Below, one piece after another: positions 1-55,164 of a stretch of DNA of 55,164 bases. The stretch is from Acidobacteriota bacterium. Its GTDB lineage: Bacteria > Acidobacteriota > UBA6911. A model generated the notes under the pieces. That model was not told where the DNA came from. It searched no databases and worked only from the letters and a program-made list of their open reading frames with translations. Within the stretch, counting starts at the first letter, position 1. Every line of letters begins with the position of its first letter. The stretch is from contig JAAYCX010000091.1 in assembly GCA_012729555.1 (NCBI GenBank), forward strand, positions 1-55,164, given 5' to 3'. The position numbers and the translations under genes were made by a program.

Positions 1-128
1 CCGTCGCAAAAGCAGTCTCGACTGCCGCCTGCTCTGCTTCACCGGAAAGGCAAAAGCTCTATAGGGTTTAATGCCCATTACTTGACAGGTCGTTCCATAT
101 CAGGAGTGCGCCCTGCCGGGCGCACCGC

Positions 129-163
129 AAAAAAAAGGGCGCGCCGGCGCCGGCGCGCCCTTT
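129..163 (-). terminator. Rho-independent terminator of the beta-barrel gene
   Basis: Positions 134-163 form a perfect 30-nt palindrome of G and C flanked by AAA/TTT. Read on the minus strand it is followed by a run of eight T (complement of A129-136), the layout of an intrinsic terminator 25 bp after the stop codon of the minus-strand gene. A second perfect hairpin (8-bp stem, 4-nt loop) lies just beyond at 106-125. Positions 1-105 hold no gene that I can see; a TTGACA at 82-87 has no convincing -10 partner. Confidence 0.85.
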
Positions 164-187
164 CGCTTGTGCGATTCGGAGCCGAGG

Positions 188-1036
188 CTAGAAGCTGATC
201 ACCACGCCGAAGGAGAGCTTGACGTTGTTGAACCGGCTGGACGGGGCCTTATGGCTGTAATATTCCATGTAGTCCCGGCTGTAGTCGCCGTCTTCCTCTT
301 CGCGGCCGACGAAGGCGGCGTCATAGGTGAGCTTGTCCCAGGTCGGGAGGTAATCCACCTGGATCAGGCGGATGGCCGCATGCTTGCCCGCCTTGACGTC
401 GAGGCCGCCGCCCAGCGCCATGGCGAAGGACGTATCCCCCTCGATCTTCCCGCTGACCTTTCCGGTATACTCGTACCAGTCGGTCACGGTCCCGTCGTAC
501 CCATACTCGTAGCTGTAGTCGTAAGCCACGTCCAGGTCGTCCGCTTTGACCTTGGTGAAGCCGAAAAGGGCATGGGCGAAGGGGCGGACCTTCGAGTTGC
601 CGCGGTAGCTGAACTCGGGGCCGACCATGCCGGTGTACCTGCGGTAATCGGCCTTCCCGGCCCAGGACTCCTCGCGGTCCTGCTGGTAATTATTGTATTC
701 GTTGTAGTCGTAGTCGTAGGCGTAGCCGTAGTTGGCCGCGTTCTCGAGGTCCACCTTGCCTATGTGGGTGCTGAAGTTCCCCTTGATCCCCAGCCAGGAG
801 TTGAGGTTGCGCGTCAGGGACACGTCGAAGCCGTGGACCATGCCGCCGTTGGTCCCTTCGTTGAGGCGGGCGAAATCCACGTCATAGTAGTAGTAATTCA
901 TGTTCTGACCGCCGCCGTCCATGTCGGCGTTCAGCACGGAGTACCCGCCGAAGACGTCCCATTTCGGGAAATCCTGGGCTGGGGCGGCGCCGGCAACCGC
1001 CGCCATCATCACCGCTGCCAGTAAAAGTTTTTTCAT
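188..1036 (-). CDS. Outer-membrane beta-barrel protein, tyrosine-rich
   Basis: 282-residue predicted outer-membrane barrel. A Sec signal peptide is clear: MKK, a hydrophobic alanine/leucine core, then APA before Gln21. The mature part has alternating hydrophobic/polar strands and aromatic girdles and ends in SFGVVISF, a terminal phenylalanine as recognised by the BAM complex. It resembles the OmpA-like porin_2/OMP_b-brl class, without a C-terminal OmpA peptidoglycan domain. Two loops are unusually rich in Tyr, Asp and Asn (about residues 46-55 and 103-120), with a third Tyr-rich stretch near residue 170. A GGAAAGGAA motif lies upstream of the ATG. It stands alone, with its own terminator. No specific function can be assigned; a surface-exposed or adhesive role is only a guess. 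Confidence 0.8.
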   Translation of the reverse strand: MKKLLLAAVMMAAVAGAAPAQDFPKWDVFGGYSVLNADMDGGGQNMNYYYYDVDFARLNEGTNGGMVHGFDVSLTRNLNSWLGIKGNFSTHIGKVDLENAANYGYAYDYDYNEYNNYQQDREESWAGKADYRRYTGMVGPEFSYRGNSKVRPFAHALFGFTKVKADDLDVAYDYSYEYGYDGTVTDWYEYTGKVSGKIEGDTSFAMALGGGLDVKAGKHAAIRLIQVDYLPTWDKLTYDAAFVGREEEDGDYSRDYMEYYSHKAPSSRFNNVKLSFGVVISF

Positions 1037-1217
1037 CGTTAGCTGTTCCTTTCCAGGTTGAGTTGTGTCGCGAAGTTGAATAGTTGAGTCGCTTCAGAAT
1101 TATGTTTCCGCCAGAGTCCGCTTTCCGCTGGGGACGCCCCTGCTCCCGCCGGGCGACCCTCAAGGTTTACTTTTCGGCAGACGTCCGCGGAACAGCAGAA
1201 AAATCCTCCGCGAACGC

Positions 1218-1254
1218 AAAAAAAGCAGCTCCTGAACGGGGTTTCCCGTTCAGG
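1218..1254 (-). terminator. Intrinsic terminator after the SDR/DUF169 pair
   Basis: Positions 1231-1240 and 1245-1254 form a perfect 10-bp stem with a GTTT/AAAC loop. On the minus strand it is followed, after AGCTGC, by seven T (A1218-1224). It lies about 60 bp downstream of the SDR stop codon, and between that gene and the separate upstream region of the barrel gene. Confidence 0.75.
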
Positions 1255-1313
1255 CTGGTGAGAATATACAGGTGCCGCGGGCGGGCGGCAAGGGGGGTGT
1301 CATTTTTTTCGCC

Positions 1314-2120
1314 CTAACCTACGAGCAGGATGCCGCCGTCGTGCACGATGACGGTGCCGGTGATCTGGTTCCCCGCCGGGGAGGAGAGGAAGACGCAGAG
1401 AGCGCCGATCTCGATCGGTTCGGCGAAACGGTGCATCGGCATGTGGTTTTCGAACTTTTCCAGGGCGTCCGGGGGGAGGTCCTTGTCCAGGTCGGAGTGG
1501 GTCGGGCCGGGGGCGACGGCGTTGACCCGGATGCCGTGGTCGCCGAAGTCGAGGGCCATGTTGCGCGTGAACATGTCGAGGGCCGCCTTGGAGGCGTGGT
1601 AGGGGGGCATCGGGTGGGTCTTGGCCCCGCCGAGGGCCTGCCCCCCCACCGAGGAGATGTTGATGATGCTCCCCCCCCGCCCCGCGCGGATCATGTGCGG
1701 CGCCACCTCGTAGATCACGTAGGCGGGGCCGTTGAGGTTGGTGTTGATGACGCGGCGCCATTCCTCCAGGTCCCTGTCCTCGAGGAAATCACCGACGGTG
1801 GAGACCCCGGCGTTGTTGACCAGCACGTCGACGGCGGGAAAGCGCCGGAAGACCTCGGCCACGGCCCCCTTCACGCCCGGGAGGTCGCCCACGTCGCAGG
1901 GGACGCAGAAGCAGTCGGTCCCGTATTGCCGGAGGTCCGCGGCGGCCCGGTCCCCGCTTTCGCGGCTGCGGCAGAGGAGGGCCACGTTGGCCCCGCTTTC
2001 GGCGTAGGCCCGGCTGATTCCCAGCCCGATGCCCCGGTTGCCGCCGGTGACGATGACGTTGAGGCCCTTTACCGAAAAGGCGTCCTTCATGCTCGCGATG
2101 GGGGTCGTTTTGATCACCAT
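1314..2120 (-). CDS. Short-chain dehydrogenase/reductase (SDR)
   Basis: 268-residue classical SDR, an NAD(P)-dependent oxidoreductase with a Rossmann fold. The cofactor motif TGGNRGIG is at residues 25-32, NNAG at 102-105, the catalytic Ser in NISS near 156, and YHASK with Tyr174 and Lys178. The PG motif (VAPGPTHSD) follows, as expected. An AAAGGAAA Shine-Dalgarno precedes the ATG. The N-terminus (MVIKTTPIASMKDAF, then the first strand) looks like sugar-alcohol or 3-oxoacyl-ACP-reductase-like SDRs, so the substrate is not predictable. It is the second gene of a two-gene unit, 51 bp after the DUF169 gene. Confidence 0.88.
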   Translation of the reverse strand: MVIKTTPIASMKDAFSVKGLNVIVTGGNRGIGLGISRAYAESGANVALLCRSRESGDRAAADLRQYGTDCFCVPCDVGDLPGVKGAVAEVFRRFPAVDVLVNNAGVSTVGDFLEDRDLEEWRRVINTNLNGPAYVIYEVAPHMIRAGRGGSIINISSVGGQALGGAKTHPMPPYHASKAALDMFTRNMALDFGDHGIRVNAVAPGPTHSDLDKDLPPDALEKFENHMPMHRFAEPIEIGALCVFLSSPAGNQITGTVIVHDGGILLVG

Positions 2121-2171
2121 GGTATTTCCTTTCCTGGTTCTTCGAAGTCCGGCCCGGCGGGGCCGGACGGT

Positions 2172-2933
2172 TCAGGCCCCGCCCGCCCGGCGCGACAGGT
2201 TGGACAGGATGCCCCCGAACTCCTCCAGGTAGGCGTCCCTGCTCCGGTGCGAGGGGAGGTGCCACGTCATGCTGCCGAGGTTGGCGGTGACCGTCGGGAG
2301 CCACTGGTGGGGGATCGTCACCAGGACCGTATCCGCGGGAAACAGTTCGCGCCCCTTCATCCCGTGCACGAATTCGGGGAGGAAGTAATTCACCCTGCCG
2401 CGCTGGAACGGATAGATGAGGGCCCACGCGCACCCCATGACCGGGGTGACGCGGGAAGCGTAGGGCTCCCCGGTGGAGTAGGTCATGGCGCGCAAGAGGA
2501 TTTCGGCCTGGGGGGGGTCCGCGGCGAAGACCGTGACGTCGGGTTCGAAACCGGCCCGGTCCAGGCGGGAGAAGACCACGTAACGGACGACGCCCCGGTC
2601 GAACCGCGGCACGTGCCGGTACAGGGCGTAATTGGCCCGCGCCTCCTCGAACACCCCGAGGTGCTCCCCGATCTGCCCGCTTTCTGCGAACGGCTCCATC
2701 GCCTGCATCCCCAGCAGGATCCTCCCCACGCACGTTTCCTCGTGCCCGGGGCCGAAATAGAACGGCTCCGGCGCCCGCCCGGCCTCCCGCACCATCTCGC
2801 ACAGCGAGAGGGTTTTTTCGGGCGCCAGCGGACGCACGTTTTCCGGCTGGAAATGCTGGAACTTGACGGCCACCGGGGAATGTTCGAAACGAAACTTCCC
2901 GTAAATGGACAGGTCGGTCTGCAGCGGCTTCAT
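2172..2933 (-). CDS. DUF169 family protein
   Basis: 253 residues resembling the DUF169 (COG2043) family: an N-terminal segment with SPVAVKF, a CEMVREA stretch with a conserved cysteine, GHEETCVGR near residue 65, and a central segment with MTYSTGEPY and MGCAWAL. The family is common in anaerobic Deltaproteobacteria and archaea, and its function is unknown. It has several conserved cysteines and no signal peptide, so a cytoplasmic metal- or cofactor-associated role is conceivable but unproven. A GGGAGGGGGTG ribosome binding site lies directly upstream of the ATG. It is the first gene of the unit with the SDR downstream, and a LysR gene lies further upstream on the same strand. Confidence 0.8.
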   Translation of the reverse strand: MKPLQTDLSIYGKFRFEHSPVAVKFQHFQPENVRPLAPEKTLSLCEMVREAGRAPEPFYFGPGHEETCVGRILLGMQAMEPFAESGQIGEHLGVFEEARANYALYRHVPRFDRGVVRYVVFSRLDRAGFEPDVTVFAADPPQAEILLRAMTYSTGEPYASRVTPVMGCAWALIYPFQRGRVNYFLPEFVHGMKGRELFPADTVLVTIPHQWLPTVTANLGSMTWHLPSHRSRDAYLEEFGGILSNLSRRAGGA

Positions 2934-3044
2934 CGCACCCCCTCCCGGGATGGCTCCTTTCTAACATATCCGCCGTCGGCGACGCAAATGGAGGTTGATC
3001 CCGGGGGGCGCGGGGTTTTCGCCCGCGATCGCAGGGGGCGGAAT

Positions 3045-3932
3045 CTATCGGGCGCCCGCCCGCCCGGACACGAGAAAATCGGCGAAGGTCGCGCACAGGG
3101 GGGAGTGGTGCCGAAGGCGGTGGGTGATGATATGGAAGGAACGGGTGACGGGCGATCCGCTGAATTTGATCTCCTTCAGGGTCTTGCGCCTGATTTCCTC
3201 GGCGGCCGGGAGCCTGGAGATGAAGGCCAGTCCCATCCCCTCCCGGACCGCGCGGATGAGTGCCTGGGAGGAGCCCAACTCGGCCACGACACGCAGCTCG
3301 CCCAGGGGAATATTCCTCTTCTTCAGATGCTCCTCCACCGCCGCCCTGGACCCCGACCCCGTCTCGCGCATCAGGAGCGGGAGCGACCGGAGATCTTTCG
3401 TTCCCCGCGCCTCGTACCCCGGCGCCGCCACGAGCACGAGTTCGTCGTCGAGGAACCGGCGCGTGCGCAGGTTCCTGTCCTTTGTGGGGGAGCCGATGAT
3501 TCCCAGGTCGCATTCCCCCTCGAGCACGCTCCGGTGGATCTCCCCGGAATCCCCGATCCTGAGGGAGGGAAAGACCTCCGGATAGATCGCGACGAAACGC
3601 GCGAGGTGCCCCGGCAGGAGGTATTCCCCGGGGATGGTGCTCGCCGCGACCAGGAGCTTGCCGCTGACCCCGGCGCGAAGCCGTTCCATGGCATCGCGGA
3701 CGCCCTCTTTCAGGCTCAGGATTTCCCGGGCGTAGCGATAGAGAATCTCCCCCTCCCGGGTCGGCGTGATGGACCTGCCGAGACGGTCCAGCAGCCGGGT
3801 GGAGAATTCTTCCTCCAGGGCTTTGATATGAAAGCTGATCGTCGGCTGGGTGAGGTGCAGCCTCTCGGCCGCCCGCGAGAAGCTTTTCCGTTCGACGACG
3901 GCGCAGAAGATTTCCAGGTATCGCAGTTCCAC
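3045..3932 (-). CDS. LysR-type transcriptional regulator (CysL-like)
   Basis: 295-residue LysR regulator. The N-terminal winged helix-turn-helix is complete (RYLEIFCAVVERKSFSRAA, then LHLTQPTISFHIKALEEE) within residues 1-60. It is followed by the helical linker and a periplasmic-binding-protein-like effector domain (GKLLVAASTIPGEYLLP, GECDLGIIGS, RETGSGSRAAVEEHL, REGMGLAFISR). This pattern is closest to the CysL/YeiE-like subgroup, some members of which are annotated as selenium- or sulfur-linked; that link is family knowledge, not shown here. It is divergent from the ModA/NapH/NifB-like cassette and shares with it an inverted repeat that is a good LysR operator, so control of that cassette and of itself is likely. 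The effector is unknown. Confidence 0.9.
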   Translation of the reverse strand: MELRYLEIFCAVVERKSFSRAAERLHLTQPTISFHIKALEEEFSTRLLDRLGRSITPTREGEILYRYAREILSLKEGVRDAMERLRAGVSGKLLVAASTIPGEYLLPGHLARFVAIYPEVFPSLRIGDSGEIHRSVLEGECDLGIIGSPTKDRNLRTRRFLDDELVLVAAPGYEARGTKDLRSLPLLMRETGSGSRAAVEEHLKKRNIPLGELRVVAELGSSQALIRAVREGMGLAFISRLPAAEEIRRKTLKEIKFSGSPVTRSFHIITHRLRHHSPLCATFADFLVSGRAGAR

Positions 3933-3960
3933 CGGGCTCCGCCCCTCCTATTTGACGGCG

Positions 3961-4004
3961 ATCATAGCATCAATTTGACATATAGAAAAATTCTATGATA
4001 TATA
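3961..4004. promoter_or_regulatory. LysR operator within the divergent promoter region
   Basis: An ATAGAA-AAA-TTCTAT inverted repeat at 3982-3996 has the ATAG-N7-CTAT, T-N11-A layout of LysR-family boxes. It lies between a plus-strand -35 TTGACA (3975-3980) and a -10 TATATA (3999-4004, 18-bp spacer). It also sits just upstream of a minus-strand -10 TATGAT (3966-3961) for the LysR gene. The site can therefore affect both promoters. About 200 nt separate this promoter from the likely start codon of the plus-strand gene; I see no recognisable riboswitch in that leader. Confidence 0.7.
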
Positions 4005-4203
4005 AGAGGGGATATTCTCGAGGACCGCAGGATCCTTTATGACATGCAGTTTCGGTTTTACCTGACAGGGCGCATAACTGACCGGACGGGTCAGGTCGAG
4101 CCTCGTGTCGGAATCGAATCCCTTCCCGCGACGTCTGTTTTCCTCGATCCAGGACATCGATTCGACCCCATGCCATTCATGCATGCGACGGGATTGTGCC
4201 CCA

Positions 4204-5073
4204 ATGAAGAAAGACGATATGACTCATCAGCCCCTCCTGGGGCGCAGGAAGTTCCTGGCGGCCGCCGCCGGGGCGGCCGCGGGCGCCGCCGTGCCGCCCA
4301 TAACGGCCGCCGGGGAGCGCTTTCGCCGGAGCACGCTCCAGGTCTGGTCCTGCGGCGGGCTGGCGGAGGCTTTCATCCCGGCCCACGCCCGGTACAAGGG
4401 GCTCACGGGAGTGGAGGCGGCCTATACCGGGGCTTTCGCCGCGGCCCTGGGGAAATCGCTGCTGGGAGGGGCGAGCACCGAGGTCTTTGCCGGCAGGGTG
4501 CTCGCCCTGAGCCAAAAGCTGCGGGAAACCGGCAACATGATCTATTTCCGGCCCCTCTGCTTCACCCGATATGTCCTGGTGACCCCCCGGGGCAACCCGG
4601 CGGGGATTTCGGATATTCACGATCTCGCCAGGCCCGCAGTCAGGGTCATCCTGGCTCCGGAGGCCTCCCCCCCGGGAGGGGAGGCGGTCAGCGGGCTGCT
4701 GAAAAGGGCGGGTGTTTTCGAGGGTGCCATGCAGAACGCCGTCATCAAGGGGAGCTGCGTGCAGCGGACCATGGAAGACCTCGTGAAGGGGAAGGGGGAC
4801 GTGTCGGTGGTCGAACTCCGGCTCACGCGGATGCCGCCATTCAGGGGCAAGGCGGAGGTCCTTCCCATCCCCGAGGAGTTTTTCCCGCCGGGTCCCCTCA
4901 CCTTCACCATCGGCGTCATGAAGGACGCCCGGGACCGGAAACTGGCCGACCACTATCTCGATTTCATCCTCTCCGACGAGGGACAGGGGTTTTTCGCGGC
5001 CGCCGGGTTCATCCCGGCCCGGTCGGTCGAGGGGGAGCGGCTGGTGGAAAAACTGGGGGTGAAGGATGCCTAG
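4204..5073 (+). CDS. Tat-exported ModA-like (molybdate/tungstate-type) substrate-binding protein
   Basis: About 289 residues. A twin-arginine signal (GRRKFLAAAAG, then an alanine-rich hydrophobic stretch) precedes a ModA-type periplasmic binding domain: an N-terminal VWSCGGLAEAF strand/helix, then GGASTEVFAGR in place of the ModA GAPADVFAS motif, then VLVTPRGNPAGI. The C-terminal half has KGKGDVSVVEL and DFILSDEGQGFF, typical of type II binding proteins. I chose the ATG at 4204; ATG 4219 (preceded by GAAGAAAG) is equally possible and a GTG at 4105 less so. No ABC permease or ATPase follows. Instead it overlaps by 8 bp with a NapH-like membrane ferredoxin gene, suggesting it presents a ligand to that system or works as a sensor. 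Ligand identity is inference. Confidence 0.75.
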   Translation: MKKDDMTHQPLLGRRKFLAAAAGAAAGAAVPPITAAGERFRRSTLQVWSCGGLAEAFIPAHARYKGLTGVEAAYTGAFAAALGKSLLGGASTEVFAGRVLALSQKLRETGNMIYFRPLCFTRYVLVTPRGNPAGISDIHDLARPAVRVILAPEASPPGGEAVSGLLKRAGVFEGAMQNAVIKGSCVQRTMEDLVKGKGDVSVVELRLTRMPPFRGKAEVLPIPEEFFPPGPLTFTIGVMKDARDRKLADHYLDFILSDEGQGFFAAAGFIPARSVEGERLVEKLGVKDA

Positions 5074-5827
5074 GGCCTTCACGCCCGCGGCCGGGCTCAA
5101 GGGATTTCGCCGCCTGGCCCAGCTGGGCTTTCTCGCGGTGCTGGGCCAATGGTCCTTTTACGGCATCTTCCGCTGCCCCTTCATCATCCCCTACGTGAGC
5201 TGCCAGAACTGCCCGGTGATCACGTGCCACGGGAGGCTGCTCCCGATGTTCTGGGGCTTCTGGATCCTGCTCCCGCTCTCCGTCGTCGCCTTCGGCCGGG
5301 CGTTCTGCGGCTGGGCCTGCCCCGGCGGATTGGTCAGCCAGCTGCTGGGCCGGGCGGCGCCCCTGAAGACGCGGACGCGAAACGCGTTTCTGCGGATCCT
5401 TCCCCGGGCCAAATACCTCGGCCTGGCCGCCGCCCTCGGCTCGTGGTGGTTTCTGGGGCAGTCCCGGGAAAACGTCCCGATCCGGACGGGGGAGTTTTTT
5501 TCGGCCGTCGCCCTGACTTTCGAGCACGCCAACCCGGCCTGGCTGTTCCGGACCTTCTTCGTCCTGGCGTTTCTCGCCCTGGGGCTCGTGCTGGCCGGCG
5601 CCTGGTGCCGCTTCGCCTGTCCCACGGGCGGGCTGCTGGAGCTCCTCAAGCCGTTCGCGATGCTGGGGGTGTTCAAGGATGAAAAATGCGATGACTGCGA
5701 CCTGTGCCTGAAGGGGTGTGAAATGGGGACGCGCCCGGCCGAGGCCAACTGCACGAGCTGCGGCGACTGCCTGAACGCCTGCCCGCAGGACGCCATTCAT
5801 TTCGGACATCCGCGGAGGAATTCCTGA
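5066..5827 (+). CDS. NapH-like 4Fe-4S membrane protein
   Basis: 253 residues. Hydrophobic segments near residues 15-35, 60-80, 115-132 and 160-185 fit a four-helix NapH/RdxA-type membrane protein. Motifs GRAFCGWACPGG and CRFACPTGG are the conserved CxxxCP pairs of this family. The C-terminal 50 residues hold two [4Fe-4S] motifs, CDDCDLCLKGC and CTSCGDCLNACP. In known relatives the protein passes electrons from the quinol pool to periplasmic or cytoplasmic acceptors. It overlaps the ModA-like gene by 8 bp and is followed directly (TGAATG) by the NifB-like gene, so an electron supply role for the radical SAM enzyme is a reasonable hypothesis. Confidence 0.85.
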   Translation: MPRAFTPAAGLKGFRRLAQLGFLAVLGQWSFYGIFRCPFIIPYVSCQNCPVITCHGRLLPMFWGFWILLPLSVVAFGRAFCGWACPGGLVSQLLGRAAPLKTRTRNAFLRILPRAKYLGLAAALGSWWFLGQSRENVPIRTGEFFSAVALTFEHANPAWLFRTFFVLAFLALGLVLAGAWCRFACPTGGLLELLKPFAMLGVFKDEKCDDCDLCLKGCEMGTRPAEANCTSCGDCLNACPQDAIHFGHPRRNS

Positions 5828-6649
5828 ATGTCTTCCGCCATGCCGCACCCGGGATGGGAACAGCACCCCTGTTTCTCGAGCGGAGCCCGAAGCCGGTTCG
5901 GGCGCATCCACCTGCCGGTGGCCCCGGGGTGCAATATCGAATGCGCCTACTGCCGGAGGGAGTACGACTGCGCCCACGAAAACCGTCCCGGGGTCACGAG
6001 CCGGGTGATCGGGCCCGGGGAGGCGCTCGAGAGGCTGGAAAGGGCCCTCGTGGACATGCCCGGCATCGCGGTAGCCGCGGTGGCGGGGCCCGGAGATCCC
6101 TTCTGTGAGCCGGAGCGGACGCTGGAGACGTTCGAACGGATCCGGGCGAGGAATGGGAAGATCGCCCTGTGCGTCTCGTCCAACGGATTGAACGTGAAGG
6201 ACCACATCCCGCGCCTGAAGGAACTGGGGGTGGGTTTCGTGACGATCACGGTCAACGCCATCGACAGCGCGGTCGGCGCCCGGCTGCACCTTCGGGCGGC
6301 GCTGGGGGGGAGGGAATACCTGGGGCTCGAGGCGGCCGCACTGCTCCTGTCGCGGCAACTGGAGGCCGTGGCTCTCCTGAAGGAGGCGGGGATGGCCGTG
6401 AAGGTCAACTGCGTCGTCGTGCCGGGGATCAACGAGGACCACGCGGTGTTCGTGGCCGCAAGGATGGGGCGGATGGGGGTCGACCTCCTGAATTTCCTGC
6501 CTCTCCTTCCCGTCGCCGGCACGGCCCTGGAAGGTTGCTCCCCTCCCGGGGAAGCGGTCATGGGGAGGCTGCGGCATCGGGCCGGAAGGCACGTACCGCA
6601 GATGCGACACTGCACCCGCTGCCGTGCCGATGCCGCGGGAATGCTCTGA
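5828..6649 (+). CDS. NifB-family radical SAM protein (short form)
   Basis: 273 residues. The sequence follows the NifB core closely: the N-terminal HPCFS motif, the radical SAM cluster motif CNIECAYC, the conserved ENRPGV segment, SSNGLNV, VTITVNAID, VKVNCVVVPGIN, and the C-terminal CTRCRADAAG motif. In NifB these sites bind the SAM cluster and the two precursor [4Fe-4S] clusters that are fused into NifB-co. The length matches stand-alone archaeal-type NifB without the NifX/NafY-like C-terminal domain. The final part (NFLPLLPVAGT) deviates from the usual HNVMPL motif. No nifHDK, nifE or nifN lies in the window. GGAGGAA precedes the ATG. It could be a genuine NifB or a NifB-like paralogue making another iron-sulfur cofactor. 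Confidence 0.85.
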   Translation: MSSAMPHPGWEQHPCFSSGARSRFGRIHLPVAPGCNIECAYCRREYDCAHENRPGVTSRVIGPGEALERLERALVDMPGIAVAAVAGPGDPFCEPERTLETFERIRARNGKIALCVSSNGLNVKDHIPRLKELGVGFVTITVNAIDSAVGARLHLRAALGGREYLGLEAAALLLSRQLEAVALLKEAGMAVKVNCVVVPGINEDHAVFVAARMGRMGVDLLNFLPLLPVAGTALEGCSPPGEAVMGRLRHRAGRHVPQMRHCTRCRADAAGML

Positions 6650-6655
6650 ATTCGT

Positions 6656-6687
6656 GAAGGCGGACGGCCCGCGGACCGTCCGCCTTC
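6656..6687. terminator. Hairpin between convergent nifB-like and leuD genes
   Basis: A perfect 12-bp inverted repeat (6656-6667 and 6676-6687, 8-nt loop) fills most of the 50 bp between two converging stop codons. Neither side has a clear T-run, so efficiency is uncertain; position suggests a bidirectional terminator. Confidence 0.55.
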
Positions 6688-6699
6688 AAGCGGGGGAGC

Positions 6700-7191
6700 C
6701 TATTTCATCATCCCCTTGCGCACGTACTCCATGAGGCCCCCCGCCGCGATCAGTTCCTGCATGAAGGCGGGGATCGGTTTGGCGGCGTATTCGCGCCCGA
6801 GGTCGAGGTTGGTGATCTTCCCGCTCGCGGCGTCCACCCTGAGGACGTGGCCGTTTTCGGCCTCGGCCGCGACGGCGCATTCCATGATGGTCAGCCCGAT
6901 GTTGAAGGCGTTGCGGTAAAAGATGCGGGCGAAGCTTTCCGCCACCACGCACGCCACGCCGGCGGCCTTGATGGCGATCGGCGCGTGCTCGCGCGAGGAC
7001 CCGCACCCGAAGTTCTTGCCGGCCACGATGATGTCCCCCGGTTTTACCCGGGCCGGAAACGCGGGGTCCGCGTCCTCCATGACGTGGGCCGCCAGTTCCT
7101 TGGGATCGCTCGTGTTCAGGTAGCGCGCGGGAATGATCTCGTCCGTGTTGACGTCGTCTCCGAATTTGTGAATTCTGCCCTTGATGATCAC
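6700..7191 (-). CDS. leuD: 3-isopropylmalate dehydratase small subunit
   Basis: 163 residues; the small subunit of isopropylmalate isomerase, the second step of leucine synthesis after condensation, in complex with LeuC. Family signatures are [25 protein letters not shown] and the [15 protein letters not shown] stretch. The short form is typical of bacterial/archaeal LeuCD of the LeuC-420 class. I start it at the GTG at 7191, which overlaps the leuC stop (GTGA) and has a GGGGGTG sequence just upstream. Such homologues sometimes act as homoaconitase or citramalate-pathway enzymes, but no neighbouring gene points that way. Confidence 0.93.
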
Positions 7192-8486
7192 TTTTTCACC
7201 CCCACTTTCCAGTTGCTCCCCCGGACCTCTTTCGGCAGCGCCAGGCGCCCTTTGATCGCCGACGCGGCGGCGACGGCGGGCGAGGCGAGGTAGACCTCGC
7301 TCGCGGTGTGCCCCATGCGCCCCACGAAGTTGCGGTTGGTCGTGGCCACGGCCTTTTCCCCCTTCGCCAGGATGCCCATGTGGCCGCCCAGGCAGGGCCC
7401 GCAGGTCGGGGGGGAGATGACGCACCCGGCCGCCATGAAGATGTCCATCAGCCCCTCCTCGAGCGCCTGCCGGAAGACGAGGGGGGTGGCGGGCATGATG
7501 AGGGTCCGCACCCTGGGGCTCACCCTTTTGCCCTTCAGCAGCTTCGCCGCCTGGCGCAGGTCCTCGATCCGGCCGTTGGTGCACGACCCGATGACGGCCT
7601 GGTCGATGACGACGTTTCTGGCCCTGGATACCGGTACGACGTTCGAGGGGAGGTGGGGCAGGGCAACGACCGGCTCCATGCCGGTGACGTCGAACACCTC
7701 GACCCGCTCGTACTCCGCGCCGGGGTCCGACTGGTAGTAGCGCGGCTTGCGCTGCGCCCGCTTTTCGACATAGGCGCGGGTGGTGTCGTCGGGAGGGATG
7801 ATGCCGGTCTTGGCGCCCGCCTCGATGGCCATGTTGCTCATGGTCAGCCTCCCCTCCATCGACAGGCGGTCGATCACCGGCCCCGTAATCTCCAGGGCCC
7901 GGTAGTTGGCCCCTTCCACCCCCAGGCGCCCGATCGCGGTCAGGATCAGGTCCTTGCCGGTCACGTCGGCGGGGAGGCGTCCCTTGAAGATCAGTTTGAT
8001 GGTCGGCGGAACCTTGAACCAGGCCTTCCCGGTCAGCATCGCCGCGCCCAGGTCGGTCGAGCCCACCCCGGTGGAGAAGGCGCCGAGCGCCCCGTAGGTG
8101 CAGGTATGCGAGTCGGCCCCGATCATCAGGTCGCCCGGCACGACGACCCCCTGTTCGGGCAGAAGCGCGTGTTCGACCCCGACCTCCCCCTGGTCCCAGT
8201 AATAGACGAGTTTCTGCTCCCGCGCAAATTCACGCAGGATCCTGGCCTGTTCGGCCGACTGGATATCCTTGTTGGGGGTGAAATGATCGGGAACCAGGAC
8301 CACCTTTCCGCGGTGGAACACCTTCGTGCCGCCGTTCTGATAAAAGGCCTGGATGGCCAGGGGCGCGGTGATGTCGTTGCCGAGGCAGAGGTCGAGCCTG
8401 GCCAGGACGATGTCGCCCGGGCTCACGCTTTTGACGCCCGCCGCGCGCGCCAGGATCTTTTCCCCCAGGGTCATGGGTCTGGGCAT
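7188..8486 (-). CDS. leuC: 3-isopropylmalate dehydratase large subunit
   Basis: 432 residues of the aconitase family, of the shorter LeuC type (about 420 residues). Visible motifs include [13 protein letters not shown], the DHFTPNKD segment, [15 protein letters not shown], the cluster cysteine region [14 protein letters not shown], and the paired cluster ligands in [13 protein letters not shown]. The enzyme carries a [4Fe-4S] cluster and isomerises 2- to 3-isopropylmalate with LeuD. It lies between asd (80 bp upstream) and leuD (4-bp overlap), so asd-leuC-leuD are probably one transcript. Confidence 0.95.
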
Positions 8487-8566
8487 GCTTCATACTCCTT
8501 TCAATGGGTGGGCCGCCTTGCGCTGCGGCCGCAACAGGGTGCCATCCGTTCTGTGAAACGGGTGTG

Positions 8567-9682
8567 TCAACGCCCGAGGTGTCCGCGCAGGATGGCCAGC
8601 ATCCTGTGCAGGGGTTCCGCCGCTCCCCACAGGAGCTGGTCCCCCACGGAGAAGGCGGTGAGAAATCGGTCCCCCATCGTCATCTTGCGGAGGCGTCCCA
8701 CCGGCACCTCGAGGGTGCCCGAGACCGCCGCCGGGCTGAGGCGCCGGAGGGTGTCTTCCTTCGTGTTGGGGACCACGGTGACCCAGTCGTTGGCGCGCGC
8801 GATCCTGTCCTCGATCTCGTCGAGCGGGACGTCCTTTTTCAGCCTGATGGTGAACCCCTGGGAGTGGCAGCGCATGGCGCCCACCCGGACGCAGGCGCCG
8901 TCCACCGGGATCTCCCTCTCCGTGCCGAGGATCCGGTTGGTTTCGGCCATCCCCTTCCACTCTTCGCGCGTCTGGCCCCGCTCCACGGCGCGGTCGATCC
9001 ACGGGATGAGGCTGGCGGCGAGCGGCGCGCCGAACTGCCTGACCGGCAGGTCGCCGGACCGGAGGACGCCGGTCACGGCGCGGTCGAGATCGAGCGCCGT
9101 GGCCGAAGGGTCCTCGAGCACCGGCCGGACCCCGGTCGCGATCGCCGCCATCTGCGCGACCAGTTCCTGCATATTCGCGGCTCCTGCCCCCGAGGCGGCC
9201 TGGTAGGTCATCGTCGACACCCACTCCACCAGGTCGGCCCTGAAGAGGCCGTCGAGCGCCATCAGCATCAGGCTGACCGTGCAGTTGCCCCCGACGTAGG
9301 TCCGGATTCCGGCGGCCAGGGCCTTGTCGATCACCGGGCGGTTGACCGGGTCCAGGACGATGCGCGCGTCGTCGGCCATGCGCAAGGTCGACGCCGCGTC
9401 GATCCAGTAACCGCGCCATCCGGAGGCGCGCAGCTGTTTATAGACGGCGGAGGTGTACTCCCCCCCCTGGCAGGTGACGACGGCATCGAGCCGCCCGAGG
9501 GCGCCCATGTCGTAAGCGTCTTCCAGGACCGTTTCCCCCTTCCCGGCATCGGGGCCGCGGCCGCCGATGTCGGAGGTGGAGAAGAAACTGGATTCGAGGC
9601 CGGAAAACCCCTCGGTGGCGCGCATGCGCTCCATGAGAACCGACCCGACCATGCCCCGCCATCCGATGAATCCGACTCTCAC
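8567..9682 (-). CDS. asd: Aspartate-semialdehyde dehydrogenase
   Basis: 371 residues. It reduces aspartyl phosphate to aspartate semialdehyde with NADPH, the branch point to lysine/diaminopimelate, threonine and methionine. The N-terminus [18 protein letters not shown] is almost identical to the enterobacterial Asd form, and the catalytic cysteine is Cys134 in [20 protein letters not shown] holds the conserved acid/base histidine. It is therefore the long gamma-proteobacterial-type enzyme, not the short Gram-positive type. Aspartokinase, DapA and DapB of the same pathway are encoded about 9-12 kb away in this window. It is the first gene of the asd-leuC-leuD unit. Confidence 0.95.
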
Positions 9683-9841
9683 GCTTCCGTCCTCCCCCGG
9701 GCCCGCCGTCCGTCATGAGGGGCCACCGCCTTATATTAGCGTATCCGCGCCCCTCATCGCAGGGATAAAAATATTCCCGTTTCCGCCTCGTGCCGATATG
9801 ATGGGGGGCGCCCCGGGAACATCGGACGGATCGGACCTGCC

Positions 9842-10480
9842 ATGGATCAGCGTTTCGGAGAGATCGTAGAGAAAATCGACGGGCACCTCGGCCAGCACCC
9901 CAATATCTCCATACGGCTGCTGGCCGGGAAACTGGGCCTCGCCCCCGGGCGGATCGAGGAGGCGCTCGCCGCGGTCGAGGGGATCTCTTTCGAGCAGTTC
10001 CGGGAGGCGAAACGCCTCGAGCGGGCGTTCGAGCAGCTCGGCGCGCTGAGTCCCGCGGCTAACGGTCCCTACGATGTCGTCCGTGCGCGCCGCCGCCTGG
10101 CCATTCCCCGGGCCACGGTCCGTTACGGCTTCCCCTCTTTCTACCGGCGCCGCATCGGATATTCGCACCCCTGCCCGATGGTCGATCTGAGCCGTGACGG
10201 GATGGCCCTGCTGGCCGACAGCGCGGAAAGCCCCGGCCGGCGGGTGGCGCTCCTGCTGAAATTTCCGGGCGTGGAGCACGAGGCCTGCCTCGAGGGGCGG
10301 GTCGTCTACGCCGTGGCGACCGGGATCGCCGGGTACCGCTATCGCGTCGGCATCCGGTTTCTCCCTTTCGTGGCCGGCAAGGGGGGAAACGACCTCCGGG
10401 TGCTGGAGATCCTCGAGGAGATCGAGCGGCAATACGCCCCTCGGACGGGGGGGGCTAGAGCGACAGGAAGCTTTCCCTGA
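9842..10480 (+). CDS. PilZ-domain protein with N-terminal helical region
   Basis: 212 residues. The C-terminal part (about 95-200) has the features of a PilZ cyclic-di-GMP binding domain: an arginine cluster YRRR, the DLSRDGMALL motif ((D/N)xSxxG), then GRVVYA and YRVGIRF strands. The N-terminal 80 residues are helical, with LLAGKLGLAPGRIEEALAAV resembling a winged-helix/DnaA-like segment, possibly a DNA- or protein-binding region. It is divergent from asd. Its 3' end overlaps the converging phosphoesterase gene by 26 bp. A c-di-GMP-responsive role is likely; the target is unknown. Confidence 0.75.
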   Translation: MDQRFGEIVEKIDGHLGQHPNISIRLLAGKLGLAPGRIEEALAAVEGISFEQFREAKRLERAFEQLGALSPAANGPYDVVRARRRLAIPRATVRYGFPSFYRRRIGYSHPCPMVDLSRDGMALLADSAESPGRRVALLLKFPGVEHEACLEGRVVYAVATGIAGYRYRVGIRFLPFVAGKGGNDLRVLEILEEIERQYAPRTGGARATGSFP

Positions 10481-10919
10481 TCCCGAGCTCTCCGAACTCC
10501 AGGATCCCGAGCGTGGCCGATCGGTTGAACCTCAGCGGGCCGGCGCTCCCGGGATTGAAGTAGAGCACGCCGTCGCGTTTGTCGGCGCCCGCCACGTGGG
10601 AGTGCCCGTGGATCACGGCCGCCAGGTCGGCGGCGCGGGGGTGCACGTCGAGGCGGGAAAGGTCGTGGAGGACGTAGAGGCAATTCCCGGCGACCTCCAC
10701 GAGGGCGGTCTCGGGCAGGGGGCGCGCCCACGCCCCCCGGTCCACGTTGCCGCGGACGGCCGTCACGGGGGCGATCTTCCCGAGCCCCTCCAGCACCTCC
10801 GGAGCGCCGATGTCTCCGGCGTGGATGATGTGGGCGACGCCCGCGAGCGCCTCCAGCGCCTCCGGCCGGAGCACCCCGTGCGTGTCCGAAATGACCCCGA
10901 TCCTGAGGCGGCGCTCCAT
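10455..10919 (-). CDS. YfcE/MJ0936-type metallophosphoesterase
   Basis: 154 residues with the whole set of calcineurin-like phosphoesterase motifs: ISDTHG near residue 10, HAGDIG, GNVD, IHGHSH and FNPGS. This size and pattern match the YfcE/MJ0936 family of small metal-dependent phosphodiesterases, some of which act on cyclic nucleotides or model diesters in vitro. The cellular substrate is not known. It converges on, and overlaps by 26 bp, the PilZ gene, and is divergent from the flavin oxidoreductase gene. Confidence 0.9.
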   Translation of the reverse strand: MERRLRIGVISDTHGVLRPEALEALAGVAHIIHAGDIGAPEVLEGLGKIAPVTAVRGNVDRGAWARPLPETALVEVAGNCLYVLHDLSRLDVHPRAADLAAVIHGHSHVAGADKRDGVLYFNPGSAGPLRFNRSATLGILEFGELGIRESFLSL

Positions 10920-10984
10920 TTTCCCCTTCCTCCCCCCTCATTCTGCCTGCGGCTGACCGGGAACTCAACAGGCTCGATTTCCGG

Positions 10985-11012
10985 TTCTCAAGAGGATTTC
11001 TGGAGATATAAT
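10985..11012 (+). promoter_or_regulatory. Candidate promoter of the flavin oxidoreductase gene
   Basis: TTCTCA (10985-10990) and a perfect TATAAT (11007-11012) with a 16-bp spacer lie about 45 bp upstream of the ATG at 11058. The -35 is weak, so this rests mostly on the -10. Confidence 0.5.
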
Positions 11013-11057
11013 GGGGCCTCTTTGAACCCGTAACCAGTGGATCGAAAGGTGACACGC

Positions 11058-13154
11058 ATGAGCCATAGTCCCAGGTACGAAAAGCTCATGGAACCCGGCC
11101 GCATCGGGTCCGTGAAAACGAGAAACCGGATCATCAAATCGGGTGCCGGGATGCTGATGTGGCACGAGGACGACGTGCATATGCGTCCGGAGGTCCTCGC
11201 CTTTTACGAGGGGATCGCCCGGGGGGGCGTCGGGCTGCTGATCGTGGAGTCGCCCACCATCGACTACCCCCTGGGGGTGCGGTGGAAGGAACGGTACCGC
11301 ATCGACGACGACCGTTACATCCAGGGGCTCGGCGAACTGGTGGAGGTGATCCACCGGCACGGTTGCCCCACCTTCATGCAGATGAACCATGACGGTCCCT
11401 GGCAGGCGAAGCTCCCGTTCGCCCCCGAGCCCTTTTTCGAGGGGGAGCCGATCGGCGCTTCCCCGGTGACGCTCGACGCGGAGAGTGACTTCCACAACCA
11501 GGCTCCCCACGCCCTCACCGTCGAGGAGATCGAACAGGTCGTCGACAAGTTCGCCAGCGCCGCGGTCCGGGCCCGCAAGGCGGGGTTTGACGGCGTGGAC
11601 ATCAACGCCGCCAGCAGCCACCTGCTGCACAATTTCTTCTCCCCGTACTGGAACCGCCGGGAGGACGCCTACGGCGGGAGCGTGGAAAACCGGGCCCGCT
11701 TCGCCATGGAGGTGATCCGTGAAATCAAGAAGCGCCTCGGGGGTGATTTCCCGGTCTCCATGATCCTGAACGGGATCGAAATCGGCCAGGCCGCCGGCGT
11801 GGACAACCGCCGCTGCCTCACCCACGAGGACAGCCGCGCCATCGCCCGGCTGCTCGAAGAGGCGGGGGCCGACGCCATCCAGGTCCGGAGCCACTGGCTC
11901 GGCTACCACGTGGGGGCCTATCTCCCCGACGCCCTCTTCTACCCGGAGCCCCCCGTCCCGGTCGAGTCCTTCCCCCCGGAGTACGAGACCGGCCGCAGGG
12001 GGATCGGCGCCAACATCCGGCTCGCCGCCGGGATCAAGGAGGTCGTCCGAATCCCGGTCACGGTGGTCGGCCGGCTCGACGCCGACCTCGGCGAACAGCT
12101 GCTGCGGGAGGGCAAGGTCGATTTCATCGCCATGACGAGGCGGTTGCTGGCCGACCCGGAATACCCGAACAAGGTGGCCGCCGGGAAGATGGACGACATC
12201 GCCCCCTGCACCGCCTGCGACAACTGCCTGGGGAGCCGCCGCTGCAGGATCAACGGCCTGCTGGGAACCCCCTACAACACCATCGAGCCGGCGGCCAGGA
12301 AGAAAAAGGTCCTGGTGATCGGGGGCGGTCCCGCCGGGATGTCGGCCGCCCGGGTCGCCGCGCTGCGCGGACACACGGTCATCCTTTACGAGAAGGCGTC
12401 GGCCCTCGGGGGACTGCTGCCGCTCGCATCCATGGTCAAGGGGTCGCATCCGGAGGACCTGTCGCTCCTCATCCGCTATTTCGGGCGGCAGCTGAAACAG
12501 CTTGGGGTGAAGGTGGTCCTGGGGCGGGAGGTGAACCTCGGCACGGTCGAGGCGATCAAGCCGGACGTCGTGTTCCTGGCGACGGGCGGGGAGTCCGTCG
12601 CCCCCGAGATACCCGGGGCGGACGGCTCCATCGTGCTCAGCGGGGCGGTGCTCCACCGGAGGCTGAAATTCTTCCTGAAGTTCTTCAAGCCGGAGACCCT
12701 TCGAAACCTTTCGCGGTTCTACATGCCGATGGGGAAGCGGGTGATCGTCGTCGGAGGAGCCATCCAGGGGTGCGAGCTGGCCGAGTTTCTGGCCAAGCGC
12801 GGCCGGGAGGTGACGATCGTGGAGACCAAGGACTCGATAGGCGAGGGGATGGTCGACGCGCTGCTCGGGCACCTGATGATCTGGTTTGCGAAGAAGGGGG
12901 TGAAGCTCCACTGCGGCGTGCGGGAGTACGTCGGGATCAGCGACCAGGGACTGACCCTGGTCACCCGCGAGGGGGAACGGCTCACTCTCGAGGCCGATAC
13001 CATCGTATCCGCGCTGCCGCTCGGGCGGGTCGACGGGCTCCTCAAGGAGCTCGAGGAGAGGGTGCCCGAGGTGTATGCGATAGGAGACTGCAGGGAACCC
13101 CTCCTGATCGCGGACGCCATCGGCGCGGGGGTGCGCATAGCCCGCGAGGTATGA
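11058..13154 (+). CDS. NADH:flavin oxidoreductase / 2,4-dienoyl-CoA reductase-like (OYE family)
   Basis: 698 residues from ATG 11058, preceded by AGGTGA. The N-terminal half is an Old Yellow Enzyme TIM barrel (FMN), with SSHLLHNFFSP and REDAYGGSVENRARF as in FadH and related enzymes. A cysteine motif CTACDNCLGSRRC provides a [4Fe-4S] cluster. The second half has the FAD site VLVIGGGPAGMSAARVA and the NAD(P) site VIVVGGAIQGCELAEFL. This is the three-domain layout of 2,4-dienoyl-CoA reductase, trimethylamine dehydrogenase and bile-acid or enoate reductases. Substrate cannot be assigned from sequence. It stands alone with its own promoter. Confidence 0.9.
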   Translation: MSHSPRYEKLMEPGRIGSVKTRNRIIKSGAGMLMWHEDDVHMRPEVLAFYEGIARGGVGLLIVESPTIDYPLGVRWKERYRIDDDRYIQGLGELVEVIHRHGCPTFMQMNHDGPWQAKLPFAPEPFFEGEPIGASPVTLDAESDFHNQAPHALTVEEIEQVVDKFASAAVRARKAGFDGVDINAASSHLLHNFFSPYWNRREDAYGGSVENRARFAMEVIREIKKRLGGDFPVSMILNGIEIGQAAGVDNRRCLTHEDSRAIARLLEEAGADAIQVRSHWLGYHVGAYLPDALFYPEPPVPVESFPPEYETGRRGIGANIRLAAGIKEVVRIPVTVVGRLDADLGEQLLREGKVDFIAMTRRLLADPEYPNKVAAGKMDDIAPCTACDNCLGSRRCRINGLLGTPYNTIEPAARKKKVLVIGGGPAGMSAARVAALRGHTVILYEKASALGGLLPLASMVKGSHPEDLSLLIRYFGRQLKQLGVKVVLGREVNLGTVEAIKPDVVFLATGGESVAPEIPGADGSIVLSGAVLHRRLKFFLKFFKPETLRNLSRFYMPMGKRVIVVGGAIQGCELAEFLAKRGREVTIVETKDSIGEGMVDALLGHLMIWFAKKGVKLHCGVREYVGISDQGLTLVTREGERLTLEADTIVSALPLGRVDGLLKELEERVPEVYAIGDCREPLLIADAIGAGVRIAREV

Positions 13155-13222
13155 TCTTCTTTGGACTCAACCCCGCCGCCCCGGGGTGCTATGATTAGGG
13201 GTCTTGTAGAGGGGGCAGGGGC

Positions 13223-14041
13223 ATGCATCGAGTGGAAAAGGCGGTGATCATGGCGCGCGGGCTGGGGACGCGGATGCGTTCCGAGGACGGCTCCGCCCGG
13301 CTCGACCGGGGCCAGAGCTTGGTGGCCGCCGCCGGCGTCAAGGCCATGATCCCGATCGGGCGCCCCTTCCTGGATTACGTCCTGAGCGCGCTCGCGGACG
13401 CCGGCTACAGGCGCGTGTGCCTCGTCATCGGCCCCGAGCACGGGTTGATCCGGGATTATTACGAGGTCGAGTCGCCCCCCGGGAGGATCGGGGTCGATTT
13501 CGCAATCCAGGAAAAGCCCCTCGGAACGGCCGATGCCGTGCTGGCGGCCGAAAGCTTCGTCGGCGGGGACCTGTTCCTGCTCCTCAACTCGGACAACTAC
13601 TACCCGCCGGAAACCCTCGCGGCCATGGGGCGCCTGGACCGCTCCGGGATCGCGCTTTTCGAGCGGGACGCCCTGGTGGCTTCCGGAAATATCCCCGAAG
13701 AGCGCGTGCTCAAATTCGCAGTCGCGAAGACCGGCCCCGACGGTTTTCTCGAGCGCATCATCGAGAAGCCGAGTGCGGACGCCGTCCGGGAGCTGGGACC
13801 TCCGGTCCTCGTCAGCATGAACTGCTGGGTCTTTTCCCCGGCCATTTTCGAAGCCTGCCGCAGCGTCAGGCCCTCGGCGCGGGGCGAACTGGAACTGACC
13901 GATGCGGTCCAGTTCGCCATGAAGGCGCTCGGGGAGCCGATCCGCGCGCTCACCTTCCGGGATTCGGTGCTGGACCTGTCCAGCCGTTCGGACATCGCCC
14001 CGGTGGCGGAGAAATTGAAGAGCATCCAACCCAATCCCTGA
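13223..14041 (+). CDS. Sugar-phosphate nucleotidyltransferase family protein
   Basis: 272 residues of the NTP-transferase fold. The nucleotide loop is AVIMARGLGTRMR, a variant of the usual GGxGTR. It is followed by KAMIPIGRPFLDYVL, AIQEKPLGTADAVL, LLNSDNYY and RIIEKPSAD, and near the end LELTDAVQFAM. These match glucose-1-phosphate thymidylyl/uridylyl-type enzymes that make NDP-sugars, but the enzyme is shorter than most and its sugar is not predictable. AGGGGG lies upstream of the ATG. It precedes SHMT on the same strand with an 80-bp gap; no functional link is obvious. Confidence 0.8.
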   Translation: MHRVEKAVIMARGLGTRMRSEDGSARLDRGQSLVAAAGVKAMIPIGRPFLDYVLSALADAGYRRVCLVIGPEHGLIRDYYEVESPPGRIGVDFAIQEKPLGTADAVLAAESFVGGDLFLLLNSDNYYPPETLAAMGRLDRSGIALFERDALVASGNIPEERVLKFAVAKTGPDGFLERIIEKPSADAVRELGPPVLVSMNCWVFSPAIFEACRSVRPSARGELELTDAVQFAMKALGEPIRALTFRDSVLDLSSRSDIAPVAEKLKSIQPNP

Positions 14042-14121
14042 CCCGCGATTGCGGCAGACGATCCCGGATGGCGGCCCCTGCAGCGGTTGCAGGCCCGCGG
14101 CCCGGGAACTGGAGAACGACC

Positions 14122-15594
14122 ATGAATGCGTTAGAACACAAGCTCGGTGAACTCGCGGACAGAATTGTGGAGAACAACCTCTGGCGGCAGCGGGAATGCT
14201 GCAACCTCATCCCCTCCGAAAACACCCCGTCCCTCTTTGTCAAGCTTTGCGAGATCGGGGACCCCTCCGGACGGTACGCCGAACACAAGACGGCGCTCAA
14301 AAGGGAACTGGAGTCGCTGGCCGGGAGCGGCGCCCTCAAGGGGGACCAGGTGTACTACTACCAGGGGGCCGATTTCATCTACCGGATGGAGGAGCGCCTG
14401 AAGGCCGAATTCGCCGAGTTCATCGGTGCGACCGACGTCGAAACGCGCCCGGTGAGCGGCCAGATGGCCAACGAAATCGTCTTCAAGGGGCTGGTTAAAT
14501 TCCTCTCGGCGAAGCCGGCCGGGTTCCCCTCCCTCGGCCCGACCGGACGGCTGCAGTGCGTCATGAACAACGACCTGAATTACGGCGGCCACCTGTCGGC
14601 GCAGCCTTACGGCGCCCTGTACAATTTCGCCGAGGACCACATCGTCAACTTTCCCGCCGATGCCCGCAACCCCTACCGGATCGACGTCGAGAAGATGCTG
14701 GACATGGTGGACCGGAACCGGCCGTCCCTCATCGTGTTCGGCAAGAGCATGTTTCTCCACCCCGAGCCGATCGGGCAGCTGAGGACCTTTCTCCAGACCG
14801 TGCCCGAATACCGGCCGCTGGTGATGTACGACGCCGCCCACGTCATGGGGATCCTCGGGGCGGAGTTCCAGGATCCGCTGGCCGAAGGCGCCCTGGTGGT
14901 GACCGGATCGACCCACAAGACTTTCTTCGGACCCCAGCGGGGCATCATCGCGGCGAGGATTCCCGAAGGATCCCCCTGGCGGAAGCTCTGGTCGGACATC
15001 GTCGCCCGCACCTTTCCCGGGTCCACGAGCAACCATCACCTGGGGACCCAACTCGCGATGCTGGCGGCGACCATGGAGATGAATGCGTTCAAGACCGAAT
15101 ACCAGGCCCAGGTCCTGTCCAACGCGCGGGCGTTCGCCTCGGCCTGTGCCGCCGAGGGTATCCCGGTCGAAGGGGAGGAATCGGAGGGGTACACGCACAC
15201 GCACCAGGTGCTTCTGCGCGTCGAGCGTTTCGGGGACGCCAAGGAGATCGCTTCCCGGCTCGAGGCGAACAACGTGATCACCAACTACCAGGCCCTTCCC
15301 GGGGACGCCACCTTCTACCACCCCAGCGGCATCCGCACGGGGGTCCAGGAAATGACGCGGTTCGGGATGAAGGAGCCAGATTTCGGAGACCTCGCACGGC
15401 TCATGGCCGACATCATCGTGAGGAACAGGACGATGGCGGCCGAGGTCCGGGAATTTCGGGGCCGGTTCAGCACCATGGAGTACTGCCTGACGACGGAACA
15501 GACCCTCCGTATCGCGCCCGGAATTCTCGAGAGCGTTTTCCCCGGGCGGGGGGCGTTTCGCGGATTCGCCGGAGCCTTGAACAAACTGGGTTAG
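14122..15594 (+). CDS. glyA: Serine hydroxymethyltransferase (long form)
   Basis: 490 residues; a PLP-dependent fold-type I enzyme interconverting serine and glycine with tetrahydrofolate. The active-site lysine lies in GSTHKTFFGPQRG, the counterpart of THKTLRGPRGG. NLIPSENTPS near residue 30, the DAAHVMG strand and TNYQALPG are also conserved. It is about 70 residues longer than common bacterial GlyA, with an extra segment between residues 60 and 110 and a C-terminal extension, resembling a less common long SHMT group. GGAG at 14111-14114 places the start at 14122. GcvH of the glycine cleavage system is encoded 0.7 kb away on the other strand. A paralogue with another amino-acid substrate cannot be excluded. 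Confidence 0.85.
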   Translation: MNALEHKLGELADRIVENNLWRQRECCNLIPSENTPSLFVKLCEIGDPSGRYAEHKTALKRELESLAGSGALKGDQVYYYQGADFIYRMEERLKAEFAEFIGATDVETRPVSGQMANEIVFKGLVKFLSAKPAGFPSLGPTGRLQCVMNNDLNYGGHLSAQPYGALYNFAEDHIVNFPADARNPYRIDVEKMLDMVDRNRPSLIVFGKSMFLHPEPIGQLRTFLQTVPEYRPLVMYDAAHVMGILGAEFQDPLAEGALVVTGSTHKTFFGPQRGIIAARIPEGSPWRKLWSDIVARTFPGSTSNHHLGTQLAMLAATMEMNAFKTEYQAQVLSNARAFASACAAEGIPVEGEESEGYTHTHQVLLRVERFGDAKEIASRLEANNVITNYQALPGDATFYHPSGIRTGVQEMTRFGMKEPDFGDLARLMADIIVRNRTMAAEVREFRGRFSTMEYCLTTEQTLRIAPGILESVFPGRGAFRGFAGALNKLG

Positions 15595-15600
15595 GGCCGC

Positions 15601-15630
15601 CCGCCGGGGAAGGGTGCCCCTCCCCGGCGG
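15601..15630. terminator. Bidirectional terminator hairpin
   Basis: Perfect 10-bp inverted repeat (15601-15610 with 15621-15630) in the 42 bp between the converging SHMT gene and the gene at 15637. It is GC-rich with a weak T content downstream, so function rests on position and stem strength. Confidence 0.6.
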
Positions 15631-15636
15631 AAAGCC

Positions 15637-16152
15637 TCAGGAAAACCGGAGGCCGCTGGGAAAGATCGACCGGCACTGCACGCCCCAGACGCCGTCCAGG
15701 CAGGTCACGACCCAGAGGGCCTGGTAGGTGGCGTAGCGCGAGTCGTTGGCCTGGTGCATGCTGAACTGCAGCTCGAAATGGACCTTGTCCTCGCAGAACT
15801 GGCGCATCGTGCAGGAATCCAGGGTGCTGTAGGTCCATCCCTCGCCGGCCAGGGCCTGGAAATCGATCTGGAACGATTCGGGGTCCTGGAGGATGCTCAC
15901 ATCGCTCCCCGCGATCTGGATGTGCGGATAATGGAGCGTGCGGCGCCCACGCTCCAGGTCCCGCGCGTTGAGGGCGGAAAAGAAATCGTCCACCGGCCGG
16001 CGCGCATCCGCTTCGATTTCCGATTCCTTCATCCCGGCGGCGCTGATATAGCCCATCAGCAGCGACAGCCCCCCCAGCACGCCCAGGGAAACCTTGGCCG
16101 CTTTCCCCCAACCGGTTTTCTGCTTCGCGTCCTCTTCCGATGATTCGACCAT
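15637..16152 (-). CDS. Membrane-anchored hypothetical protein (NTF2-like/DUF4864 type)
   Basis: 171 residues. A single hydrophobic segment (VSLGVLGGLSLLMGYISAAG, residues 21-40) follows a charged lysine-rich N-terminus, so the protein is probably a type II anchored membrane protein. The remaining 130 residues begin with a helix (DDFFSALNARDLERG) and continue with several strands, a layout typical of NTF2-like folds such as DUF4864. The two cysteine-containing segments CTMRQFCED and TCLDGVWGVQC stand out. Function is unknown. It is the last gene of the minus-strand run, 114 bp after gcvH, and converges on SHMT. Confidence 0.65.
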   Translation of the reverse strand: MVESSEEDAKQKTGWGKAAKVSLGVLGGLSLLMGYISAAGMKESEIEADARRPVDDFFSALNARDLERGRRTLHYPHIQIAGSDVSILQDPESFQIDFQALAGEGWTYSTLDSCTMRQFCEDKVHFELQFSMHQANDSRYATYQALWVVTCLDGVWGVQCRSIFPSGLRFS

Positions 16153-16266
16153 ACCCGGTCATGCTCCTTTTGACGTCGCAGCCATATTCTGTATCGGGAC
16201 CCTCCCGGAGTCAATCCCGGGGTCGGGCCGGAGGCCGTCCCCGCCCTGTCGGGGCCGCGGCCGCTT

Positions 16267-16653
16267 TCAGGCGGACTGTTCCTGCAGGTATTCAGCGTAT
16301 TCTTCGGCGTTGAGCAACCCGTGCAGCTCCTCCGGCCGGATGATGCGGATCTTGATCATCCATGCGTCCTGGTGCGGGGACTCGTTGAGGAGTTCGGGCT
16401 TTTCCGCCAGCAGGGCGTTCACCTCCACCACCTCCCCGGCAACGGGACAGAATATCTCCGACACCGCCTTGACCGATTCCACCGAACCGAAGGGGTCGCC
16501 CGCCTCGAAGGTGTCCCCCACCTCGGGAAGGTCTGCGAACACCACGTCCCCGAGCTCGTGCTGGGCGTATTCCGTTATCCCGATGGTCCCGATGTCTCCC
16601 TGGACGAGGATCCATTCGTGGTCTTTGCTGTAGGCATAATCTGCAGGGTACAT
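16267..16653 (-). CDS. gcvH: Glycine cleavage system H protein
   Basis: 128 residues. The lipoyl-attachment lysine is Lys62 in SVESVKAVSE, and the flanking pattern HEWILVQGDIGTIGITEYAQ and SPVAGEV-like CPVAGEVVEVN is diagnostic of GcvH. H protein shuttles the aminomethyl group between P, T and L proteins in glycine cleavage, and in some bacteria is the platform for lipoyl assembly. An ideal GGAGGTG site lies 6 nt before the ATG. No gcvP, gcvT or lipoate gene is next to it; ctaB is 139 bp upstream on the same strand, and a TATAAT on the minus strand at 16735-16730 might be its own -10. Confidence 0.93.
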   Translation of the reverse strand: MYPADYAYSKDHEWILVQGDIGTIGITEYAQHELGDVVFADLPEVGDTFEAGDPFGSVESVKAVSEIFCPVAGEVVEVNALLAEKPELLNESPHQDAWMIKIRIIRPEELHGLLNAEEYAEYLQEQSA

Positions 16654-16792
16654 TGATCCACCTCCTGTTGCTGGTTTGCCGCCGCCCGCTCCCTCCCGGG
16701 CCCGCGAAGGCCGCGCCTCCTCGGTCATGATTATAATGCCAAAAGAGGTTTTCGCGCCCGGGTATTCTGCGGCGGGGCGCTCCCCGCCGGGT

Positions 16793-17695
16793 TCAGCCAG
16801 CCGTTTTGTCGAGGGCCGCGAGGCCGAGAAGCAGGGGCAGGTAGAGGGTGGAGACCAGGAGGAGTCTTCGGGCCGAACCGGGTCCGGGCGAGCGGGCGAA
16901 GAGGACGGCGCGCGCCAGGAACCCGGCCCCCAGGACGAGGGCGCCCGCCAGGTACGCGGCACCCGTCAGCCCGGCTGCGGTGGGGAGGAGCGAGCAGAGG
17001 AGGAGGGCGGCGGCGGCCAGCCGCACCTGGCGCCCCGTCCTTCTGCCGTCCCGGTCGATGACCGAAAGGACCGGGATCCCCGCCCGGGCGTAATCGTCCC
17101 GGTGCAGCCAGCCTATGGCGTGGACATGGGGGAATTGCCAGAGAAACACGATCATGAACAGGATCCAGGCGCGTGCCGGGATGCCGCCGGCGGCTCCCGC
17201 CCACCCGATCAGGACGGGGAGCGCCCCCGAAACGGCGCCGGCGGGGACCGACCACGATGTCCTGGTTTTCAGGGGGGTATAGACCAGGAGGTAACAGGCG
17301 ATCACGGCGAGCGCTACGAGGCCCGTGACGGCATTCACCATCAGGAACAGCTGGGTGAGTCCCGCCGCCGAAAGGAGGGATGCGATCCCGAACGCCCTGC
17401 GCGGTGAAAGCCGGCCCGAGGCCAGGAGGCGGTTCCGGGTGCGCCGCATCAGGGCATCCCGGCCCCGTTCCACGATCATGTTGAACGTGCCGGCGCCCGC
17501 CGCCAGGAGCCCGGCTCCGATCAGCGTGTGGAGCAGGGGGGCGAGCGGGACCGGTCCGGCCCGCCCGAGGTAAAAGCCGGAGAGGGTGGTGACCAGGACC
17601 AGGGACGTAAGCCGGGGCTTGGCGAGTTCGACGAGTTCGGATGCCCGGACGCGGGCGCGCGCTCCGGCCGCAGTCGTGCTCTCAGGAGATGGCAT
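16793..17695 (-). CDS. ctaB: Protoheme IX farnesyltransferase-like UbiA prenyltransferase
   Basis: 300 residues with about eight hydrophobic helices and the UbiA prenyltransferase pattern. It most resembles CtaB/CyoE, which adds a farnesyl group to heme b to make heme O: ELAKPRLTSLVLVTT near residue 25, the first motif NMIVERGRDALMRRT, YTPLKTRTSWSVPAGAVSGALP, the LFMIVFLWQFPHVHAIGWLHRDDY stretch, and the GIPVLSVID loop. The usual first aspartate (DRDxD) is Glu here (ER-GRD). No cytochrome oxidase genes are near. It follows the DUF1015 gene by 38 bp. Heme O synthase is the best call; another prenyl acceptor is possible. Confidence 0.8.
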   Translation of the reverse strand: MPSPESTTAAGARARVRASELVELAKPRLTSLVLVTTLSGFYLGRAGPVPLAPLLHTLIGAGLLAAGAGTFNMIVERGRDALMRRTRNRLLASGRLSPRRAFGIASLLSAAGLTQLFLMVNAVTGLVALAVIACYLLVYTPLKTRTSWSVPAGAVSGALPVLIGWAGAAGGIPARAWILFMIVFLWQFPHVHAIGWLHRDDYARAGIPVLSVIDRDGRRTGRQVRLAAAALLLCSLLPTAAGLTGAAYLAGALVLGAGFLARAVLFARSPGPGSARRLLLVSTLYLPLLLGLAALDKTAG

Positions 17696-17733
17696 CCCGG
17701 GTGCGCCCCCTTACGCTGTCGGCGGCCGCCCCG

Positions 17734-19047
17734 TCATTTGCCGATCTTCATCTTCATGAAGAGCAGCCCCGTCAGGAGCTTGGGATAGAAATCGGTCGAT
17801 TTCTGCGGCATGCGCCCGCCTTCGGAGGCGATGCGGTGCATGGCGGCGGCCGGGGTCGGGTTCAGGAAAAAAGCCGCCTGGTACTCTCCCTCGTCGACCT
17901 TGCGGACGCACTCGTCGAGGCCGCGCTCGTAATCGATATGCGACTGCGCCGCCAGCTTCTGCGGGTCGATTCCCAGGTGCCGTTCCAGGATCAGGGAGTG
18001 GAGGATGCTGACGTCCAGTTCGCGGAAGGCCGCCGGGAGCCGGCGCAGCGACCCGGCCTCCATCGCGGAGGGTTTCATCCGCAGCAGGTGGAACCCCGCC
18101 GCGCTGCCGGCGTAAAAGCCGAAGACATGGCCGTCCCGCCCCGCCCTCATCTTTTCCCGCAACTGCGCGGCCGACGCCGCCCTTTCCGGCTGGAAATGCT
18201 CCCCGAGGTTTTCCAGGAGGGAAGGGGCGTCGAATCCGGGGAGGTCGTGCAGCAGCCGGTGGGTGGCCAGGATCGTCACCCCCGAAGAGCTGTTGAAGCA
18301 GGTGACCATGCGCTTGTCGAAGGATTCCGTCCCCCCGGGCCGCCATCCTTTCCGCGCGCACTCCTCCATGTAATTGATCGAGGTCTCGAAACGGTGGTGC
18401 CCGTCGGCGATGAAAAGGTCCCGGGTCCTCATCGACTCGCGGATCTCATCGAGCGCCTGCGGGTCGGTGAGGACCCACAGGCGATGGACGGCGCCGTATT
18501 CGTCGGTGACTTCGATTTCGGGCTTCCTGCCGGAGACGGCGGCGTCCAGGATCCGGTCCACCGTGCGGGTCTCGTCGGCATAGAGCATGTAGATGAGGTC
18601 TTCGTTCCCCTCCAGGCTGCGCATCAGGTTGAGGCGGTCCTGTTTCGGAGCCGCCAGGGTGTGCTCGTGGGGGATGATGGCCGATTGCGACCGTCCGAGG
18701 TCCAGCAGGGCGATGAATCCGCGCTGCAGCCGCGGCTGTCCGTCGACGGCGTACTCCTGGTAATAGGCGTAGAATGCCGGCCGCCCGTCCTCGACGAGCA
18801 CCCCCTCCTCGATCCACCGGCGGAAGGTGGCGCCGGCGTCCGGGTACCGGGTCTCGGGGTCCCCCTTCTTTTCGCGGTTCAGCGTGATGCGGACGACATT
18901 GTAGGGGGAGTCCCGGTAGTACCGGTCCTGCATCTCGGGCGTGGTTTTATCGTAGGGCTGGGCGACCACCCGGTCGAGATCTCCCACCACCCTCGTGTTG
19001 TAACGGTATGCGCGGAACGGGTAAACCAGAGCCATAAATCCTCTCAA
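17734..19047 (-). CDS. DUF1015 family protein
   Basis: 437 residues of the DUF1015 family: an N-terminal PFRAYRYN and VVAQPYDKTTPE motif, SPYNVVRITLN, IIPHEHTL, LYADET, and the central IADGHHRFETSINY motif, all typical. The family is widespread in anaerobes and Acidobacteriota, is sometimes near serine or isoprenoid genes, and has no confirmed biochemical role. No signal peptide or membrane segment is visible. It sits between dapA (42 bp upstream) and ctaB (38 bp downstream) in one minus-strand run, probably as part of a long operon. Annotating it as a kinase or phosphatase would not be supported. Confidence 0.85.
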   Translation of the reverse strand: MRGFMALVYPFRAYRYNTRVVGDLDRVVAQPYDKTTPEMQDRYYRDSPYNVVRITLNREKKGDPETRYPDAGATFRRWIEEGVLVEDGRPAFYAYYQEYAVDGQPRLQRGFIALLDLGRSQSAIIPHEHTLAAPKQDRLNLMRSLEGNEDLIYMLYADETRTVDRILDAAVSGRKPEIEVTDEYGAVHRLWVLTDPQALDEIRESMRTRDLFIADGHHRFETSINYMEECARKGWRPGGTESFDKRMVTCFNSSSGVTILATHRLLHDLPGFDAPSLLENLGEHFQPERAASAAQLREKMRAGRDGHVFGFYAGSAAGFHLLRMKPSAMEAGSLRRLPAAFRELDVSILHSLILERHLGIDPQKLAAQSHIDYERGLDECVRKVDEGEYQAAFFLNPTPAAAMHRIASEGGRMPQKSTDFYPKLLTGLLFMKMKIGK

Positions 19048-19089
19048 GCGTAGGTGTTCATGCGGCCGCGCCCCGCGGGGCGTGACGAG

Positions 19090-19986
19090 TCACCCCCGGA
19101 GCAGCCCCAGGGACTCGAGCACCGCGGAGAGCCGCGCGCGGGCGCCTTCCGAGATCGGGCACAGGGGGAGCCGGTAGACCTCTTCTATTTTTCCCATCAT
19201 GGCGAGGGCGGCCTTGACCGGGATCGGGTTCGATTCGACGAAATTGACCTTCATCAGCGGGTAGAGGGCGCGGTTGTGCCGCCGCGCCTGCTCCCAGTCC
19301 CCGTCGAGGCACTCCCTGGCCAGCCGCGACATCATGGCGGGCACCTCGTTGGAAGCCACGGAGATGATGCCGTGCCCTCCGGAGGCGATGAGGGGGAGGG
19401 TCATGGAATCGTCGCCCGAAAGGATGCGGAACCCCTCGGGCGCCCTCGCGCAGATTTCGCCGATCTGGGACATGTCCCCGCTCGCTTCCTTGACCCCGGC
19501 GATATTGGGAATCTCCGCCAGCCTCATCAGGGTATCGGGCAGGATGTTCGAACCCGTGCGGCCGGGCACGTTATAGACGATCACGGGAAGCGCGGTCGAT
19601 TCCGCCAGCGCCCGGTAGTGCCGGTAAATGCCCTCCTGGGTCGGCTTGTTGTAGTAGGGGGAGACCGACAGGAGGGCGTCGGCCCCTATCCGTTCCAGTT
19701 CCGCCGCCATCGCGATCACTTTCGCGGTGTCGTTGCCGCCGGCCCCCGCCACGACGGGCACGCGCCCGCCCGCCGCCCGCACCGTCGTCTCCACGACCGC
19801 GAGGTGTTCCTCGTGCCCGAGGGTCGGGCTTTCGCCCGTCGTGCCGCAGGGCACGAGAAAGTGGACGCCCTCCCGGATCTGCCAGTCGACCAGCGCCGCC
19901 AGGGCGTGCTCGTCCACGCGGCCGTCGGACGAAAACGGCGTGACCAGGGCGGTGCCGCAGCCCTCGAGTGCTGTAAGATCGGCCAT
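19090..19986 (-). CDS. dapA: 4-hydroxy-tetrahydrodipicolinate synthase
   Basis: 298 residues. DapA condenses pyruvate with aspartate semialdehyde at the entry to lysine/diaminopimelate synthesis. Visible are GTALVTPF, CGTTGESPTL, SPYYNKPTQEG with the relay tyrosine, VIVYNVPGRTG, and the Schiff-base lysine in GVKEASGD. I place the start at the ATG at 19986 with GGAGAGG upstream; the open frame extends further back without support. It is 40 bp downstream of dapB, in the order lysC-dapB-dapA. Confidence 0.95.
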   Translation of the reverse strand: MADLTALEGCGTALVTPFSSDGRVDEHALAALVDWQIREGVHFLVPCGTTGESPTLGHEEHLAVVETTVRAAGGRVPVVAGAGGNDTAKVIAMAAELERIGADALLSVSPYYNKPTQEGIYRHYRALAESTALPVIVYNVPGRTGSNILPDTLMRLAEIPNIAGVKEASGDMSQIGEICARAPEGFRILSGDDSMTLPLIASGGHGIISVASNEVPAMMSRLARECLDGDWEQARRHNRALYPLMKVNFVESNPIPVKAALAMMGKIEEVYRLPLCPISEGARARLSAVLESLGLLRG

Positions 19987-20026
19987 GATAGTTCCTCTCC
20001 GATTGGGGACCGCGGCGGTCGGGAGC

Positions 20027-20731
20027 CTAGGGCAGTCCCACGATTTCACGAAAGACCCGGCGAAAATCGTACATTCCCTTTTTCCCCGCGATCCAGCGCG
20101 CCGCCAGGAAAGCCCCTTCGGCAAAACCCTGGCGGCTGCGCGCGCGGTGCTCCAGCAGGAGGGTGTCCGCTTCGCTGTCGAACCCGACCACGTGGGTGCC
20201 CGGGATGGAGCCCGCACGGATGCTGGCGATGGCGAGATCCGGGTCTCCCAGGTGGGGCCGCATCAGCTCCAGGAGGTCGAGCGCGGTCCCGGAGGGCGCG
20301 TCCTTCTTCTCCCGGTGGTGCTCCTCCCGCATGAAGGGGTCGTACCGGGGGATCGCCCCGACCAGGCGCGACGCGTGGGCGACGATTTCAAAGAACAGGT
20401 TCATGCCGACCGAGAAGTTGGCGCCGTACACCAGCCCGATTCCCGAATCCGCGACGATGCGCTCCACCCGCTCGCGACCTGCCGTCCACCCGGTGGTGCC
20501 CACCACGATGGGGACCCCCGCGCGGGCGGCCGCCTCGATGTTGGCCATCACGGCTTCGGGCTGGCTGAATTCGACGGCGACGTCCACCCCTTTCATGGAA
20601 TCGCGGGTGATGCCCCGGCCCCCGGGGTTGTCCCCGACGTCGAGCCGGGGGCCCACCGTGCATCCCTCCCGGACGGCGATCGCTTCCACCATCTTCCCCA
20701 TTTTGCCGTAGCCGAGCAATGCGATTCTCAT
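20027..20731 (-). CDS. dapB: 4-hydroxy-tetrahydrodipicolinate reductase
   Basis: 234 residues. It is the NAD(P)H-dependent second enzyme of the diaminopimelate branch. The nucleotide fold starts with IALLGYGKMGKMVE; VAVEFSQPEA, VVGTTGW and GANFSVGMNL follow; the substrate and catalytic region EEHHREKKDAPSGTAL holds the conserved His pair and Lys. The protein is somewhat short (many DapB are about 270 residues) because the N-terminal nucleotide region is compact, as in the Bacteroides/Clostridium-like form. It lies between lysC and dapA with gaps of 37 and 40 bp, in the same transcription unit. Confidence 0.94.
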   Translation of the reverse strand: MRIALLGYGKMGKMVEAIAVREGCTVGPRLDVGDNPGGRGITRDSMKGVDVAVEFSQPEAVMANIEAAARAGVPIVVGTTGWTAGRERVERIVADSGIGLVYGANFSVGMNLFFEIVAHASRLVGAIPRYDPFMREEHHREKKDAPSGTALDLLELMRPHLGDPDLAIASIRAGSIPGTHVVGFDSEADTLLLEHRARSRQGFAEGAFLAARWIAGKKGMYDFRRVFREIVGLP

Positions 20732-20768
20732 CTCGAGGCCCTCCCCGGGCCGCCGGCGGGCCGGCCCG

Positions 20769-22142
20769 TCACTCGAATATCCGTGGGTCGACCTTCTGGA
20801 AGAAGGCGTCGTGCAGTCCGCGCACCGCCTCCGGGAGCCGGTCGTCGTCGATGACGAAGGTGATGTTTATGGCCGAGGCCCCCTGGGAAATCATCTGGAT
20901 CCGGATGTCCCGGAGGGCGCTGAAGGCGACGTGGGGCAGGCCGGGGACGTTTCTCACGTTGTCCCCGACGCAGCAGACGATCGACTTGGAGCCCTCGATG
21001 TTGACCTCGCCGATCCTTTTGAGATCCGTCACGATGTCCCACAGGTTCGAGGTGTCGTCGACGGTCAGCGACACCGACACCTCGCTGGTCGCCACCACGT
21101 CCACCGGCACCCTGTGCTGTTCGAAGATCTCGAAGATCTTCTTCAGGAAACCGTACGCCATCAGCATGCGGGTCGAGGTGACGTTGACGACCGTGATCCC
21201 GCTCTTGTAGGCGATGGCCTTGACCGGGTTGTCGCAGCAGGGAGCCTCGTCGGTGATCAGGGTGCCTTCATGGTCCGGCTTGGCGCTGTTGAGCACGTGA
21301 ACCGGTATTTTCTTGCGGACGGCGGGGATGATGGTGGCCGGGTGCAGCACCTTGGCGCCGAAATAGGCGAGCTCCGCCGCCTCGTCGAAGGAGATGACCC
21401 TGATCCGGCGGGCGTGCTCGACCATGCGCGGGTCGGTGGTCATGATGCCGTCCACGTCCGTCCAGATCTGGATATCCTCGGCGTCGAGCGCCGCCCCCAC
21501 GATGGCGGCCGTGAAGTCGGATCCGCCGCGTCCGATGGTGGTGGTGAGCCCCTCGCGGGTGCTCCCGATGAATCCCTGGAAAACGGGGATCCTGCCGCTC
21601 TGGAGCACCGGGCGGAAGCGCTCCACGATGGCGGCCTCGGTCAGGTCGAACAGGGGGGCCGCCCGGGTGAAATGGTCGTCGGTGATGATGCATTCCCGGG
21701 CGTCCATCAGTTCGGCCGGCAGCCCCTGGTCTTCGAGCAGGCGGGCGATGATGAGGGTGGACAGCCGTTCCCCGTAGCTGGCCATGGTGTCGGTGACGCG
21801 CGGCGTCAGCTCCCCCAGCGCCGCCAGGCCCCGGACCAGGTCTCTCATTTCCTTGAAGTAGGCCTGGATCGCTTCCCAGACCTGGTCTTCCGCGACGGCG
21901 ATGCCGAGGTTCCGGGCCTCCCTGAGGTGCATGTCCCTGATTTTCGCCAACAGGTCCAGGGCTTCCGTTTTCCTGCCCCGCGCGGCCGTTCGGGCGACCT
22001 CGAGCAGGTGGTTGGTGGTCTTTCCCATTGCCGAGGAAACCACGACGGGTTGCCGGTCCCGCCGGGCCCGGATGATCCCGGCCAGGCGCAGAAGCGCCTC
22101 CGCGTCCTGAACTGAAGTGCCGCCGAATTTGCAGACTATCAT
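20769..22142 (-). CDS. lysC: Aspartate kinase
   Basis: 457 residues. It phosphorylates aspartate, the first step towards lysine, threonine and methionine. The kinase domain begins VCKFGGTSV and includes GFIGSTREGLTTTIGRGGSDFTA and the WTDVDGIMTTDPR motif. Two ACT-like repeats at the C-terminus (about 310-457) suggest allosteric feedback inhibition. The start is the ATG at 22142; the extra upstream frame has no family similarity. The monofunctional protein of about 450 residues is the LysC-III type. It heads the lysC-dapB-dapA unit. Confidence 0.94.
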   Translation of the reverse strand: MIVCKFGGTSVQDAEALLRLAGIIRARRDRQPVVVSSAMGKTTNHLLEVARTAARGRKTEALDLLAKIRDMHLREARNLGIAVAEDQVWEAIQAYFKEMRDLVRGLAALGELTPRVTDTMASYGERLSTLIIARLLEDQGLPAELMDARECIITDDHFTRAAPLFDLTEAAIVERFRPVLQSGRIPVFQGFIGSTREGLTTTIGRGGSDFTAAIVGAALDAEDIQIWTDVDGIMTTDPRMVEHARRIRVISFDEAAELAYFGAKVLHPATIIPAVRKKIPVHVLNSAKPDHEGTLITDEAPCCDNPVKAIAYKSGITVVNVTSTRMLMAYGFLKKIFEIFEQHRVPVDVVATSEVSVSLTVDDTSNLWDIVTDLKRIGEVNIEGSKSIVCCVGDNVRNVPGLPHVAFSALRDIRIQMISQGASAINITFVIDDDRLPEAVRGLHDAFFQKVDPRIFE

Positions 22143-22306
22143 GGTGTATCCCAGGAATCCTCGGGCCCCGCGCTGTCCTCTGTCGGGAGGGGGGCCGAGG
22201 GCGCCGTCGGGGCCCGCGTGACTGTTGAAACCCCAAGCCATTCAAAAGACCCGCATTTTCGCATAACGCGCCGGACGGGACAAGACCTTCTTGGGCGCCG
22301 CGGAAA

Positions 22307-23191
22307 TCAAGCGCGCGGCAGGGCAAGCCCCACGCGGTTCGCCGCGCGCATGGCGATCGCCTTCAGGGCGACGGCGGTCTTTTCCCGCGGGGAGAGGCGT
22401 ACGCGCTCCCCGAAGACGTCGAACCCCCGCGCGGCGATCCGCTCGAGGATGCGCTCGTAGATTTCGATCATCGCCCACAGGGCGGGCCGGCTGGAGACAT
22501 CGACCAGCGGGATCAGTTCCCGCGCATGCCGGTAGAATTCCCGGGCCCGCTCGGTTTCGTGGCGCATCAGCGCGCGGAACCGGTCGTCCAGGACCCCGGC
22601 CGCGAGGTCCTCGGGGGCGTAGCGGAAACGCCGGAGATCCTCGAGCGGCAGGTAGATGCGCCCCCGCTGGGCGTCCTCCTTGACGTCCCTCAGGATATTG
22701 GTCAGCTGGAAAGCGATGCCGCAATGTTCGGCGAGTTTCTCGGCCCGTTCCCCGCTCGACCCGAAGATGCGGAGGCAGACCAGGCCGACGGCGGAGGCCA
22801 CCCGGAAACAGTAGCGGTAGAGCTCTTCGAAGGTGTCGTACCGGCTGATCTCCAGGTCCATCTCCTCGCCGTCGATGATCCAGTGGAAATACTGCGCCGG
22901 GATCGAGAAATTCCGGAGCGTGTCGCGAAAGGCGGGGAGGATGGGGCTGGCCGAAGCGTCCCCCGGACAGGCGGCGTCCAATTGCCGCCGCCACCGGCGC
23001 AGCCGCTCCCGCTTGTCCCCGTTCGCGCCCTCCTCGTCGGAGATGTCGTCGCAGTGGCGCATGAAGGCGTAGACCGCGCAGAAGGCGAGCCTTTTCTCCG
23101 CGGGGAGGACGATGAAGGAGTAGTAGAAATTGCTTCGGCTGCGGGCGATGGCTTCCGCAGCCCGGTAGGATTCCCTCAATTCCGGTGTCAT
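22307..23191 (-). CDS. hpnD: Squalene/phytoene synthase family (HpnD-like)
   Basis: 294 residues of the trans-isoprenyl head-to-head condensing family. The two aspartate-rich motifs are present: HCDDISDEE (about residue 46) and QLTNILRDVKEDAQRGRIYLP (about residue 165). The latter's RGRIYLP tail is characteristic of HpnD, the presqualene diphosphate synthase of hopanoid pathways. The adjacent HpnA-like epimerase supports hopanoid rather than carotenoid function. HpnC, HpnE and the squalene-hopene cyclase are not in this window, so it could also work as a phytoene synthase. It is upstream of lysC by 164 bp. Confidence 0.78.
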   Translation of the reverse strand: MTPELRESYRAAEAIARSRSNFYYSFIVLPAEKRLAFCAVYAFMRHCDDISDEEGANGDKRERLRRWRRQLDAACPGDASASPILPAFRDTLRNFSIPAQYFHWIIDGEEMDLEISRYDTFEELYRYCFRVASAVGLVCLRIFGSSGERAEKLAEHCGIAFQLTNILRDVKEDAQRGRIYLPLEDLRRFRYAPEDLAAGVLDDRFRALMRHETERAREFYRHARELIPLVDVSSRPALWAMIEIYERILERIAARGFDVFGERVRLSPREKTAVALKAIAMRAANRVGLALPRA

Positions 23192-23231
23192 GCGCTTCTC
23201 CGGGGATCCCGGGTCCGCGGTCGGGGACCGC

Positions 23232-24293
23232 TCAGGGGATGATGGCTATTTTGAGATCCCCGTTCCGGTTCAGGAGCCGTTCCAGGACGCTGCCGAGGGC
23301 GGCCAGCTGCTCCTCGCCCGTGATCAGGCTGCGGGCGTTCACCCTTCCACGGTGGATGGCTTCCAGGGCTTCGCGGATGTGCCTCGGCGTGTGGTGAAAG
23401 TTGGCCTTGATGGTGATCTCGGAATAGTGGATCAGGGTGCTGTCCAGCGGGATGTGCGTGCCCGAGGGGCAGCCGCCGAACAGGTTGATGGTGCCCCCCC
23501 GGCGGACCATGCCCATCGCCTGCTGCCAGGTTTCCCTGATTCCCACCGCTTCGATGACGACATCGGCCCCGCGCTGGCCGGACGTGATCCTGCGCACCTG
23601 TTCCACCACGTTCGAGTGGGTGGAGTCCACGACGTGGTCCGCCCCCATGGCTCCGGCCATGGCCAGCTGGGTCTTGCGGTTTCCCAGGGCGATGACGCGT
23701 GCGCCCATCGATTTCAGGACCTGGACGAACATCAGGCCGATCGGGCCCACGCCGATGACGACGACGGTGTCCCCCTCCTCGATGCCGGTCTCCTCGGCCG
23801 CCCTGATGACGCAGGCCAGCGGTTCCACCAGCGCCGCTTCCTGGAAGCTGACGCTGTCGGGGAGGATCAGGAGGTTCTGGCGCACGATCGATTCGGGGAT
23901 CTTGATGAATTCCGCGTAGGCGCCGTTGATGAACTGGAGGTTCTCGCAGAGGTTCGCCAGGTGCTTCTGGCAGAAGAAGCATTCGTTGCACGGGCCGGAG
24001 TTGGCGCTGACCACGCGCATGCCGGCGGAAAAGCTCTCGACCCCCTCTCCCACCTCCTCGACGACGCCCGCCAGCTCGTGGCCGAAAACGGCGGGGGGGA
24101 CGATCATGCGCGCGTGGAACCCCTGGCGGTAGACCTTCAGGTCCGTTCCGCAGGTCAGCGCCGCCTTGATCCGGACCAGGACCTCGCCCTTCCCGATGCG
24201 GGGGACGGGGATCTGCTCGATGCGCACGTCCCGCTTCCCGTAGAGCACGGCGGCGGTCATTTTCTCCCTGCTTGCCTTTATCAATTCTCTCAT
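23232..24293 (-). CDS. Zinc-dependent alcohol dehydrogenase (MDR family), first copy
   Basis: 353 residues of the medium-chain zinc dehydrogenase family. Catalytic zinc ligands are in CGTDLKVYRQGF and VFGHELAGVV, with the structural zinc site CNECFFCQKHLANLC, and the Rossmann motif VVVIGVGPIGLMFVQ. The substrate is unknown; threonine-dehydrogenase-like and sorbitol-dehydrogenase-like enzymes share this pattern. The ATG overlaps the upstream gene's stop (ATGA); a second ATG at 24260 with AGGGAG ahead of it is an equally plausible start. It lies 40 bp from the HpnD-like gene, suggesting cotranscription with terpenoid genes. Confidence 0.85.
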   Translation of the reverse strand: MRELIKASREKMTAAVLYGKRDVRIEQIPVPRIGKGEVLVRIKAALTCGTDLKVYRQGFHARMIVPPAVFGHELAGVVEEVGEGVESFSAGMRVVSANSGPCNECFFCQKHLANLCENLQFINGAYAEFIKIPESIVRQNLLILPDSVSFQEAALVEPLACVIRAAEETGIEEGDTVVVIGVGPIGLMFVQVLKSMGARVIALGNRKTQLAMAGAMGADHVVDSTHSNVVEQVRRITSGQRGADVVIEAVGIRETWQQAMGMVRRGGTINLFGGCPSGTHIPLDSTLIHYSEITIKANFHHTPRHIREALEAIHRGRVNARSLITGEEQLAALGSVLERLLNRNGDLKIAIIP

Positions 24294-25375
24294 GGTTGTA
24301 TCACGACCTTTAGCGAATGGGCAGAGGGGTGTGATGCAAGCCGTATCCCCTCCTGGAGGAGTTCCAGGGGGAATCGGTGGCTGATCAGTCGGGCCACGTC
24401 GATAGTTCCTTCAAAAATCATCTGTGCCGCTTTCTCCTGGAGCTCCACCGAAGCGCTATAGCTGCCGATGAGCCTCTTCTCCTCCATGCAGATGCTCGAG
24501 GCGTCGACCGGGATCTTCTCGCCGGGCACGGTTTGCGCGAAAAGAAGGACGCGCCCCCCCCTGCGGACGATGCGCTGGGCATCGGCGACGGCTTCCGGGC
24601 TGGCCGCGGCCACGATGGCCAGGTCGGCCCCCCTGCCGTCCGTCAAGAGGGCGATCGTCCGGTCGACGTCGTCTCCGGCGGGATCGAGGGCGGCCTCCGC
24701 CCCCAGCTCCCGCGCAATCTGCAGCCGGGGCTCGAGGAAATCCAGCCCCACCACGCGGGCCCCCGCCGCGCGGGCGGCCTGCATCAGCAGGAGGCCTACC
24801 GGCCCCTGTCCGTAAACCGCCACCACCTCCCCCGGCTCGACGCACGCGGTTTCCAGCGCCTTCAGGCAGGTGTTGAGGGGCTCGAGGAAACTGGCCTCGT
24901 CGAAACTGACGGAATCGGGAATCCGCACGGTTCCTCCGGCCACGATCCAGTCCATGACCCGGACATACTCGGCGAACCCGCCCCCTGCGGGTTCAAAGCC
25001 GGCGGTGGTGCCGGTGCGCCGGTAAGACTCGCATTGCGAAAAGAGCTTCTTCTCGCAGAAAAAACAGTTCCCGCAGGGAATATGGTGGTGGGTCGCCACC
25101 CGGTCCCCGACTCGAAATCCCGTCACGGCCGAACCGACCCGGGCCACGACGCCGGCGATCTCGTGCCCGAATATGCGCGGCGGGGGCACCAGCCCGTAGG
25201 CGATCTTTTTCAGATCCGTGCCGCAGACGCCGCAGGCCCGCACCTGCACCAGGATCTCTCCGTCCAGGATGTCCGGGACCGGAACCCTTTCCACGGAGAG
25301 CTCCCCGGGACCGCGGTAGACGGCGGCCCGCATCTCCTGGCCGTTGCTCGGAAACTGCCGGTCTTGGGACTTCAT
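24290..25375 (-). CDS. Zinc-dependent alcohol dehydrogenase (MDR family), second copy
   Basis: 361 residues, the same family as the next gene and related to it at the motif level: CGVCGTDLKK, RIFGHEIAGVV, the structural site CGNCFFCEKKLFSQC, and VVAVYGQGPVGLLLMQ. The similarity is far from identical, so this is an old tandem pair or two subunits rather than a recent duplication. The stop overlaps the start of the following copy by 4 bp, so translational coupling is likely. It lies 53 bp downstream of the HpnA-like epimerase. The alcohol or aldehyde substrate, possibly terpenoid or sugar-derived, cannot be told from sequence. Confidence 0.85.
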   Translation of the reverse strand: MKSQDRQFPSNGQEMRAAVYRGPGELSVERVPVPDILDGEILVQVRACGVCGTDLKKIAYGLVPPPRIFGHEIAGVVARVGSAVTGFRVGDRVATHHHIPCGNCFFCEKKLFSQCESYRRTGTTAGFEPAGGGFAEYVRVMDWIVAGGTVRIPDSVSFDEASFLEPLNTCLKALETACVEPGEVVAVYGQGPVGLLLMQAARAAGARVVGLDFLEPRLQIARELGAEAALDPAGDDVDRTIALLTDGRGADLAIVAAASPEAVADAQRIVRRGGRVLLFAQTVPGEKIPVDASSICMEEKRLIGSYSASVELQEKAAQMIFEGTIDVARLISHRFPLELLQEGIRLASHPSAHSLKVVIQP

Positions 25376-25428
25376 CGCCTTCTGTCGTATGCCTCAGCTG
25401 TCCCGGCCCGCCGTGGCGGACCCGGACG

Positions 25429-26469
25429 TCAAATGGTGTCGGGCCCCAGTCTCGATGCGCGACCCTGGGCGGAGTCCGGCCGCCAGTCGTAACGGAAATA
25501 GTCGACGGCTTCGCGGAGCGCCCTCTCTGCCGGCCGCGGGCTGTAGCCCAGCTCTTTGCGCGCCTTTTCGCCGCTGATGTACATTTTGTAACGGGCCATC
25601 CTCACCCCCTCGAGCGGGATCGAAGGCTCCCGGCGCAGAAGGGTCCCGGAGACGAAATTGTCCAGGGTCCCGGCCATGAGGGCGACGGTCCAGGGGATCC
25701 GGAAGCGGGGGGCCCGCCTCCCGCAGATCTTGGCCAGGGCGTCGAGGATTTCCTCCAGGCTCCAGTTTTCGCCTCCCAGGATGTAGCGCTCCCCGACCCG
25801 GCCACGGGTCTCGGCCAGCAGATGTCCCTCGGCCACATCTTCGACAGCCACCAGGTTCAGCCCCGTTTCCACGTAGGCGGGGAGCCTTCCCCTGAGAAAA
25901 TCCAGGATGATCTTCCCGGTCGGCGTCGGCTTGATGTCCCCCGCGCCGATGGGGGTGGTCGGGTTGACGATCACGACCGGGAGCCCGGAGGTGGCGAATT
26001 CCCGGGCCACCTGCTCGGCCATGAACTTGGAACGCTTGTAGTGGCCGATCATGTCGTCGAGCTTGACCGGGGTGTCCTCGTCGGCGGGGATGCCGTCCCT
26101 CTGCATGCCGATCGTTCCCACCGAACTGGTGTAGACGACCTTCTCCACCCCGGCTTCACAGCAGGCCGACAGGAGATTGCGGGTGCCGCCCACGTTGTTG
26201 TCGTAGATTTCCTGGGGGTTGCGGGCCCACAGGCGGTAATCGGCGGCGACGTGGTAGACGCGGCTGCAGCCCCGGATGCACCGGAGCAGCGACATGGAGT
26301 CCTTCAGGTCGCCGATGACGATTTCGCATCCGAACGCCTCGATGTCCGACTTGGGGCTGGAGTTGCGCGCCAGGACCCTCACCCGGTCCCCCCGGAGCAG
26401 AAGCCTGCGCACGACATGGCTTCCAATGAAGCCGGTTGCGCCCGTCACAAAGGTGATTTCTTCATTCAT
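25429..26469 (-). CDS. hpnA: Hopanoid-associated sugar epimerase (HpnA-like)
   Basis: 346 residues from the ATG at 26469. An extended-SDR NAD-dependent epimerase with the cofactor motif VTGATGFIGSHVVRRLL, the HVAADYRLW segment typical of HpnA, TSSVGTIG with the catalytic serine, and a Tyr-Lys pair in HYKRSKFMAEQ. HpnA is found with hopanoid genes and is thought to act on a sugar of the side chain; its exact reaction is not settled. The C-terminal RLGPDTI tail looks like random extension. It is the first gene of the run hpnA-adh-adh-hpnD. Confidence 0.82.
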   Translation of the reverse strand: MNEEITFVTGATGFIGSHVVRRLLLRGDRVRVLARNSSPKSDIEAFGCEIVIGDLKDSMSLLRCIRGCSRVYHVAADYRLWARNPQEIYDNNVGGTRNLLSACCEAGVEKVVYTSSVGTIGMQRDGIPADEDTPVKLDDMIGHYKRSKFMAEQVAREFATSGLPVVIVNPTTPIGAGDIKPTPTGKIILDFLRGRLPAYVETGLNLVAVEDVAEGHLLAETRGRVGERYILGGENWSLEEILDALAKICGRRAPRFRIPWTVALMAGTLDNFVSGTLLRREPSIPLEGVRMARYKMYISGEKARKELGYSPRPAERALREAVDYFRYDWRPDSAQGRASRLGPDTI

Positions 26470-26624
26470 GGAGCCGCATACCCGAAGAAGGCTATCCCCG
26501 TCCTTTCCGCCGTTGCCGCCGCAGCTTGGTGGATGTCTTCCCCTCAAACGAAACGATAAACAGGAAACTATAGCCCATGTGCTTCATTTTTCCAACATGG
26601 GACATCCCCCGGGCGGATTTTTCC

Positions 26625-27602
26625 TCATTCCCCAGGGCGGCGGGGAGGATGGGCCGCGGCGGCCTCGGCCAGCTCCGGGGGGAGCGAGAACTGGACATTC
26701 TCCATGACGCCGCCACCGGGTTCGATGTGGGGGTACCCCAGGGCGTTCAGGTAGTCCACCACCCTTTCGACCAGGTCCTCCGGGGCGGAGGCGCCGGCCG
26801 TCAACCCTATGGTCTCCACGTCCCGGATCCAGGAAAGCTGGATGTCCTCGATGTCATCGATAAGGTGGGCGGGCACCCCGGCGCTCTGGGCCACCTCCAC
26901 CAGGCGGCGCGAGTTGGAGCTGTTGGCCGATCCCACCACCAGGATCAATTCCGCCCTTTTCGTCAGCTCCAGCACCGCCGCCTGGCGGTTCTGGGTCGCA
27001 TAACAGATATCCTCGGAATTCGGGGCCTTGATGCGGGGGAACCGCCGCCGCAGTTTCTCCACGATTCTCCGGGTGTCGTTGATGCTCAGGGTGGTCTGGG
27101 TGAGGTAAACGATCTTGGCGGGATCCGCGACATTCAGCCTCTCTATGTCCCCCTCCGGGTCCAGCACGGTGATATTGTCGGGGGCTTCGCCCAGGGTGCC
27201 GATGACCTCGTCGTGGTCGGAATGACCGATGAGAACGATCGCGTAGCCGTCCCGGGCGTATTTCACGGCTTCCTTGTGCACCTTGGTCACGAGCGGGCAG
27301 GTGGCGTCGATGACCTTCAGCCGGCGGGCTTCCGCCTCGGCCCAGACCTCGGGGGGGACGCCGTGGGCGCTGAAGATGACGCGGCTCCCGGCGGGCACTT
27401 CCCCCAGTTCATTGACGAAGAGGACGCCTTTTTCGTGGAGCCCGTTGACCACGAACTTGTTATGTACGATCTCACGGCGGACGTACAGCGGCTGCCCGTA
27501 GGCTTCCAGCGCGAGCTTCACGATATCGATGGCGCGGACCACCCCCGCGCAGAACCCGCGCGGAAAAGCCAGGACCACCTTCCTGTCGCCTGTTCCGTTC
27601 AT
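26625..27602 (-). CDS. ispH: 4-hydroxy-3-methylbut-2-enyl diphosphate reductase
   Basis: 325 residues. The last enzyme of the MEP pathway, making IPP and DMAPP with a [4Fe-4S] cluster. Cluster cysteines are Cys18 (FPRGFCAGV), Cys102 (DATCPLV) and Cys200 (EDICYATQNRQ). The substrate histidines are in VHNKFVV, SAHGV and GHSDHDE. The sequence is of the actinobacterial/deltaproteobacterial type (LytB). It ends in a proline- and alanine-rich tail. It supplies C5 units to the HpnD-like and CtaB-like enzymes encoded downstream on the same strand, but is separated from hpnA by 155 bp. Confidence 0.95.
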   Translation of the reverse strand: MNGTGDRKVVLAFPRGFCAGVVRAIDIVKLALEAYGQPLYVRREIVHNKFVVNGLHEKGVLFVNELGEVPAGSRVIFSAHGVPPEVWAEAEARRLKVIDATCPLVTKVHKEAVKYARDGYAIVLIGHSDHDEVIGTLGEAPDNITVLDPEGDIERLNVADPAKIVYLTQTTLSINDTRRIVEKLRRRFPRIKAPNSEDICYATQNRQAAVLELTKRAELILVVGSANSSNSRRLVEVAQSAGVPAHLIDDIEDIQLSWIRDVETIGLTAGASAPEDLVERVVDYLNALGYPHIEPGGGVMENVQFSLPPELAEAAAAHPPRRPGE

Positions 27603-27651
27603 TCACCGATTATACCCCAGCGCCCGGCGATGCGGGACCCCATTTGGCGAG

Positions 27652-27681
27652 TTGACGCGCGCCGCTGTTTTTTGGTAGTAT
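27652..27681 (+). promoter_or_regulatory. Promoter of tRNA-Glu
   Basis: TTGACG at 27652-27657 and TAGTAT at 27676-27681, spacer 18 bp, 13 bp ahead of the mature tRNA 5' end. The layout fits a strong stable-RNA promoter, and the region is otherwise free of genes. Confidence 0.7.
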
Positions 27682-27694
27682 GCCTGCCGGTTAC

Positions 27695-27769
27695 GGCGCT
27701 ATCGTCTAGGGGTTAGGACGGGTGGTTCTCAGCCATCAAACCGGGGTTCGATTCCCCGTAGCGCTACCA
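27695..27769 (+). tRNA. tRNA-Glu (anticodon CTC)
   Basis: 75 nt including the encoded CCA. Acceptor strands GGCGCTA and TAGCGCT pair (with a G-U at position 1). The anticodon stem GGTGG/CCATC holds the loop TTCTCAG, giving anticodon CTC that reads GAG. The T-arm is GGGG-TTCGATT-CCCC. Discriminator A and the encoded CCA follow. The gene lies between ispH and the FHA/SpoIIE gene on opposite strands. Confidence 0.95.
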
Positions 27770-27822
27770 ATCACCTCTCCCCTCAGGTGATCCTCAGCCA
27801 TCCCATTCCCGAAGCGGGGAAT

Positions 27823-29868
27823 TCACGGCCGGGGGCCCGGACCCCGGAATTCGAGAACCAACAGGGTGATGTCGTCGGCCTGCGGGACCCCCTCGGAGTA
27901 GTCCAGCACCGCCGCCTGGGTCAGCGCCAGCATTTCGGGGGCCGGGAGCCGCGCGTGGGAGCGCAGGACCGAAATGAGGCGGTCGAGCCCGAATTCCTTC
28001 CCGGAAGCGCCCAGGGCGTCGACGGCGCCGTCGGTGAAAAGGACGAGACGGTCCCCCGGCCCGAACCGCGCGCAGGAGGACCGGTACTGCTCGCCCGCGA
28101 AGAGGCCGAGGACCATCCCCCCGGCGGTCAGCTGCTCCAGGGAACCGTCACGGCGGAGGAGAATGGGGGGGTTGTGCCCGGCGTTGACGTAACGGCAGCT
28201 GCCGTCGGGGCTCAGGACCCCGAAAAAGGAGGTCACGAAACGGCTGCCGTCCCCCCTGAGGGCAAGGGTGCGGTTGATGGAGGCGACGATGCTCTCCAGG
28301 GGGGCGTCGAAATGCCCCTGCGCCGAAAAGAGCCCCTGCACCAGGGAAGCGAGCAGGGCGGCCGAAATCCCCTTCCCGGCCACATCCCCGAGGGTAAAGC
28401 CCAACCGGTCCCCGTCCAGGTCGAAATAGTCGAAGTAATCCCCCCCGATTTCGTAGCAGGGGAGGCTCCAGCCGCAGGCCAGGACGAACCCCCGGTCCCG
28501 GACGGGGGGCGGCAGCAGGGTCTGCTGGATCTCCCGGGCGCGTGCCAGCTGCTCCTCCATCCGGCGCTTGTCCTCGAGGTCCTTGTAGAGTTTCGCGTTG
28601 TAGATCGCCATGGCCGCTTCCATCGCCAGCGTTTCGAGCGCGCCCACCCGGGTGCTCGTCAGCCGCGCGCCGACGCTCGCACTGTCCAGGTAGAGGACGC
28701 CGATGATTTCGGCGCACCGGGACCCGGAGGGGTTCGCCTCGTCGTGCAGGGGGACATAGCGGAGCGGGACGCACGAGATGCTGTGCAGCCCGATCTGGCG
28801 CGTGCTCTCGTGCCATTCGGCGCCCGTACCGTGATCCAGGTCCTTGACGAAGATGGGGCGGCCGGTTCGGTGGACCTCCTCGGGGATCCTCCTGCTGGTC
28901 TGAAAACACGATCCGTCCAGCGAATGCTTGTGGCGGCTCCGGGCGCATCGGAACTGGAGCGAACCGTCAAGCTCCCGGAGCATGATGAAACCGCGCTCCG
29001 CCCCGGTGAGCTCGATCGCCGTGTCCACGACGAGCGCCAGGAGGTCGTCCAGGACCGCAATGGAGCTCAGGGTCCGGAAAGCGGCGAAGAGTTTCCCGAT
29101 GTCCCTGAAGCCGCTCATGGACATCCCCGCCACCCTTCCCGGGTCGCTCCCGCCCAGGAGCGACCCCAGGATGTCGGCGGTGCGAAAGGTGAAACTGAGG
29201 CCCTGCGCCCCCCCGAACTGGACCTCGTCCCCGTCGGCCAGAAGGGTCTCTTTTATGCGCACGCCGTTGACGCAGGTCCCCAGCTTGCTGTCGAGGTCGC
29301 GCAGGAGGTACCCGTCGCCCTGCGCCACCACCTCGGCGTGGGACCTGGAAATGCTTCCGTGGTCGAGTACCAGGTGGTTGCGGGAACTGCGCCCGATGGT
29401 GAACCGCGGGGGGGGGACGGAGACCCAGCGCTCCTCCCCGGTCTCGTCCAGGTAAAAGAAGCGCCCCTTGGGGAGAGAAAGGGGCGTACCGGCGCGGGGA
29501 GAAAGCCGCTGGGCGCATCGGCGGAGGCTGGCGTCGAGAGCCTCCGGGGTCAGGGGGGGGAAGAGGATATCGGCCGCCCCCGCGCGCCAGATATCCAGGA
29601 TCGACCCTCCGTCGGCACGATCGCATACCAGCACTACGGGTGGGAAGGGGGACGGGCCCGCGAGCCTGGTGATCATCGCCGCCCCGCTGCGGCCGTCCCG
29701 GGAACGCAGGTAGACCAGGTCGACGCCCCCGGGATTCAGCTTTTCGACGGCTTCGTCCACATTCAGGGCGGCGGCCACTCCGTGGCCCGAGCGGGAAAAG
29801 TGGTCGGAACAGAGGCTCAGTTCGGCGGGATCGAGCCCCACCAGCAGAAGAGAGCAGGGTTTTTCCAT
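27823..29868 (-). CDS. FHA-GAF-SpoIIE phosphatase signalling protein
   Basis: About 681 residues from the ATG at 29868, chosen because GGAGGA lies 7 nt upstream (an ATG 24 bases further up is possible). The domain order is: a receiver-like N-terminus (about 1-110) whose usual phospho-acceptor Asp is not visible (LVYLRSRDG); an FHA domain with FTIGRSSRNHL and SRSHAEV (about 150-240); a GAF domain (about 270-430); a short coiled coil; and a C-terminal PP2C/SpoIIE domain with EIGGDYFDYF, GDVAGKGISA, NAGHNPP, TDGAVDA and ADDITLLVL. RsbU-type phosphatases dephosphorylate STAS anti-anti-sigma factors. The FHA domain implies control by Ser/Thr phosphorylation. No partner gene is adjacent. Confidence 0.85.
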   Translation of the reverse strand: MEKPCSLLLVGLDPAELSLCSDHFSRSGHGVAAALNVDEAVEKLNPGGVDLVYLRSRDGRSGAAMITRLAGPSPFPPVVLVCDRADGGSILDIWRAGAADILFPPLTPEALDASLRRCAQRLSPRAGTPLSLPKGRFFYLDETGEERWVSVPPPRFTIGRSSRNHLVLDHGSISRSHAEVVAQGDGYLLRDLDSKLGTCVNGVRIKETLLADGDEVQFGGAQGLSFTFRTADILGSLLGGSDPGRVAGMSMSGFRDIGKLFAAFRTLSSIAVLDDLLALVVDTAIELTGAERGFIMLRELDGSLQFRCARSRHKHSLDGSCFQTSRRIPEEVHRTGRPIFVKDLDHGTGAEWHESTRQIGLHSISCVPLRYVPLHDEANPSGSRCAEIIGVLYLDSASVGARLTSTRVGALETLAMEAAMAIYNAKLYKDLEDKRRMEEQLARAREIQQTLLPPPVRDRGFVLACGWSLPCYEIGGDYFDYFDLDGDRLGFTLGDVAGKGISAALLASLVQGLFSAQGHFDAPLESIVASINRTLALRGDGSRFVTSFFGVLSPDGSCRYVNAGHNPPILLRRDGSLEQLTAGGMVLGLFAGEQYRSSCARFGPGDRLVLFTDGAVDALGASGKEFGLDRLISVLRSHARLPAPEMLALTQAAVLDYSEGVPQADDITLLVLEFRGPGPRP

Positions 29869-30040
29869 GGTCTGTTCCTCCATGGATGTCACCCCCGGCG
29901 CGGGTCGTGCGGCAAATCAACGGGAACGGTCGAGGCTCTCCGGTTTCGGGAGAGGCGAGGATCCAATAGGGAAATTCTAACGGATCCCCGCCCCCGATGA
30001 AAGGCCCGTTTGAGGCCCCGGGAGGCGGGGAAGGTTTTCA

Positions 30041-30121
30041 TTGAACCCCCAGGTCCTTCGCCATACAATGGGCCGATTGTCGGATGTGCCCGAGGATTCC
30101 GGCAATTGTTTGCATAAACAA
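30041..30121 (+). promoter_or_regulatory. sucCD promoter and downstream palindrome
   Basis: TTGAAC (30041-30046) and TACAAT (30064-30069) have a perfect 17-bp spacer. A 16-nt perfect palindrome TTGTTT-GCAT-AAACAA lies at 30106-30121 in the leader, about 45 bp before the GTG of sucC. It could be an operator or an RNA hairpin; no regulator is visible nearby. Confidence 0.6.
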
Positions 30122-30168
30122 AGGATCCCGCCAGGCCCCAACGGGCTTTGCGGGGGACGGGAGGTCCG

Positions 30169-31341
30169 GTGAACGTTCACGAATATCAGGCCAAGGAAAT
30201 ACTGGCGCGGTTCGGCGTGCCGGTCCCGCGGGGGGAGGCTGCCTCGAATCCTTACCAGGCCTACGAGATCGCGGCGCGCTTGGGCGGCAGGGTGGCGGTC
30301 AAGGCGCAGATCCATGCGGGCGGCAGGGGCAAGGGGGGAGGGATCCGGCTGGCGGACACCCCGTCGGAGGCCGAGGAGATCGCCGGCGGGATGATCGGCG
30401 CCGCCCTGGTGACCCGGCAGACCGGGAGCGGCGGGCGCATCGTGCGGCGGGTGCTCGTCGAGGAGGCGCTTTCGATCCGGAAGGAATTCTATATCGGAAT
30501 CCTCGTCGACCGGGAGACCCGGCGCCCCGTCATCGTGGCCTCCCCGGCGGGCGGGATGGATATCGAGAAGGTCGCCGCGGAAACGCCCGAGCGGATCTTC
30601 CGGGAGCCTGTCGATCCCCGTGTCGGGCTGCAGCCCTACTCCTTGAGAAAACTCGCCTTCCGCCTGGGGCTGGAGGACGGTCTGCTGCCGGCGGCCACCC
30701 GCGTCATCGCCGCGCTCTACCGCGTGTTCGAGCAGCTCGACGCCTCGCTGGTGGAAATCAACCCGCTGCTGGTGACCGGGTCGGACGAGGTGTACGCCCT
30801 GGACGCCAAGATCGTCCTCGACGACAACGCGCTCTACCGCCACCCGGAACTCCGGGCCCTGCGCGATTTCGGCGAGGAGGACCCCCTGGAGATCCGGGCC
30901 TCCCGCCTGGGAATCAACTATATCCGCCTCGACGGCAATATCGGGTGCATGGTCAACGGGGCCGGCCTGGCCATGGCGACGATGGACATCATCAAGATCG
31001 CCGGGGGGAGCCCCGCCAATTTTCTGGATGTCGGCGGCGGGGCGACGGCGGAGCAGATCCGCAGCGCCTTCCGGATCCTGCTTTCCGACGAAAAGGTCAA
31101 GGTTGTCCTGCTCAACATCTTCGGCGGGATCGTGCGCTGCGACATCGTGGCGCACGGGGTCATCGGGGCCGTCCGCGATGCCGGGGTGAAGGTCCCCGTA
31201 GTCGTCCGGCTCGAGGGGACCAACGTGGACGAGGGGCGGCGCCTGCTCCTCGACTCCGAATTCGAGTTTACGGTTGCCGACGGGATGAGGGACGCGGCGG
31301 AAAAAGCGGTCGCAGTGGCGCGACGGAAGGGGGTCCAGTGA
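30169..31341 (+). CDS. sucC: Succinyl-CoA synthetase beta subunit
   Basis: 390 residues. The ATP-grasp subunit of the TCA-cycle enzyme that couples succinyl-CoA cleavage to nucleotide triphosphate formation. The N-terminus [20 protein letters not shown] is standard. [15 protein letters not shown], the ATP-grasp motif EINPLL and [18 protein letters not shown] are conserved. It starts at the GTG at 30169, with GGGAGGT immediately upstream; the sucD start overlaps its stop by 4 bp (GTGA). Confidence 0.96.
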
Positions 31342-32213
31342 CGATACTGATCGACGGCGGTACGCGTCTGGCCATCCAGGGAATCACCGGCCGTGAAGGC
31401 TCCTTCCACGCGCGGCAGTGCGTCGAGTACGGCACGAACGTCGTCGCGGGGGTCACCCCCGGCAAGGGGGGCACCCTGCTCGACGGCATCCCCGTTTTTC
31501 ACACCGTCGAGGAGGCGGTGGCGAAGGAAGGGGTGACGGCGACGCTGATTTTCGTCCCCGCCGCGCACGGGGCCGACGCTATCCTGGAGGCGGCCGCGGC
31601 GGGCGTCCGCCTGGTCATCTGCATCACCGAGGGGATCCCGACCCAGGACATGGCCCGGGTCATGGGGCTGGTGGAGGGCTCGGCCACGCGCCTCGTCGGG
31701 CCCAACTGCCCCGGCGTGATCTCGCCCGGGAAATGCAAGGCGGGGATCATGCCGGGCCGGATTTTCCGGGAAGGGCACGTGGGTGTCATTTCCCGCAGCG
31801 GGACGCTGACCTACGAGGCGGTGCATCAGCTGTCGATGCGGGGTATCGGGCAGTCCACCTGCATCGGCATCGGGGGGGACCCCGTCATCGGAACCCGCTT
31901 CGTCGATGCGCTCGAGCTGTTCGAGCGGGACCCCGACACGCACGCCGTCGTGATGGTGGGGGAAATCGGGGGGACGGCGGAGGAGGAGGCTGCACGGTAT
32001 ATCCGGGAAAACATGACAAAGCCCGTCGTCGGTTTCATCGCGGGCCGGACGGCCCCTCCGGGAAGACGGATGGGGCATGCGGGCGCGATCATTTCCGGGG
32101 GGAAGGGGACCGCGGCCGAAAAGATGGAAGCGCTCGAGCGTTCGGGCGTGCGCGTGGTGTCGAGCCCCGCCGATATCGGCGAGGCGATGGAGGGGATCCT
32201 CGACCCGAGTTGA
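31338..32213 (+). CDS. sucD: Succinyl-CoA synthetase alpha subunit
   Basis: 291 residues. The CoA-binding and phosphohistidine subunit. It has [44 protein letters not shown] and the active-site histidine in [15 protein letters not shown]. The GTG start at 31338 overlaps the sucC stop. The short 31-base reading in front of the GTG confirms the coupling. The following mrp gene is 62 bp downstream and could be cotranscribed. Confidence 0.96.
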
Positions 32214-32275
32214 CCCTTTCGGCCGGGGTCCGCCGGTCGATCCAACCCTACACATTATTTCAAAAGGATTTTGAT

Positions 32276-33358
32276 ATGTCGAATGATGCAGCGCCCCGTG
32301 AGCAGGATATCCTGGATGCTCTCAGAAAGGTCGAGGATCCGGACCTCCACAAGGACATCGTCACCCTGAATTTCATCAAGAACCTCGAGATCGAGGCCGG
32401 CACCGTGTCCTTTACGATCGAGCTCACCACCCCCGCCTGCCCGGTCAAGAAGGAGATGGAGCAGTGGGCGCGCGAGGCGGTGCTCGCGGTTCCCGGGGTG
32501 AGCGACGTGCGGATCACCATGTCGGCGGCCGTGACGCGGGGGACCGCGGGGGAGGGGAAACAGTCGGTCCCCGGCGTCAGGAACATCGTCGCCGTGGGGA
32601 GCGGCAAGGGAGGGGTCGGCAAGTCCACCGTGACCGTGAACATCGCCGTGGCGCTGGCACAGACGGGGGCCGCGGTCGGGATCCTCGACGCGGACATCTA
32701 CGGGCCGAACGTCCCCCTGATGATGGGGATCGACGGGAGGCCCCGGGCGGTCGGGGACCGCATCCAGACGCTGTCGAACTACGGCGTGCGGGTGATGTCG
32801 ATGGGCTTTCTGACCGACCGTGACGACCAGCCCCTGATCTGGCGCGGGCCGATGCTGCACGGCGTGATCCAGCAGTTCATCCGCCAGGTGGACTGGGGGG
32901 GGCTGGACTACCTCCTCGTCGACCTCCCCCCGGGAACGGGCGACGTCCAGCTCAGCCTGACCCAAACCGTACCCCTGATGGGGGCCGTGATCGTCAGCAC
33001 GCCGCAGGACGTGGCGCTGCAGGACGCGCGCAAGGCGATTGCGATGTTCCGCCAGGTGAACGTGGAGATCCTGGGGATCGTGGAGAACATGTCCTATTTC
33101 CAGTGCCCCAAATGCGGCGAGCGGACCCCCATCTTCAGCCATGGCGGCGGGTCGGCCACGGCCTCCCGATACGGGGTCCCCTTTCTCGGCGAGGTGCCGC
33201 TCGACGTCTCGCTGCGCGAAGGGGGGGACGCGGGCAGGCCGGTGACGGCCCTGGCCCCCGATTCGGCCGTCGGCGAAGCCTTCCGGCGGATCGCCGAGCA
33301 CGTGGCCGCGCAGGTGAGCATCGCCAACTCCCGCAACGTCGGGGTCGTCATCGAGTAG
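32276..33358 (+). CDS. mrp: Mrp/NBP35-type iron-sulfur cluster carrier ATPase
   Basis: 360 residues. An N-terminal MIP18/DUF59-like domain (EQDILDALRKVEDPDLHKDIV, then TPACPVKKEME) precedes a P-loop ATPase with the deviant Walker A motif GSGKGGVGKST, DADIYGPNVP, and the DLPPGTGD motif. The paired cysteines CPKCG are the bridging [4Fe-4S] ligands. Mrp proteins deliver iron-sulfur clusters to apo-proteins. The ATG at 32276 has AAAAGGA upstream. The stop overlaps the next gene's GTG by one base. In this window there are several Fe-S clients: LeuC, IspH and the NifB-like enzyme. Confidence 0.93.
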   Translation: MSNDAAPREQDILDALRKVEDPDLHKDIVTLNFIKNLEIEAGTVSFTIELTTPACPVKKEMEQWAREAVLAVPGVSDVRITMSAAVTRGTAGEGKQSVPGVRNIVAVGSGKGGVGKSTVTVNIAVALAQTGAAVGILDADIYGPNVPLMMGIDGRPRAVGDRIQTLSNYGVRVMSMGFLTDRDDQPLIWRGPMLHGVIQQFIRQVDWGGLDYLLVDLPPGTGDVQLSLTQTVPLMGAVIVSTPQDVALQDARKAIAMFRQVNVEILGIVENMSYFQCPKCGERTPIFSHGGGSATASRYGVPFLGEVPLDVSLREGGDAGRPVTALAPDSAVGEAFRRIAEHVAAQVSIANSRNVGVVIE

Positions 33359-34317
33359 TGCGCACCCTTGTCCTTCACCCCGGCGCCCTGGGGGACGTCC
33401 TTTTGGCGCTCCCGGCGCTGGGGGCCCTCGGCCGGGCGGAGCCCGGGGCGGAGATCACCCTGGCGTGCGGCCCGGCGCTGCCCGCCCCCATGCTGGCGGG
33501 GTTCGCGGACAGGGTCCTCCCCCTTTCCGCGTTCCCGCTCCACCGCCTCCACGGCCCCGATCCTCCGACGGAGCCGGACATCCGCCTGTGGGAGAGCTAC
33601 GACCGGGTCGTCTCCTGGACCGGGGCCGCCAACGACCTTTTCGTCCGCAACCTGCGCGGGATCCACCCCGGCGCGATCGTCGCCCCCTGGCGCCCGGCGC
33701 CGGGCGAGGCGCGCCACGTCTCGCGCATCTTCATCGATTCCCTGGGCCTCGGGCCGGAGCCGGCCGGAGGCCGAACGGCCGTGCGGATCCACCCTGACAG
33801 CGCCTCCCTGGAAGAAGGGGGGCGGTGGCTCCGGGAGCAGGGGTGGGAGGGGAAGAGGGCGCTCGCGATGCTGCACCCCGGGGCGGGGTCGTCCGGGAAG
33901 CGCTGGCCCCCCGAAAATTTCACCGCATTGGCCCGCCGCCTGGCGGGTCGGAACGACCTCGAGCTCATCCTCATGGAGGGCCCGGCGGAGGAGGGGCTCG
34001 CGCGGCAGATGGCCGAAGCGGTCCCGGGGTCGCTGCCGTGCGAGGGACTGCCGCTCGGGCCCCTGGCGGGAGTCCTCGGGCATTGCCGGTTTTTCATCGG
34101 GAACGATTCGGGGGTGACCCATCTCGCCGCCGCGCTGGGGGTTCCGACCGTCACCCTTTTCGGGCCCACCGCGCCCGAACAGTGGGCCCCCCTCGGGGAG
34201 AGCGTGACGGTCCTCCGGGACGGGGCGGGCCGCCTGGCAGGCATCACCGTCGACGCCGTCCTCGAGGCGATGAGGAATCAGCCGGCGAAGGCGCCCTGGA
34301 GCAGCCAGATATTGTAG
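33358..34317 (+). CDS. Glycosyltransferase family 9 (heptosyltransferase-like)
   Basis: 319 residues from the GTG at 33358, which overlaps the mrp stop (TAGTG). GT9 features are VLHPGALGDVLLALPAL at the start, the mid domain with LLHPGAG-like MLHPGAGSSGKRWPPENF, and the terminal GNDSGVTHLAAALGVPTVTLFGPTAPEQWAP. This is the WaaC/WaaF/RfaF family adding heptose to lipopolysaccharide, though donor and acceptor are not predictable. The presence of a GT9 protein supports an outer-membrane bacterium. Its 3' end overlaps by 40 bp the converging antiporter gene. Confidence 0.88.
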   Translation: MRTLVLHPGALGDVLLALPALGALGRAEPGAEITLACGPALPAPMLAGFADRVLPLSAFPLHRLHGPDPPTEPDIRLWESYDRVVSWTGAANDLFVRNLRGIHPGAIVAPWRPAPGEARHVSRIFIDSLGLGPEPAGGRTAVRIHPDSASLEEGGRWLREQGWEGKRALAMLHPGAGSSGKRWPPENFTALARRLAGRNDLELILMEGPAEEGLARQMAEAVPGSLPCEGLPLGPLAGVLGHCRFFIGNDSGVTHLAAALGVPTVTLFGPTAPEQWAPLGESVTVLRDGAGRLAGITVDAVLEAMRNQPAKAPWSSQIL

Positions 34318-35249
34318 GCGACGTAGGCGACCAGGAGCAGGCTCCCCTCCCAGCGATTGATGCGGCGCGGGCTCCAGAACCCGTACCCCATGACGAAGAG
34401 CGACACGGTCAGGACCGACATCGCCAGGATGTCGCGGGAGAAGACCTCGGGCGCGGCCGCGACGGGGTGGATCGCCCCGGCGATGCCGACCACGGCCAGG
34501 GTGTTGAACAGGTTCGACCCGATGACGTTGCCGAGGGCGATGTCGTGTTCGTTGCGGCGGGCGGCGGCGAGCGACGACGCCAGTTCCGGCAGGGAAGTGC
34601 CCACGGCCACGATGGTGAGGCCGATGACGAGATCGCTGATCCCGAAGCCGCGAGCGACCTCCACGGCCCCCCAGACCAGCGCCCGGGAACTGACGATCAG
34701 CACCGCGAGGCCCACGAGGAGGCGCAGCGCCGCGCGCCGCGGGGGGAGGGGACGGATCTGGAGCTCCCTTTCCATTTCGCTCCCGAAGTCGTCGGTCTTC
34801 CGCTGCAGCCCCTCCCGGATCGACCAGGCCATCAGGGCGCCGAAGACCAGGAGCAGCCCGGCCGCGTCCAGCCTGGTGATCCGCCCGTCCCACGCCTGCC
34901 AGGCCGCGAGTCCCGTGACGGCGGCCAGGACCGGCAGCTCGCGCCGCAGGACGCTCGAGTGGACGGCGATGGGGCTGACGAGGGCCGTCAGCCCGAGAAT
35001 GAGGGCGATGTTGGCGATGTTGGAGCCGTAGGCGTTCCCGAGCGCGATCCCGGGGTTCCCCTCGATCGAGGCGATGGCCGACACCACCATCTCCGGCGCC
35101 GAGGTGCCGAATCCCACGATCACCATCCCGATCAAAAGCGCCGGCAGCCCGAAGTGGCGCGCCAGCGCGGCCGCCCCGTCCACGAACCAGTCCGCGCTCC
35201 AGATCAGGAGCGCGAGCCCCGCAACGATGGCCAAAGACGCTATCAGCAT
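34278..35249 (-). CDS. Calcium/sodium antiporter (CaCA family)
   Basis: 323 residues and about ten hydrophobic helices in two inverted halves, each with a Na/Ca exchanger alpha repeat: VGFGTSAPEMVVS with GNAYGSNIANI in the first, and VAVGTSLPELASS with GNVIGSNLFNT in the second. The arrangement is that of YrbG-like K+-independent Na+/Ca2+ exchangers. A cytoplasmic loop with charged residues lies in the middle (about 165-185). It overlaps the end of the GT9 gene by 40 bp on the opposite strand. Confidence 0.92.
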   Translation of the reverse strand: MLIASLAIVAGLALLIWSADWFVDGAAALARHFGLPALLIGMVIVGFGTSAPEMVVSAIASIEGNPGIALGNAYGSNIANIALILGLTALVSPIAVHSSVLRRELPVLAAVTGLAAWQAWDGRITRLDAAGLLLVFGALMAWSIREGLQRKTDDFGSEMERELQIRPLPPRRAALRLLVGLAVLIVSSRALVWGAVEVARGFGISDLVIGLTIVAVGTSLPELASSLAAARRNEHDIALGNVIGSNLFNTLAVVGIAGAIHPVAAAPEVFSRDILAMSVLTVSLFVMGYGFWSPRRINRWEGSLLLVAYVAYNIWLLQGAFAG

Positions 35250-35443
35250 ATCTCCCCGGAATCAAAAAACCCCATCATACCCCAATCCGCCCCGGCTTTC
35301 ATGCGCGGACCGGGACGCCAACCCCGGGACCGGCTATTCGGGATTTCCGTCCGGGCGCCTTTTATGATAAAAGCTATCGCAATGCGCCGCAGTCGCGGGA
35401 CTCGATGGCGTGACATCCGGCCGTCCGCCGGAACGGGTGACTC

Positions 35444-37924
35444 ATGGAAATGAAGCGAATCCTCCTGCTGATGGCGGTGTTTGTGCTGGCGGCCGGAGGC
35501 GCCGGAATCTGCCGGGGCCAGGCGGGCCGCGCCACGGAGCGCGGGGCCAGGCCGGCGAGCACGGGGGGGGAAGAAGCCGGGAAGCGACGGGTGCGTTTCG
35601 GCGTCTACGAGAACCGGCCGAAGATCTACACCGATGACGCGGGAAAGGGCGCGGGCATCTTCGGCGAAGTCCTCGAGGCGATAGCGCGGCAGGAAGGGTG
35701 GAACCTCGTTGCGATCCGCTGCGACTGGGACCGGTGCCTCGACGAGCTGCGGGACGGGCGCATCGACCTCATGCCCGACGTCGCCATCTCGGACGAGCGG
35801 GAGAGGGAGTTTGACTTCCACAGCGAGGAGGTCCTCAGCAGCTGGTCGACCCTTTACGCCCGCAAGGGCGCCCGGATCCGAAGCATTCCCGACCTGGACG
35901 GCCGGCGCATCGCCGTGCTCTCCGGCTCCGTCCAGAAGACGGCGCTCGAACGGCTGCTGAAAGGTTTCGGATTCCAGGCCGAGTTCATCGAGGCGGATTC
36001 GTTCGCCGAGGCGTACCGCCTGACGAGCGGGGGAAGCGCCGACGCGGTCGCGTCGAACCAGTATTTCGGCGACTATTATCACGGGCGGTACCGGCTGGAA
36101 AAGACTCCGATCGTTTTCCACCCGGTGTCGCTCTACTACGCCGCCCGCGCCGGGGCGGGCGGCAACCTGCTCGAGGCGATCGACCGGAACCTGCGGAGGA
36201 TGAAGGCAGAGCCCCGGTCGGCCTACTACCGGGCTCTCGAGCGCTGGATGGAGCGGCCTCCCCGGGTCGTCGTTCCCCGGTACCTCTTCTGGATCGTGGG
36301 GGGGATCGCCGCCCTCCTGGCGGCGGCGCTCGCGTTGCTGCTGCTCTTCCGCCGGCAGCTGCGCCTCCGGACGCGGCACCTGGCCGAGAGCAACGATAAA
36401 CTGCGCGACAGCGAGGCCAAGTTCCGGGATCTCTTCCATAACCATTCGGCGGTGAAGCTCCTCATCGATCCCTCCGACGGCGCCATCGTCGAAGCCAACC
36501 GGGCGGCCGAGCGGTTTTACGGGTGGACCGCCGCCCAGCTCTGCGGAATGAGGATCGGGGAGATCAGCACCCTCTCCCCCGAACAGATCCGGGAGGAAAT
36601 GGACCGGTTCCGGGATAGGGAGCGGGCGCATTTCGAGTCCCGCCACCGGCTGGCCGACGGGTCGATCCGGGATGTCGCCGTCTTCGGCAGCGGCATCGAG
36701 ATCCGGGGAAGGAGGCTGCTCCACACAATCGTCCACGACATCACCGAGCGCCGCCGGCTCGAAAGCCACCTCCGCCAGGCCCAGAAGATGGAGGCGGTCG
36801 GCCGCCTGGCGGGAGGGGTGGCGCACGACTACAACAACATGCTCGGCGTGATCCTGGGGTACGCGGAGATGGGCATGGAGCAGGTGGAACCGGGCGGCCC
36901 GCCGGAGGAATGCTTCGGCGAAATCCTGAAGGCGGCGGGTCATTCCGCTGAGATCACCCGGCAGCTGCTGGCCTTCGCCCGGGTCCAGACCGTGAGCCCC
37001 AAAAGCCTGGACCTCGACGGCGCGGTGGAATCAAGCCTCAACATGCTGCGGCGCCTGATCGGGGAGCAGATCGAGTTGGAGTGGGTTCCGGCCGCGGGGC
37101 TCTGGCCGGTCAGGATCGATCCGGGGCAGCTGAGCCAGGTCCTGGTCAACCTCTGCGTCAACGCGCGCGACGCCATCGCCGATGTCGGGCGGATCGTCAT
37201 CCAAACGGAAAACGCCGTTGTCGACCAAACCCTTGCCGACGGGAACGAAGGCATGCGGGCGGGCGAGTATGTCCTCCTGTCGGTCAGCGACGACGGCTGC
37301 GGCATGGACGCCGAAACGCTCGAACATCTTTTCGAGCCCTTCTTCTCCACCAAGGAGCTGGGCAGGGGATTGGGGCTGGGCTTGGCCACCGTCTACGGCA
37401 TCGTCAAGCAGAACGGCGGGTACCTTCACGTCCAGAGCGATAAGGGGAAGGGGACGACGCTGAGGGTCTATTTCCCCCGGCACGCTGCGGCGCCCGATGC
37501 GCAACTGCCCGGGGAGCCGGTGGAGACCCCCGCGGGGCGGGGCGAAACCCTGCTCCTGGTCGAGGACGACGCTTCGGTCCGTGGGATGGCCCGCCGCATG
37601 CTCGAAAAGCTCGGTTACAGGGTGCTCGAGGCGGCTTCGCCCGCCGAGGCGACGGCGACGGCCGACGCCCAAGCCGGCGCCATCGACCTCGTGATCACCG
37701 ACGTGGTGATGCCCGCGATGAACGGCCGCGACCTGGCCCGGGCGCTGCGGGCCCGTCATGCCGGCCTCAGGGTCCTCTTCATGTCCGGCCACTCCGCCGA
37801 GGCCGTCCCGGGCGCCCCCGAGGCCCCGCCCTCCCCGTTTCTGCAAAAGCCCTTTTCGATGAAGGACCTGGCCGCCGGGGTTCGATCGGCGCTGGCCGCT
37901 CCCGAAGGCGCCTGGACAGTCTGA
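35444..37924 (+). CDS. Hybrid sensor histidine kinase with periplasmic solute-binding domain
   Basis: 826 residues. A signal/anchor (residues 1-25) leads to a periplasmic SBP_bac_3-type binding domain (about 50-270: [37 protein letters not shown]). A transmembrane helix (about 280-305) is followed by a PAS domain (about 325-440), a HisKA domain with [11 protein letters not shown], an HATPase domain ([29 protein letters not shown]), and a C-terminal receiver with phospho-acceptor aspartate in [12 protein letters not shown]. It likely senses an amino-acid-like ligand outside and phosphorelays internally. No separate response regulator is adjacent. It is monocistronic. Confidence 0.9.
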
Positions 37925-38418
37925 CCGGATGCCCACTGATTCTTTCGGCTTCCGGTTCGCCGCCCGGGGCCACTTTGCGATATCGCGCGGGGTTCCCCCT
38001 GCGTTGACGTTGCCGAACGAGTAGACCGACCAGGAGGTGAATAACGGGCCTATCGTATGGCGTAGCTGGCCACCTCCTGCTTGTCGCGGGAGCCAAACGA
38101 CTTGATCTCAGGATTCGAGAGCAACCGCTCCACCTTCTGGCCGGACAGCCTGCCGCCTTTGATCCGGGTGGCGCAATGTGAGCCAGGAGCTCCTGGACTC
38201 ATCAATCATGGCGGTGGGGCTGGGGATCACTGGGGTGATTCGGATAGTCTCGGTTTGCAGCATGAACCAATATTGCGCCCATTTACACCCAATCGAACCG
38301 CACAATCCCGGCTTCGTCACCACCCGACTCGTGCCGGTCCGGCGGCCCCGATCGGAAATGGAGCGGCGAACTTGAAGAGGCCGGCTGTCCTGTTTCATGT
38401 TGGTACCTTTTCGTAAAA
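37925..38418. other. Non-coding region at the island edge with coding remnant
   Basis: No complete gene. On the minus strand a frame from about 38190 to a stop at 38050 reads like genuine protein (TRIKGGRLSGQKVERLL, then SRDKQEVASYAIR), but it has no start and breaks upstream, so it looks like a degenerate 3' end of an unidentified gene. It lies just downstream of the defence operon and at the point where the base composition changes from very GC-rich to moderate. No transposase, integrase or direct repeat is visible here. Confidence 0.45.
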
Positions 38419-40803
38419 TCACGGCATCGGTCGGATGTCATACCCCATAGCCCGGTAGCCGCGCTGGCGCTTATCCCACATGCGGGCAAGCTGGGGGTGA
38501 TCGGGTTCGACGTAGTCGTATACCCGCACATCCCGCTTATCGGTATGCTCACGGTGCAGGCGTCCGGCGTATTGCTGCAAGGTTCCTTTCCATGAAATCG
38601 GCATGGCCAGCACCAAAGTATCGAGGGGCGGATGGTCGAAACCTTCACCGATCAGGCGGCCAGTGGCCAGCAAGACCCTGGGTGCCGCCTTGTCCAATGC
38701 CTCCAGTTCGGCGAATATGGCTGTCCGCTGCTTCCTCGGCAGACGGCCATGCAGGATGAAGCAGTGTTCTGCCCCCATTTCCATCGCATCCCGCAGCAGT
38801 GCCAGATGATCTGTTCGCTCGGTGAGCACCAGTACCTTCCGCCCTTCCCGGTAGGCGGCCAGCACATCCGCGGCGATGCGCCGGTTGCGGATCGCATCGC
38901 CCGCGAGGATGCGGAACACACCCTGGATCGGCGAATCCGGGGGGATTTCCGGCGCGGGCAGCGCTTTCGGCCACACCTCCAGCCTGGAGGGGGCGGTTTC
39001 GGATCGATCGGCAATGTGGCGGATCGGTCCGCACTGCATGAAGATGATCGGCTGATGACCGTCGCGCCGTATTGGGGTGGCGGTCAAACCCACCACAAAC
39101 TTTCCCCTCGCCTGCTTGAGTATCCGCTCGAACGAAAACGCCGACAGGTGGTGGCATTCGTCGACGATGACCTGTCCGTACTGATCCAGCAATTCGCCCA
39201 GATCCTCCCGCCGGGAGAGCGACTGCATGACAGCGATGTCGATCCTGCCGGACGGCTTTTTCCTGCCGCCGCCGATCACGCCCAGTCCGCCCTTGGGGAT
39301 TTCCAGGAACCCGGTCAATCGTTCCCGCCACTGGCGCAGCAGCTCGGTACGATGCACCAGCACCAGGGTGCTCACTTTACGCCGGGCAATCAGGGCTGCG
39401 GCTGCGATCGTCTTGCCAAAGGCCGTCGGGGCGCTGAGGACACCAATGTCATGCTTGAGCATCTCGCGAACCGCCGCTTTCTGGTCCTGGCGCAAGGAGC
39501 CGGTGAATCTGACTGCCACTTTTCGTCCGGGCAAGCGCTCGTCCAGCAGATCTGGACGGATGTCGTTCTCCTGCAACAGGTCGAGTACGGCATCGAGGCA
39601 GCCACGGGGCAGACCGATATGCCGCGCGTAGTTGTCGGCGCAGCCGATGATGCGCGGCTTGTTCCACACCGGCAGGCGCATGGCCTGGGCCCGGTAAAAC
39701 TCCGGATTCTGGAAGGCGGCGAGCCGGATCAGGCGGTTGACCAACGGTTGCGGCAGATCGGCCTTGGCTATGAAAACCTGGTTGGCCAGTACCAGGGCTA
39801 GCGACCGCGGCAGCGGACCGGCAATCCGGACGGGTATAGGTGATGGCCGCTGCCATGGCTTGCTGTCGTCCTCATCGGCTGCAAAGGCTACATCCAGGGG
39901 GTGGTGACCTCTGCTGGCCCGCAGGATGGTGTCTTCCAGATCCCGTCGGGACAGCGCGCGGATGGATGCCAGAAAGGCCCACTGGTCTGGATAAGGTTGC
40001 AACCCCTCATCGACGAACACGCTGCGCCCCGATTCCCTCGGCTGTTTCTGCAAGGGGAGCGCGATCAGGTTGCCGAAGCCCCCCTTGGCTATGGTGTCCT
40101 GGTTGGGAAACAGGCGGTCATAGCTGGCCAGGGACAATTGCCGGGTCCGGTCGCAGGTATGACTGATCAGTGCGGTCCCAAGCTGCCGGGCTTCACGGGC
40201 CGGGACCGGATCGACAAAAAAGATCCAGGCATGTGCTCCATTGCCGGAGCGGGAAATTTCCAGCGCCGCCGGAATGCCGAGTTCCCGGCAGGATTGCATG
40301 TAGGCCCCGGCGTCCTCCCGCCAGTCGGCTCCATCGAAGTCCACCGCGAGAAAATGGCAGTTGTTATCGCGGAGGAGCGGGTAGACGCCGATGGTTTGTT
40401 TCCCTGCCAGGTGGTCATAGATCACTTGATCGGTCACCGGCAGCAACCGGCGCTGGTGGCAGTCGCCGCATTTCACCCGGGGTTTATGACAAACGCCAGG
40501 TTTCCACTCGTTACCGCAGGCCGGGGAATAGCCTGAGGTGCCCTTGGCCGACTCCCAGCGCTGGGGGTAGACGTCCTCCCGTCCCCGGAACAGCCGGCGG
40601 AACAGGGCGATTTTATCGTCAATGCTGAAATGGATTGGACCTGGAGCCGGTTCCGCCATGGCGGGAACGGGGGAAGGAGCGGTCGGTTCTTCCCAATCCA
40701 TGCCGTGCTGGGTCAGTAATTCCCTGAGGCGGGTGATCTCCTCGCGTAGCCGCCGGAGTTCGTCCTTTTCATTCAGGCTCTTGTCACTCTTCGGTAAATC
40801 CAT
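38419..40803 (-). CDS. TOTE-type AEP primase plus SF2 helicase
   Basis: 794 residues. A short coiled coil (9-33, ELRRLREEITRLRELL) precedes an archaeo-eukaryotic primase-like domain of the TOTE conflict-system type. This has a zinc-binding set Cys96, 105, 112 and 115, the metal motif VDFD (Asp155, Asp157), and SGNGAH with His191. An SF2 helicase follows: the P-loop SAPTAFGKT (Lys464), DECHH (about 548-552), GLTATP, and C-terminal QYAGRLHR. The C-terminus resembles a DEAD/DEAH restriction or DNA-repair helicase. In the described TOTE family a nuclease often accompanies this protein; none is fused here, but two PIN-type nucleases are in the operon. It probably acts on invading DNA. It is the last gene of the minus-strand operon. 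Confidence 0.8.
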   Translation of the reverse strand: MDLPKSDKSLNEKDELRRLREEITRLRELLTQHGMDWEEPTAPSPVPAMAEPAPGPIHFSIDDKIALFRRLFRGREDVYPQRWESAKGTSGYSPACGNEWKPGVCHKPRVKCGDCHQRRLLPVTDQVIYDHLAGKQTIGVYPLLRDNNCHFLAVDFDGADWREDAGAYMQSCRELGIPAALEISRSGNGAHAWIFFVDPVPAREARQLGTALISHTCDRTRQLSLASYDRLFPNQDTIAKGGFGNLIALPLQKQPRESGRSVFVDEGLQPYPDQWAFLASIRALSRRDLEDTILRASRGHHPLDVAFAADEDDSKPWQRPSPIPVRIAGPLPRSLALVLANQVFIAKADLPQPLVNRLIRLAAFQNPEFYRAQAMRLPVWNKPRIIGCADNYARHIGLPRGCLDAVLDLLQENDIRPDLLDERLPGRKVAVRFTGSLRQDQKAAVREMLKHDIGVLSAPTAFGKTIAAAALIARRKVSTLVLVHRTELLRQWRERLTGFLEIPKGGLGVIGGGRKKPSGRIDIAVMQSLSRREDLGELLDQYGQVIVDECHHLSAFSFERILKQARGKFVVGLTATPIRRDGHQPIIFMQCGPIRHIADRSETAPSRLEVWPKALPAPEIPPDSPIQGVFRILAGDAIRNRRIAADVLAAYREGRKVLVLTERTDHLALLRDAMEMGAEHCFILHGRLPRKQRTAIFAELEALDKAAPRVLLATGRLIGEGFDHPPLDTLVLAMPISWKGTLQQYAGRLHREHTDKRDVRVYDYVEPDHPQLARMWDKRQRGYRAMGYDIRPMP

Positions 40804-40996
40804 ACTCCGCCATCAGCATGTCGTTGGGGAACCATGGTTTCCAAGTCACCCCCCATGTCACCCCCCAAGTCAGCCCCCAGGATGTCGCAGCTTTTGTCAT
40901 AGCTCTGTCATAGCTCAGTGTGGCAAGTCATGTCGCGAGTTTGTCGAAAGCTCACGCCCCAATCTGTCGCACCACAATATGGCCAAGCGTACTGCA
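40784..40996 (-). other. Spacer between RNA ligase and primase-helicase, decayed repeat-coding tail
   Basis: No intact gene in 193 bp. Read on the minus strand a start-less frame codes for WGLTWGVTWGVTWKPW and further to a stop at 40784, overlapping the primase-helicase start. Such short-period (W/L)GVT repeats occur at C-termini of some helicase-like AlbA-domain proteins; here the frame is broken upstream, so it is probably a decayed gene tail. The plus strand shows 12-bp-spaced GTCA motifs (listed separately). Confidence 0.4.
40845..40915. repeat. 11-12-bp period direct repeats ahead of the primase-helicase
   Basis: Three copies of GTCACCCCCC-like sequence start at 40845, 40857 and 40869 (exactly 12-bp period). 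They are followed by three copies of a TGTC(G/A)(C/T)AGCT motif starting at 40883, 40895 and 40906. Both read in the same direction. They coincide with the decayed repeat-coding frame, so may be its DNA trace rather than a binding-site array. Confidence 0.6.
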
Positions 40997-41710
40997 TCAA
41001 GATAAGCTCCGTCGATTATTCGAGAGATTCGTTCCTGTCTTTAGACGGTTCGGCTTGATGGCGGAACTCGACCAATGTTGTTCAACTGCCTGTATAAATG
41101 TGGGGCGAACAAGTTTGGCTCGATGTTCAAGCCAGTGACCGTGATCAATTCGCAAATAAATCCCTTCAGCAGGCTGATTGGTCAGTTTTGATTGCGATAA
41201 GAGTCCTCGAATCTCGGGATAGTTAAACCGACCGCGCGCAATGCATGGTATTTTGATAATTTGCATTTCATCTAAGAGCCGATCCCGGCGCGCCGTGGCC
41301 AGAAAGCGACCTGCCTCCCGGTCATAAATATCAAAGGCGAGAAACCAGTCCGGCAGACGATCGTAAAAAACTGAGTGCCGGGCATAGCACCACTCGCCAA
41401 ACAGGATGTATCGGTCAGAGAGATGCTCGAAAAGCGCATCGGTGTGGAACGCCAGCCATTCGCCAAGTTTTTTCCACTGTCCTGAGCCGGGCAGATGCAA
41501 ATAGGCCCCCCTGTTCTGGGCGCGGATATTCCCATCGGCATCAAACGAGAGCCCCAGGTTTGCTCCGTCCACTTTTTCTTCTATGGTCACCTCATGCGTC
41601 AGGAATTCATCACGTTCTGATTCTGTCAGAACCTTATCACCCCTGATGTTAACCCCCGGCATGGTCGCCAGATGAGGTGTTGAGGGAAATTTGAAAAAAT
41701 CGTCTTTCAC
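40997..41710 (-). CDS. RNA ligase (nucleotidyltransferase superfamily)
   Basis: 237 residues. Motif I is EEKVDGAN, with Lys46 as the residue that would receive AMP; motif III is LFGEW (Glu106) and motif IIIa FLAFD; motif IV is EGIYLR (Glu182), and motif V RAKLVR (Lys199). The length and the compact layout match the RNA ligase family related to T4 Rnl2/DraRnl-type enzymes, which seal 3'-OH/5'-PO4 RNA ends. No OB fold or DNA-ligase extra domain is present. It overlaps the PIN-like gene by 4 bp (ATGA), so the two are cotranslated. Its most natural role here would be to reseal RNA cut by the adjacent nuclease; this is inference. Confidence 0.85.
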   Translation of the reverse strand: MKDDFFKFPSTPHLATMPGVNIRGDKVLTESERDEFLTHEVTIEEKVDGANLGLSFDADGNIRAQNRGAYLHLPGSGQWKKLGEWLAFHTDALFEHLSDRYILFGEWCYARHSVFYDRLPDWFLAFDIYDREAGRFLATARRDRLLDEMQIIKIPCIARGRFNYPEIRGLLSQSKLTNQPAEGIYLRIDHGHWLEHRAKLVRPTFIQAVEQHWSSSAIKPNRLKTGTNLSNNRRSLS

Positions 41711-42237
41711 GGCTCCATCTTCTCGAGATATTTGCCTTCAACATACCCAGGGCAAAGGAACTGGACGGTAATCCCAACCTCAGCCAGGGCATCCTTCCAT
41801 CCCCACCATTTGCTGTCGGTAGCCTGCAATATCGGCGGTTTGTCCACATGGGCGTTGGCCACAGCGACAAACTTGCGGTCTGATTTGTCGAAATCGTTCA
41901 GGGCGTCATGCGTGGGGAATTCTTGGTATGAATCGCCATTTATGGTGATAGTCACTCTGCTGCAATACTCTGGGTTATACCGGTGATCGTTCACCCACTT
42001 CATGAAGGCATCGCCCATACCCGGCTGTCCCTTCATGGAAAGCTGCTGCCGGTATTCATCGAAAATTTCGTCTCCCGCATCGATGATCAGGCCACGTTTA
42101 TTTATGACGTGCTCAACCACCTTAATGCATGCCAGCACACAGGCGTCGGATACGTCAGAGTCCGGGTCCGGCTGGGTGGCGAGATTGGCCGTCTTCGGCA
42201 CATTTGTATCCACCAGACATTTCTTCGGCAGGATCAT
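41707..42237 (-). CDS. PIN-like domain nuclease
   Basis: 176 residues. The N-terminus CLVDTNV has the PIN-fold first aspartate (Asp10). Further acidic residues occur at DEIFDEYRQQL (about 56-66), DKSDRKFVAVANAH (Asp120), and LQATDSKWW (Asp141), the spacing seen in the metal site of PIN ribonucleases. It is not a VapC-size match: the middle part (70-110) is an insertion. No antitoxin gene with the usual small size precedes it; instead it overlaps an ATPase gene upstream and an RNA ligase gene downstream, each by 4 bp. RNA cleavage is likely by family; the target is unknown. Confidence 0.75.
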   Translation of the reverse strand: MILPKKCLVDTNVPKTANLATQPDPDSDVSDACVLACIKVVEHVINKRGLIIDAGDEIFDEYRQQLSMKGQPGMGDAFMKWVNDHRYNPEYCSRVTITINGDSYQEFPTHDALNDFDKSDRKFVAVANAHVDKPPILQATDSKWWGWKDALAEVGITVQFLCPGYVEGKYLEKMEP

Positions 42238-43637
42238 GCGGAGGCCTCCGTCTTTACGGCTTTTTGCATCCTCTTCTCCATGGCGGCCTTGGCCTGCTCG
42301 GTTATGTCGCCCATTTCATCGCCAAAGAAGTTCTCCGGCCAATTCTGAATGTTACCGAAGATATCGATTTTCAAAGGCTCCAGGGTTGCGGGTGTCTTGG
42401 TGATATTGGCGAAATAGGCTGATACTTTTTCTTGCGGGACCGCATCTTCGGCGATACGGCGCTGCAGGCGGCGCAGAAAATGCTCCGAGTGGGTCTCGAT
42501 AACCAGTTGAATGTTCCTGTCTGCCCCGTCTTCCCGTGAGTTGATAACATCGATCATTACATCGGCCAGCGCCGACTGCGCATTCGGATGCAGGTGGATC
42601 TCCGGCTGTTCCATGAGGATGATCGACCCGGAGGGAGCGTAAAAACACTGCACAAGAACCGGAAGAACCTGTGATATGCCGAAACCGACGTCCGGGAGAT
42701 CGACCCAGTCTCTTGATCCCTTGGTGCGAACCTTGACCTCGTACTCCTGCCGCTGCTCCGATATCGGGTTGACCTTGAATTCCTCGATCAGTCCCATTTC
42801 CTTGAGCTTGAGGGCAATGATCTCCTCAAAAGGTTTGGCTGGCCGTTTGTAACGCAGACTGATCTTCCGAGTTCGTGCCGCAAGAATCGCCGCGACGGTA
42901 TTTTCCCCCGCATAGCCGACACTCTCAGGCTCCATCCCGGTCCATGAATACAGACGCTCCGCCTTGGTGCGCAGAGGTCCAAGATAACAGAGAGATCGGT
43001 ACAGCTTTTCATGGCGCAGGTTAAACTCCTGAACGAAGTCCGCGTTCTGGTGATAGGCGACCACCTCATCAGGGAAGCCGTAAAACCGGACCGGAGCACC
43101 GGGATACCAGACCCGTCCCTGCTTGCGTTTCAGTGTGTAATTGGTCGCTTCCACCTTGTACTCGGACTTGACGTCGGATTTTCGCTCCATGCCGATGGAC
43201 AGTCGGGATTCATCCTTTTCAAGCAACTCATATTTCAGTTGATCAAGCGCCAGGGTGTACTGGTCTTTATCCCCTAAGCCGACTTCGGCGTGAAAGGAGA
43301 GGTTGTCGCCGGAAAAGGTCTGACCGGTCAGCGGGTCTTTGAACTTCAGTATTTCTGGCAAGGACCAGCGATAGTCAAAGGTGATCTTATTTTTCGGATC
43401 GCGATGAAAGACCATCTCCTGGTAGGAGCCGAGCTGAACGGCCGAGTTCTTGCCACCCGGATAGAACACCGCTTTTCTGTCTGGTGACTCCGCAGTCTGC
43501 TTCAGCATCATCAGGAACTGGCCGATGCTGGACTTGCCCGAACTGTTAGCGCCAAAAAACAGGGAAATGGAAGCCATGCGAATGGTGCCGGTATCCTTCC
43601 AGCCCTTAAAGTTTTGTATTCGTAATTGTTTCAGCAT
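42234..43637 (-). CDS. DUF3696/AAA-type ATPase (SMC-like P-loop)
   Basis: 467 residues. N-terminal [12 protein letters not shown] and the Walker A motif [11 protein letters not shown] (Lys35) are typical of ABC/SMC-like AAA_21 ATPases. An ABC-like region with [13 protein letters not shown] precedes the Walker [13 protein letters not shown], which has MEQPE where most members have DEPE, a known DUF3696 variant, and [14 protein letters not shown] holds the switch histidine. Related ATPases activate nucleases in Septu, PARIS and OLD-type defence systems. It overlaps the PIN-like gene by 4 bp. A regulator or sensor for the nuclease is the best hypothesis. Confidence 0.85.
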
Positions 43638-43897
43638 AATTCCTCTCTCCTGTCTCTATTGCCACTCCGTCCACGGCGTCCGGTGCCTTCCATGGCCGTT
43701 CGGCCTGGTCCAGAGTCAACCGGGTGCCCTCGATGTGGGTGGTGCGCCTTCCGAATCAGCGCCTGTTCGCCTAGCTCACGCACCCAGTCGGCGGAGCTCT
43801 GTGCCGCCTCCAGAAAACCGCGCGCCCGTTCGATTGGGGTGATCGCCTGGGTCATGCGGTTGGTTATGGTGAACTGGGGCTGGAATGAGGAGGTCAT
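43631..43897 (-). pseudogene. Remnant of a Fic-family protein gene
   Basis: The first 53 codons read as a Fic-protein N-terminus ([28 protein letters not shown]). At about 43734-43742 the frame breaks: the HHTTHIEGT-like block continues in a different frame as [14 protein letters not shown]. The similarity ends soon after, and the Fic catalytic HPFxxGNGR motif is absent. Its ATG overlaps the PIN stop (ATGA), so it was once a coupled gene. No full-length gene of this family remains in the window. Confidence 0.7.
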
Positions 43898-44520
43898 CTA
43901 ATGATCAACCTCCCTTGGGCGCGGGCCGCCTGGATAACATTTCGGTTGGCAGTAAAAACCTGAATGCCGGGAACGGTGGCGAAATCGCCATCATCGGTGA
44001 TAACCTGCACCACGCCATGGCTTCGCATGGATTCGAGAATGAACAGATCGTAGCCGTCGACCTTTTCAGTTTGCAGCCGATTCAGAGCGGCGGTGGCCGT
44101 AGGAGAATCGATGGTGACGGTCAACGGTTCTGCAAGACTGGCTACCTGCGCCCAGGCAGCTTGAATTTCAGTGATTACGCGAGTCCGTTGAGCGGCGAAG
44201 TTATGCCGATACTCCTTGGCCTTGATGCTGGTCCCGGTGCTCGCCTCATGGATTTCCCGCTCGGTCTTTTCGATGGTGTGGGAAAGCTCAGCGAGCGACA
44301 GGCCGCAGCAGCACACCTTGCCGTTGCCCGCGACGGCGCCCTGTACAAAAGCTGCGTACTGGGCCATCAAGGCCGCTCGCCAGTCTGGCTCGCCATGTCC
44401 GGCGTTCGAATAGGTCATCCAGAGCCAGACATTGGAATCAACAAGAAAATAATCCGAGCTTTTCGGGGTCGTGTGTCCGATATCAAACACATCCGCCTGC
44501 ACGGCATATTGCACGCTCAT
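43894..44520 (-). CDS. PIN-domain protein
   Basis: 208 residues. A PIN core with FLVDSNVW (Asp28, Asn30), [12 protein letters not shown] (Glu78), [11 protein letters not shown] (Asp158) and [11 protein letters not shown] (Asp176-179). The layout is longer than VapC and has an N-terminal 20 residues and a central insertion (about 90-115) with basic residues. PIN domains are usually Mg2+-dependent ribonucleases. It overlaps the upstream STAS-like gene by one base and the downstream fic remnant by 4 bp. No standard antitoxin is present, so control by the STAS/HATPase pair upstream is the natural suggestion. Confidence 0.78.
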
Positions 44521-44882
44521 CAGTCCATCTCCTCAAGAATCCTGGCCAGCGTGTCGTCAACCGCCTTCTTGGTGGCCGGATCGCGGTGATAGGCCTCGGC
44601 GTTCTTCAAAACCAGATCGAGGGTCAGCCTCTGGGATTCGGACGGATTCTCAAAAGCAAGCAGCCGGTCCAGTTGTTGCCGGTCAAAATATTTGAACAAC
44701 GGGCCGATGGCGTTGTTGAGGAACAGGGAAAGGAGCGTCTTCACCCCGGCAAGGTTGATGGTGACAGTCTCGCGCGCCAGCAGGCGCGGTTCGATTTCGG
44801 CCAGTAGTTTCTGGCCCTGTTCGGCGGTGATGCAGCGCTCGCCGATGAATTGATCAAGTTTTATATTCATAACCAGCTCCAT
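44520..44882 (-). CDS. STAS-like DUF4325 protein
   Basis: 120 residues; contains VTINLAGVKTLLSLFLNNAIGPLFKYF, as in STAS-like DUF4325 proteins, which resemble anti-anti-sigma factors. The C-terminal 40 residues are helical. The first MELVM may be replaced by the MNIKLD start 12 bases later. These proteins are frequently encoded next to an HATPase protein, as here (13 bp spacing upstream), suggesting a partner-switch pair. No sigma factor is nearby. Its stop overlaps the PIN gene start. Confidence 0.78.
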   Translation of the reverse strand: MELVMNIKLDQFIGERCITAEQGQKLLAEIEPRLLARETVTINLAGVKTLLSLFLNNAIGPLFKYFDRQQLDRLLAFENPSESQRLTLDLVLKNAEAYHRDPATKKAVDDTLARILEEMD

Positions 44883-44895
44883 TCACCTCGCCGTG

Positions 44896-45795
44896 TCACT
44901 CTAGGGGAGCTTCCCCAGCCAGGAAGTAATGTTTTTCGTCGCAGACCAGTTTGATATGAAAAACCGTACCCTCAAAAGTAGGGGTAAACGAGTCGTAGAT
45001 TTCCCGATCCGCTGTAATCTTGGCAAAACCATCATTGCTGAAAACCTGCATGGTTCCCCGGTTTACCCTGATAAAGGACTTGAGCAGATCAAGCCCCACC
45101 CCGCGGCTGGTCGAGTCGGGTTTGGTGGTGTGCATTTTTTGAAATGCCCACTTCAAACAGTCGCCGGCCTTGAGCTTTTCGGCAGGCAGATCGGGTCGAA
45201 TCTTTTTCAGATAACCACGCACGTTGGCCGGAATGCCCATGCCGAAATCGACTAGGGTCAAATGCAGTTCATTCAACTGCGGGAAATACTGACCGCAGGA
45301 GAAAACACCGATCTGGGATTCCGAATGCTCGAAGGCATTGACATAGAGCTCCAGCACCCGCTCGACAATGGCGTTCTTCAGCGCCTCGCTGACATGGGTA
45401 TGCACCCAGCCCTTGCCGAGCCAGTTATTCGACAGGTAGTCAGCGACTTCATCGGGATGAAACTCCCGATCTTCCCGGTAGGGTATCGAAGTGCCATTCC
45501 AGGGCGAGGCGGCATCCCCAAAGGCGCAAGCGAAGCCGTTTTGCCGAATGGTGGTTCTGACCCACGAATTGTACAGCGTGCCCCAGTCGAAAATGACCGA
45601 TCCCTTGCGTGACTCGACCAATCGTGCCAGGCCGCCGAGAAAGGCGACGGCGTTCGGCCGCAGGAAGCTACAGCGGGAAAAGTCGAAGCGAATATCCTCG
45701 AAGTAGTCATTCGCCTCGCTCCAGATCCCGAACAACCGCGCGAAATCGTACGGCCTATCGTTCAGGGTTGGAATCTGGATCACCTTCTGTGCCAT
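44896..45795 (-). CDS. ATP-binding protein, STAS-like plus HATPase domain
   Basis: 299 residues. The N-terminal ~110 have an STAS-like pattern (FDFSRCSFLRPNAVAFLGGLARL). The C-terminal part is a GHKL/HATPase fold: N box ELYVNAFEHS, G1 LVDFGMGIP, and the G2-like STSRGVGLDLLKSFIRVNRGTMQVFSN. No HisKA phospho-acceptor domain is visible, so it resembles an anti-sigma-like kinase or molecular switch rather than a classical sensor kinase. It begins 2 nt after the restored end of hsdS and lies 13 bp before the DUF4325 gene. A role in switching the PIN toxin is inference. Confidence 0.82.
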   Translation of the reverse strand: MAQKVIQIPTLNDRPYDFARLFGIWSEANDYFEDIRFDFSRCSFLRPNAVAFLGGLARLVESRKGSVIFDWGTLYNSWVRTTIRQNGFACAFGDAASPWNGTSIPYREDREFHPDEVADYLSNNWLGKGWVHTHVSEALKNAIVERVLELYVNAFEHSESQIGVFSCGQYFPQLNELHLTLVDFGMGIPANVRGYLKKIRPDLPAEKLKAGDCLKWAFQKMHTTKPDSTSRGVGLDLLKSFIRVNRGTMQVFSNDGFAKITADREIYDSFTPTFEGTVFHIKLVCDEKHYFLAGEAPLE

Positions 45796-45797
45796 GC

Positions 45798-46993
45798 CTA
45801 CAGTTCCCCCCGGAACGCCTTGGCAAGCAGGGCGGACTGGAATTGCTCTAGCTCTTGTGCTGTCTCTCTTTGTAGTAATTCCAACTCCGCCAGTCTCTCT
45901 TGGAAGATTGTCAGTTCATCAATGACAGCTTTCTGCTTCTCGGTGTCTGGTATTGGTATGTGAGGTTGCTCCAGGCTGGCGTTTCAAGTTTCTTGGTTCC
46001 ATGGCCAGCCGTTTCGACCATGCCCTGCAAAATATCATTGGCCCCCCAAAGCATATGGGCGAGGTAATCGGCCGCAATTCCCTTTGCTGGCACAATGGCT
46101 TTCATGTCCTGGTTGATTGCGCAAGGCACTTCGGAAACAGCAACAGGAACATAGCGGGCCAATATCATTCCACGGACGACAAAGAACACAGATCCAGCTG
46201 GAATAAGTTTTGCGGAAGATTCCGAAATCGCTGTTTCGGTGATCTGCTCGGAGGAAGCAGTGATGCGAAAGGTTTTCATCTCCTTGGGGGCAACCCACGG
46301 GATATCTCCATGCCAGTAATCATCCCGCTTCTTTGATGGTGTGCCCCCTCCCATTACCTTGCCGCACTTGCCAAGCGGCTTTACTGGGAAGTCTGACAGA
46401 AGTGATTGATATATATTCCGTCTTATATGGAAAAACTGAGTGGCGATTTGAGCCACCGCCTCCTGCCGCAGTTTTCGGGCCTCTTCGGCGCGGCGGCTTA
46501 GCTCCTCGATCCGCGCCACGATCCGGCGTTGTTCGTCGATGGGAGGGATGGGGATTTTGTATGATTTTAGATCAGGAGTTCGTATACGAGGCATCTTAGC
46601 CCCATCCATCTTTGTTCTGGAGTATTCAATAAATTGTGGGCTTCGAAGACATAAAGCCAACCATTCTCTCGACAAACTATCTTCTTTAGGCCTTAAGGGA
46701 AGAATGTCAGTGGAGCAAATACCTTCCTTGTCTGGCAAAACAACTTTGTTTAGGTATGGCCTAAGTTTCCCAAATAAGACATGTGAGGAATCAAAGCGGA
46801 ACTTGCCACTCAGGATGGTTGCACCTTGAACAGACTGAAGATTTACTAACCGACCTGTCCCGGATTCGACGTTTTCAAGAGCAATATAATTAAACTGGGT
46901 TTCGGGCGATTCACTTGGCAGCACTTGTTTCGTATCAATATCGATACGTTCGACCAAAGAAACTCGTTCCCAGTTGGCATGCAAGCCACTCAT
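45798..46993 (-). pseudogene. hsdS: Type I restriction specificity subunit, frameshifted
   Basis: 360 residues are open from 46993 to 45911 with two target-recognition regions and the central conserved repeat IPIPPIDEQRRIVARIEEL. The open frame then goes wrong. Shifting frame near 45962/45963 restores the family C-terminus (HIPIPDTEKQKAVIDEL ... LLAKAFRGEL) to a stop at 45798, two bases before the next gene. One missing base therefore destroys the second conserved repeat. The intact protein would be about 398 residues. Either the gene is phase-off or mutated, or the assembly has an error. A 4-bp overlap with hsdM confirms the start. Confidence 0.85.
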
Positions 46994-48519
46994 TCCCCAT
47001 TCCCTCCGGCCAGCAATTCCTGCATCTCGCTGATCAGCCCGAGAATCCGCTCTTCCTTGGCGGCGACCGAGGCCAGAATCTCCTCCGGCTCAGCGTGCTC
47101 GACCGTCTCCGCCTCGATCAGGCCGAGACCAGAAAGGGTCATGTTGTAACCGTTGTCGATGATCCGCTTCGCCGGAACCAGCCAGGCGCGGCCTTCTTCG
47201 GTTTTCCGTTTCGGCCACATGGCGAGCAGGTCGGGAAAGTCATTTCGGTACTGGCTGCCGAACTTGCGGGCTTTGGAAAGGGACGAGCCGTCGCCGTCCA
47301 CCTTGAAGAACCAGACGTTCTCGGTGGCCCTGCCGGTGTTCCGGAAGATGAAGAAACAGGTGGGGTTGGGTGTGTAGGGCTCGAACATCCCTTTGGGCAG
47401 GATCACCACCGCCTGCAGATCGAACTCGCGCAGCAGCCGCTCCTTGACGGTGACGTGGCTTCCGGTATCGCCAAAAAGGATGCCGTTGGGGAAGATAATC
47501 CCGGCGGTGCCGCCGGGCCGCAGGCTGCGAAGGGCATGGGCCAGAAAGAGGACGTATTTGTCGCCCTTTTCGATGCGCAGCGAGCGCTTGGCATCGCCCC
47601 GCGATCCGGAGAAGGGCGGATTTTCGAGGATGTAGTCGAACTCGATTTCGTCCCATTTGTCCTCGCCGCCGCAGATGGAGTCGCGCTGGACCATGGGGCA
47701 GCGGTCGAAGCCGTGGAGCATGGCGTTCATGGCGGCCATGCGCAGGATGTCCTGATCGCCGTCGAAGCCGTAAAAGGCCCCGGTCTGCAGGAAATCCCAC
47801 TGGGCGCGGCTGAGCTTGTCGCCGATGCCGATCTTTCGCACTCCGCCGTCGGGCGACGCCTTTTCGTGAACGAATTCCGGGCTGGTGTTGGCCAGCAGCA
47901 TGTGCTCGTAGGCGGCGATCAGAAAACCGCCGGAGCCGCAGGCCGGGTCGCAGACGGTGCCGCCGATCTTGGGATCGACCATCTGGGTCAGCACCCGAAT
48001 CAGGTGGCGCGGGGTGCGGAACTGGGCCGCCTTTTTCTGCCCGCCCAGTTCGCTGGCTAGGTATTCGAAGAGATCGCCCTTGACGTCGGCATCCATGCCG
48101 AGAAAGGAGATGGGCGCGATGATGTCCACCGCCCGCCGCAGGGTCGCCCCGTTGGGGATAACGATGGCGGCGTTGCGGAAAATTGCCCGCGCCCCCTGGG
48201 AGAGCTCCGGGTGCCTGGCCAGCAGCGGCAGGGTGTCGCGCAGGGTGCGCAGCATGGCCTCATTGTCCGGATTGGAGGTAAGCACACTCCAGCGCAGGGG
48301 GTCGAAATCGAATTCCTCATTCCCTTCCTTGAACGTGCCGAACAAGGTGCGGTAGTTGCCGTTGCGGGCCTCCTGCTGTTCGTGGTCCATCTCCTCCAGC
48401 ATCTTCAGAAAGAGCAGGTAGGAGATCTGGGTGACATAGGTGATGGGGTTGGTGACGTTGTTGTCCCACATCACCTTGCAGAGGGATTTGAGGGTGTTTT
48501 GCAGTTGACCGCTGTCCAT
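46990..48519 (-). CDS. hsdM: Type I restriction-modification DNA methyltransferase subunit
   Basis: 509 residues. N-6 adenine DNA methylase: a helical N-terminal HsdM_N domain (LKSLCKVMWDNN, SYLLFLKMLEEMD), SAM-binding motif I DPACGSGGFL, and catalytic motif IV ENPPF. AIIFPNG-like GIIFPNGILFG and the C-terminal helical region for HsdS binding are present. With HsdS it methylates target adenines to protect host DNA. It overlaps hsdS by 4 bp and follows hsdR by 18 bp. HsdM itself is intact, but without a working HsdS it has no target specificity. Confidence 0.95.
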   Translation of the reverse strand: MDSGQLQNTLKSLCKVMWDNNVTNPITYVTQISYLLFLKMLEEMDHEQQEARNGNYRTLFGTFKEGNEEFDFDPLRWSVLTSNPDNEAMLRTLRDTLPLLARHPELSQGARAIFRNAAIVIPNGATLRRAVDIIAPISFLGMDADVKGDLFEYLASELGGQKKAAQFRTPRHLIRVLTQMVDPKIGGTVCDPACGSGGFLIAAYEHMLLANTSPEFVHEKASPDGGVRKIGIGDKLSRAQWDFLQTGAFYGFDGDQDILRMAAMNAMLHGFDRCPMVQRDSICGGEDKWDEIEFDYILENPPFSGSRGDAKRSLRIEKGDKYVLFLAHALRSLRPGGTAGIIFPNGILFGDTGSHVTVKERLLREFDLQAVVILPKGMFEPYTPNPTCFFIFRNTGRATENVWFFKVDGDGSSLSKARKFGSQYRNDFPDLLAMWPKRKTEEGRAWLVPAKRIIDNGYNMTLSGLGLIEAETVEHAEPEEILASVAAKEERILGLISEMQELLAGGNGE

Positions 48520-48537
48520 CAGGAATCCTTATCTTTA

Positions 48538-50883
48538 TTACGCCACAAGAAGGGCGTTCAGTTCGTCGACCATTTCCAGGAGCTGTTCCTTGCCGAAAAG
48601 CTGTTCCATACGGGTCAATCCGCCCCAGAGGGAGAACGGCGGCTGGCTGAAGAGACGCATGGTGATCTCCTCGCCGGTCATAACCCGCGCCTTGAGCAGT
48701 CGAAGCATCTGAGCCTGGGCCGGGTTGATGCTGCTGGAGTGTTCGGAGACCCAGGCATTGAAGGCTTTCTCGATGCGCTCGTCCCGGGTGAGGAACCGAT
48801 CAAGCCCCAGGGCCACACGGATGAAATCGGTGAGTGAGCCGGTGGGCTGCTCGAAGGCCCGGCGCAGTGTCTCTTCGTTGAAATAGTGCCGGGGCGAGTT
48901 GAGACGGCGAGCGAGCGCCTCCCATTCCTCGTCGGCCAGTTCCTCGCCACGAAAGATCTTTTCCACCGCCGGATCGGTGCGCTTGAGCTCGACCACCTTC
49001 TTTTCCCATTCCTCGCGGTAGGTCTTGCGATCCATGGCCAGCCCTTCCGGACCAACCAGAATGATCTCGCGGGAGCGGATTTCGTCGTCGAGCGAACCCT
49101 CGGCAATGGTGAGAAACTCGCGATGACCGCCCTCGGGATAGGTGGTGCCAGTTTCCGGCTGCGGCACGTCGCCTTCTTCAATCTCGCCGGTTTCGGCCGG
49201 GCGCGAACCGGGAGAGACGCCGACCAGCTTCGGTTTGTCGTACCGCTCGCCGGGGTCGTTGAACCGCTTCGAGTTGCCGACAAAGTCGTAGATGATGAAT
49301 TCTTCCTTGCCGATCTTCGGGCACAGGCGGCTGCCGCGTCCACGCATCTGAGCGTATTTGATAGGCGACTTGGTCGGCCGCAGCATGATCAGGTTTTCGA
49401 TGTTCTTCTGATCGTAACCAGTGTCGAGCATGTCCACGGATACGGCGACCAGCGGCAACGGGTCGTATTTGAATTCATCGATAATCGGCTTGGGGTTACC
49501 GTTGTTGGTGTAGCAGGTGATCTTCTTGGCGAAGCTCTGCCGCACCTCGGACGGCGAACGGTTGATCTGCCCGGCGATGCGCAGACAGTCTTCATCGGAA
49601 AGCAGCTTGTTGAATAAGCGTACAAGGATCGACGCCTGTTTTTCCGACACCGCAAAGACTATGGTCTTGCGCGGCCTGACCCTGGCCCGTTCGGCGTCAG
49701 CGGCGTAGTATTCCTGCAGGATGGTCTTGAGTCGGTCCTCGGATTCCACGTCGCGGCCCCAGGCACCGGGCTTGATCTCTTCGTCCTCCCACTCGGCCCC
49801 TTCGAAGGTCAAAACGCTTTCGGCGTGATAGACGCGATACTTGGTGAGATACCCATCGTTGATGCCGCGCTGGATGCCGTACTCAAAGGTAGGGCGGCCT
49901 TCTTTCTTGGCTGCGTCCCAACAATCAAAAAAGATGTAGGTGTTGCGAACCAGACGGCGCTCGTGTTCGCTGATAAAGTGCAATTCTCCGGGGTTGGGGG
50001 TAGCGGTCAGGCCGACGTGTATGGCGTCGAAGTGACCGAGCGTGGCCCGGTGAGTATTGTAGATGGAACGGTGGCATTCGTCGGTGACCACCAGGTCGAA
50101 ATACCCATGGCCGAAACCGTTACCGCCAAGTTGGGTAGCAATGGTGTCCAGGGTGCCGACAACGATCTGCCCTTCCAGGCTGCGCTTGCCGCCGTAAAGG
50201 ATGACCGTCGGCCAGTCGCGCAGGTATTCGTCGAAGGTTTCCTTGGCCTGTTTGGCCAATTCGATGCGGTCGACCAGAAAGAGCACGCGGGAGATGATGG
50301 CTGTTTGCAGCCAGCGCTTCATCAGCATGGCGATGGTCAGGGTCTTGCCCGTACCGGTGGCCATTTCAAAGAGCATGCGTCGCCGACCGGCGATGAGCGC
50401 GTCATCCGCTTTTTGCAGACATTCAAGCTGGTAAGGACGTGCTTCGACCTCCTCACCCTTGAAATCGAAACGGTGCGGCAGGGGTTGCAGTGAGAGGCTC
50501 AGCCGGATGTCTCCCTTACGGTGGACCTTGATATTGGCCCTCCGTTCGAGATCGGCCTGGCTGGGGAAACCCATCACCGGCCGGGCATCGCCATCGGTGT
50601 AATCCCAGAAATAGTGTTCCTGGCCATTGCTCAGGATGACAAAAGGCGCTTTCAGCGTCAGGGCATACGCCTTGGCCTGCTCCTTGGCAGTGTATGGATC
50701 GACGGCAAAACGCTTGGCCTCGAGAACTGCAAGCGGACGGCTCCGGGTATCCTTCAAGAGGTAATCGGCACGGCCGTCGGCGGCAGCTTCCTCCGTGGAG
50801 ACCTGCGCTTTGTTGGTGATGCACCAACCTGCCTGCTCAAGCAGCCTGTCAATCACAATGCGGGCATCAGCTTCTGTATTCAT
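48538..50883 (-). CDS. hsdR: Type I restriction endonuclease motor/nuclease subunit
   Basis: 781 residues. N-terminal PD-(D/E)xK nuclease with the residues in DGRADYLL and LAVLEAKRF; SF2 DEAD-type motor with FEMATGTGKTLTIA, VTDECHRS, GLTATPNPG, and MRGRGSRLCP near 595. The C-terminal HsdR domain that contacts HsdM follows. It cleaves unmodified DNA after translocation. The shortened length (many HsdR are about 1000) is typical of the compact EcoKI-unlike subfamily annotated as type I restriction subunit R. It overlaps the XRE gene by 4 bp. Base composition is clearly below that of the first 38 kb. Confidence 0.94.
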   Translation of the reverse strand: MNTEADARIVIDRLLEQAGWCITNKAQVSTEEAAADGRADYLLKDTRSRPLAVLEAKRFAVDPYTAKEQAKAYALTLKAPFVILSNGQEHYFWDYTDGDARPVMGFPSQADLERRANIKVHRKGDIRLSLSLQPLPHRFDFKGEEVEARPYQLECLQKADDALIAGRRRMLFEMATGTGKTLTIAMLMKRWLQTAIISRVLFLVDRIELAKQAKETFDEYLRDWPTVILYGGKRSLEGQIVVGTLDTIATQLGGNGFGHGYFDLVVTDECHRSIYNTHRATLGHFDAIHVGLTATPNPGELHFISEHERRLVRNTYIFFDCWDAAKKEGRPTFEYGIQRGINDGYLTKYRVYHAESVLTFEGAEWEDEEIKPGAWGRDVESEDRLKTILQEYYAADAERARVRPRKTIVFAVSEKQASILVRLFNKLLSDEDCLRIAGQINRSPSEVRQSFAKKITCYTNNGNPKPIIDEFKYDPLPLVAVSVDMLDTGYDQKNIENLIMLRPTKSPIKYAQMRGRGSRLCPKIGKEEFIIYDFVGNSKRFNDPGERYDKPKLVGVSPGSRPAETGEIEEGDVPQPETGTTYPEGGHREFLTIAEGSLDDEIRSREIILVGPEGLAMDRKTYREEWEKKVVELKRTDPAVEKIFRGEELADEEWEALARRLNSPRHYFNEETLRRAFEQPTGSLTDFIRVALGLDRFLTRDERIEKAFNAWVSEHSSSINPAQAQMLRLLKARVMTGEEITMRLFSQPPFSLWGGLTRMEQLFGKEQLLEMVDELNALLVA

Positions 50884-51110
50884 AGTTCCTTCCCCTCAAC
50901 GAGAAAGCCATCCTTTCTTTTCTGTTTGCAAAACTGCTCGAATTGCCGCTGAGCCAGCTTCGACGGCACGGTCTTGCCGTTCTCCCACCGGTTGACCGTG
51001 GCGAAGCTGACCCCGAGGGCGTGGGCCAGTTCCTCCTGGGAGAGCGCCAGCAGCCGCCGGACCTCCTTGACCGTTTCCGGGAAGTTTTCGGGTTGGCGGA
51101 TCATGGCCAT
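50880..51110 (-). CDS. XRE-family helix-turn-helix regulator
   Basis: 76 residues. The helix-turn-helix is VRRLLALSQEELAHALGVSFATVNRWENG with the usual XRE positions, and the basic tail KQKRKDGFL follows. A controller-type repressor or activator of the restriction operon is likely, as in C-protein systems. The stop overlaps hsdR's start by 4 bp (ATGA) and the start overlaps the preceding gene's 3' end by 10 bp. The near-palindrome at 51674-51687 upstream of the operon is the natural operator candidate. Confidence 0.85.
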   Translation of the reverse strand: MAMIRQPENFPETVKEVRRLLALSQEELAHALGVSFATVNRWENGKTVPSKLAQRQFEQFCKQKRKDGFLVEGKEL

Positions 51111-51430
51111 GGGATATCTCCTGCTGATTGGACGAGGCGCAGCAGGCCGGGCGCGACGTTCCACTGGTGGCCGTCGTCGGTGGCGACGCTGATGGTCTTC
51201 TTGTTGAGGCGCAGCACCATGCCTTCGAGCATCCGGCCGTCCGGGGCCTGGAAGCCGACCCGGTCGCCCCTGGTGAAGCTCGTCATCAGCGTGGTGGCGC
51301 GGGCCTGGGAGATGAGCTTGAGCCGCTCGACGATCAGACGGTTGAGAAAAAGGAGATCGTCTTCGTTCAATCGCTTGATCGCCTCGACGGCGGAAACGCG
51401 ATCGACGATCTTGACGCTGCCGGGTTTCAT
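51101..51430 (-). CDS. Small hypothetical protein (SH3/KOW-like)
   Basis: 109 residues. A helical N-terminus (VEAIKRLNEDDLLFLNRLIVERLKL) is followed by a beta-rich C-terminal part (GDRVGFQAPDGRMLEGMVLRLNKKTISVAT), which looks like a small SH3/KOW barrel. Similar small genes precede hsdR genes in other restriction operons, from memory. Function unknown. It overlaps the XRE gene by 10 bp and the preceding small ORF by 4 bp, so it is part of the operon. Confidence 0.7.
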   Translation of the reverse strand: MKPGSVKIVDRVSAVEAIKRLNEDDLLFLNRLIVERLKLISQARATTLMTSFTRGDRVGFQAPDGRMLEGMVLRLNKKTISVATDDGHQWNVAPGLLRLVQSAGDIPWP

Positions 51431-51657
51431 GACTTTTCCTCGGGTTTGAACACCATGAGCAGCGGCCGCAATTCGGGCACGTCGTCACGGGTGATGCTCC
51501 TCGGAGCATGGTCGTCGTCGGCGGTCCTGGCCGCGAACTCCTCCCGGGCCGGGCAGGTGAGTTCCCGAAGTTCCAGGACCAGATTCGACCTTCGCTGGTG
51601 ACGATCCAACAGATTTCTCCTTGGAGATGCCGCTGGTGGGGCGACGATATCATTCAT
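51427..51657 (-). CDS. Small hypothetical protein, first gene of the island operon
   Basis: 76 residues, basic at the N-terminus (RRNLLDRHQRRSNLVLEL) and acidic in the middle (TADDDHAPRSITRDD), no recognised domain. Its start lies 20-30 bp after the predicted promoter, and its 3' end overlaps the next gene by 4 bp (ATGA). The tight coupling is the only support that it is real. Confidence 0.5.
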   Translation of the reverse strand: MNDIVAPPAASPRRNLLDRHQRRSNLVLELRELTCPAREEFAARTADDDHAPRSITRDDVPELRPLLMVFKPEEKS

Positions 51658-51673
51658 AACAGTTGATGTAACA

Positions 51674-51707
51674 CATGATATAGCATGGATGGGACGGCAG
51701 ATGTCAA
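51674..51707 (-). promoter_or_regulatory. Island operon promoter with near-palindromic operator
   Basis: On the minus strand TTGACA (51707-51702) is a perfect -35. TATATC (51682-51677) at a 19-bp spacer is the best -10. A near-palindrome CATGCTATATCATG (51687-51674) overlaps that -10; only one pair mismatches. It is a good operator candidate for the XRE protein encoded three genes downstream. Spacer length is longer than ideal, which is common in activated promoters. Confidence 0.55.
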
Positions 51708-51724
51708 GCAGGATTGTGTTTCAA

Positions 51725-51780
51725 CCTTCGCTGAAGATTCAGCGTTCGCCAAAGCTTCAGCCTTCGCTAAAGCTCCGGCT
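51725..51780. repeat. REP-like imperfect repeats (TTCGCxAAAGCTyC units)
   Basis: Three degenerate copies of an approximately 18-bp unit (CCTTCGCTGAAGATTCAG, TTCGCCAAAGCTTCAG, CCTTCGCTAAAGCTCCGG) lie in tandem. Translated they give FAKASAFAKAPADK, a junk peptide that I recall from many environmental genomes carrying this repeat. Related blocks occur at 52154-52266 and 52387-52494. They separate the defence operon from the following small gene. Confidence 0.65.
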
Positions 51781-51808
51781 GACAAGACTTGCAGTCTGGT
51801 GGCGGCTT

Positions 51809-52051
51809 TTACCACAGGCGCTTGTTGGCAAACGCCCGGCCGGATCCTGTTTTCAAGTACTGTTCGAAAGCAGTAGCGCGCCGATCGTCGTCAAAACGAA
51901 TAGCGGTGACAATGCGCCACGGCGGATATTTGGAGGTATGAGGAGAACCGCCCTGATTGTGGGTGACCAGACGTTGCCGGAGGTTTTTCGTCGAACCGAC
52001 ATAGCGTTGTTCGGGATGGGAGAGACTCTGGAGCAGGTAGACGTATCTCAT
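51809..52051 (-). CDS. GIY-YIG domain small protein
   Basis: 80 residues. The start VYLLQS, the RYVGSTKNLRQRL motif (the GIY-YIG core, usually YVG.T.NL..R...H), and the FEQYLKTGSGRAFANKRLW tail match short GIY-YIG proteins of the UPF0213/YhbQ-like class found beside repeats. Catalytic Arg (in QRL) and Glu (in FEQYL) are visible, so nuclease activity is possible. It is read opposite to the flow of the repeats and is probably a small mobile or repeat-associated gene. It is not part of the defence operon. Confidence 0.75.
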   Translation of the reverse strand: MRYVYLLQSLSHPEQRYVGSTKNLRQRLVTHNQGGSPHTSKYPPWRIVTAIRFDDDRRATAFEQYLKTGSGRAFANKRLW

Positions 52052-52067
52052 CTTTGTGAACCCGTTC

Positions 52068-52266
52068 GGGGCCTGCCTGGGACTACAGATAATCTAATGA
52101 AGCGAGGGGGAATTGAGCCAACAAAAGAGGGGGTCGGTCACATCATACTGGGGGGGGGGCCTCCTTCGTCCGCCTGCGCTGACGCTCCGGCGAACTACGG
52201 CGGCCCGCCTGCGCTGAAGCTCCGGCGGACTACGTCAAGGCTCCGGCCTGCCGGCCGAAGCCTTGA
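52068..52266. repeat. Repeat unit 1 of a ~232-bp tandem duplication
   Basis: Starts with GGGCCTGCCTGG and ends at a REP-like hairpin. It is about 200 bp and matches 52300-52494 with scattered substitutions, at a distance of 232 bp. It includes GGTCACATCATACTGGGGG and the segment CCTGCGCTGA(C)GCTCCGGCG(A) TACGG. The hairpin at 52237-52264 pairs AAGGCTCCGGCC with GGCCGAAGCCTT around a 4-nt loop. Confidence 0.75.
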
Positions 52267-52299
52267 TATGCGCATTTCATCATTTTCTAAAGTCCGGTT

Positions 52300-52494
52300 G
52301 GGCCTGCGTGGGGATTCGGATTCTCTAATGAAACAAGGGTAAGTTGGGCCAAGATGATGGGAGAGTAGGTCACATCATACTGGGGGCCCTCCTTCGTCCG
52401 CCTGCGCTGATGCTCCGGCGGACTACGGCGGCCCGCCTGCGCTGAAGCTCCGGCGGACTACGTCAAGGCTCCGGCCTGCCGGCCGAAGCCTTGG
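52300..52494. repeat. Repeat unit 2 of a ~232-bp tandem duplication
   Basis: Second copy of the unit at 52068. It begins GGGCCTGCGTGG and keeps GGTCACATCATACTGGGGG and the same REP-like hairpin (52465-52492). The two copies differ at many positions in their first 90 bp but are almost identical in the last 110 bp, indicating either recent spread of the hairpin half or homogenisation. Confidence 0.75.
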
Positions 52495-53018
52495 CGAAGG
52501 CTGGTGGAGGACTGGGAGTCCTGGCTCGACCAACCATCCTTGGCGAGAATATGGGCCAAATCGTTCCCTGTCTATGACTTGTGGTCGGCCAAGAATGACT
52601 TCTCTCCAAAGGCGAGAGAGGAAGCAAAATTGACTCGGATTTCCTTTTTCGCTCCAGCCTACTTCTCCAACGCCATAGCAAACCCTGGATTGAATGTTGG
52701 ATTCCCGTCGATCACCGGATAGACGAAAGGATTGCGCAGATCACTCGAGTTGTCTCCAGCATGTACTCGCGTGAGTCGTGGGAATGGCCTTGAATCCAAA
52801 GACGCGGCTCCCGGCCCAGGGTCAGCTCGTTCACATCGCATACGGACAATCGATTTGGAGGGCTGGATCGGAGACGGAGACCAACGGAAAAACCGGGTTG
52901 GGCTTAACACGGGCGCTTGCCTTGGACGGGAATAAGGAATATCAAAGATTTGTTTTCAGATGAAGATCTAGGGTAATATCGCAACTGTGTCCGAGGAAGG
53001 GTTGAAAGACAAACTGAA
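52495..53018. other. Gene-free stretch between repeats and the efflux genes
   Basis: No supported gene in 524 bp. Short frames on both strands lack recognisable domains or Shine-Dalgarno sequences. A candidate promoter for the next gene is TTGTTT (52950-52955) with TAATAT (52974-52979), spacer 18 bp, about 40 bp before the ATG at 53019. Confidence 0.5.
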
Positions 53019-53462
53019 ATGATACGACCCAAACGTACGATTATGATGGCGCTGGTGGCGCTGTTGGTAGCAGGTGGGCTGGGAAATGCCCACGGGGTGG
53101 TGTTGTGCTTGGCGGCTGACGGCCACGTTGAGATCGAGTCGGAGCCGGAAAAGTGTTGCTCGGGCCTCCTCTCGGCAAGGAGCGGCTCAAGAGAACTTGC
53201 AGCGCGAGAGCTAGTAGATGCCCCCGGCAACTCTTCTCATTGTGGACCCTGCGTTGACATACCCATCGGGATTGGTGATCCCACAATACAGAAGAACCTG
53301 ATTCTTCAGAACTCGCCATCCCCTGTGAAGCCTCTGGCGGCCGTGGCTTCGGGCTACACTTTCGGTCCTTCAGAGGCTTCTTTGGGGCAGAGCGCACCAA
53401 CCGTGCGACGCGCCGATGATGGAACGCTATCTTCTCTCAGGACGACCGTCCTTCTAATCTGA
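53019..53462 (+). CDS. Small exported cysteine-containing protein near efflux genes
   Basis: 147 residues. A signal peptide is clear (RPKRTIMMALVALLVAGGLGNAHG). The mature part starts VVLCLAADGHVEIE, then a pair of cysteines (EKCCSG) and a SSHCGPCVDIPIG motif, and ends in a low-complexity tail. Proteins of this look are often found just upstream of CusC/CzcC-type efflux genes. A metal-binding role is plausible because of the cysteines and histidine, but is not shown. The following gene is a lipoprotein 93 bp downstream. Confidence 0.65.
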   Translation: MIRPKRTIMMALVALLVAGGLGNAHGVVLCLAADGHVEIESEPEKCCSGLLSARSGSRELAARELVDAPGNSSHCGPCVDIPIGIGDPTIQKNLILQNSPSPVKPLAAVASGYTFGPSEASLGQSAPTVRRADDGTLSSLRTTVLLI

Positions 53463-53555
53463 TTCCCCTCCTGTTTCTTCAGTCCCTTTTCCATGCCCGA
53501 ATTGTGTCCGTGCTCATACCATGCGAGGACACGGCAATTACAGGAGGAAAGTACC

Positions 53556-53849
53556 ATGTCAACCCTCATCAATCGCGATTCCCGCGCGACTTTCGCAGTG
53601 TTGGTCACGGGCCTATTGCTAGTTGGCGGGATCGGCTGCGCCACCACAGACACCGAGACTGCCAAGTCTAAGCGAGTCAATCCTATCGTCGAGCAAGCGA
53701 AGGCGCATGGCCACACGCCTTGGCGATACAGAGGATTTCGAGGACGTAGAAGCATGCGTCCTCGCTACAAGGCACAGAAGCCTATATTCCCCTGCAAGCA
53801 GTGCGACGGAGGAATTGACGTGGTAAGCAAAGAGGTTGACGGCCAATGA
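53556..53849 (+). CDS. Small lipoprotein
   Basis: 97 residues from the ATG at 53556, which has an excellent AGGAGGAAAG site. A hydrophobic stretch (TFAVLVTGLLLVGGIGC) ends in a cysteine with a lipobox-like VGGIGC, so it is probably lipidated in the inner or outer membrane. The C-terminal part is basic (RYRGFRGRRSMRPRYKAQK) and has CKQCDGG. Its stop overlaps the start of the TolC-like gene by 4 bp (ATGA), so the two are coupled. Function unknown. Confidence 0.7.
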   Translation: MSTLINRDSRATFAVLVTGLLLVGGIGCATTDTETAKSKRVNPIVEQAKAHGHTPWRYRGFRGRRSMRPRYKAQKPIFPCKQCDGGIDVVSKEVDGQ

Positions 53850-55039
53850 TTACTGTCTTTCAATTAACGTACAGGGCATCTCAGTATTGCCTAGGTGTCG
53901 CTCTTTTGTTGGCGTTTGCAGCTAACGGGAGTGCTCAAGAATTGGCCCCTTCCGCGTCGACAGAGGCGAGCGAAAGAGCCAGCAAGGACAATCCAGCCGA
54001 CGGGACGGAGTTGGGCGCCCTAACCCTGCCCGACGCCCTATCGTTGGCCCTTCGGGAGAGCCCGATTCTAGCCGCCTTCACATGGGATATTCGGGCTGCA
54101 GATGCAATGGTCCAGCAGGCTGGCCTGAGACCAAACCCAGAACTCTCGGTAGTAATTGAGGAGGTGCGTTGGACTTCGGGGCCTTCCGAGAAGACGCGAT
54201 CAACCACTATCTCCGGTGCTCTTGAACCCGGGACCCTAACCATTCCGGGGATGAACGGGCAACCATCGATAGATCTGCCTGTGATCCGAGCCAACCCTGC
54301 GTCGGGATGGGAATGGGAGAAGGTGCAGGGGGCTCGTTCCGGCTTCAGTGAGTCCGAGTTGACCATCAGCATCGCGCAACCGATTCAGCTCGGGAAGAAG
54401 CGCGCAAAGCGCGTCGCGGTTGCTGAACGGGAAAAGGAACTGGTCCTCTGGGATTACCAGGCGGCACGGGCCGACGTCCTGGCTCAAACGGCCTCGGACT
54501 TCGTTGAGGTGCTCGCCGCCCAGGAGCACGTGGCCCTAGATAGGGAACTGGTCGAGCTGGCCGAAGAGATTGTTCGAACGTTTTCACTCCGCGTAAAGGC
54601 AGGCCAGGTATCTCCGCTGGAGCTGTCTCGGGCGGAAGTAGCGCTTGCCACTACTCGCGCCACTCTTGAAGAAAGCCTTACGGGGCTTGAAGCGGCGCGT
54701 GCGGTCCTTGCTTCGAACTGGGGAAGCAAACGCGCTACGTTCGCGCGAGCCGTCGGGCGATTGGACGAAACTAGCCCTGTGCCCGGGATCGAAGAATTGG
54801 AAGCCAGAGTGAATCGAAATCCAGATATGGCACGCTGGTCTTCTGAATTGGCGGCTCGCAGGGCGGACTTCACGCTTGAGCGGGCTCAGCGCATTCCGGA
54901 CCTTACGGTCGAGCTTGGGTTCCGCAGCGCGGGCCTGGCCGACCGCAAGGCAACACAGTACGGGTTCGGTTCTGCCGGCGACTTCGGCTTCACGCGAAGT
55001 GAGACCGGATACAGCGCCGACAGAGATAACAGTCTGGTT
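53846..55039 (+). pseudogene. TolC/CusC-like outer-membrane efflux protein, truncated by an insertion
   Basis: About 398 residues are readable. A signal peptide (YRASQYCLGVALLLAFAANGSAQ) is followed by TolC-family helices: LTLPDALSLALRESP at the start of the first repeat, LRPNPELSVVIEE, QPIQLGKKRAKRV, and the second-repeat KAGQVSPLELSRAEVALA. The final IPDLTVELGFRSAG region, then SADRDNSLV, should continue with the VSLPLPLF-like strand and another 60-80 residues. Instead the frame ends at once (TGTTAG). The sequence change at about 55040 coincides with an IS-like end, so insertion is the likely cause. The family exports metals or drugs together with an RND pump, which is not in the window. 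Confidence 0.8.
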
Positions 55040-55164
55040 TGTTAGCAGGCTTTTGAAAGGGAGCCATTTTCAGGAGGTTAATCGGGAGCCATTTTCACGG
55101 CAGACAGACTGATCCCATACTCTCTGCTTTATTTCATCGCAAGATTTTCCTTCCGCAATCAACG
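55040..55164 (+). mobile_element. Left end of an IS21-like insertion sequence (partial)
   Basis: From about 55040 the sequence begins TGTTAGCAGG and soon shows two direct copies of GGGAGCCATTTTCA (55059-55072 and 55084-55097, 25-bp period). Multiple short repeats of this kind next to a TG terminus are a feature of IS21-family ends, where they bind the transposase. The transposase genes would lie beyond the window. The left boundary fits the break of the TolC-like frame. The identification rests on memory of the family and needs the right end. Confidence 0.55.

Follow-up and report, generated by a model that had tools for sequence, protein, structure and literature searches.

Organization of the locus

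Three same-strand genes that overlap or abut one another form a cassette at 4204 to 6649 of the window (the whole stretch of 55,164 nucleotides analyzed here), and a LysR gene runs divergently from them (Table 1). The first two genes overlap by 8 bases, and the third follows with no gap; the gene downstream of it lies in the opposite direction, and therefore the cassette ends at 6649. The reading frame of the solute-binding protein (SBP) has a longer version from a GTG at 4105, and the ATG at 4204 yields a twin-arginine signal. By eye, neither nifHDK nor an ABC permease gene was found among the open reading frames of positions 1 to 14,000, and no nap genes were seen in the neighborhood of the NapH-like gene. 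The layout is that given in the earlier note: an overlapping or adjacent triplet under a LysR regulator, with no permease or nifHDK nearby.

Table 1. Cassette genes, regulator, and candidate operator in the window
Feature	Position	Strand	Basis
SBP, Tat-exported ModA-fold protein	4204..5073	+	SBP_bac_11, structure model, 37 relatives
NapH-like membrane polyferredoxin	5066..5827	+	Fer4_5/Fer4; napH model below cut-off
Single-domain NifB-like radical SAM protein	5828..6649	+	TIGR01290, fingerprints, model, tree
LysR regulator, selenium-metabolism family, divergent from cassette	3045..3932	-	NF040786
Palindrome ATAGAAAAATTCTAT, candidate LysR operator and promoter	3982..3996		directly after TTGACA

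The regulator passes the model for selenium-metabolism LysR proteins (NF040786; 290 bits, cut-off 250) and is the best of six LysR-type matches in the genome. The same regulator is likewise divergent beside the cassette of the relative G003. The palindrome ATAGAAAAATTCTAT has one exact match in the window, with a chance of 0.21 for a match with up to two mismatches, and G003 carries TTTGACATATTGAGAATGTCTATG at the corresponding place. An operator common to all cassettes was rejected, as the likeness is only between the window and G003; matches to a wider operator motif (13, against 1.8 in shuffled sequence) were mostly AT-rich noise. Beside the LysR gene, at 2172-2933, lies a DUF169 protein with no assigned function; Lin et al. 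2015 (PMC5322559) include DUF169 among the families associated with YedE.

A conserved and apparently mobile unit

The SBP family was searched with a profile built from six SBPs, which left a clean gap: intact genes had E < 1e-100, and the remaining binding proteins did not fall below 1e-27. The family occurs in four sampled lineages: the phylum of the window (3 of 396 genomes), the Veillonella class (22 of 350, plus one degraded copy), the order of a Desulfobacula MAG (10 of 291), and the class of the deltaproteobacterial MAG behind locus L005 (51 of 348). The SBP and NapH-like genes are always present and adjoin at every locus where the contig permits; the NifB-like gene is usually present. 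In the first set, it accompanies them at 33 of 39 loci (it is missing at four, truncated at one, and cut off by the contig edge at one) and is adjacent at 9 of the 20 loci of the second set, from the G397 class, but not at the other 11. At L127, the position immediately behind SBP and NapH is occupied by a gene for a MauE-like membrane protein (10701-11225) instead of NifB.

That the triplet is a conserved module is nearly certain. The earlier note had called for a neighborhood search, and in that search the same triplet recurred in distant genomes, which rules out random neighbors. All three proteins of the relative G002 are nearest to Negativicutes-type cassettes (75, 68, and 65% identity), whereas those of the window are nearest to other lineages; since the three differ together, the cassette appears to move as a unit and to be able to pass between phyla. 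No described NifB-NapH-SBP unit was found in the open-access literature.

The exported binding protein

The SBP is, as proposed earlier, a Tat-exported protein of the ModA type. It matches Pfam SBP_bac_11 (E 4.7e-41), and its structure model (pLDDT 84.8) finds ModA and PEB3 as best structural matches. The NCBIfam modA model gives only 33 bits, under the cut-off of 62.5, and what the SBP has in common with ModA/PEB3 binding proteins is the fold. The differences lie in the binding site, in Tat export, and in the ABC permease and ATPase, which were not seen near the window by eye and are not a constant partner at other cassette loci. The two serines that bind molybdate in the ModA structures, Ser12 and Ser39 in E. 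coli, align with Gly52 and Ala79, which do not vary among 37 SBPs. All 37 also have the twin arginine and three cysteines, no more and no fewer (C50, C119, and C185 in the window), and these cysteines align with ModA positions 10, 81, and 152. Among the structure matches is a ModA double mutant, 3axf, in which positions 11 and 153 were changed to cysteines; because positions 10 and 152 adjoin that pair, it is plausible that C50 and C185 lie on opposite sides of the cleft, with C119 left unplaced.

The molybdate- or tungstate-type sensor of the earlier note is not supported by this comparison and was rejected on ligand residues, given the loss of both serines and the gain of three invariant cysteines. 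The broader proposal that the module senses or supplies molybdate or tungstate for a (seleno)formate dehydrogenase draws on the ModA fold and on formate dehydrogenase-type genes that adjoin the cassette at L005, L126, and L210. It is very unlikely, since such genes adjoin at those three loci only and the changes in the ligand residues and the lack of a permease also count against it.

The membrane ferredoxin

The second gene encodes a protein with Pfam Fer4_5/Fer4 domains that scores 52.6 bits with the napH model TIGR02163, far under the cut-off of 213. Its alignment with E. coli NapH has 12 cysteines in common, with two CxxxCP sites and two [4Fe-4S] motifs; these cluster cysteines are likewise conserved in the NapH/MauN ferredoxins and NosR. 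Unlike those proteins, the cassette family has four extra cysteines (C37, C46, C49, and C54), which are absent from E. coli NapH and invariant in 37 of 37 sequences. They lie between the first helices, before the first strongly predicted helix pair by simple hydropathy, and would be on the outer face of the membrane if NapH topology holds. The earlier description as a membrane ferredoxin stands, while its four helices were not confirmed by the hydropathy plot, which gave the strongest segments only.

The NifB-like enzyme and nitrogenase

The third protein is a Radical_SAM family member (Pfam) whose best NCBIfam match is nifB TIGR01290 (E 9.1e-82; 275 bits, cut-off 343.65). The model includes the NifX domain, which this protein lacks, and a short archaeal NifB also falls under the cut-off, at 299 bits. 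Six fingerprints define NifB: HPC, Cx3Cx2C, ExRP, AGPG, TxTxN, and Cx2CRxDAxG (Arragain et al. 2017, PMC5715403). All six are present in the window protein, in agreement with the earlier reading of a short NifB with its full motif set, and its structure model superimposes on the NifB structures 6y1x and 7bi7 with a TM-score of 0.87. The likeness to single-domain NifB thus covers fold and motifs; the differences are that nif genes are not needed, that the gene is coupled to SBP-NapH, and that it falls in separate clades. In a tree, the cassette proteins form three clades apart from the nif NifB of the same genomes. One monophyletic cassette clade was rejected, as a minimum of two label changes is required on the tree, which neither establishes nor rules out a single origin. 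A divergent subtype has the gene order NifB-SBP-NapH (L130, L131, L133, L135, and L223); in the first four of these the equivalent of Cys48, beside the radical SAM motif, is missing.

In the window genome (98.9% complete), neither a nifH match at E 1e-40 nor another NifB was found; by this measure, the organism has no nitrogenase or nitrogenase-like enzyme for NifB to serve. A regular nif cluster with another nifB, which the earlier note had named as evidence against its idea, is thus absent, and the triplet is not a random one; the favored idea is still a role in cofactor chemistry outside nitrogenase. The alternative offered with it, that the cassette is an isolated nitrogenase accessory unit or relic, has NifB homology in its favor, and 17 of the 38 cassette genomes have nifH matches that exceed the cut-off. 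However, another 17 have no nifH match at E 1e-40, including the window genome and all six Veillonella-type genomes tested, and four have sub-threshold homologs only; furthermore, the nif-bearing genomes hold further, mostly longer NifB copies elsewhere, in other clades. The cassette genomes without nif refute this alternative as a general account, and we consider it extremely improbable.

A NifB-like gene adjoins the cassette in each of the 16 assessable genomes that lack nifH and in the four whose nifH is sub-threshold, whereas five of the 17 with nifH have no intact copy (G510, G538, G788, G1010, and G1029). All five have a nif NifB elsewhere in the genome, as if the NifB-like product were needed. 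The split of 20/20 against 12/17 has a chance of about 0.014, calculated by hand; being post hoc and on related genomes, it is only suggestive of such a dependence. A different view is that the functional unit consists of SBP and NapH alone, acting as an outward electron conduit or as a redox sensor, with NifB a frequent, non-essential partner. This would fit the constant adjacency of the first two genes and the patchier occurrence of the third, but it is unlikely, given that cassettes without the NifB-like gene occur, in the first set, only in genomes with a nif NifB and that NifB-like residues are under strong constraint. At L212, L213, L215, and L216, where the SBP-NapH pair is not adjoined by a NifB gene, there is a long-type nifB at a distance of about 7 kb.

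Linkage to selenium genes

In G003 the cassette is followed by YedE (seleno_YedE, 488 bits, cut-off 200) and then by a cysteine desulfurase of the EF2568 type that resembles the selenocysteine lyase SclA closely. Across related loci the neighbors are YedE, an EF2568/SclA-like lyase, YedF/SirA, a Se/S carrier, SelD, and a double-cubane reductase with its activase. L121 has an unbroken same-strand run of ten genes: YedE, SirA, YedF, SclA-like, Se/S carrier, double-cubane reductase, activase, SBP, NapH, and NifB. The distance between YedE and the SBP is at most 6 kb in 18 of 28 genomes, where 0.12 would be expected (uncorrected for relatedness), and in 13 of 23 if the Veillonella-type genomes count as one. 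Within the Negativicutes-type class, YedE is present in 22 of 22 cassette genomes compared to 4 of 18 others (p 1e-7) and SelD in 21 of 22 compared to 8 of 18, both likewise uncorrected for relatedness; dropping six Veillonella-type genomes leaves YedE in 16 of 16. Selenium genes occur at 17 of 23 Negativicutes-type loci, and both same-genus relatives are selenium-linked, one by the double-cubane reductase and activase only.

The linkage is strong in some lineages and weak in others. A selenium gene is found within about 10 kb at only 2 of 20 loci of the G397 class and at 2 of 10 loci of the Desulfobacula-order sample, where YedE is no commoner in cassette genomes than elsewhere (4 of 11 versus 6 of 15). 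At the window locus itself, the LysR gene is the only selenium-type link; YedE and selD are on other contigs of the genome than the cassette. The SelD gene of this organism (L139 9576-10508, genome contig C9) contains an in-frame TGA and probably encodes a selenoprotein.

These observations argue for a role of the cassette in selenium metabolism, to which we assign a probability of about 0.75. The anaerobic selenium gene clusters of Lin et al. 2015 (PMC5322559), with YedE, YedF, DUF3343, and LysR, have the same neighbors and the same regulator family; their text makes no mention of a radical SAM protein, a ferredoxin, ModA, NapH, or any solute-binding protein. At L115 and L125, and partly at L117, genes for a URO-D corrinoid methyltransferase, a B12-binding protein, and a RACo-type activator directly precede the cassette. 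These genes resemble the mlp clusters for which Kountz and Balskus (PMC10418091) proposed a part in methyl-selenide metabolism; the same paper lists double-cubane proteins with selenium genes and leaves NifB, NapH, and a substrate-binding protein unmentioned.

A role in handling reduced sulfur (thiosulfate or polysulfide) in place of selenium would be in keeping with the sulfur relatives of YedE/SirA-type proteins, with TsuA as a weak second match, and with most cassette lineages being, as it appears, anaerobes from sulfur-rich environments. It is quite unlikely, since the neighbors pass selenium-specific models, i.e., seleno_YedE (at more than twice its cut-off), YedF, SelD, and LysR_Sec.

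A possible mechanism

The cassette is probably part of an undescribed route for selenium reduction or uptake, often in anaerobes that do not fix nitrogen. We tentatively propose, at somewhat less than even odds, an anaerobic selenium module consisting of an electron conduit, a cluster-bearing SBP, and a NifB-like cluster supply. The NapH-like protein would pass electrons across the membrane to its extra outer-face Cys4 site, the simplest chain being from cytosolic ferredoxins or quinol to the NapH-like clusters, the outer Cys4 site, and the SBP. In the SBP cleft, cysteines would stand in place of the oxyanion site; since Tat exports the protein in a folded state, a metal cluster or bound cofactor may travel with it, which the NifB-like enzyme would make or start. 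The SBP would then bind and reduce oxidized selenium species outside the membrane, and YedE and the selenium carriers would bring the reduced selenium to SelD.

The most specific form of this proposal is a NifB-type iron-sulfur-carbide (or related) cluster in the exported three-cysteine SBP, driven by the trans-membrane ferredoxin for selenium reduction or capture, as a dedicated acquisition system of anaerobes. We regard it as a speculative and rather doubtful extension of the selenium module, and the presence of the standard NifB product in an exported protein as slightly more doubtful still. The NifB-like enzyme could instead build the cluster of the neighboring double-cubane [Fe8S9] reductase rather than that of the SBP; the reductase, its activase, or both adjoin the cassette at L040, L121, L125, L126, and L128, but most cassettes, including that of the window, have no such gene nearby, and we give this version little credence.

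Reviews of 2022 and 2026 (PMC9312934 and PMC13188914) state that prokaryotes have no known specific, high-affinity system for selenium uptake, and a cassette that lies by selenium genes and encodes an exported, cysteine-lined SBP is a concrete candidate for one. If the selenium module is as proposed, NifB chemistry would operate without a nitrogenase-type partner, which would bear on the origin and spread of the nitrogenase cofactor pathway.

Another region of the window

Between 38400 and 51000 of the window, the G+C content falls from about 0.67 to 0.55. By eye, this stretch resembles a type I restriction-modification region, with HsdS, HsdM, and HsdR-like genes, together with ATPase, RNA-ligase-like, and helicase/primase-like genes, and it is probably a defence island.

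Follow-up and report, generated by a model that had tools for sequence, protein, structure and literature searches.

In REP/RAYT systems, the RAYT gene is flanked by repeats and is associated with its cognate repeat type. Free-standing GIY-YIG homing endonucleases, such as those encoded by the phage T4 Seg genes and I-TevI, are another class of small nuclease. Palindromes without a known transposase have been described as CGTC-tagged REPs, many of them in alphaproteobacteria (Di Nocera et al, 2013; PMC3733652), and a 2006 survey of GIY-YIG proteins records an HsdR gene that has gained a GIY-YIG domain by insertion (PMC1564403). Within the open-licence PMC literature we found no description of GIY-YIG genes together with palindromes at bacterial tRNA ends; subscription papers and preprints lay outside this scope, and priority is unproven. 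Here, we compare these systems with a locus in the window, that is, the whole 55,164-nucleotide stretch of acidobacterial DNA analysed.

The tandem hairpin unit and its GIY-YIG gene

A tandem pair of ~230-bp hairpin units (52069-52501) stands directly 5' of a minus-strand GIY-YIG gene (51809-52051). The sequence-only reading had described a tandem ~232-bp unit with REP-like hairpins, its two copies diverged in the 5' part and nearly identical in the 3' part. This description holds: three repeat blocks align in register, at spacings of 228-232 nt, and the uneven divergence of the units is therefore real. Block 1 (52069-52121 versus 52300-52352; 53 nt, spacing 231) is 75% identical between copies, whereas block 2 (52133-52154 versus 52365-52386; 22 nt, spacing 232) and block 3 (52154-52265 versus 52382-52493; 112 nt, spacing 228) reach 95% and 97%. 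The shared 12-bp-stem hairpin was likewise recovered in both copies, as the 30-nt sequence CAAGGCTTCGGCCGGCAGGCCGGAGCCTTG with 12 Watson-Crick pairs and one T.G, on the minus strand at 52493-52464 and 52265-52236. Each unit has two further imperfect palindromes besides this hairpin. The gene-distal copy (52300-52501, minus strand), whose outer arm starts with GCCTTCGCC, thus has hairpins at 52464-52493, 52433-52456 and 52388-52432 and a spacer at 52300-52386; in the gene-proximal copy (52069-52299, minus strand) the hairpins lie at 52236-52265, 52205-52228 and 52160-52204 and are followed by the diverged spacer. Folding of the units as single-stranded DNA gave -40.6 and -35.9 kcal/mol, with z-scores of -4.1 and -2.6 (200 shuffles).

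The kinship previously proposed with repeats at 51.7 kb is accounted for by repeat family D2, which comprises six 24-nt copies (at 51742, 51760, 52172, 52207, 52400 and 52435) with 71-100% identity to the reference copy. Those within 51742-51783 adjoin the nuclease stop codon on its downstream side, forming part of a stretch of hairpin-related repeats at 51720-51783, 26-89 nt past the stop, where a repeat search of the window also found a tandem row (51720-51774). The peptide FAKASAFAKAPADK is a direct plus-strand reading of these repeats. Repeat copies downstream of the nuclease were also found at three other loci (L048, L054 and L057). Beyond them in the window, the type I restriction-modification genes hsdS, hsdM and hsdR and an HTH gene adjoin the element (45911-51653, minus strand), and 53019-55045 contains two small ORFs that match no Pfam family and, close to the end of the contig, an outer membrane efflux protein (PF02321).

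In its own genome (3.83 Mb, 98 contigs), the 427-bp unit has a full match at the window locus only; five short matches (E 0.001-0.76) lie inside other sequence and look like chance. The 24-nt core, allowing up to three mismatches, occurs at six places, five of them at the window locus. The genome's sole solo copy is a single-hairpin relative, CCATCCTTCGCCTCCAGCTTCGGATGG, located exactly at the CCA of a tRNA-Phe gene on contig C26. Copies of the family are thus few in this genome, and the full unit is unique.

The gene encodes an 80-residue, single-domain protein that matches Pfam PF01541 (E=2e-12) and contains the catalytic Tyr, Arg, His and Glu of the GIY-YIG fold. Six residues are invariant in 37 aligned relatives (Y5, Y17, G19, R27, H31 and E63), and we take these to include the canonical GIY-YIG catalytic set. 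The AlphaFold2 model (mean pLDDT 97.4) has its best Foldseek matches in Slx1-Slx4, At-HIGLE and standalone UPF0213 proteins, and the predicted fold is Slx1-like. Two of four close pairs gave dN/dS values of ~0.08-0.09 (for L074/L076, dN is 0.095 and dS 1.10), a third pair, of low divergence, gave ~0.36, and the fourth showed saturation; the nuclease is under purifying selection and retains its catalytic residues. With tblastn, none of 72,556 plasmid records and none of 50,697 phage records matched; among 2.9 million viral contigs, the gene is present on three. We discarded a reading as a defence gene, PADLOC giving no match for the nuclease; the sole NCBIfam match was far below the cut-off, and PHROGs returned a weak match of unknown function. 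The nuclease tree (37 sequences, with labels of 11 phyla) has 4 of 35 branches starred, and this poor support means that it does not prove interphylum transfer.

The tRNA and tmRNA 3' end as the home site

One scan of species genomes yielded 54 GIY-YIG relatives, from at least 11 phyla by label. Core repeats gather around them, with 30 occurrences within 1 kb of the nuclease (at 19 of the 54 loci; 109 kb) against four further off (174 kb), and a reversed-pattern control at the same loci gave two within 1 kb and none beyond. Among 396 genomes of the window's phylum, the core repeat is present in 34 and the nuclease in 33; 14 have both, compared with ~2.8 expected (Fisher p=2e-8). These counts support the earlier suggestion that the repeats form a mobile family tied to the GIY-YIG gene; the movement is something that we infer. 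Core-repeat copy number ranges from few in the window's own genome to 60 in G125, which, like two other core-rich genomes (G285, 38; G354, 25), has more matches than tRNA-end sites. Tandem direct repeats of at least 40 nt were detected upstream of the nuclease by script at 2 of 40 loci (L068 and L074), and repeated units were recognised there by eye at L280, L284, L288 and L289. The window's tandem unit resembles those 5' of the nuclease in L074, L280, L284 and L288.

The repeats target tRNA and tmRNA genes at the 3' end, a point absent from the sequence-only reading. The element normally sits exactly at the end of such a gene, from the CCA onwards and in the orientation of the RNA gene. ARAGORN placed a same-strand tRNA or tmRNA upstream of the nuclease at 42 of the 54 loci, in 40 cases at a distance of 93-428 nt (15 tmRNA genes and 25 tRNA genes of 11 isotypes). 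Since the nuclease gene and the RNA gene share a strand in all 40 close loci, the nuclease may be read from the RNA-gene promoter. At L057 a tRNA-Ala lies further off, with the hairpin split by an inserted transposase gene, and at L083 the tRNA is 1.5 kb from the nuclease. ARAGORN found no upstream tRNA or tmRNA at the other 12 loci, eight of which have less than 500 nt of upstream sequence; two of the 12, L048 and L058, have a T-arm, CCA and hairpin by pattern, and L043, L082 and L091 have no tRNA or tmRNA upstream. Rfam 15 reported only tRNA, in eight loci, at gathering scores.

The hairpin usually starts with the CCA of the RNA gene. At 26 of 40 loci a perfect stem of 8 bp or more begins between -3 and +2 of the RNA end. 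Four control offsets gave 1, 5, 0 and 4 of 36-40, and none of 30 tRNAs in the window's own genome had such a stem. Exceptions are L086, L088, L089 and L090 (Bacteroidota and Nomurabacteria), in which the RNA end reads CC followed by TTCGC, not CCA followed by NS. The tRNA CCA is able to pair with the TGG of the hairpin. GTAG is found inside several right-hand hairpins, not as a terminal tag. Because the CCA is retained, insertion should be tolerated and the RNA gene should survive. There is no integrase inside the window element, and the 93-428 nt gap between RNA gene and nuclease at the 40 loci leaves no room for one. We also noted that the tmRNA 3' end CCTCCACCA is duplicated ahead of the hairpin at L045 (just after 2568) and L160, as though insertion had copied its target sequence. 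Separately, in two viral contigs (L309 and L310; viral or prophage), hairpin and nuclease come right after apparent tRNA or tmRNA 3' ends.

The window copy itself adjoins no tRNA or tmRNA: ARAGORN predicts only a tRNA-Glu at 27695 in the window, and Rfam 15 gave no match at E<=1 in 52040-52760. Its left junction (52502-52510, minus strand) consists of the nine bases CCTCCACCA, the sequence with which tmRNA genes usually end. The left flank may be a decayed tRNA or tmRNA, though ARAGORN and Rfam gave nothing there and those nine bases alone fit. The element's left end with ~150 nt of flank (52462-52657, minus strand) is 85% identical over 196 nt to positions 2644-2839 of L043, from a metagenome-assembled genome labelled Sumerlaeota, whereas identity between the two nuclease genes is 74%. 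This likeness could stem from a copy transferred together with its flank or from a wrong bin. Lying at a non-tRNA site, the window copy would, on the explanation put forward below, be an off-target or transferred copy.

The same genomes have hairpin-only copies at many of their other tRNA genes. In one genus within the phylum, tRNAs for Ala, Lys, Phe, Gly, Cys, Leu, Tyr and Thr bear solo hairpins at the CCA, with no nuclease, and in some clusters several of the tRNAs are followed by one. A strict tRNA-end pattern (T-arm, 12 nt, CCA, NSCTTCGC) matched 185 places in 59 of the 396 phylum genomes, up to 15 per genome, against two for the reversed pattern; six of the 59 are counted through tRNA-Thr trailers of one genus (L148-L153), not hairpins. 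These trailers, in which CCCTTCGC follows the tRNA, have no hairpin and look vertically inherited, and we treat them as false positives. Most of the tRNA-end hairpin sites in the phylum have no adjoining nuclease. Among nuclease-bearing genomes from many phyla, the strict pattern was present in 32 of 45, and at two or more places in 15 of 45, with none for the control. Phylum genomes with at least two tRNA-end sites are enriched for the nuclease (12 of 31, versus 33 of 396 overall; p=7e-7). Nevertheless, 38 of the 59 motif genomes, and 19 of the 31 with at least two sites, have no nuclease match (E<=1e-12), and hairpins therefore persist without the nuclease. The two bases after the CCA covary with their partners before the TGG, being fully complementary in 44 of 53 cases (shuffle mean 12.9, maximum 23). 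In the window's own genome, 29 of the 30 tRNA contexts examined are without a hairpin. A second palindrome family, CCA followed by TTCGACTCGCC...GAGTCGAAGGGC, also starts exactly at the tRNA CCA (L133, L134, L139 and L144); it is presumably the source of the FDSLRSLR-type junk peptide.

Site states and the pairing of nuclease with hairpin

Sites occur empty, with a hairpin only, and with a hairpin plus nuclease. The tRNA-Ser(CGA) gene of the window's own genome (G000) is empty, and the same gene is filled at L044, in the same genus; the two sequences are 71% identical over 1559 nt, a match that ends 3 nt past the tRNA, at the CCA. The tRNA-Ser sites of genus g99 show presence and absence of the element, with no downstream homology. 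A fuller series came from the site between tRNA-Ala(GGC) and caiB in the Rhodopseudomonas family, for which 119 genomes were searched and both sides could be paired in 24 of 31 loci, 23 of them distinct. Six of the 23 are empty, seven have a hairpin without a nuclease match (one retaining a 3' remnant of the nuclease) and ten have both hairpin and nuclease, the latter being partial in L308 and carrying an internal stop in L281.

Two hairpin classes are found at this site, seven copies joining one class to an MWYVYI-type nuclease and three joining the other to an MKYVYIL-type, where the types of L281 and L308 were judged from the remaining part and L288 has a changed start. Nuclease identity tracks hairpin identity (r=0.81, Mantel p=0.0004) and not the identity of caiB (r=0.11, p=0.26); between L280 and L076, for example, caiB is 92% identical and the nucleases 60%. 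At one site, therefore, nuclease type switches along with hairpin type and regardless of the adjoining host gene. Moreover, three genomes (G434, G436 and G448) have solo hairpins at tRNA-Ala(CGC) of the same class as the genome's own nuclease (L248, L246 and L265, respectively). Over 24 diverse loci the correlation between hairpin and nuclease is weak (r=0.15, p=0.025), so we confine the claim of pairing to close comparisons.

By eye, class A and class B copies share common host sequence from ~20-30 nt past the last conserved nuclease residues, which places the element's right end within that stretch. An attempt to fix the exact right boundary from empty sites was abandoned, the intergenic DNA being too diverged, and near-identical strains yielded no case of a recent insertion. 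At L290 and L300, whole or partial CGTCATTGCGAGCGAAGCGAAGCAATC-type repeats (CGTC REP-like) lie downstream of the tRNA-Ala hairpins.

A proposed selfish element and its relation to known systems

The likely explanation, in our view, is a selfish element analogous to REP/RAYT, in which an Slx1-like nuclease acts on its cognate hairpins and the target is the tRNA 3' end. The cognate pairs, the solo copies at many tRNA ends and the mixed site states all fit a selfish element acting in trans. To the composition, target and cognate pairing that were observed, this explanation adds cleavage and movement, which we infer. The Slx1-like fold suggests that the nuclease cuts branched DNA, for example extruded hairpins. 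The nuclease would recognise its cognate hairpin, as a cruciform, as other branched DNA or as single-stranded DNA at replication, and/or the tRNA end, and would cut there. During repair, recombination between tRNA ends or between hairpin copies could then seed new tRNA ends with hairpins, at times carrying the nuclease gene along, while hairpin-only copies would be moved in trans by the nuclease, whose gene the tRNA promoter may drive.

Part of this evidence could also be read at the level of RNA. A GIY-YIG RNase might cut a tRNA-hairpin precursor in which the hairpin pairs with the CCA and blocks maturation unless freed, the two forming an addiction pair. The potential pairing of CCA with TGG and the common strand of gene and tRNA or tmRNA in all 40 close cases would suit such a module, as would the fusion of a prokaryotic Slx1-like domain with a TrmH-like tRNA methyltransferase that Dunin-Horkawicz et al (2006; PMC1564403) report. 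However, many genomes have tRNA hairpins and no nuclease match (G134, for example, has nine), and the closest folds are those of DNA structure-specific nucleases, and we consider the module improbable. No better placed, and equally improbable, is a use by the host: the hairpins would terminate tRNA transcription or signal 3'-trailer processing and would have spread through ordinary recombination, with the nuclease gene a passenger. Hairpins do lie on the transcribed side after tRNA genes, and 19 of the 31 genomes with at least two sites manage without the nuclease, but the sequences examined have no T-run typical of intrinsic terminators after the hairpins, orthologous sites are often empty (6 of 23, besides the 29 of 30 bare tRNA contexts in the window's own genome), and a passenger nuclease would not predict co-switching with hairpin type.

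Two further readings seem to us very unlikely. A RAYT transposase had been put forward beforehand as a candidate partner, and the hairpins could be classical REP/REPINs moved by such a Y1 enzyme, with the GIY-YIG gene nearby by chance. They are indeed REP-like and form inverted pairs, and Y1_Tnp was found in 24 of the 35 carrier genomes searched, including two matches in the window's own genome. Both of these lie off the window contig, however, and Y1_Tnp is absent from the other 11, among them G245 with 15 tRNA hairpins and G433 with ten, so RAYT does not explain the hairpins and the candidate falls. Debris of integrase-type islands or prophages would share the target zone at tRNA and tmRNA 3' ends, and the three viral contigs agree with it; yet the whole unit is shorter than ~0.8 kb with no integrase inside, the plasmid and phage records gave no match, and the copies examined show no tRNA duplication at the far end.

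We give about even chances to a broader form of the selfish-element proposal, namely a new kind of mobile element that lands on the universal tRNA CCA. The tRNA's CCA would itself be the foot of the hairpin (CCA-NS...SN-TGG), and any bacterial tRNA or tmRNA gene that encodes CCA could then accept the element unharmed, with a minimal Slx1-like nuclease reading and moving its cognate hairpins in trans and with common 'junk' repeats as its decayed or escaped copies. If true, repeats passed over as junk in environmental genomes would gain a function and a partner enzyme; selfish DNA would be exploiting, with no need of an integrase, the best-conserved end of the best-conserved genes; and REP/RAYT would have a parallel built from unrelated machinery, a palindromic mobile element that uses a GIY-YIG nuclease and no transposase. 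The questions raised are whether the nuclease cuts hairpins or tRNA ends, whether hairpins affect tRNA maturation and whether the gene is read from the tRNA promoter, and the empty, hairpin-only and full sites of the tRNA-Ala series are a ready test set.

Among known systems, integrase-type tRNA islands differ in that no tyrosine or serine integrase lies inside the element. Standalone UPF0213/Slx1-like proteins (1zg2 and 1ywl) have the same fold and size, and the available part of the 2006 survey gives them no mobile-repeat role (PMC1564403). The element is like a homing endonuclease gene in that its small GIY-YIG gene may spread through cleavage of empty sites, and in that one site has both occupied and empty alleles; unlike one, its 80-residue product has an Slx1-like fold and no DNA-binding extension, and it is accompanied by palindromes and has many tRNA targets instead of one site. 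The CGTC-tagged REPs are also palindromes without a known transposase, and their tails often fit CCA; their 8-9 bp stems, however, start with AT pairs and carry the CGTC tag, and the available part of the paper draws no link to tRNA-gene sites or GIY-YIG proteins (PMC3733652). With REP/REPIN and RAYT the element shares palindromes that are short, imperfect and arranged as inverted pairs, numerous solo copies and one linked nuclease gene that is flanked by repeats and cognate with their type. It differs in its target, the tRNA or tmRNA 3' end, and in its nuclease, a GIY-YIG protein and not a Y1 HUH enzyme, Y1_Tnp being absent from 11 of the 35 carriers. By analogy, then, the element would appear to work like REP/RAYT, yet with an enzyme other than the one that defines that system.
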